NCBI GenBank assembly: GCA_031291075.1
Contig: JARLJS010000042.1
Span: 1 to 46,654 of the forward strand
DNA length: 46,654 bases
Direction: 5' to 3'
Origin: Nevskia sp.
Lineage (GTDB): Bacteria; Pseudomonadota; Gammaproteobacteria; Nevskiales; Nevskiaceae
A program made the position numbers and the translations under genes. Shown in pieces: positions 1-46,654 of the stretch. How positions within the stretch are numbered: position 1 is the stretch's first letter; every line of letters begins with the position of its first letter. The notes beneath the pieces were generated by a model that saw only the letters and a list, made by a program, of their open reading frames with translations, searched no databases and was not told the origin of the DNA.

Positions 1-798
1 CTGGCGCGCTGGGCCGTGCAGGCCGCCCTGCGCCGCCGTCTGGCCGCGCTGCCGCGGCTCGGGCTGGTCGGCGACGCCCCCCTGCCCCGCGAAGTGGACG
101 AGGATCTGCGCGCCCTCGGCTTCACCGTGCTCGAAGGCTACGGTTCCACCGAGCAGGTGGTGAGCTGCGTGCGCCGGCGCGACGGCAACACGCCCGGCAC
201 CATCGGCGAACCCCTGCCGCAGGTCGAGCTGCGCGTGGTGGACCGGGGCCTGCGCGAGGTCGGCCCGGGCGAGGTGGGGCAGCTCGCGGTGGCCGGTCCC
301 AATGTCTGCCTGGGCTACCACGCCGACGAGGTGCGCGACGCCGCCAGCTTCGCCGTCATCGACGGCCGGCGCTTCCTGCTCAGCGGCGACCTCGGATGGC
401 GCGACCGCGGCGGCCGGCTGGTGTTCGTCGGCCGCGTCGTCAACGTGTTGCGCGCCGCCGCTGGGCCTGTCTATCCCGAGCTGACCGAGAACGCGCTGCG
501 CAACAGCCCCTGCATCGAGCAGGCCATGCTCTACGCGCGCCGGCCCGAAGGGACCGGCGTGCTGGTGGCGGTCGACCCGCGCCACATTCCGGCGGCGGCG
601 GACCCGGTGGAATACCTGCGCGGCGAGATCCGCGCCACGCTGGCCGCGGCGGGACTGGACGCGCGCCAGATTCCCACGCATTTTATCGTTGCCGCCCGGC
701 CGTTCAGGGTAGGCGACGAGCTCACGGTCACCCTCAAGCTGCGGCGCGAGGCGACCTATTCCAGTCTGTGCGCCGCGGCCAGGGAGCATTCGCTGTAA
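1..798 (+). CDS. Acyl-CoA synthetase (AMP-forming), 3' part only
   Basis: This is the C-terminal ~265 residues of an ANL-superfamily adenylate-forming enzyme; the reading frame is open to the window edge, so the start lies outside. Visible family motifs are GYGSTE (the A5 adenine/AMP motif), SGDLGWRD followed by GGRLVFVGR (A7/A8), and a C-terminal LTVTLKLRR block that resembles the end of long-chain acyl-CoA synthetases (LTPTLKxRR). It would activate a fatty or other carboxylic acid with ATP and CoA. The A8 region carries VVNVLRAAAG where most members have a K-rich GRxKD/E stretch, so substrate and activity are uncertain. The zinc alcohol dehydrogenase starts 40 bases after its stop, and the two may be co-transcribed. 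Confidence 0.8.
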   Translation: MARWAVQAALRRRLAALPRLGLVGDAPLPREVDEDLRALGFTVLEGYGSTEQVVSCVRRRDGNTPGTIGEPLPQVELRVVDRGLREVGPGEVGQLAVAGPNVCLGYHADEVRDAASFAVIDGRRFLLSGDLGWRDRGGRLVFVGRVVNVLRAAAGPVYPELTENALRNSPCIEQAMLYARRPEGTGVLVAVDPRHIPAAADPVEYLRGEIRATLAAAGLDARQIPTHFIVAARPFRVGDELTVTLKLRREATYSSLCAAAREHSL

Positions 799-838
799 AC
801 CCGCCGCCGCGCTCTTCGATGGGTACGGAGGAGTCCGC

Positions 839-1834
839 ATGACAGTGTGCCGCGCCATGGTGCTGGAGCAGCCGCATGGTCCGCTGGTGATGCGCGAGCG
901 TCCGCTGCCGTCGCCACAGGCCGGGCAGGTGCTGATCGAAGTGGCGGCCTGCGGCGTCTGCCGCACTGACCTGCACCTGCTCGACGCCGAACTGCCGGAC
1001 ATCCCGTATCCGGTCGTGCCCGGCCACCAGATCGTCGGCCGGGTGCTCGCCGCCGGGGACGGCGTGGCCGGGATGCAGCGCGGCCGGCGTGTCGGCGTGC
1101 CCTGGCTCGGCTCCACCTGCGGCCACTGCGACTACTGCGGCAGCGGGCAGGAAAACCTGTGCGACGGCGCGCGCTTCACCGGCTACCAGCTCGATGGCGG
1201 CTATGCCAGCCACTGCGTGGCCGACGCCCGCTTCGTGTTCCCCCTGCCGGAGAACTACGGCGACCTGGAGGTGGCGCCGCTGCTCTGCGCCGGCCTGATC
1301 GGCTACCGTTCCCTGCGCCTGTGCGGCGAGGCGCGCCGCATCGGTTTCTATGGCTTCGGCGCCGCCGCCCACGTCATCGCCCAGGTGGCGCAATGGCAGG
1401 GCCGCAGCATCTACGCCTTCACCCGCGGTGGCGACGCCCAGGCCCAGTCCTTCGCCCGCAGCCTCGGCGCAGTGTGGGCCGGCGGCTCCGATGAGCCGCC
1501 GCCGCAGGCGCTCGATGCCGCCATCATCTTCGCCGCCGCCGGCGAGCTGGTGCCCGCCGCGCTCAAGGCCGTGCGCAAGGGTGGCACGGTGGTGTGCGGC
1601 GGCATCCACATGTCCGACATCCCCGCCTTCCCCTACGCGATCCTGTGGGGCGAGCGCTGCCTGCGCAGCGTGGCCAATCTCACCCGTCGCGACGCCGAGG
1701 AGTTCCTCGCGCTGGCGCCGCGGGTGCCGGTGCGCACCCACGTCAGCGTGTATCCTCTGGCGCAGGCCAACACCGCGCTGGCCGATCTGCGCCAGGGACG
1801 CCTCAGCGGCGCTGCGGTGCTCACCGTCGCCTGA
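839..1834 (+). CDS. Zinc-dependent alcohol dehydrogenase family protein
   Basis: This 331-residue medium-chain dehydrogenase/reductase should oxidise or reduce an alcohol/aldehyde with NAD(P)(H) in the cytoplasm. The catalytic zinc site is seen as CGVCRTD (Cys41) and PGHQIVG (His63). The structural zinc lobe is CGHCDYC plus Cys108 (Cys94, 97, 100, 108). The Rossmann region has GFGAAAH in place of the usual GxGxxG. The family normally has GHE where this protein has GHQ, a Glu-to-Gln change next to the zinc ligand. The start is supported by GGAGGAG at 827-833. Its position after an acyl-CoA synthetase suggests fatty aldehyde/alcohol metabolism, but that is inference; the true substrate cannot be read from the sequence. 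Confidence 0.88.
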   Translation: MTVCRAMVLEQPHGPLVMRERPLPSPQAGQVLIEVAACGVCRTDLHLLDAELPDIPYPVVPGHQIVGRVLAAGDGVAGMQRGRRVGVPWLGSTCGHCDYCGSGQENLCDGARFTGYQLDGGYASHCVADARFVFPLPENYGDLEVAPLLCAGLIGYRSLRLCGEARRIGFYGFGAAAHVIAQVAQWQGRSIYAFTRGGDAQAQSFARSLGAVWAGGSDEPPPQALDAAIIFAAAGELVPAALKAVRKGGTVVCGGIHMSDIPAFPYAILWGERCLRSVANLTRRDAEEFLALAPRVPVRTHVSVYPLAQANTALADLRQGRLSGAAVLTVA

Positions 1835-1882
1835 ACCTGCGCCGCCTCCAACGCCAACGAAAAATCCTGAAGGAGTTCGTCG

Positions 1883-3466
1883 ATGCATCGACGCCAGCTG
1901 CTGAAGTCCGGCGCCGCCTGCGCCGCTTCGGTCCTGCCGTTGTCCTGGTTGTTCGCGCCCTCTGCCGGCGCCGCTGCCCGCCCGCTGGGTGAGCCGCAGC
2001 CGTTCGACTTCGAGCGCCTCAAAGCCCATGCCCGCGCGCTGGCCGGCCGCGCCTACCAGGCGCCGGCGGCGGCGCTGCCGGCGCCGTTGGCCGTCCTCGA
2101 CTGGGACCACTGGGAAGCGATCCGCTTCCGCGACGACCATTCCCTGTGGCGCGAGGACGAGCTGCCGTTCCAGGCGCGCTTCTTCCACCTTGGCTTCACC
2201 GTCCGGAACCCGGTGCGCATCTACGAGGTGAAGGACGGCGCGGCGCAGGAGCTGGCCTACGATCCCGCCATGTTCGATTACAGCCGCAGCGGGCTCGACG
2301 GCTCGCGGCTGCCGGCCGACCTGGGCTTTGCCGGCTTCCGCCTCAACTTCCGCACCGACTGGGCGCGCGACGTCGCCGCCTTCCAGGGTGCCAGCTACTT
2401 CCGCGCCGTCGACAGTGACATGCAGTACGGTTTGTCGGCGCGCGGCCTGGCGGTGGACTGCGGCATGCAGCGCGCCGAGGAATTCCCGGTCTTCACCGCC
2501 TACTACCTGGAACGGCCCCAGGCCGGCGGCGACAGCGTCACCGTCTACGGCCTGCTCGACTCGCCCAGCATCGCCGGCGCCTACCGTTTTGTCATCCACG
2601 CCGGCGACACCCTGGTGATGGACATCGACGCCACGCTGTACCCGCGGCAGACGATCGAACGCCTCGGCGTGGCACCGCTCACCAGCATGTTTCTCACCGC
2701 GGAGAACGATCGCCGCGTCGCCGACGACTGGCGCACGGACATCCACGACAGCGACGGCCTGCAGCTGTGGACCGGCGCCGGCGAATGGCTGTGGCGCCCG
2801 CTCAACAACCCCCTGGGCCTGCGCGCCAACTTCTACGCCGACGACAACCCGCGCGGCTTCGGCCTGCTGCAGCGCGACCGCAACTTCGACCATTACCAGG
2901 ACGACGGCGTGTTCTACGACAAGCGCCCCGGCGCCTGGGTCGAACCCAAGGGCAATTGGGGCAAGGGCGCCGTGGTGCTGGTGGAGATCCAGGCCGACGC
3001 CGAGGTCTACGATAACATCGTCGCCTTCTGGAATCCGCAGCAGCCGCCCCGGCCCGGACAGGAGCTGCAGTTCGGCTACAAGCTCTACTGGTGCCGCAGC
3101 CTGCCGCGTTCCTCCGGCCTCGCCACCGTGCACGCCACCTACACCGGCATCGGCGGCGTGGTGGGACAGAAGCGCGACCACTTCTCGCGCCGCTTCGTGG
3201 TGGATTTCGCCGGCGGCGGGCTGGCCAAGCTGGGCGAGGATGCCAAGGTCGAGGCGCAGGTGCGGGCCGAACGCGGCCAGCTGGAACTGGTGTCGGCGCG
3301 TCCGCTGCGTCCGCTGAAAGGGTGGCGGGCGATGTTCGATCTGCGGCCGGACGAGCGGACCGATCCGATCAACCTGCGGCTGATGCTTGTGCTCGGGGGG
3401 AAGGTGTTGAGCGAGACGTGGATCGATCAGTATGTGCCGCCGCCGGTGAGCGAGCGGAAGTTCTGA
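1883..3466 (+). CDS. opgD: Periplasmic glucan biosynthesis protein OpgD
   Basis: This 527-residue protein matches the MdoG/OpgG-OpgD family, which shapes the backbone of osmoregulated periplasmic glucans. The N-terminus is a twin-arginine signal (MHRRQLLKSGAACAAS, arginines at 3-4, hydrophobic run to ~32), which points to OpgD rather than the Sec-exported OpgG. Recognisable family stretches include FDFERLKAHARALA, LAVLDWDHWEAIRF, and GFGLLQRDRNFDHYQD. Length is usual for the family. AAGGAG at 1870-1875, seven bases before the ATG, fixes the start. No opgH glucosyltransferase is in the window, so it is an unlinked copy. It is read in the same direction as the dehydrogenase, 48 bases after it. 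Confidence 0.93.
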   Translation: MHRRQLLKSGAACAASVLPLSWLFAPSAGAAARPLGEPQPFDFERLKAHARALAGRAYQAPAAALPAPLAVLDWDHWEAIRFRDDHSLWREDELPFQARFFHLGFTVRNPVRIYEVKDGAAQELAYDPAMFDYSRSGLDGSRLPADLGFAGFRLNFRTDWARDVAAFQGASYFRAVDSDMQYGLSARGLAVDCGMQRAEEFPVFTAYYLERPQAGGDSVTVYGLLDSPSIAGAYRFVIHAGDTLVMDIDATLYPRQTIERLGVAPLTSMFLTAENDRRVADDWRTDIHDSDGLQLWTGAGEWLWRPLNNPLGLRANFYADDNPRGFGLLQRDRNFDHYQDDGVFYDKRPGAWVEPKGNWGKGAVVLVEIQADAEVYDNIVAFWNPQQPPRPGQELQFGYKLYWCRSLPRSSGLATVHATYTGIGGVVGQKRDHFSRRFVVDFAGGGLAKLGEDAKVEAQVRAERGQLELVSARPLRPLKGWRAMFDLRPDERTDPINLRLMLVLGGKVLSETWIDQYVPPPVSERKF

Positions 3467-3675
3467 TCAACCAGTGTTGTTTCCCCTCGCCCGCGTGCGG
3501 GAGAGGGGTAGGGGAGAGGGGCTTTTCGCTCCGGAGGAGTGCAGGGACATGGTTAAGAGTGGCTGGTAGGGTGGACACGCTTTGTGTGCCCACGCGCTTG
3601 GCTGCACGCTGAAAGCTCACTACACGCGCAAGCGCATGCACCAAGCTTTCGGAGCGCAGCGTGCGCACGGCGCAC
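3467..3675. repeat. Intergenic region with REP-like palindromes
   Basis: Between the convergent opgD and acetate kinase genes lie two short palindromic repeats. At 3483-3508, CCCCTCgCCCGC pairs with GCGGGaGAGGGG around a 2-base turn. At 3569-3595 there is a GGGTGGACAC / GTGTGCCCAC palindrome around a short loop. Related GAGAGGGG-type palindromes occur at 38121-38146 and weakly near 11012-11036. A 15-base string CGCGCAAGCGCATGC near 3628 also occurs at the outer ends of the structured repeats at 11.1 and 12.5 kb. These look like extragenic repeats that may act as bidirectional terminators. No gene is supported here. Confidence 0.6.
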
Positions 3676-4884
3676 CTACGACTGCGCCGCCGCCACCCCG
3701 CCCCGCGACACCCGCAACACCTCCCGCGCGATCACCGACTCCTCGTCCACCGGCACCACATAAACCCCGATCTTCGATTGTGGAGCGGAGATGCACTGCG
3801 GCCGCGACACCGGCCGCCGGTTGGCCGCCTCGTCGAGCTTGAGTCCGCACCACTCGAAGCCGTCGCAGATGCGGGTGCGGATCTGTCCCGCATGCTCGCC
3901 CACGCCGCCGCCGAAGACGACGGCGTCGGCGCCGCCGAGCACGGCCAGGTAGGCGCCGAGGTACTTGCGCGCGCGGTGGCAGTAGACGTCGAGCGCCAGG
4001 CCCGCCCCGGCGTGGCCGCGTTCGGCTTCGGCCAGCAGCCTGCGCATGTCCGAGCCGATGCCGGACAGGCCCTTGAGCCCGCTGTCGCGTTCCAGGATTT
4101 CGTACAGCTCGTCCACCGCCATGCCCTTGCGCAGGCACTCGAATATGATGCCGGCGTCGAGGTCGCCGCTGCGGGTGGCCATCACCAGGCCTTCCAGCGG
4201 GGTGTAGCCCATGCTGGTTTCCACCGGCCTGCCGCGGTCGATCGCGGTGACGGAACAACCGCCGCCAAGCTGGAAGCTGACGATGCGGGCCTGCGACGGC
4301 CTGGCGCCTGCGGCGGCGCAATATCCTTCCAGCATCGAGCGGTGGGCGAAGCCGTGGAAGCCGGAGCGGCGGATGCCGAAGCGCTCGCCCAGCCCGGGCG
4401 GGATGGCGTAGGTGCTGGCGGCGGGTGGCAGTTCGCAGTAGAAGCCGGTGTCGAAGGCGGCGTAGGCGGGAAGCTCCCGGCCCAGCTCCCCGGCGCAGGC
4501 GTGGATCACATCGATCTCGGCCTGCTCGTGCAGCGGCGCCAGCGAAACGTACTTGCGCAGGCGCTCCAGCAGCGGCTCGTCGATGTGCGCGAACTCGCCC
4601 ATGCCGGGCTCGCCGTAGACCAAGCGATGCGCCAGCACGGTGACGGGATGTTCCTTGAACACGGTCTGCGCCAGCAGCTCCAGGCAGGCGCGCACGGCCG
4701 GGCGGATGCCGTCGACGGGTTGCGGCCGGCGGGTTTCGTCGGCGCCCTGCGCCAGGTGCAGCACGGCGCGCTCGTCGAGCGGCTCGATGCCGCCGCGCGC
4801 CACGGCCGAAGGCACGCCGGTCGCGAGATCGTAGACGGCGAACTTGAGCGAGGTACTGCCTGCGTTGAAGACCAGCAGGCTCAC
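3676..4884 (-). CDS. ackA: Acetate kinase family protein
   Basis: This 402-residue ASKHA-fold kinase transfers phosphate between acetyl phosphate (or propionyl phosphate) and ADP to make ATP. The N-terminal phosphate motif NAGSTSLKFAVYD and the family signature MGYTPLEGLVMATRSGDLD are intact, as are FDTGFY and the C-terminal FGGGVGEHAG. Length is typical. No pta gene is nearby. It is the last gene of a four-gene operon: its GTG start (4884-4882) overlaps the stop of the PRPP-synthetase homologue as GTGA, indicating translational coupling. The context (RNase, nucleotide phosphorylase, PRPP enzyme, FNR box) suggests substrate-level phosphorylation at low oxygen. A different short-chain acyl phosphate substrate is possible. 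Confidence 0.9.
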   Translation of the reverse strand: MSLLVFNAGSTSLKFAVYDLATGVPSAVARGGIEPLDERAVLHLAQGADETRRPQPVDGIRPAVRACLELLAQTVFKEHPVTVLAHRLVYGEPGMGEFAHIDEPLLERLRKYVSLAPLHEQAEIDVIHACAGELGRELPAYAAFDTGFYCELPPAASTYAIPPGLGERFGIRRSGFHGFAHRSMLEGYCAAAGARPSQARIVSFQLGGGCSVTAIDRGRPVETSMGYTPLEGLVMATRSGDLDAGIIFECLRKGMAVDELYEILERDSGLKGLSGIGSDMRRLLAEAERGHAGAGLALDVYCHRARKYLGAYLAVLGGADAVVFGGGVGEHAGQIRTRICDGFEWCGLKLDEAANRRPVSRPQCISAPQSKIGVYVVPVDEESVIAREVLRVSRGGVAAAQS

Positions 4885-5810
4885 GGCGTAACCCCTTGCC
4901 GCGGCGGCAGGCTGTCGAGCAGTTCGGTGGCCTGCACCGCCAGCGAGTGGCGCAGGTCGATGCCGTTGGAGATGTGCCGGATGGTGTTGCAGGTGACTAC
5001 TTCCTGCACGCCGATGTGGCGCAACTGCTCATACGCATTCTGCGAAAACAGCGCGTGGACGCCGATGCAGACCGGCGGGCCGTAGCCGTTGGCGCGCAGG
5101 CGCTGCATCGCCATGATCATGGTGTGGCCGCTGGACACGATGTCGTCGACCAGCACCGGCGTGCATTCCAGGTGGGTCGGCACGTCGGGCTGGCGTACTT
5201 CAACGTCGCGGTCGCCGTAGCGGACCTTGTCCAGCACCAGGAACGGGCAGGGCACGTCGTGGGCGATGGCGCTGACCCACGGCCGGCTTTCCTCGTCGGG
5301 GCCCACCACCACCGGCTGCAGCATGTTTTCGCGTATCCAGCGGGCGATGCCCACAGCGGCGGAAACGACGCGCGTGGGGATGCGGTAGACCTGGTCCAGG
5401 TTGTGGATGCGATGCAGGTGCGGCTCCACCGTGACGAGGCCGTCGACGAAGCTCGACAGCCACGCGCCGATGTGCTGGGCGCTGACGCCTTCGCCGACGT
5501 GGAAGCTGCGGTCCTGGCGCATGTACGGCAGGTACGGCGCCACCAGCACGATGCGGTGGACGCCGAGGGCGCGCAGGGTGGAGGCGGCGAGATACAGCGC
5601 GACCAGCTTCTCGTCCGGACGGTCCAGCGCGCAGGCCAGCACCACGTCGCGCCCGGCCACCTGCGTGACCACGCGCACGCAGGTCTCGTCGTCGGGGAAG
5701 CGGTGCAGCGCCAGGACGCCGCGTTCGGCGTGCATCTCCGTCGCCAGGTCGGCGGCGAGGTCTTCGTTGCCGGGCAGCGCCAGCACGACGGGGGAAGTGC
5801 CGGACGTCAT
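4881..5810 (-). CDS. Ribose-phosphate pyrophosphokinase-like protein
   Basis: This 309-residue member of the PRPP synthetase family would interconvert ribose 5-phosphate + ATP and PRPP + AMP. The PRPP-binding loop is VLVDDIVSSGHTM, and RFPDDE, APYLPYMRQDRSF and VEPHLHRIHN match the ATP/ribose-binding stretches. The GEGVSAQHIGAWL segment after the RQDRSF motif resembles archaeal enzymes more than the housekeeping bacterial Prs. It is therefore probably a second, specialised paralogue. The ATG at 5810 overlaps the upstream stop as ATGA. Being between an AMP-phosphorylase homologue and acetate kinase, it likely handles the phosphoribosyl product of nucleotide breakdown. The direction in vivo is unknown. 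Confidence 0.88.
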   Translation of the reverse strand: MTSGTSPVVLALPGNEDLAADLATEMHAERGVLALHRFPDDETCVRVVTQVAGRDVVLACALDRPDEKLVALYLAASTLRALGVHRIVLVAPYLPYMRQDRSFHVGEGVSAQHIGAWLSSFVDGLVTVEPHLHRIHNLDQVYRIPTRVVSAAVGIARWIRENMLQPVVVGPDEESRPWVSAIAHDVPCPFLVLDKVRYGDRDVEVRQPDVPTHLECTPVLVDDIVSSGHTMIMAMQRLRANGYGPPVCIGVHALFSQNAYEQLRHIGVQEVVTCNTIRHISNGIDLRHSLAVQATELLDSLPPRQGVTP

Positions 5811-7312
5811 GGGATGTCCTCCACGTGGATGATATCGGGCCGCGAACCGGCATAGTTTGCGGCATAGTCGAGTTCGCCGGGGGCTTCGGCGTGAATCAGG
5901 TAGACCGGCTCGTCGGCGGCCACGCGCTGGCCCAGCCGGGCCAGCAGTTCCACCCCGGCCGCCGGCGCCATCGGCGCTCCGGCCAGCTTCGCCACGCGCG
6001 CCAGGCGGCGGTTGTCGATGCGCGTCACCACGCCGCTGCGCGCGGCGGTCACCGGCAGACGGTGGGCGGCGCGGCCGGGTTCGCGCAGGCCGCCCTGCGC
6101 CGTGCAGATGGCCTGGAACTTGTCCCAGGCCGCGCCGGAGTCGAGCGTGCGCGCGGCCAGGCCGAGGCCTTCGCCGTCCGCCGCTTTGCCGCCCAGCTCG
6201 AGCAGGTGGCCGGCCAGCAGCAGGGCCCGCTCGCGCAGGTCCTGCGGTGCTGCCGCATCGCACCGCAGCACCGCCAGCACGTCCAGCGCCTCCAGCGCCG
6301 GTCCGATGCCGCGGCCCACCGGCTGCAGGCCGTCGCTGCACACCACGCGCAGCTTCAGGCCCACCGCCTCGCCGACGGCGAGCAGGCGGGCGCGCAGGGC
6401 GGCGGCGGCCTTGTCGTCGCGCACCTTGGCGGTGGGGCCCACCGGCATGTCGATCAGCAGGTGGCTGGATCCCGCCGAGAGCTTTTTGGACAGGATCGAG
6501 GCGGTGAGCTGGCCGGTGCTGTCGAAGTCCAGCGGGCGCTCCACCTGGATCAGCAGGTCGTCGGCCGGGCTCAGCGCCATCGAGCCGCCCCACACCACGC
6601 AGCCGCCTTCGCGCTCCACCACGCGGCGCATGTGCTCCAGGGTCAGGTCGACTGGCGCCAGCACTTCCATGGTGTCGGCGGTGCCTGCCGGCGAGGTGAT
6701 GGCACGGGACGAGGTCTTGGGTATGGTCAGGCCGCAGGCGGCCACGATCGGCACCAGGATCGGCGTGGTGCGGTTGCCGGGCAGGCCGCCGACGCAGTGC
6801 TTGTCCACCACCGGGTGCTGGGGCCAGGCCAGGCGCGTGCCGGAGTCGACCATCGCCTGCGTCAGGGCGATGGTCTCTTCGGTCGACATGCGGTCGCCGG
6901 CGCAGGCGGTGATGAACGCCGCGATCTCGATCGAGGAGTAGCGGCCGGCGGTGAGGTCGCGCACGATGTTGTGCAGGTCGCTCTGGCTGAACCTGCCGCC
7001 GTAGATCTTGTTGCGCACCGCCGAGAACGAGTCCAGCGTGTCGGGATGGAAGATACGCACGCAGTCGCCGTCGTGCGCACCCAGCGCGTTCCAGGCGGCC
7101 TCGGAAAAGCCGATCTCGTCGCCGCCCAGCAGGTTCCCCTGCACGACGTCGAGGGTGGCGATCACGCTGCGCTCGCCCAGGCTCACGCGCACGCGTCCCA
7201 TGCTGCGGAAGCCTTCGGCCCGGCAGACCGGACAGTCGTAGCGCATGAACACCACCCGCTCGCGGTAGGTGTCGATGCCGAGGCGGCGCGCCTTGAGCTC
7301 GTTGTGCAGCAC
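5807..7312 (-). CDS. AMP phosphorylase / thymidine phosphorylase family protein
   Basis: This 501-residue protein belongs to the nucleoside phosphorylase class II family (DeoA/TrpD fold). The string VDKHCVGGLPGNRTTP and then KTSSRAITSPAGTADTMEVL are characteristic of the archaeal AMP-phosphorylase subgroup; E. coli DeoA has a different sequence there and is shorter (~440 residues). An extra N-terminal domain of ~85 residues with DCPVCRAEGF also matches that subgroup. The known reaction of the archaeal enzyme is NMP + phosphate to base + ribose 1,5-bisphosphate. The start is GTG at 7312, three bases after the RNase stop. No R15P isomerase or RuBisCO is in the window, so the fate of the product is open. 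Activity on AMP is inferred from motifs only. Confidence 0.87.
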   Translation of the reverse strand: MLHNELKARRLGIDTYRERVVFMRYDCPVCRAEGFRSMGRVRVSLGERSVIATLDVVQGNLLGGDEIGFSEAAWNALGAHDGDCVRIFHPDTLDSFSAVRNKIYGGRFSQSDLHNIVRDLTAGRYSSIEIAAFITACAGDRMSTEETIALTQAMVDSGTRLAWPQHPVVDKHCVGGLPGNRTTPILVPIVAACGLTIPKTSSRAITSPAGTADTMEVLAPVDLTLEHMRRVVEREGGCVVWGGSMALSPADDLLIQVERPLDFDSTGQLTASILSKKLSAGSSHLLIDMPVGPTAKVRDDKAAAALRARLLAVGEAVGLKLRVVCSDGLQPVGRGIGPALEALDVLAVLRCDAAAPQDLRERALLLAGHLLELGGKAADGEGLGLAARTLDSGAAWDKFQAICTAQGGLREPGRAAHRLPVTAARSGVVTRIDNRRLARVAKLAGAPMAPAAGVELLARLGQRVAADEPVYLIHAEAPGELDYAANYAGSRPDIIHVEDIP

Positions 7313-7315
7313 GGT

Positions 7316-8692
7316 TCAGGCGCCTCCGGTCGGATCCAGGGCGGCGGTTTCCAGGTAAGCCGGTACCCGGCAGTGCCAGCGCAACTGTTCCTCGATGCGA
7401 TGGCGCAGGGCGTCGGCTGCCGCGGGCTCGCCATGGGTGATGAAGGTGCGGCGCGGCGGCGCCTCGAAACCGCGCAGCCAGGCCAGCATCTCGTCGCGGT
7501 CGGCGTGGGACGAGAGGTTGCTCAGGCTCACCACCTCGGCCCGCACCGGCACGTACTCGCCGTGGATCTTGATCGACTCGGCCCCGGCCAGGATCGCCGC
7601 TCCGCGGGTGCCGCCGGCCTGGAAGCCGGTCAGCACGATGGCGTTGTTCGGGTCGGGCGCGAAGGCCTTGAGGTGATGGATGACGCGGCCGCCGGTGGCC
7701 ATGCCGCTGCCGGCGATGATCAGCATCGGGCCCTTGCGCAGGTTCAGCGCCTTGGACTGCTCCACCGTGTTCACCATCGAAGCCACGCCGAACATGGCCG
7801 CGCACTCCTCGTGCGACAGGCGGTGCTCGGCGGCATGGCGGCGGTAGATCTCGGTGGCGTCCACCGCCATCGGGCTGTTCAGGTACACCGGCAACGCCGC
7901 CGGGATGCCGCCGCTCGCCTTGAGCCGCGCCAGGCAGTGCAGCAGTGTCTGTGTGCGTCCCACGGTGAACGCCGGCACCACGATCACGCCGCCGCGCTGC
8001 GCCACCCGTCGCACCACCGCGCCGAGCTGTTCCACCGGATCGACCGCGTCGTGGCAGCGGTCGCCGTAGGTCGACTCCACCACCAGGAAATCGGCCTGCC
8101 CCGGCGCTTCCGGCGGCTGCATCAGCAGGTCGTGCGGCCGGCCCAGGTCGCCGCTGAACAGCAGGGTGCTGTCGCCGTAGCGCAGCCGCACCATGGCGCT
8201 GCCGAGCAGGTGGCCGGCGCGCAGCAGCTCGACCCGCATCCCCGGCGCCGGCTCGAACGGCTCGTGCAGGCGACGCGTGTCGAACAGCTCCAGCGCGCGG
8301 AACGCGTCCGCCTCGGTGTACAGCGGCAACGCCGGCGTGTGCTTGGAATGGCCGTGGCGGTTGGCGTGTTCCGCGTCTTCTTCCTGGATGCGGCCGCTGT
8401 CCGGCAGCATGATGCGGCACAGTTCCTGGGTCCCCGGCGTGGCGAAGATCCTGCCGCGGAAACCGTGCCGCACCAGCAGCGGCAGATAGCCGGAGTGGTC
8501 CAGATGGGCATGGGTCAGCACCACCGCGTCGAGCGCGGCGACGTCGAACGGCAGCGGCTCCCAGTTACGCAGCCGCAGCTGCTTGTAGCCCTGGAACAGG
8601 CCGCAGTCCACCAGCACCCGCCGCCCCTGATGGGTCAGCAGGTACTTGGAGCCGGTAACGGTTCCGGTGGCGCCCAGGAATTGCAGTTGCAT
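7316..8692 (-). CDS. MBL-fold beta-CASP ribonuclease
   Basis: This 458-residue metallo-beta-lactamase-fold protein carries the zinc motif HAHLDHSG (residues 61-68), the beta-CASP insert with SGDLG, ESTYGDR and AGSGMATGGRV, the C-terminal SSHADRDE motif, and a last histidine motif FITHGEP. This is the architecture of bacterial/archaeal RNA-processing beta-CASP exo/endonucleases (CPSF73-like). It is the first gene of an operon with a nucleotide phosphorylase, a PRPP-synthetase homologue and acetate kinase, which suggests it supplies NMPs from RNA. An FNR-type box lies ~80 bases upstream of the ATG. A DNA or other phosphodiester substrate cannot be excluded. Confidence 0.9.
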   Translation of the reverse strand: MQLQFLGATGTVTGSKYLLTHQGRRVLVDCGLFQGYKQLRLRNWEPLPFDVAALDAVVLTHAHLDHSGYLPLLVRHGFRGRIFATPGTQELCRIMLPDSGRIQEEDAEHANRHGHSKHTPALPLYTEADAFRALELFDTRRLHEPFEPAPGMRVELLRAGHLLGSAMVRLRYGDSTLLFSGDLGRPHDLLMQPPEAPGQADFLVVESTYGDRCHDAVDPVEQLGAVVRRVAQRGGVIVVPAFTVGRTQTLLHCLARLKASGGIPAALPVYLNSPMAVDATEIYRRHAAEHRLSHEECAAMFGVASMVNTVEQSKALNLRKGPMLIIAGSGMATGGRVIHHLKAFAPDPNNAIVLTGFQAGGTRGAAILAGAESIKIHGEYVPVRAEVVSLSNLSSHADRDEMLAWLRGFEAPPRRTFITHGEPAAADALRHRIEEQLRWHCRVPAYLETAALDPTGGA

Positions 8693-8764
8693 TGTCGTGG
8701 CGGTCTCGCGCGGGTTGCTGTCAATGTCTTGCGACAGGATTGTCCGCGGCGGCCTGCCACCACA

Positions 8765-8778
8765 TTGACGTGTATCAA
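8765..8778 (-). promoter_or_regulatory. FNR/Anr-type box for the RNase-ackA operon
   Basis: TTGACgtgtATCAA matches the FNR consensus TTGAT-N4-ATCAA at 9 of 10 positions. It sits 13 bases past the MgtC-type gene stop and ~80 bases before the RNase start, so the only sensible target is the minus-strand operon. A -10-like GACAAT (minus strand, 8744-8739) lies at the spacing expected for a class II FNR promoter, with the start of transcription near 8731. Confidence 0.7.
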
Positions 8779-8789
8779 GCCCGGGGAAC

Positions 8790-10046
8790 CTAGCCCGTCA
8801 CCGCCAGGCCCGCCGCCATGCCGCCCAGCACGCACAGGTAACCGAGCGCCGCCCGGCGCGCCACCGGCCGTCCGGCGATGCCCCAGGCGATGCCGAACTT
8901 CATCACGATGCTCGCCGCGTAGGCCAGGGCGATGGCCTTCGCCGCCTGGTCACCGGACAGGCTGCCCGCGTTGGCGAGCTGCAGGGTGGACAGGGTAATG
9001 GCGTCGATGTCGGTCAGACCGGACAGCACCGCCATCGAGTAGACCCCGGCGCTGCCCGCGACCTCGTGGATCCAGGTCACCGCCAGCAGCACGATGGCGA
9101 ACAGCGCGCCGAAGCCCAGGGCGATGCGCATTTCGCTGGGGTTGCTCACCTCCAGGTGCGGCGCCTCGGCTTCGCTGGCCAGGCCGCGCCAGGTCAGCAG
9201 CGGCAGCGGCAGGCCGGCCAGCAGGCCGGCGGCGAACATCGGCACCAGCTTCGGTACCAGCGCCGGCGAGATCAGCGTTGTGATCACCGCCAGCTTGATC
9301 AGCACCGCCGCGTTGGCGATCAGGATCACCACCAGCCCGGCGCCACCGCTGATCCTGGCGGCGCGGGTGTGGCGGGAGTAGGCCAGGGTGGTGGCCGTGC
9401 TCGACACCAGGCCGCCCAGCAGGCCGATCAGGGGCAGGCCGCGTGCCTCGCCCGCCAGCCGCAGCACCACGTAGCCGGTGAAGCTGAGGCCGGAGATCAG
9501 CACCACCATCAACCAGATGCGGTACGGATTGAGTGCGCCGTACGGCCCCATGCCGGTGTTCGGCAGCACCGGCAGCACCACCAGCGACACCACCGCCAGC
9601 TGCAGCAGGGAGATCCAGTCCTGGCGCGACAGGCGCTGGGTCATGCCGTGCAGCTCGGCCTTGAAATAGAGCAGGCTGGTCACGGTCAGGGCGATGACCA
9701 CCGCGATGTGCTGGTAGCCGTACCAGATGGCGGCGCCGAGGCCGAAGCAGATCAACAGGGCCACCACGCTGGTCGTGCCGGGGTCGTCCTCCGGTCCCGC
9801 CCTGCGGTACGAGGACACCATCATGCCGCCCAGCGCCAGCAGCCCGGCCGGGAAGATCCAGGCATTGCCGGTCTTGTCGGACAGCAGGCCGCACAGCGTG
9901 CCGAACAACGCCACCAGCCCGAAGGTGCGCAGGCCGGCCTTGGCGCTGCGGATGCGCTCGCGTTCCAGGCCCAGTAGCAGGCCGATGCTGAGGCTCGCGG
10001 CGAAGCGCGCGATCAGTTCGAGCTCGTTCATGCCGGTTGCCGCCAT
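8790..10046 (-). CDS. MgtC/SapB family integral membrane protein (DUF4010 type)
   Basis: This ~418-residue polytopic membrane protein has an N-terminal MgtC-like domain (IGLLLGLERERIRS, then GLRTFGLVALFGTLCG) and a C-terminal DUF4010-like half with many hydrophobic segments (about 12 overall). MgtC domains act in magnesium homeostasis and membrane potential control; the function of the long DUF4010 form is not established. I chose the ATG at 10046 (MAATGMNELE) because GGAG lies ten bases before it; the ATG at 10031 is the alternative. It diverges from the FNR-family regulator and shares an intergenic region holding an FNR box at 10101. Confidence 0.85.
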   Translation of the reverse strand: MAATGMNELELIARFAASLSIGLLLGLERERIRSAKAGLRTFGLVALFGTLCGLLSDKTGNAWIFPAGLLALGGMMVSSYRRAGPEDDPGTTSVVALLICFGLGAAIWYGYQHIAVVIALTVTSLLYFKAELHGMTQRLSRQDWISLLQLAVVSLVVLPVLPNTGMGPYGALNPYRIWLMVVLISGLSFTGYVVLRLAGEARGLPLIGLLGGLVSSTATTLAYSRHTRAARISGGAGLVVILIANAAVLIKLAVITTLISPALVPKLVPMFAAGLLAGLPLPLLTWRGLASEAEAPHLEVSNPSEMRIALGFGALFAIVLLAVTWIHEVAGSAGVYSMAVLSGLTDIDAITLSTLQLANAGSLSGDQAAKAIALAYAASIVMKFGIAWGIAGRPVARRAALGYLCVLGGMAAGLAVTG

Positions 10047-10100
10047 GGGGCCATAACTCCAGGAAAACCCTGATATTCCGGGCCGGGCGGCAGGATTTCC

Positions 10101-10114
10101 ATGATCTGGATCAA
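10101..10114. promoter_or_regulatory. FNR/Anr-type box between MgtC-type gene and fnr-like gene
   Basis: ATGATctggATCAA matches TTGAT-N4-ATCAA at 9 of 10 positions. It lies 55 bases from the MgtC-type start and 113 bases from the start of the FNR-family regulator. It could serve autoregulation of the regulator or control of the membrane protein. Neither direction has a convincing -10 element at the class II distance, so the target is uncertain. Confidence 0.6.
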
Positions 10115-10227
10115 GGCGGCCGCCACCCGGCAATACGTACTTGCCGCAAGCGGCCTGCGGAAACTACGAATGGCCGCTGCGGCGAGTACTGGCGCAAGCT
10201 GGCGGCAGAAGATCAAGGAGTTGCGCC

Positions 10228-10971
10228 ATGCCGTTCGACACCACACTCTCCGCCTGCGTCGGCACCGACTGCCAGCTCTGCCCGGTCCGGACCTGCATGG
10301 CGCGCAGGGGCTCGGCGGACGCCGCCGCGGCCTGGTCGTCCATCCTGGCGCCGCGCATGGCGGCGATGCCCGGCGCCGCGGCGCTGCACCGGGCCGGCGA
10401 CAAGATGAAGGCGGTGTTCTCGGTACGCGGCGGCTGCATCAAGGCCTACACCATCGATGCCGACGGCAACGAGCGTATCCGCGGCTTCTACCTGCCCGGC
10501 GACCTGGTGGGGCTGGACGGCTTCGGCGGCGGCGTCTGCCTGTCCACCGCCGCCGCGGTGGTGCCGTCCCAGGTCTGCGTGGTGCCGGTGTGCGAGCTGC
10601 GCAAGCTGATGCAGCGCTGGCCCAGCGTATCGTTGAGCCTGATGGAACAGACCAGCCGCGAGCTGGGGGTGGCCCTGGCGATGTCCGGCGACTACAGTGC
10701 CGAACAGCGGCTGGCCGCGTTCCTGTTGCACATGCGCGACCGCCTCGCGGTCGGCGGCGCCATGCGCCTGCCGATGGCCCAGCGCGATGTCGGCAGCTAC
10801 CTGCGCCTCGCCACCGAGACGGTGTGCCGCACTCTCAAGAGCATGGAGCGGCGCGGCTGGCTGTCGCTGTCCGACAAGAACATCCGCATCCTCGACGAAG
10901 CCGGCCTGCACGAGCTGGCTGACGTGGTGGGGATCTTCCACGCGCCGGCAGGGTTGTCGAAAGCGGCTTGA
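10228..10971 (+). CDS. FNR/Anr-family oxygen-responsive transcription regulator
   Basis: This 247-residue CRP/FNR protein has an N-terminal cysteine cluster (Cys10, 15, 18, 23), a cyclic-nucleotide-binding-like barrel (VFSVRGGCIKAYTIDADGNE, then GFYLPGDLVGLDGF) and a C-terminal winged helix (MAQRDVGSYLRLATETVCRT, ~183-202). FNR and Anr use CxxCx5C plus a distant Cys to hold a [4Fe-4S] cluster; here the spacing is CxxCx4C, with Cys104 or Cys117 as the fourth candidate. In the recognition helix the usual E-x-x-S-R is E-T-V-C-R. AAGGAG at 10215-10220, seven bases before the ATG, decides the start. It probably activates the FNR boxes in this window at low oxygen. A nitric-oxide or redox role is possible. 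Confidence 0.88.
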   Translation: MPFDTTLSACVGTDCQLCPVRTCMARRGSADAAAAWSSILAPRMAAMPGAAALHRAGDKMKAVFSVRGGCIKAYTIDADGNERIRGFYLPGDLVGLDGFGGGVCLSTAAAVVPSQVCVVPVCELRKLMQRWPSVSLSLMEQTSRELGVALAMSGDYSAEQRLAAFLLHMRDRLAVGGAMRLPMAQRDVGSYLRLATETVCRTLKSMERRGWLSLSDKNIRILDEAGLHELADVVGIFHAPAGLSKAA

Positions 10972-11075
10972 TTTGTTCTCCCTTGCAGGGAGTGCTGGTT
11001 TTCGAGTCGCTCTCCCTTCGCCCGCTTGCGAGAGAGAGGCAGGGGGCCTTCGCTTCGGGTCACAGACATATTGCT
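10972..11075. other. Short intergenic stretch with weak palindromes
   Basis: After the FNR-like gene there is a CTCCCTTGCAGGGAG palindrome starting near 10979, a possible terminator stem without a T run. A GAGAG-type REP-like repeat follows near 11010-11036. No coding sequence is supported before the structured repeat begins at ~11076. Confidence 0.4.
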
Positions 11076-11465
11076 AACAGTGTGCTGAGCCTTCACTGCA
11101 TGCGCTTGCGCGCGTGTGGTGCTTTCCCGGGATTGAAGGCGTGTGTTTCGCCTGGCGGCGACCTACTTCTTGTCTACAGCGACAAGAAGTAGGCAAGAAA
11201 CGCCGCCCCGGAGGCTGCGCCCTCTCATCGCAAAAGCAAGAAGCGCGATGAGAGGGTCCCCTGCGCTTCTCGCCCGCAGCGGGTTCCGCACACAGGCCAT
11301 CCATGGCCTGCGTGCGGAAGCTTCGGCATCCTGCCTCGCCCGGCGCGAGCACACGCGCCGGCCCATACCGCCGCGTGCTGCGATGCTCGGCGCAGCCAAC
11401 GGGGGAGAACGTCAAAAGCGAACTGCTCAGGTCAGAACCGCTGCGCGGTTCCGACTACTTCGAAA
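11076..11465 (+). repeat. Structured multi-hairpin element, copy A
   Basis: This ~390-base non-coding element is repeated in inverted orientation at 12140-12535. Both copies share long near-identical blocks and the same hairpin series. Hairpins in copy A are: 11162-11174 with 11181-11193 (perfect 13 bp); 11221-11231 with 11245-11255 (11 bp); 11284-11300 with 11303-11319 (long stem, one mismatch, 2-base turn); 11340-11347 with 11354-11361 (8 bp); and GAACCGC/GCGGTTC near 11435-11451. The second and fourth stems differ in sequence from copy B but remain fully paired. Short open frames across it are not credible genes. It could be a mobile miniature element, a structured RNA, or a BIME-like repeat. 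Confidence 0.8.
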
Positions 11466-11578
11466 TGACAGGGCTCCTGGAATCTTGGGGGGGTAGGTCG
11501 GTTTGAATCGCATCGAAACTCTGCGCTCCTGTATTCTGGCGCCTAGACGAGTGTTATCACATCCGAATAGGAGCACCG

Positions 11579-12124
11579 ATGTCTGCCTCGGCAACGTCGC
11601 AATGGTCTCATGAGTTGGAGGCAGCGATAGTCCATGCAGTTGCGGCGCATAACAAGCACGCCAATAGTCCGGATGACGCCGTCCGGTTCCATGATAGGAA
11701 AACACCGTACGTAGTACATCCCATATGGTGCGCGACCAGCCTCCTGTCGGAACCAGCATTGCCCGAGGAGCTGCGCAGGAACGGGGCCATTGCATTGCTC
11801 TGGCACGACACGCTGGAAGACACCCGACTGCCTCTGCCCTCGTGGAGTTCTGAAAAGGTTTCATCACTGGTTGCTGAAATGACGTTTGAGTCCTTTCAGC
11901 AGGAGATCGATCATCTGTGGGAGCGCTCGGAAGAAGCAAAGCTTCTGAAGCTTTACGACAAGGTATCGAATCTTCTTGACGGATCGTGGATGAAGACGCC
12001 GAAATGGAATGCCTACATCGTGCACACTCTGAAGTTGGCGGAACACGTCCAGTCGCGCTGGGGCATTCTCAACATCGTGCGGATCGCCCACACGCTCTGT
12101 ATTCCCAGGCAGGAGACGGCCTAA
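11579..12124 (+). CDS. HD-domain protein, RelA/SpoT hydrolase-like (small alarmone hydrolase-like)
   Basis: This 181-residue protein looks like a free-standing HD hydrolase domain of the RelA/SpoT/MESH1 kind. Seen motifs in order are AHNKHA (24-28), KTPYVVHPIW with His47, LLWHDTLEDT with His76-Asp77 and Glu80-Asp81, and KLYDKVSNL with Asp127, matching the H...HD...ED...D metal and substrate pattern. By family it could hydrolyse (p)ppGpp or a related nucleotide; no synthetase domain is present. AGGAG at 11568-11572, six bases before the ATG, is a good ribosome site. Base composition is much lower in GC than the neighbours (about 53% over four lines counted by hand). The gene sits alone between two inverted structured repeats, which suggests lateral acquisition. 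Confidence 0.72.
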   Translation: MSASATSQWSHELEAAIVHAVAAHNKHANSPDDAVRFHDRKTPYVVHPIWCATSLLSEPALPEELRRNGAIALLWHDTLEDTRLPLPSWSSEKVSSLVAEMTFESFQQEIDHLWERSEEAKLLKLYDKVSNLLDGSWMKTPKWNAYIVHTLKLAEHVQSRWGILNIVRIAHTLCIPRQETA

Positions 12125-12139
12125 GACTGCGGTTCACGG

Positions 12140-12535
12140 CTTCGTAGTCCCGAAGTAGTCGGGACCGCGCAGCGGTTCCGACTTGAGCAGTTCGCTTTTG
12201 ACGTTCCTCCCCGTTGGCTGCGCCGAGCATCGCAGTCCGCGGCGATAGAGGCTCGCGCCTGTTTGGCGCGAGGCGAGGCAGGATGCCGATGCTTCCGCAC
12301 GCAGGCCATGGATGGCCTGTGTGCGGAACCCGCCGCGGGCGAGAAGCGCAGGGAACCGATCAATCGCGCTTCTGCTTTTGCGATTGATCGGCGCAGCCTC
12401 CGGGGCGGCGTTTCTTGCCTACTTCTTGTCGCTGTTGACAAGAAGTAGGTCGCCGCCAGGCGAAATACACGCCTTCAAGCTCGGGAAGGCACCCACACGC
12501 GCGCAAGCGCATGCGGCGAGGCTCCAACAGCTGTT
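12140..12535 (-). repeat. Structured multi-hairpin element, copy B (inverted)
   Basis: This is the inverted partner of the element at 11076-11465. On the plus strand its hairpins are: 12252-12259 with 12265-12272 (CTCGCGCC/GGCGCGAG); 12293-12309 with 12312-12328; 12356-12367 with 12380-12391 (12 bp); and 12418-12430 with 12437-12449 (13 bp, identical stem to copy A but a different loop). The 12-bp and 8-bp stems have base changes on both sides relative to copy A that keep pairing. The inner end lies ~15 bases after the HD gene stop, so its transcript would run into this element. Confidence 0.8.
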
Positions 12536-12642
12536 GCCGATACCCTTGAACTCGTTGTCGCCCGGAAGGCGCACTACGTGCACGAGGTCGAGCGCGCGCC
12601 CTCCCCAACTCTCTCCCACAGGGAAGAGAGGGAGGCGAATGC
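12536..12642. other. Intergenic stretch between structured repeat and hemN
   Basis: I see a GC-rich region with a weak CCCTC/GAGAGGG-type REP-like palindrome near 12598-12632, just after the hemN stop in the minus direction. It may help terminate the oxidase/hemN transcript. Nothing else is supported. Confidence 0.35.
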
Positions 12643-14625
12643 TCAGATCACCCTCGAAAACCGCGGCTCCGCCGCCGCGGCCGCAGCCTTCGGCAGATAG
12701 GCGTCGAACGGCATCGCAATCACCCGCAACAGGTATCTCCCGGTATCGGTCACGGTGAGCCCGCGCTGGTCCGTCTCCACCAACCCGTCCCGCTCGAGTT
12801 GCTCCATCTGACGCAGCTCGGCGGCGAAGTAGCTGCCGAAGTCCAGCTCGTAGCGGTCCTCGATGACCGCATAGTCGAGCCGGCCGCCGCACATCAACGC
12901 GCCGATAACGTCGCGCCGTATGCAGTCGTCCTGCGACAGGCGCACGCCGCGCTCCACCGGCAGCCGGCCCGCGTCCAGGGCGGCCTGATAGGCGCCGACT
13001 GTGCGCGCGTTCTGGCTGTAGACCTCGCCCAGGCGGCCGATGGAGCTCATGCCAAGGCCCACCAGGTCGAGCCCACCGCGGGTCGAGTAGCCCTGGAAGT
13101 TGCGCTGCAGCGTGCCGGCCCGCAGCGCGGTGGCCAGCTCGTCGCCGGGCAGGGCGAAATGGTCCATGCCGATGTAGACGTAGCCGGCATCGAGCAGTCG
13201 CTCGATGGTCAGTTCCAGCAGCCCCAGCTTGGTATCGGCGTCGGGCAGGTCCTTGGCGCGGATCTGCCGCTGCGGCTTGAAGCGCTGCGGCAGGTGCGCG
13301 TAGCTGTAAGCGGAAATGCGGTCCGGGCGCAGCGAAATGACGCGCTCCAGGGTGGTGGCGAAGGAGTCGCGGTTCTGCTTCGGCAGGCCGTAGATCAGGT
13401 CGAACGACAGCGAGTTGAAGCCGGCGCGCCGCGCGGCGTCGACCTGGTCGGCGACCTGCTCGTAGGTCTGCATCCGGTTCACCGCTTCCTGCACCGCCGG
13501 GTCGAAATCCTGGATGCCGAAGCTGGCGCGGTTGAAGCCCAGCGCAGCGAGCTGCGGCAGGGTCGCCGGCTCGATCGTGCGCGGATCCAGTTCGATCGAG
13601 AATTCGCGGCCCGCGCCGTCGCTCAGCGCGAAGCTGCGGCGCAGCGTGTCGAACAGCCGCTGCAGCTGCGCGATCGACAGATAGGTCGGCGTGCCACCGC
13701 CGAAATGAAGCTGCTCCACCACGCGCGTACGCGAGAACAGGCGGCCCTGCAGCTCCGCTTCCAGCTCGAGGCGCTTGAGGTAGTCCTCGGCCATGCTGTT
13801 GCGGCTGGTGATGATCTTGGTGCAGGCGCAATAGAAGCAGGGGCTGATGCAGAACGGGATGTGGACGTACAGCGACAGGGGTGCGTCGGCGCCGTGCGCG
13901 TTGCTGCGCGCGGCAGCTTCCAGGTAGTCGTTCAGGCCGAACTGCGGCGTGAATTGCAGCGCGGTCGGATACGAGGTGTAGCGCGGACCGTTGAGGTCAT
14001 AGCTGCGGATCAGGTCCAGGCTCGGGCGGGCGGCGTTCGAATGATCGGGCACGGCATCCTCCTCAGGTTGTTCGCCGCAGGCCGCGATGGCGGCTTGCAA
14101 GTCCCCCCGCAGCAGCCTTTCCACGGCCGCGGCTCCTTGCGGCGTGCGCAGGCGTCCGTTCATGTCGGTGACGTCGCGGGCGACGCCCAGGATGCCGTCG
14201 ATGCCGGGCCGGCCGAGCAGAGCGCGGTACAGTATCCATACCCGGCGCACGCTGCCGTCGCGCTGCACCAGGCGCAGCTTGCACAGGTGCTCGGAGTCGT
14301 CGCCGGCGACCGTGCCGGCGAGCGCGCGCCCCACGCGTCTGCGGTCGTTGGGATGGACGAAGTCGGTGATCATGCGGCCGGCGAACGACGCGGCGCCATA
14401 GCCCAGCAACTGAGGCTGGGCGTTGAAAATGGTGCGGATGGTGCCGTCGGCATCGGCCAGGGCGGCGGCGCGGCCCAGCGCTTCCTGGGCGCGGCGCATG
14501 GCTTCGGCCTGGTATTTCTGCACGTTGGCGGCCGAAGACTCGGCGGCTTCGCCGGTATCCGGCAGCTGGGGGTGAAGCATGTCCATGGGTATACCCTTGC
14601 GTTCCTTGCGATCCGTACCGTTCAT
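12643..14625 (-). CDS. hemN: PAS domain fused to oxygen-independent coproporphyrinogen III oxidase
   Basis: The frame is open for 660 residues from an ATG at 14625 that overlaps the SafE-like stop as ATGA. Residues ~40-155 form a PAS/PAC domain (ADGTIRTIFNAQPQLLGYG, FVHPNDRRRV, RDGSVRRVWILYRAL, ILGVARDVTDM). From ~192 onward the protein is a full-length HemN: GPRYTSYPTA, the radical-SAM cluster motif CISPCFYC, GGGTPTYL, DLIYGLPKQ, GMDHFA and the conserved C-terminal SRVI. HemN converts coproporphyrinogen III to protoporphyrinogen IX without oxygen. A strong internal ribosome site and GTG at 14052 could give a separate 469-residue HemN. PAS fusion to HemN is unusual in my knowledge; the PAS domain might sense redox or bind haem. 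Confidence 0.9.
   Translation of the reverse strand: MNGTDRKERKGIPMDMLHPQLPDTGEAAESSAANVQKYQAEAMRRAQEALGRAAALADADGTIRTIFNAQPQLLGYGAASFAGRMITDFVHPNDRRRVGRALAGTVAGDDSEHLCKLRLVQRDGSVRRVWILYRALLGRPGIDGILGVARDVTDMNGRLRTPQGAAAVERLLRGDLQAAIAACGEQPEEDAVPDHSNAARPSLDLIRSYDLNGPRYTSYPTALQFTPQFGLNDYLEAAARSNAHGADAPLSLYVHIPFCISPCFYCACTKIITSRNSMAEDYLKRLELEAELQGRLFSRTRVVEQLHFGGGTPTYLSIAQLQRLFDTLRRSFALSDGAGREFSIELDPRTIEPATLPQLAALGFNRASFGIQDFDPAVQEAVNRMQTYEQVADQVDAARRAGFNSLSFDLIYGLPKQNRDSFATTLERVISLRPDRISAYSYAHLPQRFKPQRQIRAKDLPDADTKLGLLELTIERLLDAGYVYIGMDHFALPGDELATALRAGTLQRNFQGYSTRGGLDLVGLGMSSIGRLGEVYSQNARTVGAYQAALDAGRLPVERGVRLSQDDCIRRDVIGALMCGGRLDYAVIEDRYELDFGSYFAAELRQMEQLERDGLVETDQRGLTVTDTGRYLLRVIAMPFDAYLPKAAAAAAEPRFSRVI
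14050..14063 (-). promoter_or_regulatory. Internal ribosome binding site and GTG start for hemN
   Basis: Inside the PAS-HemN frame, AGGAGG (minus strand, 14063-14058) is followed after five bases by an in-frame GTG (14052-14050). Starting here gives MPDHSNAARPSLDLIRSYDL, which aligns with the normal N-terminus of HemN. The message may therefore yield both a fusion and a free enzyme. Confidence 0.6.
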
Positions 14626-15302
14626 GTCTCGATGCACCAGGCGCCGCCGGCAGAGGCGGCGTGAAACCAGAGCAGGGCACACAGCCCCAGGGCGCCGCAG
14701 GCCACCAGGATCCAGCCGGCGCGGGGACCGCGCAGTGCCGTCGGGGTGCCGCGCGCACCGCTCCAACCCACCAGCGCGAGCAGCGGCGTGCCGCCGAGCG
14801 CGAACGCGGCCGTGAGCAGCCCGCCGCCGCCGGTGCTGCCGGACAGGGCGGCCAGGAACAGCACCGAGTAGAGCAGGCCGCAGGGCACCGCGGCCCACAG
14901 CAGTCCGCGTGCGAACAGCTGGGCCGTCAGCGGCCAGCGGCCCAGGCGCCGCGGCGCCCGGGCGCAACATGCCGGCGTGGGCGAAGTCCGGCCCAGCAGC
15001 ATGCGCAGTCCGATCAGGATCAGGGTCGAGGCCGCCAGAATCTGCAGCGCGTAGCCGATGCCCACGCCGGGCAGGTAGCGCAGCAGGGATTGGCCGAGGG
15101 CTCCGGCCAGCGCACCGAGCAGCGCATAGCCGGTCATGCGTCCGCCGTGGACCAGCAGCAGCGCCCGCCGCGCCGGGATGCCCTCGGCGGCACGCATGTG
15201 ATGGATGCTCAGGGCGCCGCACATGGCGGCGCAGTGGGCGCTGGCGGCAGTTCCCGCGATCAGCAGCGCCGGAGCACCGAGCACCGAACCCGGAACCCAC
15301 AT
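14622..15302 (-). CDS. Sulfite exporter TauE/SafE-like membrane protein of the cco cluster
   Basis: This 226-residue polytopic membrane protein has the HCAAMCGALS motif near residues 22-31 and about six hydrophobic segments, as in the SafE/DsbD_2-type proteins that commonly accompany ccoGHIS and hemN. The HCxxMCG motif may bind metal, and a role in copper or thiol handling for cytochrome oxidase assembly is plausible but not proven. The ATG at 15302 is 13 bases from the DksA-like stop, and its own stop overlaps the PAS-hemN start, so all three are co-translated. Confidence 0.82.
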   Translation of the reverse strand: MWVPGSVLGAPALLIAGTAASAHCAAMCGALSIHHMRAAEGIPARRALLLVHGGRMTGYALLGALAGALGQSLLRYLPGVGIGYALQILAASTLILIGLRMLLGRTSPTPACCARAPRRLGRWPLTAQLFARGLLWAAVPCGLLYSVLFLAALSGSTGGGGLLTAAFALGGTPLLALVGWSGARGTPTALRGPRAGWILVACGALGLCALLWFHAASAGGAWCIET

Positions 15303-15315
15303 GGCACTGCCCGCC

Positions 15316-15684
15316 TCAGGCGGCGATGCGCGCGCGGGCGCAGGCGCGGCAGCCGGTTACCTCCGGCACCGCCAGCAGCCGGGCTTCCTCGATCGGCTGG
15401 CCGCAGTGCTCGCACAGGCCGTATTCGCCCTTGTCGATCCGCTCCATGGCGCGGCGCACCTGCGCCAGCTCCACCCGGGTGACGTCGGACAGGTGATCCA
15501 GCACCTCGTCGTTCTCGCATTCCGTCGCCCGTTCCTCCGCATCGGCCGACAGGGTGCCATCGTCACGCTGGCGGCTGCGTTCGACGCCAGCCAGCCGCTC
15601 GGTCAATTCCTGCGCGCGGTTGCTCAGGTAAGCCTTTGCATATGCGATGGGATCCATGGGTTCTGCGAGTCCGGATAGAAGCAT
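15316..15684 (-). CDS. DksA/TraR-type zinc-finger protein
   Basis: This ~122-residue protein has a helical N-terminal part (AYAKAYLSNRAQELTERLAG) and a C-terminal four-cysteine zinc finger (CEHCGQPI ... GCRACA), the DksA/TraR arrangement. Such proteins bind the RNA polymerase secondary channel and modulate initiation. I chose the ATG at 15684 (MLLSGLAEP) because GGAG lies nine bases before it; the ATG at 15657 (MDPIAYA) would also leave the domain intact. It is encoded inside the cbb3/hemN cluster, 66 bases after ccoS. A weak FNR-like box at 15719 precedes it. Whether it acts with ppGpp or only locally is unknown. Confidence 0.85.
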   Translation of the reverse strand: MLLSGLAEPMDPIAYAKAYLSNRAQELTERLAGVERSRQRDDGTLSADAEERATECENDEVLDHLSDVTRVELAQVRRAMERIDKGEYGLCEHCGQPIEEARLLAVPEVTGCRACARARIAA

Positions 15685-15718
15685 TGAGATAGTCTCCGGG
15701 ACTGGCTTGCCGGCGCCA

Positions 15719-15732
15719 ATGACCTGGATCAA
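15719..15732 (-). promoter_or_regulatory. Weak FNR-like box upstream of the DksA-like gene
   Basis: ATGACctggATCAA matches TTGAT-N4-ATCAA at 8 of 10 positions, with a perfect right half. It is in the 66-base gap between ccoS and the DksA-like gene and could start a secondary transcript for the dksA-safE-hemN end of the cluster. Its centre is only ~41 bases from the ATG at 15684, so a class II start would favour the downstream ATG at 15657. Confidence 0.35.
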
Positions 15733-15750
15733 GAGTCGGGGCGAAACGCC

Positions 15751-15891
15751 TCAAGCGTCGTCGTCGGGCATCCGTTTCGACAGGTCTTCCAGGCCGTCGA
15801 ACTGTCCGCTCGACGCGGCCCACAGGAATATCGCAATGGCGGCGAATACCACGACCACACCGAGCGGAATCAGCAGGTAGAGACTGGGCAT
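15751..15891 (-). CDS. ccoS: cbb3-type cytochrome oxidase assembly protein CcoS
   Basis: This 46-residue gene reads MPSLYLLIPLGVVVVFAAIA and then IFLWAASSGQFDGLED, with the short tail LSKRMPDDDA. One N-terminal transmembrane helix followed by W-x5-GQFDDLE-like residues is the CcoS signature. CcoS is needed for cofactor insertion into the cbb3 oxidase. Its ATG overlaps the ccoI stop by one base (TGATG), so it is translationally coupled to the copper ATPase. Confidence 0.9.
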   Translation of the reverse strand: MPSLYLLIPLGVVVVFAAIAIFLWAASSGQFDGLEDLSKRMPDDDA

Positions 15892-18119
15892 CAGCGTTGC
15901 TCCACGACGGCGAGAGCAGGTGTTGGCGCACGCCGTGGCACCACCGCGTCAAGGCGCAGCGCGTTGGCGACCACCACGACCGAGGATAGCGACATGCCGG
16001 CGGCCGCCAGCCACGGCGGCAGGTGCCCGCTCATCGCCAACGGCAGGACCAGCAGGTTGTAGCCGAGCGCCCACAGCAGGTTCTCGCGGATGCGGCGCTG
16101 CACGGCATGCGACACGTCCAGGGCCAGCGTCACCGGCGCCAGCGAGTCGCCGAGCAGCAGCAGGTCGGCGCGGCTCTGCGCCAGCGCGGCGCCGTGCGGC
16201 ATCGCCGCCGACACGTCGGCCGCGGCCAGCAGCGGCGCGTCGTTGACGCCGTCGCCGATCGCCAGCACGCGCCCGCCGCCGGCCTGCAGCTGCTGCAGCC
16301 GCTGCAGCTTGGCCTGCGGCGTCTGCCGCGCGGCGTAGCGCTCGATGCCCAGGCGCTGCGCCAGCGCCTGCACGGTGGCGGGCGCATCGCCGCTTTGCAG
16401 CTCGAGGGACAGGCGGCGCCTCTCCAGCTCCTCCACCAGGGCTGGCACTTCCGGGCGCAGGTTGGCGGAGAGCACGAAGCAGGCCAGGGCCCGCTCCGCG
16501 CCGCACAGCACCACCAGCGTCTCCCCGGGCTGCGTCTCCGGCAGCCGGACCGGGCAGGGCGCGTGCTCAGCGGCGCCAAGCCAGTAGTGCTGCCCGTCGA
16601 CGCGGCCGCTGACGCCGGCGCCTGCCGCCTGCCGCAGTTCGTCCGCGGCCGCAGCGGCGATCCCGGCGAAGGCGGTGGCGATCGGATGACGGCTGCCATG
16701 CTCCAGCGCCGCCGCGATGGCGGTGCAGGATTGCTCGTCCAGCCCGGCCAGGGGTATCACGCGCTGCAGCTTCATCTCGGTCCGCGTCAGGGTGCCGGTC
16801 TTGTCGAACAGCACCGTGTCGATCGCCGCCAGCGCCTGCAGCGCGCCGGCGTTCGCCACCAGCACGCCGCTGCGGGCCAGGCGCGAGGTGGCCGCGGCCA
16901 GCGCCGCCGGCACGGCCAGCGACAGCGCGCAGGGGCAGCTCGCCACCAGCACCGCCAGGACGATGCCGAGCGCCGCGTCCTGGCTGGCGCCACGGTGCAG
17001 CGCCAGAGCGTAGCCCAGTCCGGCCAGCAGCAGCACCGCCGCCACGAAGTGGCCGGCGATGCGGTCCGCGATCTGCTGCAGCCGCGGCTTGCAGATATGC
17101 GCGCGGTTCATCAGTTGAGTGATCTGCGCCAGCACGGTGTCGGCGCCGCAGCGGCCGACCTGCAAGGCGAGCGGAGCGGCGCCGACGTTGATCGCGCCGG
17201 CCAGCACCGGCTCGCCGGGATGGCGCAGCACCGCCTGCGACTCGCCGGTGAGGAGGGATTCGTCCAGTTCCAGCGGCTGCTCCAGCAGCACGCCGTCGGC
17301 CGGCACGGCGTCGCCGGGCGCCACCACCGCCACGTCGCCGGGACGGAGCTGGCCGATGGCCACGGTTTCCAGGCCGGTTGCGACGCGGCGCTGCGCGGTG
17401 AGGGCGCGGCGCCCCGCCAGCAGGCGCAGGTGTTCACCGGCCCGCGCACGGGTGCGGCTCTCCAGGTAGCGCCCCACGGCCAGGAACCAGACGAACATGG
17501 TGGCGCTGTCGAAATACAGGTCGCCGCTGCCGGCGACAGTGCGCCAGGCCGAGGCGCCGAAGGCGATCGCCAGCGCCAGCGCCACCGGCCCGTTCATGTC
17601 CAGCGCGCGGCCCCGGGCGGCGCGCCAGGCGCCCTCGAAGAACGGCCAGCCGGCCCACAGTACGCCGGGGGCGGCCACCACCAGCTGCGCCCAGCGCAGC
17701 AGCTGTGCGATAGCCGGCTCCGGCTGTACCCCAAAATAGCTGGGCCAGGCCAGCATCATCACCTGCATGGCGCAGATGGTGGCGACACCGATGCGGGCGA
17801 AGGCCCGGCGCCGCTCGCGGACTTCGCGCGCACCGGCATCCTCGCGCGCCAGCACGCGCGGTTGCAGGCCGGCTTCGTCGAGGGCGCGCAACAGCACCGA
17901 CAGCGGCTTCTGCTGCGGTTTGAAGCGGAACGACAGGGTACGCGCCGCCAGGTTGACGCTGACCGACTCGGCCTGGCCCGCCAGCAGCCGCTCGGCGCGC
18001 GCGGCGCAGGCGGAACAGTGGATGCCGTCGAGCGCGATCAGGACCTGGCAGCTCTCACCGGCGGTCGCGGCGAAGCCCGCGCGCACCTCCGGCCGGTCGA
18101 ATGCCGTCCAGTCGGTCAC
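15891..18119 (-). CDS. ccoI: Copper-translocating P-type ATPase CcoI
   Basis: This 742-residue P1B-type ATPase exports Cu(I) across the inner membrane for insertion into the cbb3 oxidase. It has an N-terminal metal-binding domain (GIHCSACA, ~32-39), the transmembrane CPC motif (395-397), the phosphorylated aspartate in DKTGTLT (Asp439), LTGES, and the hinge motif GDGVNDAP. The N-terminal HMA domain carries GIHCSAC where most have GMxCxxC. The start is GTG at 18119, separated by one base from the preceding small gene. Its position before ccoS and after ccoG is the usual order. Confidence 0.93.
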   Translation of the reverse strand: MTDWTAFDRPEVRAGFAATAGESCQVLIALDGIHCSACAARAERLLAGQAESVSVNLAARTLSFRFKPQQKPLSVLLRALDEAGLQPRVLAREDAGAREVRERRRAFARIGVATICAMQVMMLAWPSYFGVQPEPAIAQLLRWAQLVVAAPGVLWAGWPFFEGAWRAARGRALDMNGPVALALAIAFGASAWRTVAGSGDLYFDSATMFVWFLAVGRYLESRTRARAGEHLRLLAGRRALTAQRRVATGLETVAIGQLRPGDVAVVAPGDAVPADGVLLEQPLELDESLLTGESQAVLRHPGEPVLAGAINVGAAPLALQVGRCGADTVLAQITQLMNRAHICKPRLQQIADRIAGHFVAAVLLLAGLGYALALHRGASQDAALGIVLAVLVASCPCALSLAVPAALAAATSRLARSGVLVANAGALQALAAIDTVLFDKTGTLTRTEMKLQRVIPLAGLDEQSCTAIAAALEHGSRHPIATAFAGIAAAAADELRQAAGAGVSGRVDGQHYWLGAAEHAPCPVRLPETQPGETLVVLCGAERALACFVLSANLRPEVPALVEELERRRLSLELQSGDAPATVQALAQRLGIERYAARQTPQAKLQRLQQLQAGGGRVLAIGDGVNDAPLLAAADVSAAMPHGAALAQSRADLLLLGDSLAPVTLALDVSHAVQRRIRENLLWALGYNLLVLPLAMSGHLPPWLAAAGMSLSSVVVVANALRLDAVVPRRAPTPALAVVEQR

Positions 18120-18120
18120 G

Positions 18121-18300
18121 TCAGCGGTGGTGGGAGACCTGCGCCGGCGGCTCGGGCAGGGCGGTGAAGCCCTTGGTGTAAGCCACGATCGCCAGGGTCG
18201 AGCCGATGAAGATGGACAGGATCGGCAGTCCGACCACGATGACCAGCTCGAGGAACAAACGGAATTCCTTGGGTGCAGCGGATGGTGACTGTGCGCTCAT
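18121..18300 (-). CDS. Small single-pass membrane protein in the ccoH position
   Basis: This 59-residue protein reads MSAQSPSAAPKEFRLFLELV with a single transmembrane helix at about residues 15-44 (IVVGLPILSIFIGSTLAIVA) and a short polar C-terminus. It lies exactly between ccoG and ccoI, where CcoH/FixH (~160 residues) normally is. Its ATG overlaps the ccoG stop as ATGA and ccoI starts one base after its stop, so it is surely translated. The large periplasmic FixH domain is absent. It may be a minimal CcoH membrane anchor or an unrelated assembly protein; the sequence alone does not decide. Confidence 0.75.
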   Translation of the reverse strand: MSAQSPSAAPKEFRLFLELVIVVGLPILSIFIGSTLAIVAYTKGFTALPEPPAQVSHHR

Positions 18301-19688
18301 TGGGAACCTCCTCCGGTGAGGAATCTTGCGTTGCGGGTGGTGGAAACGGCGGGGTCGTCGGCGTCGTGCAACTCGACCACCACCGACTCGATCATGGGCA
18401 GGGGAGCGGCGCCGGCACCGCGCGGCGGGGTGCGCATCGCCACGGTGGTGGCGCCGGTCTGCTCCGGCGCGCGCTCCAGCTGCGCCGGCTCGATTTCCAG
18501 CGGCGTGCCGTCGGCGAAATGCGCGGACACGGCATAGCGGTGCGGACGCTCGTCGTCGTTGGTGACCTTCAGGGTGTAGACGTTCTCGATCGCGCCGCTG
18601 GACAGCTCGCGGTACAGGGCGTGACGGTCGCGCAGCACGTCGAAGCGCAGCGTGGCGTGGGTGAACACCAGCACCAGGAAGCCGGTACAGGCGGCCAGCC
18701 ACACCAGGCCATAGCCGATGGTGCGCGGCCGCAGCAGGTGGAAACCCTCGCCGCTGTCGTGGCGCGTGCTGGTGTAGCGGATCAGGCTGCGCGGCTTGCC
18801 GATGCTGTCCATCACCGAATCGCAGGCGTCGGCACAGGCTGCGCAGGCGATGCATTCGTACTGCAGCCCCTTGCGGATGTCGATGCCCATCGGGCAGACC
18901 TGCACGCACAGGGTGCAGTCGGTGCAGTCGCCGGCGGTCTTTGCGCTCTTCCTCGCCACGCTCTTGCGTGGCTCACCGCGGTCCTCGTCGTAGGCGATGA
19001 TGAGGGTGTCGCGGTCGAACATGGCGCTCTGGAAGCGCGCGTAGGGGCACATGTACTTGCACACCTGCTCGCGCATGAAGCCGGCATTGCCCCAGGTGGC
19101 GAAGCCGTAGAACAACGACCAGAACAACGGCCAGCCGCCGAGCTGCAGGTGCGCCGCGGCGGGGAACAGCTCGCGCGCGGGGAAGAAGTAGGAGACGAAG
19201 CTCAGGCCGGTGAACAGGGCGAACACCAGCCACAGCAGGTGCTTGGCGCCCTTGCGCGCCACCTTCTCCCGGCTCCACGGCGCGCGGTCGAGCTTGATGC
19301 GCGCATAGCGGTCGCCCTCGCACAGCCGTTCCATCAGCAGGAACGCCTCGGTCCATACCGTCTGCGGGCAGGCGTAGCCGCACCACAGCCGGCCGGCCAG
19401 CGAGGTGAAGAAGAACAGGGTCAGCGCGGCCAGCAGCAGCAGCAGCGCCAGCAGCAGCAGGTCCTGCGGCACCAGCGTCAGCATCAGCACGTGAAAGCGC
19501 CGGTGCGGCAGGTCGAAGAACACCAGTGGCTGGCCGTGCCAGCTCAGCCAGGGCATGACGTAGAACAACCCGAGCAGGACACCCACCGCCACCAGGCGCA
19601 GCCGCGCGAAGCGGCCGTGCACGCTGCGCGGATAGATCTTCGGCGCGGCCTGGTACAACAGCACCTCTTCCTTGGGCTCGGCGCGCAT
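18297..19688 (-). CDS. ccoG: cbb3 oxidase accessory ferredoxin-like protein CcoG
   Basis: This 463-residue polytopic protein matches CcoG/FixG (RdxA family). It has membrane segments in the N-terminal half, WCGYACPQTVW, CKYMCPYARFQ, and two 4Fe-4S clusters in DCTDCTLCVQVCP and CIACAACADACD. It ends with the Ig-like FixG C-terminal domain. CcoG is known as a cupric reductase that supplies Cu(I) to the cbb3 oxidase. The ATG at 19688 (MRAEPKEEVLLYQ) follows the preceding small gene by two bases. The C-terminal stop overlaps the next small gene. Confidence 0.93.
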   Translation of the reverse strand: MRAEPKEEVLLYQAAPKIYPRSVHGRFARLRLVAVGVLLGLFYVMPWLSWHGQPLVFFDLPHRRFHVLMLTLVPQDLLLLALLLLLAALTLFFFTSLAGRLWCGYACPQTVWTEAFLLMERLCEGDRYARIKLDRAPWSREKVARKGAKHLLWLVFALFTGLSFVSYFFPARELFPAAAHLQLGGWPLFWSLFYGFATWGNAGFMREQVCKYMCPYARFQSAMFDRDTLIIAYDEDRGEPRKSVARKSAKTAGDCTDCTLCVQVCPMGIDIRKGLQYECIACAACADACDSVMDSIGKPRSLIRYTSTRHDSGEGFHLLRPRTIGYGLVWLAACTGFLVLVFTHATLRFDVLRDRHALYRELSSGAIENVYTLKVTNDDERPHRYAVSAHFADGTPLEIEPAQLERAPEQTGATTVAMRTPPRGAGAAPLPMIESVVVELHDADDPAVSTTRNARFLTGGGSQ

Positions 19689-19690
19689 GG

Positions 19691-19969
19691 CTACGGCTCC
19701 CGCCGGAACGGCAGTGTCAGTACCGCGGCGAAGGTCGCCGGCACCAGCGCCAACAGCCACAGCACTACGAACACCCGGGCGGCGCCGTCGACCGTCGTCG
19801 GCGGCAGCGTCCAGCTGTCCGGGGTCAGCAGCAATACCACGGTGGACAGTGAAGCGCCGAGGAATGAAGCCCACAGCACCGCACTGACCAGGCGCAGCCG
19901 CGGCCGGCGCCCCAGTCCGCGCTGCGCGTACTCCGCGCGCAGCGCCTCGCCGTGCCCTGGGTCGTTCAC
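19691..19969 (-). CDS. Two-helix membrane protein between ccoP and ccoG
   Basis: This 92-residue protein has two hydrophobic segments (~28-48, VSAVLWASFLGASLSTVVLL, and ~66-86, VFVVLWLLALVPATFAAVLT). The N-terminal tail is charged and arginine-rich, and there is a short cytoplasmic end. I do not recognise a family. Its GTG start overlaps the ccoP stop (GTGA), and ccoG starts two bases after its stop, so it belongs to the oxidase operon. Genes of this sort are often assigned as hypothetical in cco clusters. It could be an assembly or structural subunit of the oxidase. Confidence 0.75.
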   Translation of the reverse strand: MNDPGHGEALRAEYAQRGLGRRPRLRLVSAVLWASFLGASLSTVVLLLTPDSWTLPPTTVDGAARVFVVLWLLALVPATFAAVLTLPFRREP

Positions 19970-20877
19970 GGCTTGGAGTCCTGCACCGCCACGTGGGCGT
20001 CGCCGCCGTGGGACAGGCTGTAGACGTACGAGGCCACCATGCGGATCTCGTCCGGAGACAGGATGCTTTCATGCGCCGGCATGATGCTTTCGCGGCCCTT
20101 CATGATGGTTTGCTGCACGCCTTCGCGGCCGCCCTTGAATAGCCAGATGTCGTCGGTCAGGTTGGGCGCGCCCAGGGCGATATTGCCCTTGCCGTCCGCG
20201 CCGTGGCAGGGCGCGCAGGTCAGCGCAAACTGCTTCATGCCGGCTTCGCGCCTGGCCGGGTCCAGCTTGGCGTCGGACCAGTACGGCACGAAGTCGAGCA
20301 GGGCCTGCTGCGCTTCCGGCGGCAGCGCGGCGCCGATCGCGGGCATCACGCCGTGGCGGCCGTGGGTGACGGTTTCCACGATCTGCTCCGGTTCGCCGCC
20401 GTACAGCCAGTCGTTGTCGGTCAGGTTCGGAAAGCCCACCGCGCCGCGCGCATCCGCGCCGTGGCAGCCGGCGCAGTTGTTGAGGAACACGGCGCGGCCC
20501 AGCGACTGCGCCGCGGCATCCTTGGCCAGCGCCGGAATGTCCTTGCCGGCGAGCGAGGCGTACACCGCCTTGCGCTTGGCGGTGATCTCGTCCAGCCGCG
20601 CCTGCATCTGCTTGGTGGAGGTCCAGCCCAGCCGGCCGCCGAAGTTGCCCAGGCCGGGGTAGAACACCAGGTAGCCGACGGCGAACACCACGGTGAGAAT
20701 GAACAGGTTCAGCCACCAGCGCGGCAGCGGGTTGTTCCACTCGCGCAGGTCGTCGTCCCAGACGTGGCCGGTGCTCTCGCCGGGCGTGCCGCGTGCGTTG
20801 GCGAACAGCAGCCACAAGCAGCCAACGATCATGCCGGCGGTGATGACGATGATGAAACAGCTCCAGAAAACACTCAT
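19966..20877 (-). CDS. ccoP: cbb3 cytochrome c oxidase subunit III (CcoP)
   Basis: This 303-residue dihaem cytochrome c subunit has two haem-binding motifs, CAGCH and CAPCH, each followed later by an axial Met (GRHGVMPAIG, GRESIMPAHE). The N-terminus carries two membrane helices (MSVFWSCFIIVITAGMIVGC, and WWLNLFILTVVFAVGYLVFY) around the conserved WDDDLREWNNPLPRWW stretch. It passes electrons from soluble cytochromes to CcoO/CcoN. The ATG at 20877 overlaps the ccoQ stop as ATGA. Confidence 0.96.
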   Translation of the reverse strand: MSVFWSCFIIVITAGMIVGCLWLLFANARGTPGESTGHVWDDDLREWNNPLPRWWLNLFILTVVFAVGYLVFYPGLGNFGGRLGWTSTKQMQARLDEITAKRKAVYASLAGKDIPALAKDAAAQSLGRAVFLNNCAGCHGADARGAVGFPNLTDNDWLYGGEPEQIVETVTHGRHGVMPAIGAALPPEAQQALLDFVPYWSDAKLDPARREAGMKQFALTCAPCHGADGKGNIALGAPNLTDDIWLFKGGREGVQQTIMKGRESIMPAHESILSPDEIRMVASYVYSLSHGGDAHVAVQDSKP

Positions 20878-21062
20878 TGCTGGATCTCCCGGCAGCAAGG
20901 TGGCAGCTCCGCGGGGGCGGGCGGCGGCGTGTGTTGCATTTCTTCGGTCAGCGGCAGTTGCGCCGCTTCATCGAAGCGGGCGCGGTTGTGCCGCGAGTAC
21001 GCCCACCATGTCACCCCGAGGAAGCCGATGAGGGCGGACAGCGTGAAGATGCCGCTGATCAT
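20874..21062 (-). CDS. ccoQ: cbb3 oxidase subunit IV (CcoQ)
   Basis: This 62-residue protein has one N-terminal transmembrane helix ([20 protein letters not shown]) followed by AYSRHNRARFDEAAQLPL, the typical CcoQ pattern of a W-A-Y-S segment and FDEAA. It stabilises the cbb3 complex. The C-terminal extension PPPAPAELPPCCREIQQ is longer than the commonest CcoQ and contains a double cysteine. Its start and stop both overlap neighbours by four bases (ATGA). Confidence 0.92.
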   Translation of the reverse strand: MISGIFTLSALIGFLGVTWWAYSRHNRARFDEAAQLPLTEEMQHTPPPAPAELPPCCREIQQ

Positions 21063-21715
21063 GGCGCACCTCCCGCGGTCTTGGTCTGCTCGGCCGCGGC
21101 CGCGGCGGGCGCGGCTTCCGGCTTGGGCAGCTTGAGGCTCTGCAGGAAGGCGATCAGCGCGTCCATCTTCGACTTGCCGGCCACGTCCGCGTCCGCCTTG
21201 GCGATATCGGCGTCGTCGTAAGGCACGCCGACCCTCTTGAGCGCGCGCATCATTGCCGGCACTTCGCCAGGCTCGAACTGCTCCTTCGCCAGCCAGGGAT
21301 AGCCGGGCATGTTGGATTCCGGCACCACGTCGCGGGGATTGTTGAGGTGGATGCGGTGCCATTCGTCGCTATAGTGGCCGCCCACGCGCGCCAGGTCCGG
21401 CCCGGTGCGCTTGGAGCCCCACTGGAACGGGTGGTCCCACACCGACTCGCCGGCCTGCGAGGCGGGGCCGTAGCGCAGCACCTCCTCCGCCAGCGAGCGG
21501 ATCATCTGTGAGTGGCAGTTGTAGCAGCCCTCGTGGATGTAGACGTCGCGGCCGGCCGTCTCCAGCGCGGTGCGCATGTGCAGGCCGGGGGACGGGGTGT
21601 TGACCGACTTGTCGTTCATCAGGGGAACGATTTCCACCAAGCCGCCGAAGCTGATCGCCACTGCGGTCAGCACCCCCAGCAGCATGACGTTTTTTTCGAT
21701 GGTTTCGTGTTTCAC
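21059..21715 (-). CDS. ccoO: cbb3 cytochrome c oxidase subunit II (CcoO)
   Basis: This 218-residue monohaem cytochrome c subunit has an N-terminal membrane anchor ([20 protein letters not shown]), the haem motif [12 protein letters not shown], and the family stretches [20 protein letters not shown] and [10 protein letters not shown]. It relays electrons to CcoN. The C-terminus ends with an alanine-rich tail. The start is GTG at 21715 (VKHETIEKN), overlapping the ccoN stop as GTGA; a longer upstream extension would have no family support. Confidence 0.96.
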
Positions 21716-23148
21716 GCGCGAGCCTCCGCGGTTGGGATGACGGGTTGCGGTGCCGGTGTGGCGAGCGTGCGCCACACGTTCCAGGCCATCACCAGCATTC
21801 CGGAGAAGAACACCAGTCCGCCGACCAGCCGCACCGCATAGAACGGATAGGTCGCCTTGAGCGACTCGATGAAGCTGTAGGTGAGCGTGCCGTCGGCCTC
21901 GGTGGCGCGCCACATCAGGCCCTGCATCAGGCCGGCGCTCCACATCGCCGTGATGTACAGCACGGTGCCGATGGTAGACAGCCAGAAATGCAGGTTGATG
22001 GCCTTGATGCTGTACATCTGCGGGCGGCCGAAGGCGCGCGGGATCAGCGCGTAGATCGAGCCGATCGAGATCATCGCCACCCAGCCGAGCGCGCCGGAAT
22101 GGACGTGGCCGATGCCCCAGTCGGTGTAGTGCGACAGCGCATTGACCGTCTTGATCGACATCATCGGACCTTCGAAGGTCGACATGCCGTAGAAGGACAG
22201 CGACACGATCAGGAACTTCAGGATCGGGTCTTCACGCAGCTTGTGCCAGGCCCCGCTCAGGGTCATGATGCCGTTGATCATGCCGCCCCAGGACGGCGCC
22301 AGCAGGATCAGCGAGAACACCATGCCGAGCGACTGCACCCAGTCCGGCAAGGCGGTGTAATGCAGGTGGTGCGGACCGGCCCACATGTAGACCGCGATCA
22401 GGGCCCAGAAGTGCACCACGGACAGGCGGTAGGAGTAGATTGGCCGCCCGGCCTGCTTCGGCACGTAGTAATACATCATGCCGAGGAAGCCGGCGGTGAG
22501 GAAGAAGCCCACCGCGTTGTGGCCGTACCACCATTGCACCATGGCGTCGGTGGCGCCGCTGTACGCCGAGTAGGATTTCCACAGACTCACCGGGATCGCC
22601 GCGCTGTTGACGATGTGCAGCAGCGCCACCGCCAGGATGAAAGCGCCGAAGAACCAGTTGGCGACATAGATGTGTGACACCGTGCGCTTGGCGATGGTGC
22701 CGAAGAACACCACGGCGTACGCGACCCAGACGATGGCGATCAGGATGTCGATCGGCCATTCCAGCTCAGCGTATTCCTTGCCCTGCGTGATGCCCAGCGG
22801 CAGCGTCACCGCGGCCAGGACGATGACGAGCGTCCAGCCCCAGAAGGTGAAGTTGGCCAGCTTGGGCAGGAACAGCCCCGTCCGGCAGGTCCGTTGTACA
22901 CACCAGTAGCTGGTGGCGAACAGCGCGCTGCCGCCGAAGGCGAAGATCACGGCGTTGGTGTGCAGTGGCCGCAGCCGGCTGTAGGTGAGGTATGGAATAT
23001 CCATATTGAGCTGGGGCCATAGCAGCTCGGCGGCGATCCACACGCCGACCAGCATGCCCACAATGCCCCAGACCACCGTCATGACCGCAAAGCGGCGGAT
23101 CGCGGTGTCCTCGTAGCGCACAATCGTTTGAGCCTGATCCATCTCCAT
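21712..23148 (-). CDS. ccoN: cbb3 cytochrome c oxidase subunit I (CcoN)
   Basis: This 478-residue catalytic subunit of the haem-copper oxidase reduces oxygen with high affinity and pumps protons. Ligand motifs are seen: His63 in RPLHTNAV (low-spin haem), [14 protein letters not shown] (CuB His and nearby Tyr), [13 protein letters not shown] (CuB histidine pair), and the later [13 protein letters not shown] (haem b/b3 ligands). About 12 membrane helices are present. It begins the minus-strand oxidase operon. The ATG at 23148 (MEMDQA) or the in-frame ATG at 23142 could be used. A perfect FNR box is centred 57 bases upstream of the start. Confidence 0.97.
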
Positions 23149-23197
23149 CCCCGGTGAGGTTCGGCGGATAGGATGAATGCGGCGTCAGCGCGCGGCA

Positions 23198-23211
23198 TTG
23201 ATCCAGATCAA
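23198..23211. promoter_or_regulatory. Perfect FNR/Anr box shared by ccoN and usp
   Basis: TTGATccagATCAA matches the FNR consensus at all ten positions. It is in the 142-base divergent region between ccoN (minus) and the Usp gene (plus). In the plus direction a -10-like GATACT (23234-23239) lies exactly at the class II distance. In the minus direction a CATCCT (23175-23170) lies at the equivalent place. One box may therefore switch on both transcripts at low oxygen. Confidence 0.85.
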
Positions 23212-23290
23212 AGCCGGCCGGCCTCGGCGGGGGGATACTGCAGGCCATCCAGTACAGCCGACGAGGCAGTTCCCGCACCGGGGAATACCG

Positions 23291-24280
23291 ATGAGCACAG
23301 CCAGGTCCATCATGGTGGTGATGTCGCCGCAGCGGCGGGCAACGCCGGCGCTGCACCGGGCCGCGGCTTACGCCCATCGCACCAAGGCGGTGCTGCGGCT
23401 GTACCTGTTCGACTACTATGGCCCCATCGACTACTCCAGGGCCATTTTCGGCGTGGAAGTGGCCGACCGGGCGCGGCGCGACTTTATCGACGAGCGCATG
23501 CATTGGCTGACCGGCATGGCCAGCGGCCTGGCCGAGCAGGGCCTGCAGGTCGAATGCGACGTGATCTGGGCGCCGCATGCCCACAAGGCGATCGTCGGCA
23601 GGATCCTGGAGACGCAGCCGGACCTGGTGGTGAAGGACGTGGACTGCGACGCCCGCGCCGAGGCTACGCTGCATCCCTCGTCTCTCGACTGGAAGCTGTT
23701 GCGCCTGTCGCCGGCGCCGTTGATGCTGGTCCACCCGCAGTCCAAGCTGCTGCCGCACCGCGTGCTGGCGGCGGTGGACGTGAGCGTGGCGGGCGAGCAG
23801 GGCGGCCTCAACGACCGGGTGGTGATGGCGGCGCAGTCGTACGCCGCACTGACCGATGCGCCGGCCGACCTGCTGTCGGTGTTCTGCTACGTGCCGCTGG
23901 AGGCCTACGGCTCCGGCTTCATCGCCGACACCTACGACATCATGGACAAGGCCCATCGCGAGGCCCTGGCCGCCTTCGCCGAGCGGCACCACATCGCACC
24001 GGCGCAGGTATTGCGGCGCAGCGCGTTCGACACCGCCGAGGCGGTAGCGGCCTGCGTGCGCGAGCGCCACGCCGACCTGGTGGTGCTGGGATCGGCCTAT
24101 CACAGCGGCATCGACCGTCTCATGTTCGGCACCACCGCCGAGGTGCTGCTGCGGCGACTCGCCTGCGACGTGCTGCTGGTCAAGCCCGAGGGCTTCCGCG
24201 ACGAGCTGGCCAGACATCTCCATCTTCCGGAACCCGAGCCCGCGCAGGGCTCGCGTGAGGCGCCCAGGCAGGAGCGCTGA
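23291..24280 (+). CDS. Tandem universal stress protein (UspE-like)
   Basis: This 329-residue cytoplasmic protein consists of two Usp domains. The first (1-160) starts SIMVVMSPQRRATPALHRAA; the second ends with GSAYHSGIDRLMFGTTAEVL and CDVLLVKP, with the G-x2-x9-G-(S/T) type nucleotide motif of ATP-binding Usp proteins (LGSAYHSG...FGTTAE). Tandem Usps in proteobacteria are typically induced under oxygen limitation and stasis. The ATG at 23291 follows a GGGGA run. It diverges from ccoN across a perfect FNR box and is followed by a strong terminator. Confidence 0.9.
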   Translation: MSTARSIMVVMSPQRRATPALHRAAAYAHRTKAVLRLYLFDYYGPIDYSRAIFGVEVADRARRDFIDERMHWLTGMASGLAEQGLQVECDVIWAPHAHKAIVGRILETQPDLVVKDVDCDARAEATLHPSSLDWKLLRLSPAPLMLVHPQSKLLPHRVLAAVDVSVAGEQGGLNDRVVMAAQSYAALTDAPADLLSVFCYVPLEAYGSGFIADTYDIMDKAHREALAAFAERHHIAPAQVLRRSAFDTAEAVAACVRERHADLVVLGSAYHSGIDRLMFGTTAEVLLRRLACDVLLVKPEGFRDELARHLHLPEPEPAQGSREAPRQER

Positions 24281-24323
24281 TCCGATACGTCCTCCCTGCA
24301 GTCCCATCCGGGACTGAACAGTT

Positions 24324-24351
24324 GAGCGGCCTTTCGGCCGCTCTTTTTTTT
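24324..24351 (+). terminator. Rho-independent terminator after usp
   Basis: GAGCGGCC (24324-24331) pairs with GGCCGCTC (24336-24343) around a TTTC loop, followed by eight T residues (24344-24351). It ends the usp transcript 44 bases after the stop and separates it from ompW. Confidence 0.93.
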
Positions 24352-24430
24352 GTAGCGCGGGCTGCCTGGCGACAAAAGGCGCGGGGCGCGTGCATGAATG
24401 GAGTGGAAACCGCAGTGGGCCGCACGGGCA

Positions 24431-24444
24431 ATGATCAGGATCAA
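24431..24444 (+). promoter_or_regulatory. FNR/Anr-type box upstream of ompW
   Basis: ATGATcaggATCAA matches TTGAT-N4-ATCAA at 9 of 10 positions. A -10-like GATCAT (24467-24472) sits exactly where a class II promoter would place it, giving a start of transcription near 24479 and a ~39-base leader. FNR control of ompW is known in enteric bacteria. Confidence 0.75.
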
Positions 24445-24517
24445 TGCCGCGCGCTCCAGGCACGCAGATCATGCGCCGGTCATCAATCCGGTGATCCTAC
24501 CGATGGAACGAAGAATC

Positions 24518-25147
24518 ATGAAGCTCAAGACATTGCCGGCCCTGTTCGCGGGTGCCGCTCTGATTGCGCCGATGCTGGCCTCGGCTGCCTGCTTCCAAGA
24601 GGCGCAGCCCTGGACCGTGCGCGCGGGCGTGCACAACATCGATCCCAGCGGCGGTACCAGCACGGTCGCCAACGGCGCCATCAAGGTCGACGTGGAGAGC
24701 AAGCTGGGTCCGACGGTCAACCTCGACTACCGCTTCTGCCATAACTTCACCCTCGACGTGATGGGCGCGCTGCCCTTCACCCAGGACATCAAGCTCAACG
24801 GCAACAGGCTGGGCAGCACCCGCCACCTGCCGCCGACGGTGTCGGTGCAGTTCCATCCCATTCCCGACGGCACCCTCGACCCGTTCGTCGGCGTGGGCCT
24901 GAACCGCACCTTCTTCTTCAACGAGTCGCTGAACGGCCCGCTGGCGGGCAACAACCTGCAGCTCTCCAACACCTGGGGCTACGCCCTCCAGGGTGGCCTG
25001 GACTGGAAGTTCGCGCCCAACTGGCTGGTGGGTGTTGACCTGCGCTACATCCAGATCGAGCCGAAAGCGAGCCTGAACGGCGCGCCCATCGGCACGGTCA
25101 AGATCGACCCGCTGGCCTACGGCATCACCGTGGGTTACAAGTTCTGA
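24518..25147 (+). CDS. ompW: OmpW family outer-membrane protein
   Basis: This 209-residue protein has a Sec signal (MKLKTLPALFAGAALIAPML, cleavage near ASA-A), then PWTVRAGVHNIDPSGG, which is the OmpW start, and ends with GITVGYKF, a beta-barrel C-terminus with terminal Phe. LPPTVSVQFHP and FVGVGLNRTFFF are also typical. OmpW forms a narrow eight-stranded barrel for small hydrophobic or anaerobic-growth substrates. An in-frame ATG at 24503 (MERRIMKLK) is an alternative start. An FNR box with a matching -10 lies upstream, and a GC-rich stem-loop follows. Confidence 0.92.
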   Translation: MKLKTLPALFAGAALIAPMLASAACFQEAQPWTVRAGVHNIDPSGGTSTVANGAIKVDVESKLGPTVNLDYRFCHNFTLDVMGALPFTQDIKLNGNRLGSTRHLPPTVSVQFHPIPDGTLDPFVGVGLNRTFFFNESLNGPLAGNNLQLSNTWGYALQGGLDWKFAPNWLVGVDLRYIQIEPKASLNGAPIGTVKIDPLAYGITVGYKF

Positions 25148-25150
25148 AGT

Positions 25151-25210
25151 GCCGCGGCGCTCCCCGCCGGCAAAGGGGGGAGCGCAGCCGCGCCCGGGGG
25201 CTCCGCCGGG
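25151..25210 (+). terminator. GC-rich stem-loops after ompW
   Basis: GCGCTCCCC (25157-25165) pairs with GGGGAGCGC (25177-25185), with outer bases partly extending the stem. A second GC-rich hairpin follows (GCCCGG/CCGGGC near 25191-25212). There is no T run, so this would be an imperfect or factor-assisted terminator. Confidence 0.5.
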
Positions 25211-25266
25211 CGTGCCAATCTGATGCGGATGCCGTTCCGGGCGGGTCGCCGGCGGCGCGCCTTGTA

Positions 25267-25280
25267 TTGATCCAGATCAA
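25267..25280 (+). promoter_or_regulatory. Perfect FNR/Anr box upstream of fixLJ
   Basis: TTGATccagATCAA is identical to the box at 23198, including the spacer. It is centred 70 bases before the fixL start and would place a class II start of transcription near 25315, leaving a ~28-base leader. No strong -10 hexamer is visible at the exact distance (TGAACT at 25304-25309 is the best). Confidence 0.8.
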
Positions 25281-25342
25281 GGCCGTTACAATGGGGGCCA
25301 TGGTGAACTGAAGGGTCGCCATTCAAGGAACGGCCCCGGGGC

Positions 25343-26854
25343 ATGACAGACAAGACCGAATCTCCGCCTGGCATGCACGTGCCCGGCGGCCGCCTGGAAG
25401 CGCTGCTCGAAGCCGTGGTGGACCCGATCGTGCTGATCGACACGCGCGGCCTCATCACGCGCTTCAGCCGCTCGGCCCAGGCCGTGTTCGGGTATACCGA
25501 GGCCGAGGTGCAGGGCCGCAACGTCTCCATGCTGATGCCGGCGCCCTACCGGGAACAGCACGACGCCTACCTCGCCCGCTACCTGAGCACCGCCGAGCCG
25601 CACATCATCGGCATCGGCCGCGAGGTGACGGCGCAGCGCAAGGATGGCAGCACCTTCCCGATAGATCTCTCGGTGGGCGAGTTCCGCAGCGACTCCGAGC
25701 ACGGTTTCGTCGGCATCCTGCGCGACATCAGCCGCCGCAAGCAGCAGGAGGCCGAGCTGCGCGCAAGCACCGAGGAGCTACGGCTGATCTTCGAGAGCAG
25801 CCCCAGCGCCGTCGCCATCACCGACGTCGAAGGCAGCGTGCTCGACGCCAACCGGGCCTGCGAAACCCTGCTCGGCTACGCCACCGACGAGCTGCGCGGG
25901 GTACGCCACCGCGATCTCATCGTCGACGAGGACCGCGAGGCGGTGGACGCCGAATTCCTCGCTCTTTGGGCAACCGGCGAGCGCTTCAGCCGCGACGTCC
26001 GCTACCGCACGCGCGACGGCCGGGCCCTGTACGCGCTGCTGCAGGTCGGGGTTGCCCGCGACGTCCAGGGTCGGCCGCTGCTGATGATCTGCGAGATCGT
26101 CGACCGCAGCCAGGTCTACGAAGCGATGCAGGAAGCCGAGGAGCTGCGCACCCGCCTGGCCCACGTCGCCCGCATCGGCACGCTGGGCGAGATGGTCAGC
26201 GGCATCGCCCACGAGGTCAACCAGCCCCTCACCGCCATCGCCAACTACGCCAACGCGGCGCGCCGGCTGGCGTTGGCGGGCGGCATCGGCCCGCAGGAGC
26301 TGGCGGCGATCCACGACAAGATCGCGGCCCAGGCGGAGCGCGCCGGCCAGGTGATCCGCGGCCTGCGCAACATGATCCGGCGCAGCGAGTCGGCGCGCCA
26401 GCCGCTGGACTGCCGCACCCTGATCGGCGAGGTGACCAAGCTGATCGAGTTCGAGCTGCGCGCCCGCGGCTGGAAGCTGCTCCTGGCGGTGCAGCCGAGT
26501 CTGCCGCCGATCAGCGGCGACGGCGTCCAGATCCAGCAGGTGCTGCTCAACCTGATACGCAACGCCATGGAGGCGATGAACGAGAAGGCCAGCGGCGACA
26601 CCATCACCGTGACCGCCTCGGCCCCCGAGGCCGCCTGGGTGGAGATCAGCGTCAGCGATTGCGGTCCCGGCCTGGCGGAAGCCTCCGAGGAGCGCCTGTT
26701 CGAGCCCTTCTTCAGCACCAAGGCCCAGGGGATGGGCTTGGGACTCTCCATTTGTAAGTCTATTATGTCGGTGCATGGCGGGACCCTGAAATATCGGCGT
26801 AACCTTCGCGGGGGGGCGGAGTTCATCATGAGGCTGCCGGCGCTGGAACAATGA
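25343..26854 (+). CDS. fixL: Oxygen-sensing histidine kinase FixL
   Basis: This 503-residue soluble kinase has PAS1 (~15-130), PAS2 (~141-258), a HisKA domain with phospho-accepting His290 (GIAHEVNQPL) and a HATPase domain (NLIRNAMEAM, DCGPGL, MGLGLSI). PAS1 matches the FixL haem domain: the proximal His is His73 in YREQHDAYLARYL and the distal Arg is Arg93 in HIIGIGREVTAQRKDG. It should therefore bind haem and sense oxygen directly, phosphorylating FixJ when oxygen is low. No membrane segments are present. A perfect FNR box lies upstream, and fixJ overlaps its stop. Confidence 0.93.
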   Translation: MTDKTESPPGMHVPGGRLEALLEAVVDPIVLIDTRGLITRFSRSAQAVFGYTEAEVQGRNVSMLMPAPYREQHDAYLARYLSTAEPHIIGIGREVTAQRKDGSTFPIDLSVGEFRSDSEHGFVGILRDISRRKQQEAELRASTEELRLIFESSPSAVAITDVEGSVLDANRACETLLGYATDELRGVRHRDLIVDEDREAVDAEFLALWATGERFSRDVRYRTRDGRALYALLQVGVARDVQGRPLLMICEIVDRSQVYEAMQEAEELRTRLAHVARIGTLGEMVSGIAHEVNQPLTAIANYANAARRLALAGGIGPQELAAIHDKIAAQAERAGQVIRGLRNMIRRSESARQPLDCRTLIGEVTKLIEFELRARGWKLLLAVQPSLPPISGDGVQIQQVLLNLIRNAMEAMNEKASGDTITVTASAPEAAWVEISVSDCGPGLAEASEERLFEPFFSTKAQGMGLGLSICKSIMSVHGGTLKYRRNLRGGAEFIMRLPALEQ

Positions 26855-27480
26855 AGCAGACGGAAAGCGGGAGCGGCGAGGAACCGGTGGTGTTCATCGT
26901 CGACGACGAGGAGGCCGTGCGCGACAGCATCGGCCTGCTGCTGCGCTCGGTGGGGGTCCGCTCGCGCGGCTTCGCCGACGCGCGCGCCTTCCTCGACGGC
27001 TACCAGCCGGAGCAGCGCGGCTGCCTGGTGCTGGACATCCGCATGCCGCGCATGAGCGGCATGGAGCTGCAGCAAGAGCTGAACCGCCGCGGCTGGGCCG
27101 TGCCGATCATCTTCATCACCGGCCACGGCGACGTGCCGATGGCGGTGGAAGCAATGCGGGCCGGCGCGGTCGATTTCCTGCAGAAGCCGTTCAAGGACGA
27201 CGAGCTGATCCGCCGGGTGCAGAAGGCCCTGGAGCAGGACGCCAGGCTGCGCGAGCAGCTCAGCAGCCTGGAGCAGATCCGCACCCGCTTCGACAGCCTC
27301 ACCCCGCGTGAGCGGGAGATTGCCGCGCGGCTGGCCGCCGGCGACGCCAACAAGGCGGTGGCGATCGACCTCGGCCTGAGCGAGCGCACGGTGGAGCTGC
27401 ACCGCGCCCACATCATGCAGAAGATGGGCGCGCGCGGGCTGGCGCAGCTGGTGCAGATGCTGTTTCAGCTCAAGGTTTAG
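26851..27480 (+). CDS. fixJ: Response regulator FixJ
   Basis: This 209-residue regulator has an N-terminal receiver domain (Asp19-Asp20 acidic pair in VDDEEAV, phospho-accepting Asp62 in LDIRMPRMSG, FITGHGDVPMA, Lys in FLQKPF) and a C-terminal LuxR/FixJ helix-turn-helix (LTPREREIAARLAAGDANKA, then LSERTVELHRAHIMQKM). Its ATG overlaps the fixL stop as ATGA, so sensor and regulator are co-translated. Targets are not visible; by family they would be fixK/FNR-like and cco genes. Confidence 0.94.
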   Translation: MKQTESGSGEEPVVFIVDDEEAVRDSIGLLLRSVGVRSRGFADARAFLDGYQPEQRGCLVLDIRMPRMSGMELQQELNRRGWAVPIIFITGHGDVPMAVEAMRAGAVDFLQKPFKDDELIRRVQKALEQDARLREQLSSLEQIRTRFDSLTPREREIAARLAAGDANKAVAIDLGLSERTVELHRAHIMQKMGARGLAQLVQMLFQLKV

Positions 27481-27527
27481 GCCTGTTGACCATTACTTTG
27501 GCCCTGCCAAAGTAATGGTCAACAGGC
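27481..27527. terminator. Perfect 22-bp hairpin directly after fixJ
   Basis: The 22 bases at 27481-27502 are the exact reverse complement of 27506-27527, with a three-base loop. The left arm begins on the base after the fixJ stop. There is no T run, so it is not a classical intrinsic terminator. It may block 3' exonucleases or act as a REP-like or recombination-derived repeat. The arm sequence is AT-rich in the middle (CCATTACTTTGG), unlike the surrounding GC-rich DNA. Confidence 0.7.
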
Positions 27528-27737
27528 CCTAGACCGGCCCACTTCGTCAGGGCACTCACGGCAGGCACGCTGCCGGCCGTACCGGCCGACGGACGGTGGT
27601 GCCCGGGCGAACAACGGATCCCAACTTCTGCCGCCTGGGCGAGTGGTCGCGGCGGGCCGACGGGCGCGCGCGGCCCGGGCCTGCGGGGGTCCTATCATGA
27701 CGGAGCGTGCGGGACAAGCCCGGCGCGAGGCGAAACG

Positions 27738-28802
27738 ATGACCAGCGAAGTGACCAGACGCAACCATTACGATGTGACCGACCGGGTTTTCCTGGCCGAT
27801 CCTCGTTCCGTCTGCGCTGCCGTCTGCGAACTCCTCCACGGCCTCTATCCGAGTGCCGACCTGCGCCCGGTGGCGCAGGCGTTCGACCAGTTCAGCCGCC
27901 TCTACGCGGGAACCCTGCCCGGCTACCTGGGCTGCGAAACCTGGTACCACGACGCCCAGCATAGCCTGGATTGCGCCCTGGCCATGGCACGGCTGATGGA
28001 TGGTCACGAGCGCAGTGTGCCCGCCGCGCAGCGCCTGGATCAGCGGCGCGTGGTGGTCGGCGTGATCGCCGCCCTGTTCCACGACGCCGGTTATATCCGC
28101 AGCGCCGGCGACAGCCAGCGCCACGGCGCCGAGTTCACCCTGTCGCACGTGCGGCGCAGCGGCGACTTTCTGGCGCATTTCCTGCCCACCGTCGGCTTCG
28201 CCCCGGAAGCGCGGGTGGTCGAGCAACTGGTGCACTACACCGGCTACGAAATGGCGCTGGACGACATCGACGTGGCGGACCCGCTGGATCGCCGGCTCGG
28301 CTTCATGCTCGGCACCGCCGACGTGCTGGCGCAGATGTCCGACCGTTGCTACCTCGAGAAGTGTCGCGACTTCCTCTACGCCGAATTCGAGATCTGCGGG
28401 CTCGCCGGCGCGCCGCGCGACGGCGCCAGGCCGATCTACTCCTCGCGCGAGGAACTGCTCGGCCGCACCCACGACTTCCGCCACAAGCTGTGGAGCGAGC
28501 GCATCGAGGGTCATTTCGAAGGGGTGCAGCGTTACGCCGCCGTCCACTTCGGCGGCCGCAATCTCTACGAGGACGTGGTGCACAGCCACATGCGACGGCT
28601 GCACGGCGTGCTGCGGAGCGGCCAGTTGCAGCAGGACCTGCGCCGGCGCTGCGAGGCGATCAACGCCGAACCGCTGCGCGCCATCCTCGGCATGCGCCCG
28701 GCCGAAGCCGGCAGCGCCCTGCGCGAAGCCCTGCGTGCGCCGCGCCATCGGCGCATACCGCGCCGCAACCTGGCCCTGACGGCGGGTTACATCCCGATCT
28801 GA
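27738..28802 (+). CDS. HD-domain phosphohydrolase (phosphodiesterase-like)
   Basis: This 354-residue cytoplasmic protein has YHDAQHSLDCALAMARL (Tyr70, His71, His75) and VIAALFHDAGY (His115-Asp116), then QLVHYTGYE and GTADVLAQMSD. The spaced YH-x-x-x-H and HD motifs resemble the metal site of class I cyclic-nucleotide phosphodiesterases and related HD hydrolases. The specific substrate is unknown. The C-terminal ~100 residues are rich in Arg and helical, with no recognised domain. The ATG at 27738 is preceded by GAGG. It follows fixLJ after ~210 bases and converges with the DUF4440-type gene. Confidence 0.75.
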   Translation: MTSEVTRRNHYDVTDRVFLADPRSVCAAVCELLHGLYPSADLRPVAQAFDQFSRLYAGTLPGYLGCETWYHDAQHSLDCALAMARLMDGHERSVPAAQRLDQRRVVVGVIAALFHDAGYIRSAGDSQRHGAEFTLSHVRRSGDFLAHFLPTVGFAPEARVVEQLVHYTGYEMALDDIDVADPLDRRLGFMLGTADVLAQMSDRCYLEKCRDFLYAEFEICGLAGAPRDGARPIYSSREELLGRTHDFRHKLWSERIEGHFEGVQRYAAVHFGGRNLYEDVVHSHMRRLHGVLRSGQLQQDLRRRCEAINAEPLRAILGMRPAEAGSALREALRAPRHRRIPRRNLALTAGYIPI

Positions 28803-28824
28803 AGCGCGGCGTCCGCTGCCGCGG

Positions 28825-29286
28825 CTATTTGCCCGGCGTGGGCGCCGGGTCGTCGGAGGCGTGGTCCACCACGTACACCCACTTGCCGCCGACGCGCTTG
28901 CCGACCTCGGTATAGCGGCCCACCTCGGTGGTGGTGGCGCCGCCGGATTTCGGCGCCGAGGTGATGGAGAACGTGCCCCAGCCCACCGATTCGGCGCCCT
29001 TGGTCGAACCCCCCAGCAGGGTCAGCTTGACGTCCTGGATCGTGGTGGCGGACAACCAGCCCTGGTAGGCATCGTGGATCGCCTTGGCGCCCTTGGCCAT
29101 CGGCGCGCCCGGGATCCACAGGATGGCGTCGTTGGCGTAGAGGCCGGCGGCGGCATCGGCGTCGCCGGCTTTCACCGCCTTGATCCACTGCGCGTCGATC
29201 GCGGCGATGCCGGTTTCCGCGGCGTACGCCGGTAGTGCGGCGGCGAGCAGCACGAGCGCGGCGGAACGTAGACGAGACTGACGCAT
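28825..29286 (-). CDS. Secreted SnoaL/DUF4440-like protein
   Basis: This 153-residue protein has a Sec signal peptide (MRQSRLRSAALVLLAAALPA, cleavage near AYA-A) and an NTF2-like fold: AIDAQWIKAVKAGDADAAAG, LYANDAILWIPGAPMAKG, and the C-terminal GKRVGGKWVYVVDHAS. DUF4440/SnoaL-type domains form small cone-shaped dimers that act as enzymes or binding proteins. No catalytic residues can be assigned. It is convergent with the HD gene (22-base gap). Confidence 0.8.
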   Translation of the reverse strand: MRQSRLRSAALVLLAAALPAYAAETGIAAIDAQWIKAVKAGDADAAAGLYANDAILWIPGAPMAKGAKAIHDAYQGWLSATTIQDVKLTLLGGSTKGAESVGWGTFSITSAPKSGGATTTEVGRYTEVGKRVGGKWVYVVDHASDDPAPTPGK

Positions 29287-29383
29287 GGCAAACCTCCCCA
29301 GGGAATGACAGCGGCACGGTGCGCGCCAAGCGCGCGGACTTTGTATTCGTATGCTTTACGTTATCCCCGCCGCCGGGGTGGCG

Positions 29384-30262
29384 TCAAAACCGGGCCAGCA
29401 GGCTCACCGTGGTCAGCCAGCGGTTGTAATGGTCACCCGATTCGGCGCGGGTGTGGATCTGCTGCCCCTGCGCGTCGAGCGCCAGCCCCGGGGTGAGCGC
29501 GTAGTTGAGCCCCAGGGTGCCGATCTGCGCATGACCCCGCAGCCGGTACACGGTATTGGGCACGCCGTTACTACCCAGTGAATCGTCGGCTTGCAGGACT
29601 GCCGCGTAGGCCGCCGCCCCCGGGTCGGGCGCGGAGGACACGGCGAAGTCGGCCTGGCGGAACTCGTAGCCGAGATAGGCGGTGAGCGCGTCGCCGAGCA
29701 TCCAGTCGGCGTCCAGCGTCGCCGCCTGGCCGCGCAGGTCGAACACGCCGCTGTGCGAATCGCGCTCGCTGGCGTAGCCGCCCAGGCGCAGGTCGATGGC
29801 GGTGGTGAGCTGCTCGCTGGCGTAGGCGCCGGCGCGGTATTCGGCGCCGCCGCGCATATGGCTGCGGAACTCCCACAGCGCAGCCGATCCCCAGGCGGCG
29901 AAGGTCGGCATGTAGAAGCCGCCCCCGGGCCGGTACAGGCCGCGCGCCAGCACGCCGGCCTTGGCGTTGGAGAGCCCCACGTAGTCGAAATACTGCTGCC
30001 CGTCCAGGCTGCCGCGCAGCAGCAGCGCCACGTGCTCGCCGGCGGTGCGGGTCATGCTGGCAGCCAGGTTGGCGACGGCATAGCCGGTGGCCGGCAGGGT
30101 GCTGCCGGTTTCCGCATTGGCGGGATTGCTGTCGTAGCCCAGGCCGGCGCTGCCGCTGAAGTGCAGCTCCGGCGGCGCCGCGCCAGCGCCGGCACAGCAC
30201 CCCGCGGCGAGCAGCAGGAGCAGCCGCGCGGCGGGCGGACGAGCGTGTAAAGTTCTGCCCAT
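29384..30262 (-). CDS. Putative outer-membrane beta-barrel protein
   Basis: This 292-residue protein has a signal peptide (ARLLLLLAAGCCAGAGAAPP) and a body of alternating hydrophobic/polar strands. Glycine and aromatic residues recur (LHFSGSAGLGYDSNPANAET, AYLGYEFRQADFAVSS), and it ends in LLARF, a barrel-type terminal Phe. GLGYDSNPAN is seen in several TPR-linked or surface-lipoprotein barrels. I do not recognise a specific family. It diverges from the FecR-domain gene by 41 bases, so the pair may share regulation and function at the envelope. Confidence 0.7.
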   Translation of the reverse strand: MGRTLHARPPAARLLLLLAAGCCAGAGAAPPELHFSGSAGLGYDSNPANAETGSTLPATGYAVANLAASMTRTAGEHVALLLRGSLDGQQYFDYVGLSNAKAGVLARGLYRPGGGFYMPTFAAWGSAALWEFRSHMRGGAEYRAGAYASEQLTTAIDLRLGGYASERDSHSGVFDLRGQAATLDADWMLGDALTAYLGYEFRQADFAVSSAPDPGAAAYAAVLQADDSLGSNGVPNTVYRLRGHAQIGTLGLNYALTPGLALDAQGQQIHTRAESGDHYNRWLTTVSLLARF

Positions 30263-30303
30263 GGCTTCGCATTCCAGCTGGCCGTAGAAGGGGAGGGGGA
30301 CCC

Positions 30304-31065
30304 GTGAGCGACAAGTTGCCAGAGCGCACTCCGACTGTCCACGACGAAGCGGCGCTGGAGGCGCGCCGGCGTTTCCTGGTGCGGGCCCTGTCGTCCGGGT
30401 TGCTGCTCGGCGGCGCGGGCTGGAACCTGCCGGCGCTGGCCGCCCTGTTCGGCAAGCTGCCGGGCAAAATGCCGGCCGGCAAGTCCGTGTTCGACCTCAA
30501 GGGCACGGTGAAGGTCGACGGCCAGCCGGCCACGCGCGACACCCTGGTCACCGCGCAGAGCCGCGTCGAAACCTCGGCCGACAGCTTCGTGATCCTGGCT
30601 GTGGGCGACGGCGCCTTCATCGTGCGCGAACGCTCGGTGCTTGAGCTGAGCGGCAAGCAGTTGCTGGTGCGCGGCCTGCAGATGCTCACCGGCGGGCTGC
30701 TGAGCGTGTTCGGCCACCGCGGTGAAGACGACGGGGTGGAGGTCAACACCCCCACCGCCACCATTGGCATCCGCGGCACCGGCTTCTATACCGAGTCGGC
30801 GGCCGACAAGACCTATTTCTGCACCTGTTACGGCCGCACCCGCATCGGCGTGGCTGGCGCCGGCGAGTCCGAGGAAGTCGTGTCCAAGCACCACGATGCG
30901 CCGCGCTGGATCCTGGCCCGGCCCGACCAGGGCCGGCGCATCGTGCCGGCACCGTTCCGCAACCACACCGACCTGGAGCTGATGACCCTGGAGGCCCTCT
31001 GCGGGCGCCAGGTGCCGTTCGTGGTGCCGGAGGACAGCTACCAGGCGCCGCGGCGCGATTACTGA
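30304..31065 (+). CDS. FecR-domain protein with Tat-like signal
   Basis: This 253-residue protein has an N-terminal RRRFLVRALSSGLLLGGAGW twin-arginine-like signal and then a FecR-type beta domain (LKGTVKVDGQPATRDTLVTA, SRVETSADSFVILAVGDGAF, VNTPTATIGIRGTGFYTE). The TPTATIGIRGTGFY string is a typical FecR-domain end. FecR domains usually act as anti-sigma sensors, but no sigma gene is adjacent and no cytoplasmic anti-sigma part is visible, so it may be a soluble periplasmic version. GTG at 30304 is preceded by a GGGGAGGGGGA ribosome site. It diverges from the barrel gene. Confidence 0.8.
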   Translation: MSDKLPERTPTVHDEAALEARRRFLVRALSSGLLLGGAGWNLPALAALFGKLPGKMPAGKSVFDLKGTVKVDGQPATRDTLVTAQSRVETSADSFVILAVGDGAFIVRERSVLELSGKQLLVRGLQMLTGGLLSVFGHRGEDDGVEVNTPTATIGIRGTGFYTESAADKTYFCTCYGRTRIGVAGAGESEEVVSKHHDAPRWILARPDQGRRIVPAPFRNHTDLELMTLEALCGRQVPFVVPEDSYQAPRRDY

Positions 31066-31153
31066 GCCTTGGCGGCCATCGTCCGAACGGAGCGGGACGG
31101 CGGTGCCGGCCTGCCGGACAATCGTGTCCAAACCTACCGAAGGAGTGGACCGC

Positions 31154-31681
31154 ATGGCCATCGACGACCTCGCCCGGCTGGAACAGCGCCTGCGCGCGCT
31201 GGAGGACATCCATGCCATCCAGGAGCTGAAGGCACGTTACTTCCGCAGCTGCGACCGCAAGCAGCCGGACCAGATGCGCGACTGCTTCCTGCCCGAGGGC
31301 GTGGTGATCGAGGCCGACGGCTTCCCGCCTTTCAAGGACCGCGAGGGCTGGGTGCAGCTCTTCACCCAGTTGGCGGTGAACAACCCCAACGTGATGGACA
31401 TGCACCACGGCCAGAACCCGCAGATCACACTCACCGGGCCGGATACCGCCCGCGGGCTGTGGGACCTGCACTTCTCGCAGATCAACGTGAAGGAACGCAC
31501 CGTGGTCGAAATGGCCGGCGAGTACCGCGACGAGTACCTGCGGCGCGACGGCCGCTGGTGGATCAAGTCCTCCGTGTTCCGCCAGACCTCGTTCCAGATG
31601 CGCAAGGTGGACGAGCAGGGGCGCTCGACCGTGCTGGCGCTGGGCAAGCCGCCGACGACGCCGTTTATCGAGAACGCCTAG
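31154..31681 (+). CDS. SnoaL-like (NTF2 fold) protein
   Basis: This 175-residue cytoplasmic protein has AIQELKARYFRSCDRKQPDQ and then MRDCFLPEGVVIEAD, the SnoaL_4 family pattern, and GEYRDEYLRRDGRWWIKSSV near the C-terminus. Members include dehydratases and isomerases of aromatic or steroid catabolism, but many are unassigned. AAGGAG near 31139-31144 supports the ATG at 31154. Its last 17 bases overlap the 3' end of the convergent TetR gene. Proximity to TetR and an SDR suggests a small-molecule metabolism role. Confidence 0.78.
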   Translation: MAIDDLARLEQRLRALEDIHAIQELKARYFRSCDRKQPDQMRDCFLPEGVVIEADGFPPFKDREGWVQLFTQLAVNNPNVMDMHHGQNPQITLTGPDTARGLWDLHFSQINVKERTVVEMAGEYRDEYLRRDGRWWIKSSVFRQTSFQMRKVDEQGRSTVLALGKPPTTPFIENA

Positions 31682-32324
31682 TTTTTCGCGTCGGCGTTGC
31701 GGCCGGGGCGGGCGCGGTATACGCCGCGATCAGCACCCGCGCCGCCTGCCCCGCGTTCTGCGCCGGGCCGCCGCTGCAGGCGAAGGTGAGGCAGGTCAGG
31801 TAGCTGCCTTCCCACAGCAGCATGAGGGCGTCGCCCAACTCGTCGGCGCGGGCCGCGCCCATCGCCGCGGCGAGCTCGCGGAAGCGCCGCCGCATCTCGT
31901 TCTTGTAATGCATCACCACCGCGCGGCCGGGGTGCTCCTCCTCGGCGATCTCGATCGCCGCGTTGGCCAGGGCGCAGCCGCGCGAGCCGTCGGCGCAGGT
32001 GCTTTGCACCTGGGCGTCGAACAGCGCCTCGAGCTGCCGGCGCGGTTCGCCCGGATGGGCGGCGACGATGCCGTCCCACCATTTCCAGCCTTCGCGTTCC
32101 TGGTCGCGCAGGTACTCCGCCACCAGCTCGTCCTTGGACGGAAAGCTGCGGTAGAAGCTCATCTTGTTGGTGCCGGCCTCGCAGGCGATGGTGTCCACGC
32201 CCACCGCACGGATGCCGTGCCGGTAGAACAGATCCCGCGCCGTGGCGAAAATCCGGTCCCGGACCCGTGGCCGGCTCGCTCCAGGATCGCGAACTGCAGA
32301 AATAACTTCTTTATTTATAGTCAC
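31665..32324 (-). CDS. TetR family transcription regulator
   Basis: This 219-residue protein has an N-terminal helix-turn-helix (IFATARDLFYRHGIRAVGVD, TIACEAGTNKMSFYRSFPSK) and a C-terminal ligand domain with CADGSRGCALANAAIEIAEE. The likely start is GTG at 32324 (MTINKEVIS); no closer ATG leaves the HTH intact. It is divergent from the SDR gene at 32559, and a palindromic site at 32369-32388 in the gap is its probable operator. It probably represses the SDR and itself. The ligand is unknown. Confidence 0.9.
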   Translation of the reverse strand: MTINKEVISAVRDPGASRPRVRDRIFATARDLFYRHGIRAVGVDTIACEAGTNKMSFYRSFPSKDELVAEYLRDQEREGWKWWDGIVAAHPGEPRRQLEALFDAQVQSTCADGSRGCALANAAIEIAEEEHPGRAVVMHYKNEMRRRFRELAAAMGAARADELGDALMLLWEGSYLTCLTFACSGGPAQNAGQAARVLIAAYTAPAPAATPTRKTRRSR

Positions 32325-32558
32325 TTGCTAACTCATTACGGGTTCCCTGACCCGTTCCCGCTTGACTCGTTACTTACCGGTAACTAACTTGTTACCTCGG
32401 AACGTGACCTCCCTGTAACGTCGCCCCTCTATCACAGGGCATTGTAGCGACAGGTCAAGTGCGCCGGCACTGGCGCCCCGGTTCCGGCCCTGGCGGGACT
32501 GCGCCGCAGGCAGTAGCGAGCCGCGGTTCCGCGTGGTTTTGACTGCAGGAGAATTCCA
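32325..32558. promoter_or_regulatory. TetR-SDR divergent regulatory region with palindromic operator
   Basis: The best site is GTTACTTACCGGTAACTAAC at 32369-32388, a 20-base inverted repeat with one mismatched pair and a perfect TTACCGGTAA centre. Further GTTAC/GTAAC half-sites occur at 32391-32395 and near 32415, giving a cluster of repeated motifs. The region is AT-richer than its surroundings. This is the expected position of a TetR operator controlling the divergent genes. Confidence 0.65.
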
Positions 32559-33287
32559 TTGAGCGGAAAAATCGCCTTGATCACCGGCGCCAACAAGGGC
32601 ATCGGCTTCGAAACCGCGCGCCAGCTCGCCAAGACCGGGGTACAGGTCATCCTGGCCAGCCGCGGCCGCAAGAAAGGCGTGGACGCCTCGCTCAAGCTGC
32701 AGGGCGAGGGGCTCAGCGTCGAGGCCCTGCTGCTCGACGTCGCCAGCGCGGGCAGCGTCGCCGAGGCGGCACGCGAGGTGGAGCGCCGCCACGGCCGTAT
32801 CGACATCCTCATCAACAACGCCGGTGTGCTGCTGGACGACCTCGCCAGGAAGCCCTCGGAGCAGACCCTGGAGGTGTGGCGCAAGACCTTCGACGCCAAC
32901 CTGTTCGGCATGGTGGCCGTGACGCAGGCCTTCCTGCCGCTGCTGCGCAAGTCGCCGGCCGGCCGCATCGTCAACCTGTCCAGCATCCTCGGCTCCATCG
33001 CGCTGCACGCCGACCCGGAGTCGCCCGTCTACAACTTCAAGGCGCCCGCCTACAACGTGTCCAAGGCCGCGGTGAACGCCTGGACCGTGCAGCTCGCCTA
33101 CGAGCTGAAGGACACCGCCATCAAGGTCAACGCCGCCCATCCCGGCCACGTCAAGACCGACATGGGCGGCGCGGCGGCGCCGATGGAGATCGTCGACGGC
33201 GCGCGCACCAGCGTGCAGCTCGCCCTGCTCGGCCCGGACGGGCCCAACGGCGCCTTCGTCCACCTGGGGGAGAAGCTGCCCTGGTAG
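32559..33287 (+). CDS. Short-chain dehydrogenase/reductase
   Basis: This 242-residue SDR has the cofactor motif TGANKGIG (9-16), the NNAG motif (LINNAG), the catalytic Ser in NLSSILGS, and the YNVSK motif. The order and length match carbonyl-reductase-like SDRs. The Arg after the cofactor motif (LASRGRKKG) suggests preference for NADP(H). The start codon is TTG at 32559, supported by AGGAG at 32547-32551 seven bases upstream. It lies divergent to the TetR gene and is probably under its control. The substrate is unknown. Confidence 0.9.
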   Translation: MSGKIALITGANKGIGFETARQLAKTGVQVILASRGRKKGVDASLKLQGEGLSVEALLLDVASAGSVAEAAREVERRHGRIDILINNAGVLLDDLARKPSEQTLEVWRKTFDANLFGMVAVTQAFLPLLRKSPAGRIVNLSSILGSIALHADPESPVYNFKAPAYNVSKAAVNAWTVQLAYELKDTAIKVNAAHPGHVKTDMGGAAAPMEIVDGARTSVQLALLGPDGPNGAFVHLGEKLPW

Positions 33288-33370
33288 CCCGCCCGGTTCC
33301 CGGGTAGCGGCGGCGGGGTCTGTTGTACATTAGGCCGGACCACAGCCACCGCCACCCACGGAGGGAACCC

Positions 33371-34357
33371 ATGCGGACGCTGCATAACGGCCGGAATCCA
33401 TTCCGGCGGGCCGGAGCGTTGTTTTGCGTTTTTGCCCTGATCGCGGCACTCAGCCCGGCAGTGCATGCCCTGGGCGCCGATCCCGCGCGCATCAGCGCCG
33501 CCACCCAGACCGCTCAGCAGGCCCCGGCCTGCACCAGCATCGGCGACTTCTACTGGGAGATCGGCGACGCCACCGGCACCCTCGCCAGCGGCCAGATCGG
33601 CTCGACCTACAGCGCCAACAAGAGCATCAACATCGCCTCCGCCTCGAAATGGGTGTTCGGAGCCTACGTACTGCAGAAGCTCGGCGGCAAGGGCGGGCTC
33701 GGCGAGGAGCAGGTGGCCAAGCTGCAGATGCGTTCCGGCCACACCGCGTTCAACCCCTTCATGTGCGGCTTCTCACGCACCGTCGGCGGCTGTTTCAGCG
33801 CCGGCTCCAACAGCAAGGTGAAGCCGTTCGACATCGGCCGCTTCTCCTACGGCGGCGGCCATAGCCAGAAGCTGGCGGTGGACATGGGCCTGGGCAACAT
33901 GAGCTCCGACCAGCTCACCGCCGAGGTGATGCGCTACATCGGCAACGACGGCCTGCACTATGCCCACCCGCAGCTCGCCGGCGGCCTGGAAGGGCCGCCC
34001 TCGGCCTATGCCGCCTTCCTGCGCAAGGTCGTCGCCGGCCAGCTCGTCATGAAGCAGTACCTCGGCTACAAGCCGGTCTGCACCCTGCCGGGCTTCTGCA
34101 TCAGCGCCAGCTACAGCCCGGCCAAGGAGGCCTGGCACTACAGCCTCAACCACTGGATCGAGGACGACCCGCGGACCGGGGATGGTGCTTTCAGCAGCCC
34201 GGGGGCGTTCGGGTTCTATCCGTGGATCTCGGCGGACAAGGCCACTTATGGTGTGCTGGCGCGGGAGAAGCTCGGCGCCACTGCCTATATCGATAGCGCC
34301 ATGTGCGGGCGGTTGATCCGGCGGGCGTGGTTCAGCAAGCAGCCGGTGCTGCGATAG
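33371..34357 (+). CDS. Secreted serine hydrolase (beta-lactamase-like fold)
   Basis: This 328-residue protein has an N-terminal signal (ALFCVFALIAALSPAVHA) and a SxxK motif at residues 90-93 (ASASKWVFGAYVLQKLGG), as in class C beta-lactamases and DD-peptidases. The later GFYPWISADKATYGVLARE resembles the third motif region. The second YxN motif is not clear: HYSLNHW is the nearest. It may be a serine hydrolase or transpeptidase-like enzyme rather than a true beta-lactamase. GGAGGGA before the ATG at 33371 supports this start. Confidence 0.65.
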   Translation: MRTLHNGRNPFRRAGALFCVFALIAALSPAVHALGADPARISAATQTAQQAPACTSIGDFYWEIGDATGTLASGQIGSTYSANKSINIASASKWVFGAYVLQKLGGKGGLGEEQVAKLQMRSGHTAFNPFMCGFSRTVGGCFSAGSNSKVKPFDIGRFSYGGGHSQKLAVDMGLGNMSSDQLTAEVMRYIGNDGLHYAHPQLAGGLEGPPSAYAAFLRKVVAGQLVMKQYLGYKPVCTLPGFCISASYSPAKEAWHYSLNHWIEDDPRTGDGAFSSPGAFGFYPWISADKATYGVLAREKLGATAYIDSAMCGRLIRRAWFSKQPVLR

Positions 34358-34651
34358 GGGTTGTAACGATGCGCGGGTTTCGAGTGTCCTCAATCGCTTG
34401 AGGGTACGCGCGGTGTTTCGCTGTCGTCATACCGGCGAAAGCCGGTATCCGGGACGCCGTCATAAATGGCGGGTTTCTTTTTGTCTCCAGCCAGCGTAGG
34501 ACGCCTCTTCACTCACCCCCAGCGACCGAGCGAGCGTTTGCAATACGTCCGAAACGCCTTCGGCGGTTCGGACCTACACGTACTACACGTGCTACCACGC
34601 GAAGCGCGTGCCGCGGTATCAAGCTCGTGACCGGAGACGCGGACAAAAGCG
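34358..34651. repeat. Intergenic region with REP-like palindrome
   Basis: Between the convergent serine hydrolase and RND transporter genes lies ATACCGGC-GAAA-GCCGGTAT (34429-34448), an 8-bp perfect stem typical of common proteobacterial extragenic repeats (CATACCGGCGAAAGCCGGTA). The rest is non-coding as far as I can see. Confidence 0.6.
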
Positions 34652-37315
34652 TCATCCTTTTCCAGACGACGCCCCATACCTCCTCGCCAACAAACTAGGC
34701 AGCAACACCAGCGCACACACCAACGTCATGCTCAACCCAACCGTTAGCAGCACCCCCATGCTCACAATCCCCGGATGCCGCGCCAGCATCAAATTGCCAA
34801 AGTTGGCCGTGGTGATCAGCGCCCCGAACAGCACCGCCCGCGCGGTGCCGGTCTGCAGCAGGTTGACGTGGGCCGAAGCCGTGACGCGCCCGCGCTGCGC
34901 TAGGTATACGCCGTAGTCCACCCCCACGCCGAGGATCAGCGGCAGCGCGATCACATTGGCGAAGTTGAACGGCACATCCAGCAGCACTGCGCCCGCCACC
35001 GTCAGCATGCCGGCCAGCGCCAGCGGGATCAGTACCAGCAGGGTGTCGGCCACGCTCCGCAGCATCACCAGCAGCAGCACCGTGATGGCGACGAAGGAGT
35101 AGAGGAAGGCCTGCTTGAAGGCGGTGGTGACGGCATGGCCGGACTCGATGAAGCCGATGGCGCCGCCGGAGGCGTCCGGCGCCACGCTGCGCACCTGCGC
35201 CACGAAGCGCTCCATCGCGGCCGGGTTGTCCATCACTTCCTTCGGCCAGATCTCGACCCGGTAGTGGCCGTCCGCGCTCTTCCAGCGCCGCGCCAGCTGC
35301 GCCGGCAGATCCTTCTCGGTGACGGGGCCGGCCTGCAGCGCGTCGCGCAGGCTGTCGATCTGTTGCGGCATCGCCGACAGCAGGCCATAGCGCAGCCGTC
35401 CCAGCAGCTGCTCGTGGGCGGCGCCGTCGCCCTTCTCCCAGGCCGCGTCGAGTTGCTGGATGGCGCTCTGCAGCGCCTGCGCCGCCTTGGCCTCGGGGCG
35501 GTCGGCATGCTGCTCGGTATAGGCCGGGAGCACGCCGCCCAGCTCGTGGATGGCGGCGTAGTCGTCGGTGCGCGAGGCGAGCTGAAGCGGGCCGCTGCCC
35601 GCCGACAGCGCCGGTCCGAGCGTGAGGTTGAGGTCGGCGATGATCGCCAGCTTGGCGTCCTGGTCCGCCGGCACCAGGTCCAGCAGCGTGATCGCCTGTT
35701 TCACCAGCGACAGTTCCGACAGGTTGCGCGACACCGTGCGCGCCTGTTCGGCGCTGTCGGTCAGCACCGACAGCGTCAGCGTGGGGATGCTGGGGTCGTG
35801 CAGCAGGTCGCGGAAGGTGCTCACCGATTCGCTGGCGGGGTCGCGCAGGTCGATCGGGTCGTAGTCGAAACGCGCCTTGGGCAGCAGCAGCAGCGATCCG
35901 GCGGCCAGCAGCGCGGCGACGGTCCAGATGGTGCGGGCGCGCGTGTACGGCCACTCCAGCACCCGCCCCAGCAGGCCGCTGCCGGGCGGCCGCAGCTTCA
36001 CCCTGGCCGGGTCCGGCGGGAACAGGCTGATCAGCGCCGGCAGCAGGCTCAGGCTCACCGCCAGGCTGATGAACATGCCGGCGCCGGAGATGATGCCGAG
36101 CTCGGCGATGCCGGTGAACGGCGTGGGGATGAAGGCGAAGAAGCCGATCGAGGTGGTGGCGGCGCACACCAGCATGAAGCTGCCGACGTCGCCGGCGGCG
36201 CGCGGCAGCGCCTCGCGTTGCGCCAGGCCGCCGCCGAGCAGCTCGCGGTATTGCATGCACAGGTACAGCGCGTAGTCGATGCCCAGGCCGACGTAGAGCA
36301 CGCTGAAGGCGATCGAGATCAGGTTGAGGTGGCCCACCGCCAGCGCGGCGAAGCCCGCGGTCAGCAGCAGCCCGAACAGCAGCGTGATCACCGCCGCCGC
36401 CACCAGCCGCCAGGAGCGCAGGGCCAGGTACAACAGCCCCACCACGATCAGCAGCCCCAGCGCGAACGCCTTAAGCCCGCCGCTGAAGGCAACCCTGAGC
36501 TCCTCGTGCTCCATCGCGATGGAGCCGGTCAGCCGCACCTTCACGCCGTGGGCCGCGTCCAGCTCCAGGCCGCCGATGGTGGCGCGGATGGCATCCACCG
36601 CCGCCTGCGCCGGGAACAGGCGCTCGTAGTCCAGCCGTGGCTTCACCTCGATGAAGCGCCGCCCGGCGTCGTCCTGGCTGACACCGGTGCCCATCAGCGC
36701 CTGCCAGGAAAGGGCGTAATAACGGCCGGCGGCTGCCGCCTCCACCCCTTCCGCCACCTTGCCCAGCGCCGGCGCAAAGTCGAAATCGCCGGATTCCGGG
36801 TTGGTCAGCGCGCGGTCCAGCAGGGTGAACAGGCCGTGCAGGCTGGGATCGTGGGCCAGCGCGCCCAGGAAGGGCTGCGCCTGGTCGAGGCCGTCCGCCA
36901 TCTTCTGCAGCGCCGGGGTATCCAGGTAAAGCAGGCCGTTGCGGCGGAAATAGGGATCGGTCTCGGCGGCGTAGACCTCGGCGAAATGGTCGGTCTGGGT
37001 CCCCAGGCTTTTCACCAGCCGCTGTTCCGCGTCGTTCGCCACCTCCGGTGTGGCGCCGTCCACCACCAGCACCATGCCCACGTCCTGTTCCGGGAACAGC
37101 CGGTCCATGCGCTGTTCCGCCTGGCGCCAGCCGAGCTTGGGCGACAGCATGTTTTCCGGGTCGGTGTCGACGCTCAGGTGGCCCAGCGTGTACCAGCCCA
37201 CCAGGCCGGCCAGCAGCAGCGCCAGGCCGGCCACTTGGCGGGGATGGGCCTGCACCCGTTCCACCCAGCCGCGGAGGGCGCGGGCCAGGGTGCTCTCGGC
37301 TTTTAGGTTTTGCAC
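34652..37315 (-). CDS. RND/MMPL-family lipid transporter (HpnN-like)
   Basis: This 887-residue protein has about 12 membrane helices in two sets of six, each preceded by a large periplasmic loop, and the sterol-sensing/RND-type conserved acidic segments (YVGLGIDYALYL, GVGVDYGVYLAQRG). It resembles the hopanoid-associated transporter HpnN, which moves lipids between membranes. No squalene-hopene cyclase gene is in the window. The GTG at 37315 (MQNLKAEST) is the likely start. It is divergent from the MlaC/HpnM-like gene, the known hpnN-hpnM pairing, which supports a joint role in outer-membrane lipid transport. Confidence 0.85.
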   Translation of the reverse strand: MQNLKAESTLARALRGWVERVQAHPRQVAGLALLLAGLVGWYTLGHLSVDTDPENMLSPKLGWRQAEQRMDRLFPEQDVGMVLVVDGATPEVANDAEQRLVKSLGTQTDHFAEVYAAETDPYFRRNGLLYLDTPALQKMADGLDQAQPFLGALAHDPSLHGLFTLLDRALTNPESGDFDFAPALGKVAEGVEAAAAGRYYALSWQALMGTGVSQDDAGRRFIEVKPRLDYERLFPAQAAVDAIRATIGGLELDAAHGVKVRLTGSIAMEHEELRVAFSGGLKAFALGLLIVVGLLYLALRSWRLVAAAVITLLFGLLLTAGFAALAVGHLNLISIAFSVLYVGLGIDYALYLCMQYRELLGGGLAQREALPRAAGDVGSFMLVCAATTSIGFFAFIPTPFTGIAELGIISGAGMFISLAVSLSLLPALISLFPPDPARVKLRPPGSGLLGRVLEWPYTRARTIWTVAALLAAGSLLLLPKARFDYDPIDLRDPASESVSTFRDLLHDPSIPTLTLSVLTDSAEQARTVSRNLSELSLVKQAITLLDLVPADQDAKLAIIADLNLTLGPALSAGSGPLQLASRTDDYAAIHELGGVLPAYTEQHADRPEAKAAQALQSAIQQLDAAWEKGDGAAHEQLLGRLRYGLLSAMPQQIDSLRDALQAGPVTEKDLPAQLARRWKSADGHYRVEIWPKEVMDNPAAMERFVAQVRSVAPDASGGAIGFIESGHAVTTAFKQAFLYSFVAITVLLLVMLRSVADTLLVLIPLALAGMLTVAGAVLLDVPFNFANVIALPLILGVGVDYGVYLAQRGRVTASAHVNLLQTGTARAVLFGALITTANFGNLMLARHPGIVSMGVLLTVGLSMTLVCALVLLPSLLARRYGASSGKG

Positions 37316-37477
37316 TCGGATTCCAGTAAAATCAACAGGATTTGTTGTAATAAACGCCAGCCGCCGGAGCTATTGGCGACTCGTGTAAACTAATCTTTAC
37401 ATTCAGCCGGCTGGTTCACCCAACACGGCATCGGCTCAGCCGTTCCGCCAGCCTGCGATCCCGTTACGGAGAACGCT
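37316..37477. promoter_or_regulatory. Divergent promoter region of HpnN-like and MlaC-like genes
   Basis: This 162-base gap is AT-richer than its surroundings and contains GTAAA-N6-TTTAC (near 37395-37410), a possible regulator site. No exact -35/-10 pair is convincing, so only the divergent placement supports a promoter. Confidence 0.4.
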
Positions 37478-38089
37478 TTGCGCATCTTGCGAACCGCTCT
37501 ATTGTCGCTTTTTTTCGCGCTCTTTTCGTGGATGGCCCCGGCCCGGGCGGATGGGGCACCGGCCGAAGTGGTCGATGCCTTCCACGGCGCCCTGCTCAAC
37601 AACATGAAGCACGCCAAGGAATACGGCTGCGAGGGCCGCATCAAGAAGCTCGAGCCGGTCATCGACGGCAGCTTCGACGTCCCGCTGATCACCCAGACCG
37701 TCATGCGCAAGCATTGGGCGGAGCTATCCGAGCCGCAGCGCAGCCAGCTTGTCACCGCGTTCCGCGAGACCACGGTGGTTACCTATGCCACCCAGTTCAA
37801 CGATTTCGGCGGCGAGACGTTCACCACCCAGGACACCGCGCCCCTGCCCGACGGCGACCAGATCGTGCACGCGCGGCTGCAGCCGGGCAGCGGCGACAGC
37901 GTCGCCTTCGACTACATCCTGCAGGGCAAGGACGGTAACTGGCGCATCATCAACGTCATCGCCGACGGCGTCAGCGACCTTGCGCTGCGCCGCACACAGT
38001 ACAATCGGCTGTATGAACAGAAGGGCTTTGACGGCCTGATCGGCTGGCTGCGTGAGCAGACCAAGAAGGCCCGCAAGAGCTGCACCTAG
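37478..38089 (+). CDS. MlaC/HpnM-type periplasmic lipid-binding protein
   Basis: This 203-residue protein has a Sec signal (MRILRTALLSLFFALFSWMA, cleavage near ARA-D) and the MlaC (Ttg2D) core: FDVPLITQTVMRKHWAELSE, FDYILQGKDGNWRIINVIAD, and GVSDLALRRTQY. MlaC carries phospholipid between the outer and inner membranes; HpnM is its hopanoid-linked relative. The start is TTG at 37478 with GGAG at 37468-37471. It is divergent from the HpnN-like transporter, while the MlaE-F-D complex is encoded 5 kb away. Confidence 0.88.
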   Translation: MRILRTALLSLFFALFSWMAPARADGAPAEVVDAFHGALLNNMKHAKEYGCEGRIKKLEPVIDGSFDVPLITQTVMRKHWAELSEPQRSQLVTAFRETTVVTYATQFNDFGGETFTTQDTAPLPDGDQIVHARLQPGSGDSVAFDYILQGKDGNWRIINVIADGVSDLALRRTQYNRLYEQKGFDGLIGWLREQTKKARKSCT

Positions 38090-38257
38090 GGCATTTTCAG
38101 TTCAGACGGATGCATGTGTTCCCCTCTCCAGCGTGCGGGAGAGGGGGGAATATGTCTACGTAAAGAGAAAATACTCTAGGGCTTGGTTCCAGACAGGCAG
38201 GCGGTCCCGTACCGGCAGGCACCGGCGAGGATCGATCGGCGAGGGGAGGGCATCGGC
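38090..38257. repeat. Intergenic region with REP-like palindrome
   Basis: CCCCTCTC (38121-38128) pairs with GAGAGGGG (38139-38146) around an 10-base loop. It belongs to the same kind of repeat as at 3483-3508. GAGGGGAGGG at 38241-38250 is the ribosome site of the next gene. Confidence 0.55.
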
Positions 38258-40681
38258 TTGCATTCGAGGCTGGGCGGGGAGTGGCGAGGGTGGCTCGCGG
38301 CCGCCGGCCTGTGCGGAGTGGCTTTCGCCGCCGCGGCGGACGATACGGCGGCGAACCAGCAGCAGCTCAAGGAAGTGGTGGTCACGGCGCAGAAAACCCA
38401 GCAGACGCTGGAGCAGGTGCCGGCCTCGGTCACCTCGATCGGCGGCGACTACATCCGCAGTACCGGCGTGCGCGACTTCCAGGAACTGTCCAACTACACC
38501 GCCAACACCAACCTGCAGGTCTCCTCGTCCTCCACCCAGTTGCTGGTGCGCGGCTTCGGCACCCTCAACGACGTGCCCGGCCTGGATCCCTCCGTCGGCG
38601 TGGTGGTGGACGGCGTGGTTTACACCTACCCCGAATACCTCACCGCCTTCTTCAGCGATCTCGACCGCTACGAAGTGCTGCGCGGTCCCCAGGGCACCCT
38701 GTTCGGCAAGAACGTCACCGCCGGCCTGCTCAACATCACCACCAACCTGCCCGACTCCGAGCGCCTGCTGCGCTGGGACCTGGACCTGCGCAGCAACGGC
38801 AACCGCGCCTTCCGCCCGGTGTTCAACCTCCCGCTGGGGGCCGGCGCCGCCCTGCGCCTGAGCGGCGACTTCGAGCACGGCAACCACGGCCAGCTCTACA
38901 ACACCGAGCTGGACCGCCCCGAGCAGAACCCGCAGCAGGACTCCGGCCGCCTGCGCTTCCGCTACGACTCGCACGAAGGCTGGATCATGGACATCGGCGC
39001 CTTCGTCGCCTACCACGAGGAGAACTTCAACAAGCAGCAGCTCTTCATCGTCGGGCCCAACATGAACACGTTCGCCCACCACTACGACCCGCGCTTCACC
39101 GGCCGCATCGGCGACACCGTGTCGGAGGACGTACCGGCCAAGGAGGACGCCACCACCCGCGGCGCCTCCGTCACCTTCGAGGGCGACCTCGGCCACCCGC
39201 TGGGCATGAAGTCGCTCAAGATCACCTCCATCACCGGCGCCGCCGAGAACATCATCGGCGCGCGTGACATCGACGCCGATTTCAGCTCGGTGCCCTTCAT
39301 CCGCGACTCCCTGGTCCAGCCCGAGCCGGAGCGCCAGTTCACCCAGGAACTGCGCCTGAGCGGCACCGGCCGCGACCTGTTCGGCCTGGGCCACGACGCC
39401 AGCTTCGTCGCCGGCTTCTACTACGACAACTACACCCTCAAGACCTCCGACAACTTCGAGATCGAGGACCTCGGCGCCGCCGCCGGCTACATCCTCGCCG
39501 CCAACTGCGACTTCCCCACCGTGCGCTCCTGCAACGCCGCCGCGGTGGCCGACGCCATCGACCGCCTGCTCAAGCTGTTTCCGCTGGTCAAGCCGCAGTC
39601 GGCCCAGTCCGGCCTGGACCAGCGCACCCGCGACTACGCCGCCTTCGGCCAGGGCGAGTGGTTCTTCTCGCCCCACTGGGCACTGCTGGCCGGCCTGCGC
39701 TACGCCAAGGAGGACCGCAACGGCGCGCCGCACAGCTTCTCCGACAGCGCCATCATCAAGGCCATCGCCAAGCAGCAGGACTTCGACGATTCCGGCCCCA
39801 ACATGCTGCACCGTGTGGAGACCGATTTCTCGCCCAAGATGGGCATCAAATGGCAGGCCGCCAGGCACACCGAGGCCTACATCACCTGGGCCGAGGGCTA
39901 CAAGAGCGGCGGCTTCAACGGCATACCGCTCAACCCGCAGAGCATCGAATACGAGCCGGAGAAGGCCGCCAGCTTCGAGGCCGGCTTCAAGATCAAGGAC
40001 CGCCTGTGGGGTGGCCCCATCCGCGGCTCGATCTCCACCTACCGCACCCGCTTCACCAACCTGCAGGTGTCGACCTTCGAGGGCACCAACGTGGTGGTGG
40101 TCAACGCCGCCGCGGCACGCTCGCAGGGCTTCGAGAGCGACATGATGTGGCTGCTGCCGGTCCGCGGCCTGTCGCTGTACGGCTCATTCGGCTTCAGCGA
40201 CGCGCGCTACACCGACTATCCCTTCGGCCCCGCCCCCGGCGACGGCAAGTGCCAGAAATTCTCGCCCGGCTACGTGGCCAAGGCCGGCAGCGTCGCCTCC
40301 ACCTGCGACCTCACCGGCCGGCGCCTGCCGTTCGCCCCGGCCTGGACCGCCGCCATGACCCCGGCCTACACCTTCGCCCACCTGCCGTACGCGATCAGCG
40401 CCACCGCCTCGATCGACGTACTGTTCCAGGGCGACCGCTATCTCAATCCGGAGGACGACCCGCGCAGCCTGCAGCAGTCCACCCTGCTGCTCAACCCGCA
40501 CGTCGTCTTCGCCGACGAAGCGAACGACAGCTGGGGCCTGAGCCTGGGCATCCTCAACTTCACCAAGCAGGTCTACAGCGACCAGGTCATCGACCAGCCG
40601 CTGGCACCAGGGAATTTCGCCGCGATCCGGGCGGACCTGGGGCGGTTGTATACGGGGAGTTTCTACTTCAACTTCCACTGA
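38258..40681 (+). CDS. TonB-dependent outer-membrane receptor
   Basis: This ~807-residue receptor has a signal (WLAAAGLCGVAFAAAADD), a TonB box and plug (KEVVVTAQKTQQTLEQVPAS, RDFQELSNYTANTNLQV, FEVLRGPQGTLFGKN-type YEVLRGPQGTLFGKN, GLLNITTNLP) and a barrel (LRYAKEDRN, KSGGFNGIPLN) ending in FYFNFH. It uptakes a substrate across the outer membrane with TonB energy; the substrate is unknown. The barrel resembles the group found next to steroid, hydrocarbon or other hydrophobic compound catabolism. I chose TTG at 38258 because GGGGAGGG precedes it by seven bases and it puts the signal peptide at the N-terminus. Confidence 0.9.
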   Translation: MHSRLGGEWRGWLAAAGLCGVAFAAAADDTAANQQQLKEVVVTAQKTQQTLEQVPASVTSIGGDYIRSTGVRDFQELSNYTANTNLQVSSSSTQLLVRGFGTLNDVPGLDPSVGVVVDGVVYTYPEYLTAFFSDLDRYEVLRGPQGTLFGKNVTAGLLNITTNLPDSERLLRWDLDLRSNGNRAFRPVFNLPLGAGAALRLSGDFEHGNHGQLYNTELDRPEQNPQQDSGRLRFRYDSHEGWIMDIGAFVAYHEENFNKQQLFIVGPNMNTFAHHYDPRFTGRIGDTVSEDVPAKEDATTRGASVTFEGDLGHPLGMKSLKITSITGAAENIIGARDIDADFSSVPFIRDSLVQPEPERQFTQELRLSGTGRDLFGLGHDASFVAGFYYDNYTLKTSDNFEIEDLGAAAGYILAANCDFPTVRSCNAAAVADAIDRLLKLFPLVKPQSAQSGLDQRTRDYAAFGQGEWFFSPHWALLAGLRYAKEDRNGAPHSFSDSAIIKAIAKQQDFDDSGPNMLHRVETDFSPKMGIKWQAARHTEAYITWAEGYKSGGFNGIPLNPQSIEYEPEKAASFEAGFKIKDRLWGGPIRGSISTYRTRFTNLQVSTFEGTNVVVVNAAAARSQGFESDMMWLLPVRGLSLYGSFGFSDARYTDYPFGPAPGDGKCQKFSPGYVAKAGSVASTCDLTGRRLPFAPAWTAAMTPAYTFAHLPYAISATASIDVLFQGDRYLNPEDDPRSLQQSTLLLNPHVVFADEANDSWGLSLGILNFTKQVYSDQVIDQPLAPGNFAAIRADLGRLYTGSFYFNFH

Positions 40682-40985
40682 GCGGACGGGGCATTTTCAC
40701 CGCTGCTGTCAGCAATTGTAGGGCGGGCCGTGCCCGCCATTTTTCTCGGCGGGCATGGCCCGCCCTACAACCACTATCTTCGCCACACATGTTCTCCTAG
40801 TGCGTGCCAGTGTCGTAGGCTGGGATGAAGCGCAGCGAATCCCAGCATTTTCCGGAACGCAGCGCGAGTAATGTCAGTCGGCAATCGTAGGGCGGGCCGT
40901 GCCCGCGATTCTTTTTGGGTGGGCATGGCACGCCCTACAGCCGCTACGCTTCATCCCACCCTCTGCACCTCACCCGCGAGCGATG
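40682..40985. repeat. Intergenic region with two copies of a long palindromic repeat
   Basis: Copy one is at 40717-40769: the arm 40717-40738 pairs with 40748-40769 (near-perfect 22-bp stem built from GTAGGGCGGGC / GCCCGCCCTAC). Copy two is at 40887-40938 with several changes in the right arm. Between them lies GGCTGGGATGAAGCGCAGCG with AATCCCAGC, another common palindrome. These are extragenic repeats of a type seen in many gammaproteobacteria and may act as bidirectional terminators between the convergent receptor and lipoprotein genes. Confidence 0.7.
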
Positions 40986-41591
40986 TCAGTGCCCGCCGGC
41001 CGGCGGCAGCCCCTGCACCCGCGCCGCGATATCCGCAGCCGCCTGCGTCAACGCCACCCGCATCGCCGCCACCGTGCCATCCGGATCGAGCACGCTCATC
41101 GGTACGTCCGCCGCGATCCGCCCTTCGGCGGTGGCGCTGCCGGACAAATGCCAGCTGCCGCGCAGGTGCAGCGCCGACGCCGTCACCGCGCTGGGCTCGA
41201 AGCTTTCCAGCTCCAGGTTGAGGGTGAGCGCGGGCGCCGTGTTGCCCATGGCGCTGAACGCCTGCACGTCGTAGGCCGGCAGGTCGGCGGTGAGCTGCTG
41301 GGCCATCCAGCGCGTCACGCTCATGCCCAGGCGCTCGGCCCAGATGGTGTCGGGGAAACGTTGCAGCTCGGCGTCGCCGCTGCGGTAGATCACGGCGCGG
41401 CGGTCCAGGTATTCGGGCAGGGCCACGGTGCGCACCACCAGCAGCGGGCGCTGCGTGTCGGCGGCGGGTGGCGGCAACGCGGTGTCGTTGCTGAGCAGCA
41501 TCAGCCGCGGCGGCGGCGCGGCGGCGCAGGCGGCGAGGCCGCATAGCGCGACGGCCAGTCCGGTGCGCAGTACGGTCGTAGCGGCGGTCAT
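40986..41591 (-). CDS. ABC-type transport auxiliary lipoprotein (PqiC-like)
   Basis: This 201-residue lipoprotein has a lipobox LAAC after a hydrophobic signal (LRTGLAVALCGLAAC) and an ABC_trans_aux-like domain (RPLLVVRTVALPEYLDRRAV, IYRSGDAELQRFPDTIWAER). It resembles PqiC/YmbA, which docks on MCE-type lipid transporters at the outer membrane. Its ATG overlaps the MCE-protein stop as ATGA, so it is the last gene of the MlaE-F-D operon. Confidence 0.88.
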   Translation of the reverse strand: MTAATTVLRTGLAVALCGLAACAAAPPPRLMLLSNDTALPPPAADTQRPLLVVRTVALPEYLDRRAVIYRSGDAELQRFPDTIWAERLGMSVTRWMAQQLTADLPAYDVQAFSAMGNTAPALTLNLELESFEPSAVTASALHLRGSWHLSGSATAEGRIAADVPMSVLDPDGTVAAMRVALTQAAADIAARVQGLPPAGGH

Positions 41592-42538
41592 GGGCGCGAC
41601 ACTCCGGTGATCAGGGCCTGCGGGTTGCGGTCGATGGTCTCCGAGAAGTCGCGCAGCGCTTCCGAGGCGATGGCCAGGTTGCGCAGCGCGCTCTCCAGGT
41701 CGGCCCGCGCCGGGGCGCCGGGCGCGGTCAGCTCGGCGGTGTGGGCGAGGGCGGAATCGGCGTCCTGCAGTGCGTGCTGGGCGGTCTGCAGGGTGTCGCG
41801 CAGCTGCGGCGACAGTTGCGCGAGCTGGGTGTCGACGTGGTCGCTGAGCTGCTGCACCGAGCGCAGCGTGCGCGAGGTGTCGTTCTGCAACTGGGTTACC
41901 GCCTTGGTCAGCGCATCGGTGGTCTGCCGCGCCGAGGCGGCGGTGGCGCCCAGCTCGGAACTGGCATTGGTGGCGAGCTGCCGCACCGCCTGCATGGTCT
42001 CGCGCAGCTCGTCGGTCACCTGCCGCAGGGGAAGCTGGGAAAGCTGGTCGCGGAAGGTGTCGAAGCTCGAGCGCACCGCCGGGATCTCGTTGGCGCTGGG
42101 GTCGTTGCCCATCAGCACCGCCGGCGTATCGGGCATGAAATCCAGCTCGACGTCGAGCTGGCCGGTGACCAGGCTCTGGATCGCCAGCTGGGCGCGCATG
42201 CCCTTCTCGATGAACTTCTCGAACGGCACGTCGGACACGCTGCCGCCGCCGAGCATGCGCACCTTGCGCGGGTCGATGGTGATGTACACCGGGATGTGGG
42301 CGGCGAGGTTCTTGGCGTCAAACTGCACCCGGATATCGTTGACCTCGCCCACCCGCACGCCGCGGAAGTTGACCGGCGCGCCCACCGCCAGCCCGGTGAC
42401 CGAGCCGCTGAAATAGATCACCGCGTGTCGCTTGCGCACGAACAGCTCGCCGCCGCCCACCGTCAGCACCGCCACCACCGCCAGCAGCAGCGCGCCGAGC
42501 ACGAAACCGCCGATCAGCGCCGGATTGGTCCTTTTCAT
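41588..42538 (-). CDS. MCE-domain lipid transport protein (MlaD/PqiB-like)
   Basis: This 316-residue protein has an N-terminal membrane anchor (ALIGGFVLGALLLAVVAVLT) and an MCE domain (FSGSVTGLAVGAPVNFRGVR, VGEVNDIRV, GMRAQLAIQSLVTGQLDVEL), then a long coiled-coil C-terminus (residues ~150-310). MCE proteins form rings through which lipids move across the periplasm. The long coiled coil is more like PqiB-side needles or actinobacterial/plant-type MCE than short MlaD. It is coupled to both neighbours by ATGA overlaps. Confidence 0.92.
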   Translation of the reverse strand: MKRTNPALIGGFVLGALLLAVVAVLTVGGGELFVRKRHAVIYFSGSVTGLAVGAPVNFRGVRVGEVNDIRVQFDAKNLAAHIPVYITIDPRKVRMLGGGSVSDVPFEKFIEKGMRAQLAIQSLVTGQLDVELDFMPDTPAVLMGNDPSANEIPAVRSSFDTFRDQLSQLPLRQVTDELRETMQAVRQLATNASSELGATAASARQTTDALTKAVTQLQNDTSRTLRSVQQLSDHVDTQLAQLSPQLRDTLQTAQHALQDADSALAHTAELTAPGAPARADLESALRNLAIASEALRDFSETIDRNPQALITGVSRP

Positions 42539-43344
42539 CGGTCTTGCACCACCTTGTCATGGGTACCCGCGTCGCGCACCGGCTCGCGCCGCAAAAAGGC
42601 CTGCACGCGCGGATGGTCGCAATGTTCCAGCAGGTATTTGGGCGAGCCGTGGGCGATCGGGCGCTTGCTGTCGCCGTCCAGGAAGATGCCGTTGTCGCCG
42701 ATGGCGAACAGGCTCGGCAGTTCGTGGCTGATCACCACGATGCTGGCGCCGGTGCCGTCGCGCAGCTGCAGGATCAGGTCGTCGAGGCGCCGCGAGCTGA
42801 CCGGATCGAGTCCGGCCGAGGGTTCGTCCAGGAACAGCAGCTCCGGGTCCAGCACCAGCGCCCGCGCCAGGCCGGCGCGCTTGCGCATGCCGCCGCTGAT
42901 CTCGGACGGATAGAACTCCTCGTAGCCGCGCAGGCCCACCAGGCCGAGCTTGAACCGCACCAGGGCGCGCGTCTCCACCGGGTTGGCCTCGGTGTAGAGC
43001 TGCAGCGGCAGGGCCACGTTCTCGTACAGGGTCATGGCGCTGAACAGCGCTCCGCCCTGGAACAGCACGCCGAAGCGCCGCCGCAGCGCGTCCTGCTGCT
43101 CGGTGCTGCTCTCCCAGTAGTCCACCCCACCGTAGCGGATACGGCCGGCGCAGGGCCGCAGCAGGCCGATCATGTGGCGCAGCAGGGTGCTCTTGCCGCT
43201 GCCGCTGCCGCCCATCACGGTGAAGATCTCGCCGCGCCGCACGCGGAACGAGACGTCCTCCTGGATCAGGCGCCGGCCGAAGGACATGCCCAGGCCCTCC
43301 ACCTCGCAGATCGTGGCTGCCGCGGGGTCAGATGCCGAGAGCAT
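42535..43344 (-). CDS. ABC transporter ATP-binding protein (MlaF-like)
   Basis: This 269-residue ATPase has Walker A GGSGSGKST, the signature SGGMRKRAGLARAL, Walker B LLFLDEPSAGLDP and the switch VISHEL. The SGGMRKR variant signature is typical of MlaF-type ATPases. It energises lipid transport with the MlaE permease. Its start overlaps the permease stop by 17 bases. Confidence 0.94.
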   Translation of the reverse strand: MLSASDPAAATICEVEGLGMSFGRRLIQEDVSFRVRRGEIFTVMGGSGSGKSTLLRHMIGLLRPCAGRIRYGGVDYWESSTEQQDALRRRFGVLFQGGALFSAMTLYENVALPLQLYTEANPVETRALVRFKLGLVGLRGYEEFYPSEISGGMRKRAGLARALVLDPELLFLDEPSAGLDPVSSRRLDDLILQLRDGTGASIVVISHELPSLFAIGDNGIFLDGDSKRPIAHGSPKYLLEHCDHPRVQAFLRREPVRDAGTHDKVVQDR

Positions 43345-44488
43345 GGGCGCACACCGCGAACACCGCGTCCACCGAGATCACGCCGACGATGCCGGCCACC
43401 ACCGCCGCGGTGGTGGCCTCGCCCACCGCCGCGGCGTTGCGGCCGGCACGCAGGCCGTAGTAACAGCCGCACATCGCCACCAGGATGCCGAACACGAAGC
43501 TCTTGGAGGCGCCGAGCAGGAACTGGTCGGAGTTGAGCGCGCCGACGGTGCGCTCCAGGTAGGCGGTGAGCGACAGGTCGAGCATGCCGGTGGCCACGGC
43601 GAAGCCGCCGAAGATGCCCAGCGCGCAGGCGTAGAGGTACAGCAGCGGCGTCATCACGGCCAGCGCCAGCACCCGCGGCAGCACCAGGAACTCCACTTCC
43701 GGCACGCCCATCACGCGCAGCGCGTCGATCTCCTCGTTGCCCTGCATGGTGGCGAGCTGCGCGGCGAAGGCCGCGCCGGTGCGGCCGGACAGCACCACCG
43801 CGGTGATCACCGCAGCCATCTCGCGCACGGTGGCGATGGCCACGCCGTCCGCCAGCAGCACGCCGGCGCCGAACTGCAATAGCTGCACCGAGCCGACGAA
43901 GGCGATGATCGCGCCCACCAGCACGTTGACCAGGCCCACGATGGGCAGGGCGTCGGCGCCGGCGGCCTGCAACACCAGCCAGGCGTCGGCGCGGTAGTAG
44001 GTGGCCTTGCCCTGCAGCAGCCGGCCGCAGGCCAGCACCACCTGGCCCAGCAGACTCACCGCCTCCCCCACGCTGCCGGCATGGCGCAGCGTGTGCTCGC
44101 CCACCCGTCGCAGCAGCGGTGCCGGACGGGGCGCGCGCGCCGAGGCCGGCGGCGACAGTTCGTCCGCCATCTTGAGCACGGTGCGCAGGTTGAGCGGCAG
44201 GCTGCAGGCGTCCAGGATCCAGCCCTGGTCCCGGCAGCGCTCCGCCATGGCCAGCAGGAAGGCCGGCAGCGCGCTGTCCCAGTCGGTGACGGCCTCGGTG
44301 TCGATCCGCAGGCTGTGGCCCGGCGCCAGCTCGATCTCCGCCGCCGCGGCTTGCGGGATGCCACTCAGGCCACTGTGCAGGGTCCAGTCGCCGGACAGCG
44401 CCAGCACCACCGCGCCGGTTTCCGCACGCACGGTCCATCCCGGTGGGAAGCGCGCCGCTGCCGCCAGCCTGGTTGCCTGAGACCCCAT
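43328..44488 (-). CDS. MlaE-family permease with N-terminal STAS-like domain
   Basis: This 386-residue protein has a soluble N-terminal STAS-like part (~20-110, GAVVLALSGDWTLHSG, LRIDTEAVTDWDSALPAFLL) and a C-terminal MlaE permease (~130-386) with five or six membrane helices and the conserved FAAQLATMQGNEEIDALRVM and VPEVEFLVLPRVLAL stretches. In E. coli the STAS protein MlaB is separate; here it is fused to the permease, a known alternative. It starts the lipid transport operon on the minus strand. The ATG at 44488 is the likely start. Confidence 0.92.
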   Translation of the reverse strand: MGSQATRLAAAARFPPGWTVRAETGAVVLALSGDWTLHSGLSGIPQAAAAEIELAPGHSLRIDTEAVTDWDSALPAFLLAMAERCRDQGWILDACSLPLNLRTVLKMADELSPPASARAPRPAPLLRRVGEHTLRHAGSVGEAVSLLGQVVLACGRLLQGKATYYRADAWLVLQAAGADALPIVGLVNVLVGAIIAFVGSVQLLQFGAGVLLADGVAIATVREMAAVITAVVLSGRTGAAFAAQLATMQGNEEIDALRVMGVPEVEFLVLPRVLALAVMTPLLYLYACALGIFGGFAVATGMLDLSLTAYLERTVGALNSDQFLLGASKSFVFGILVAMCGCYYGLRAGRNAAAVGEATTAAVVAGIVGVISVDAVFAVCAHALGI

Positions 44489-44570
44489 GGGCCCTGATCT
44501 TGGCAGATTCGGGCCCGGTGGAGCAGAGGCCCGGCAGGGTGACGGCCGGCGGGGCGCCGCCGGCCGCCGC

Positions 44571-44972
<402 letters not shown>

Positions 44973-45115
44973 GAGTTTGCCTTCGGGAACAAAAAGATAG
45001 CTAATTGAGAGCCGGCCGGCCGCGGTGGTTCCGCGTGGTGGCGGAGCGCGCGGAATCACGCCCTTCGCGGCCGGGCCTGTCATTAAACTTCCGCATTTTG
45101 ATGCAAGTATCGCTT

Positions 45116-45143
45116 TTGAAACACGAAACGCCCGAATTACGCT
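45116..45143 (+). promoter_or_regulatory. Candidate sigma70 promoter of the HNH gene
   Basis: TTGAAA (45116-45121) and TACGCT (45138-45143) are separated by 16 bases. The region is AT-richer than its flanks and the ATG follows 15 bases later with AGGGT as ribosome site. Confidence 0.5.
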
Positions 45144-45158
45144 ACAGTTAGGGTCAGC

Positions 45159-45710
45159 ATGATTCCATCGATCCTCAAGCTCGATAAAGGCGGTATGCCG
45201 GTCGCTTGGATACGCTGGCAGACGGCAGCCACACTCTACGCCCGCAAACGCGTGTGCTGGGAAGCGGGTGAGGAGCGTTTTGTCATCCGCGGCGGGATCA
45301 GTTCCCGCACCGGCCGCCAGTCGGAGCTCAGCATCGGCTCGATCATCGCGGTGGCCGACCGCTCGCGGCGGTTCGAGGGCAACGCCCCGCTGCTGACCAA
45401 CCGCACCCTGTTCCAGCGCGACCGCAACCTGTGCCTGTACTGCGGCAGCCAGTTCCATGTCAGCGAGCTCACCCGCGACCACGTCGTCCCGGCTTCGCGC
45501 GGCGGCTCCAGCGCCTGGGAGAACTGCGTCACCGCCTGCCGCCACTGCAACCAGCGCAAGGACGACCGCACCCCCGAGGAAGCCGGCATGAAACTGCTGG
45601 CGGTGCCGTACACGCCCAACCTGGCGGAATACCTGATCCTGAGCAACCGCCGCATCCTGGTGGACCAGATGGAGTTCCTGCTCGGGTTCTCGCGCAAGAA
45701 GGCGGCCTGA
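45159..45710 (+). CDS. HNH endonuclease family protein
   Basis: This 183-residue protein has a C-terminal HNH domain: [40 protein letters not shown], giving a CxxC/CxxC zinc structure with DH, N and H active residues. The N-terminal ~80 residues carry [15 protein letters not shown] and are shared with a widespread chromosomal HNH family. It is probably a housekeeping nuclease of unknown target rather than a restriction or homing enzyme. Base composition is like the neighbours. Confidence 0.85.
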
Positions 45711-45750
45711 CGGTCCCGCCGGGCCGCTGCCGGTCCGGGCGATTCACGCG

Positions 45751-46437
45751 ATGCACGACGAATCCAGGCGCGCCGCGGCGCTGCTCGATGCACAGCGCAA
45801 GGCTGCGGCGCTGTTCGAGCGCATCAGCCGGGAGTTGATCCGCCCAGGCATCACCGAGGCCCGCCTTACCCGCGAGATCGCCGAGTTGGGCCGCCGCGAA
45901 TTCGGCATCGAACGCAACTGGCACAAGCGCGTGGTGCGCGCCGGGCTCAATACGCTGTCGCCTTACGACGAAAACCCGCCCGACCTCTGCATCGGTGAGG
46001 ACGACATCGTGTTCGTCGACCTCGGCCCGGTGTTCGAGGACTGGGAGGCGGATTTCGGCCGTACCTACGTGCTCGGCGACGACCCCGACAAGCACCGGCT
46101 GTGCCGCGACATCTCCGCCGCGTTCGCCGAGGGCAAGCGCTACTTCCAGGAGAGCCCGGACATCACCGGCAGCGAGCTGTATCGCTACGCGCAGCAACTG
46201 GCCGCGCAGGGTGGCTGGGAATATGGAGGGCCGATCGCCGGGCACCTGGTCGGCGAATTCCCGCACAAGTCGATGCCGCTGGATCGCGCCACCTGTTACG
46301 CCGACGCCGGCAACCACACGCCGATGCGTGGCCTCGACCCTCTCGGCCGCGCGCGCCACTGGATCCTGGAGATCCACTTCGTGGACCGCCGGCGCGGCAT
46401 CGGTGGCTTCTACGAGGAGCTGCTGACCATCGGTTGA
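45751..46437 (+). CDS. M24 family metallopeptidase (Xaa-Pro-type fold)
   Basis: This 228-residue protein has the pita-bread fold motifs: VFVDLGPVFEDWEADFGRTY (two Asp ligands), IAGHLVGEFPHK (His), and WILEIHFVDRRRGIGGFYEE (Glu ligands). It lacks the N-terminal creatinase domain, so it is a short M24 protein. Substrate is unknown. It starts 40 bases after the HNH stop and may be co-transcribed. Confidence 0.8.
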   Translation: MHDESRRAAALLDAQRKAAALFERISRELIRPGITEARLTREIAELGRREFGIERNWHKRVVRAGLNTLSPYDENPPDLCIGEDDIVFVDLGPVFEDWEADFGRTYVLGDDPDKHRLCRDISAAFAEGKRYFQESPDITGSELYRYAQQLAAQGGWEYGGPIAGHLVGEFPHKSMPLDRATCYADAGNHTPMRGLDPLGRARHWILEIHFVDRRRGIGGFYEELLTIG

Positions 46438-46500
46438 ACCGGCGGCGCGCAGCCCCATCTGCGCTCGCTACGCATTCGGGATAGGTTCTAGAATGCGCCG

Positions 46501-46654
46501 ATGAATTTCACCCTGGTATTCGCAGTGCTGCTGGCCGCGGCGCTGGGCGCACTGCTGGCCTGGCTCGCGGCGCGCGCTGCCGCCGAGCGCCTGCGTGGCG
46601 ACGCCGCTGCGGCGCGGGCGCAGCTTGGAGCGCAGGCCGAGGCCATGGCCGTGC
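46501..46654 (+). CDS. Start of a probable rmuC gene (cut by window end)
   Basis: The visible 51 residues begin MNFTLVFAVLLAAALGALLA, a membrane anchor, followed by an Ala/Arg/Glu-rich stretch (AERLRGDAAAARAQLGAQAE) that looks like the start of a coiled coil. This is the N-terminal layout of RmuC, a DNA recombination/limiting protein. The call rests on this short part only. Confidence 0.55.
   Translation, partial: MNFTLVFAVLLAAALGALLAWLAARAAAERLRGDAAAARAQLGAQAEAMAV

Follow-up and report, generated by a model that had tools for sequence, protein, structure and literature searches.

Inverted arms flanking a gene in Nevskia

A real, strongly constrained, widespread and gene-carrying element is present in the window, by which we mean the whole 46,654-nucleotide stretch of Nevskia sp. 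DNA analysed here. It consists of two arms in opposite orientation, arm A on the left (11076-11462, plus strand) and arm B on the right (12151-12524, minus strand), which were delimited by BLAST self-comparison (89% identity) and by their other copies. The sole open reading frame between the arms (11579-12124, plus strand) encodes a protein of 181 amino acids resembling the MESH1/HDDC3 alarmone hydrolases (phmmer 1.2e-4), with a match to TIGR00691 spoT_relA (0.0035) that is far under the cut-off of that model. A search of 84 other genomes of the order at 1e-10 returned no match to this protein. The cargo gene stops 26 nt short of arm B, which is predicted to form its 3' UTR. The pair is flanked by convergent genes, a Crp/Fnr-type regulator gene (10141-10971, plus strand, Pfam) and, on the minus strand with its end at 12643, a hemN-like gene named by eye.

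This confirms the arrangement proposed from the letters alone, that of two near-identical elements in opposite orientation around one gene, and the outer limits then given (11076-12535) agree with ours to within about 10 bases, the outer ends of arms being placed here only by how far paired arms resemble each other. Open frames are also found inside the arms on both strands (in the window, 11074-11496 and 12121-12441) and could be annotated as hypothetical proteins.

Structure and covariation of the arms

Each arm adopts a single, conserved branched fold, in keeping with the earlier description of several hairpins per element. In the orientation of arm A, the outer part is made of the hairpins P0 (11098-11117, plus strand, identified from the sequence), Pa and Pb (11162-11193, plus strand, with its arm B copy at 12418-12449 located by self-comparison), followed by the closing stem P1 (11206-11220 paired with 11390-11404), which delimits the core of arm A (11206-11404, plus strand); the core of arm B was located by model match at 12206-12408 (minus strand). 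Inside P1 are found the hairpin P2 (11221-11255, plus strand), a conserved interrupted helix, and the stem P3, which surrounds P4, the mini-hairpin P4b and P5 (11340-11361, plus strand). On the strand of arm B that is read outward from the centre of the pair, P4 (12293-12328, plus strand; arm A equivalent at 11284-11319, minus strand) has the loop ATGGAT with its GGA at 12310, and P4b (12277-12287, plus strand; arm A equivalent at 11325-11335, minus strand) has the loop GGA at 12281, 29 nt ahead of that of P4. Beyond the core comes a linker, to which the gene-bearing pairs of the window genome add a REP-like hairpin of GTAG type, located at the inner ends of arm B (12155-12182, plus strand) and arm A (11431-11458, minus strand). 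The stems P1 and P3 and the GTAG-type hairpins at both inner ends had escaped the sequence-only reading.

That reading had drawn attention to two stems differing between the copies yet staying paired, and to a 13-bp stem shared by both. The first swap corresponds to P2 (CCTCTCATCGC / GCGATGAGAGG) and the second to P5 (CCGGCGCG / CGCGCCGG), and the replacements (CCTCTCATCGC versus CCGATCAATCGC and CCGGCGCG versus CTCGCGCC) do leave pairing intact in both arms; the 13-bp stem, that of Pb, is the same in both arms, with a loop differing by one base. Folding energies computed for one strand of each arm are far under those of shuffled sequences (z -8.2 and -8.7). The outward folds of arms A and B (-224.0 and -220.1 kcal/mol) are more stable than the inward ones (-207.5 and -215.6 kcal/mol), the arm B comparison being over 374 and 385 nt.

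The view that such paired changes reflect a constraint on the fold is supported well beyond the two window copies. Among 65 distinct arms, independent of the set used to build the model except for the two arms of locus L223, two-sided changes affect 61 of 64 base pairs (834 cells versus 246 in shuffles). In the same arms 91.4% of cells pair, against 64.9% after shuffling, a figure favoured by an alignment fitted to the structure and reached by 0/500 shuffles; pairing is thus far above chance. It drops from 91% to 36-41% when the partner is slid by 1-3 columns. In a MAFFT alignment of 26 arms made without any fitting to structure, two-sided changes are seen in 31/66 pairs.

Copies, pair layout and cargo

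Copies of the arm were recovered both in the genome carrying the window and in its relatives, in agreement with the earlier reading. BLAST finds 24 pieces of arm in the window genome, where the copy number is uncertain because in eight cases an arm is interrupted by the limit of its contig (C193, C271, C272, C194, C53, C106, C176 and C77). Complete inward-facing pairs surround other genes on C56 and C69, and short gene-less pairs are found on C120 and C101. Two further gene-bearing pairs are partial: on C77 the contig begins within the left arm, and on C176 the left arm has an internal deletion and the right arm is truncated where the contig stops. Counting the window genome, BLAST matches occur in 14/61 genomes, and the core covariance model detects the family in 15/398 genomes and 10/213 genera of the phylum (E<=1e-4) and in 46/369 genomes and 39/272 genera of the class Gammaproteobacteria (E<=1e-5, only 6 candidates being scored per genome in this class-wide scan). 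Core-pattern matches carrying names belong to Nevskia MAGs, Stenotrophobium rhamnosiphilum GT1R17 and a MAG labelled Verrucomicrobia. The last has Nevskia-type arms on several contigs (L080, L097, L100, L102 and L104), so that its label is perhaps wrong or its bin mixed. Two arm queries gave no match in plasmids, and one arm pattern no exact match in viral contigs.

Copy number can be high. In one genus, which we take from its sequence features to be Pseudomonas-like, 2 to 51 copies per genome are found in 17/25 genomes, and 8/25 have none. Genes for C4 antisense RNA, known from phages, lie within about 1 kb of some Pseudomonas-like arms (L112/L269, L130 and L270). In the Stenotrophobium-like genome G028, the 10 pairs fetched are units of about 740 nt that are 84-92% alike in the comparisons made, with similarity stopping near the arms. 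Same-side arms of these loci (L060-L069) are about 90% alike and opposite sides about 75-80%; left and right arms are therefore two distinct types, and the pair appears to have been multiplied as one unit.

The inward layout is the rule. We collected 178 arms in 113 loci, among which three Stenotrophomonas-like loci are possibly one ancestral site. Of 62 cases of neighbouring arms at most 3 kb apart, 57 are inward, 4 tandem and 1 outward, and in four single-contig genomes partly overlapping this set, 12/16 are inward and 4/16 tandem. The departures, one outward pair and tandem arms, include L122 (G420), L124 (G118) and L047 (G017). For 54 further arms the fetched DNA showed no partner; many of these loci are truncated, either where a contig ends or at the 1.5 kb fetch limit. 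Spacing within the 57 inward pairs is 12-437 nt in 44 and 761-2321 nt in 13. These 13 wide pairs mostly surround varied small genes, including orphans. Searches identified the MESH1-like gene of the window, a RAYT in C176 (196.7 bits), an AbiU2-HEPN gene in L218 (8e-30) and, in L219, an ion channel (8e-10), and no family was found above cut-off in the remaining scanned cargo. For L188 and L231 the cargo was assessed by eye, and one of the 13, L128, outside the scan, has long overlapping frames and may be no cassette. A PADLOC search for defence genes gave weak hits only, in 1/10 proteins.

The window site can be compared with armless ones. A match to the window's fnr gene at 1e-60 is found in 9/18 genomes of the genus, and in four of the fetched loci (G005, G010, G013 and G014) the hemN-like gene adjoins fnr with about 60-190 nt between them and no arms, the flanks being too diverged to give base-exact ends or target duplications. 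The presence of multiple copies, along with relatives lacking the pair between the same two genes, indicates that the element disperses.

Strand preference

If RNA is what is constrained, GU should be better tolerated than AC on the RNA strand. With strand-matched models built from the same 26 arms, 60 other arms scored higher on the outward strand in 52 cases, lower in 7 and equally in 1 (mean difference +5.0 bits), and GU:AC counts were 79:30 outward versus 53:51 inward. RNAalifold gave 64:25 outward and 20:51 inward for the A4 arms, and 52:10 and 24:16 for the Pseudomonas-like arms; in its control, RNase P from 27 genomes, the own strand gave 100:14 and the opposite strand 50:83. A strand-blind stem finder agrees with the outward strand in the core (AC 41 : GT 5 inward, unique contexts) and shows no strand preference in the outer 130 nt (9:6); this method failed its own RNase P control (10:11), and 7 tRNAs provided too few cases. 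A strand-neutral reading was considered on the basis of near-equal or mixed counts (GT 134 : AC 78, with 71 GT in one column; 82:95 for A3 and 76:58 for A4). These had been obtained with inward-strand models and were discarded because, as the strand-matched models show, the strand of the model itself biases such counts.

The RNA-like strand thus seems to be the one read from the centre outward, that is, the minus strand from 11462 to 11076 in arm A and the plus strand from 12151 to 12524 in arm B. The sequence-only reading had offered either a structured RNA or a single-stranded DNA mobile element. The preference for the outward strand is as an RNA would give, and the DNA element keeps a place among the explanations weighed below: DNA hairpins, too, accept G-T more readily than A-C, for which reason GU tolerance cannot separate RNA from one strand of DNA.

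GGA loops and matches to RNA families

Hairpin loops containing GGA are frequent on the outward strand, at least one being found in 136/159 cores and at least two in 97/159, against 15/159 cores on the inward strand. On the outward strand these loops average 1.6 per core, compared with 0.8 for an unrelated triplet, GCA. Set against the two hairpins with AYGGAY loops of TwoAYGGAY, the window has the P4 loop ATGGAT and, in P4b (GGCAGGATGCC), GGA in a shorter loop. From such loops, the arms are predicted to bind CsrA.

TwoAYGGAY (RF01731), a candidate RNA, and RsmW (RF02809), an RsmA-binding RNA of Pseudomonas aeruginosa, both belong to Rfam clan CL00106. The TwoAYGGAY gathering threshold of 43 bits is passed in 14/17 Pseudomonas-like loci, always on the outward strand, and in 3/10 mixed sources, the other 7/10 having no hit; the window has none, nor have the window genome and its 14 control genomes at E<=1. 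RsmW scores in the window are 34.3 bits for arm B and 27.7 bits for arm A, both on the outward strand and under the gathering threshold of 52 bits. As they fall short of the thresholds of both families, the window arms are best described as a variant rather than a member. Rfam types TwoAYGGAY as Cis-reg, although it has been listed as a probable RNA, not cis-regulatory, from human gut, gamma-Proteobacteria and Clostridiales (PMC2864571), and its hairpins have been noted to match a CsrA-binding motif (PMC4333381). RsmW is described as arising by processing of a small gene's 3' UTR and as binding RsmA in vitro (PMC4950607).

Explanations for the paired arms

We tentatively favour, as a quite possible explanation, that the arms are dispersed, cargo-carrying relatives of TwoAYGGAY/RsmW-type RNAs, arranged so that the central transcript enters an arm. 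Because both arms read outward, the mRNA of the central gene would always meet one of them whichever its direction of transcription, and the inward pairing would be simply explained, since the orientation of the cargo becomes irrelevant. The arm, as a 3' UTR or a processed small RNA, would bind a CsrA/RsmA dimer through GGA sites such as those 29 nt apart in arm B, and once bound could titrate CsrA or tune the cargo transcript; in the window, the transcript of the MESH1-like gene would carry arm B. Spread might be passive or aided in trans by REP/RAYT machinery, the weakest step of this scheme. Against this explanation, sigma-70-like promoter signals are not in excess at 25 pair centres (7.00 and 7.28 versus 7.50 and 7.54 in shuffles). 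Arms with no fetched partner lie downstream of the inner gene in 18/26 Pseudomonas-like loci and in only 14/29 others, a weak and lineage-limited 3'-UTR trend that counts against a transcript running into the arm.

The main alternative, though somewhat unlikely, is a single-stranded DNA mobile element, whose arms would be terminal hairpins that a trans-acting Y1 HUH (RAYT-type) transposase recognises, with the cargo carried between them. The inner-end GTAG-type hairpins point in this direction, being present in 5/5 gene-bearing pairs and 0/2 short pairs of the window genome, as do the RAYT cargo of C176 and an arm adjoining a RAYT in G016, and RAYT genes flanked by long inverted repeats, the TIRtrons, are known (PMC3733652). 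However, arms (E<1e-9) are found near only 3/30 RAYT loci (L139, L144 and L154), only one RAYT is inside a pair, most RAYTs are flanked by short hairpins of their own, and the inner GTAG hairpin is absent from short pairs and can be lacking in gene-bearing pairs of other genera (L203 and L219). A RAYT as owner of the arms is not supported as a general rule; about 22 of the 30 loci have inverted repeats of their own. The RAYTs within the partial pair L144 (G000:C176) and beside the arm L078/L139 (G016:C3) each have their own short GTAG hairpins. Replication-strand counts were 26/37 (p 0.02), 27/43 (p 0.13) and 7/14, and 15/38 in G118, where the origin was not located; by eye, two of the records presumably start at dnaA and that of G118 does not.

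That the arms are decayed or passive repeats, pairs being spread by recombination and hairpins kept perfect by quasi-palindrome correction with no selected function, seems improbable. Two-sided changes are what such correction would give, and variation is indeed nearly all two-sided with few one-sided intermediates, but conservation across genera extends to the unpaired motifs, the GGA loops and the interrupted helix, and the excess of GU over AC on one strand is not expected from copying alone. Bidirectional terminators or insulators, with the pair shielding the central gene and the convergent flanking genes, are very improbable: the window pair does sit between convergent genes and its arms are very stable hairpins, yet direct reading reveals no U-run after the outer hairpins of the window arms, and termination needs no conserved branched core.

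Relationship to known systems and implications

In the literature searched, we recognised no description of such paired arms. TwoAYGGAY shares with the outward strand of the arms two GGA-loop hairpins within an enclosing stem, whereas the arms add the hairpin P5, the stem P1 with P2, and the outer hairpins P0, Pa and Pb; inverted pairs with cargo are a feature of the arms to which nothing similar appears in the cited descriptions of TwoAYGGAY (PMC2864571, PMC4333381). RsmW likewise has GGA loops and an origin in the 3' UTR of a small gene, as proposed for the window cargo, but it matches under threshold here, and the account cited does not present it as a pair or a repeat (PMC4950607).

Like REPs/REPINs, REPtrons and TIRtrons, the arms are dispersed, hairpin-forming, often in inverted pairs and mostly intergenic, with GTAG hairpins at their inner ends. 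REPs are 20-50 nt long, however, against about 330-390 nt for an arm, which also has a branched core, and a RAYT is neither within nor next to most pairs; the form of a REP, a short palindrome bearing GTAG at one of its ends, is seen only in the inner-end module. In contrast to REPtrons and TIRtrons, the window cargo is not a RAYT, and one other pair (C176) has one. Integron cassettes resemble the pairs in holding mostly single, varied and often orphan genes next to structured sites, but have one attC per gene rather than two inverted arms, and the pairs are scattered rather than arrayed.

A bolder proposal, which we consider distinctly unlikely, is that the pairs are an unrecognised class of mobile gene cassettes across the Gammaproteobacteria whose inverted ends are CsrA-binding RNAs, so that cargo inserted in either orientation would gain a CsrA-responsive 3' UTR and copy number would titrate the host's CsrA pool.

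Should the arms act as DNA instead, they would still be a large family of structured repeats, one that lists of open reading frames fill with spurious small proteins. They also provide natural material for further work, with dozens of arm variants, a genome in which gene-bearing and empty pairs coexist, and an AbiU2-HEPN cargo. If the favoured explanation is true, a candidate RNA motif would become one end of a dispersed gene-carrying element present in 46 of the 369 gammaproteobacterial genomes sampled, and RNA sponges of a global regulator would be linked to mobile DNA.
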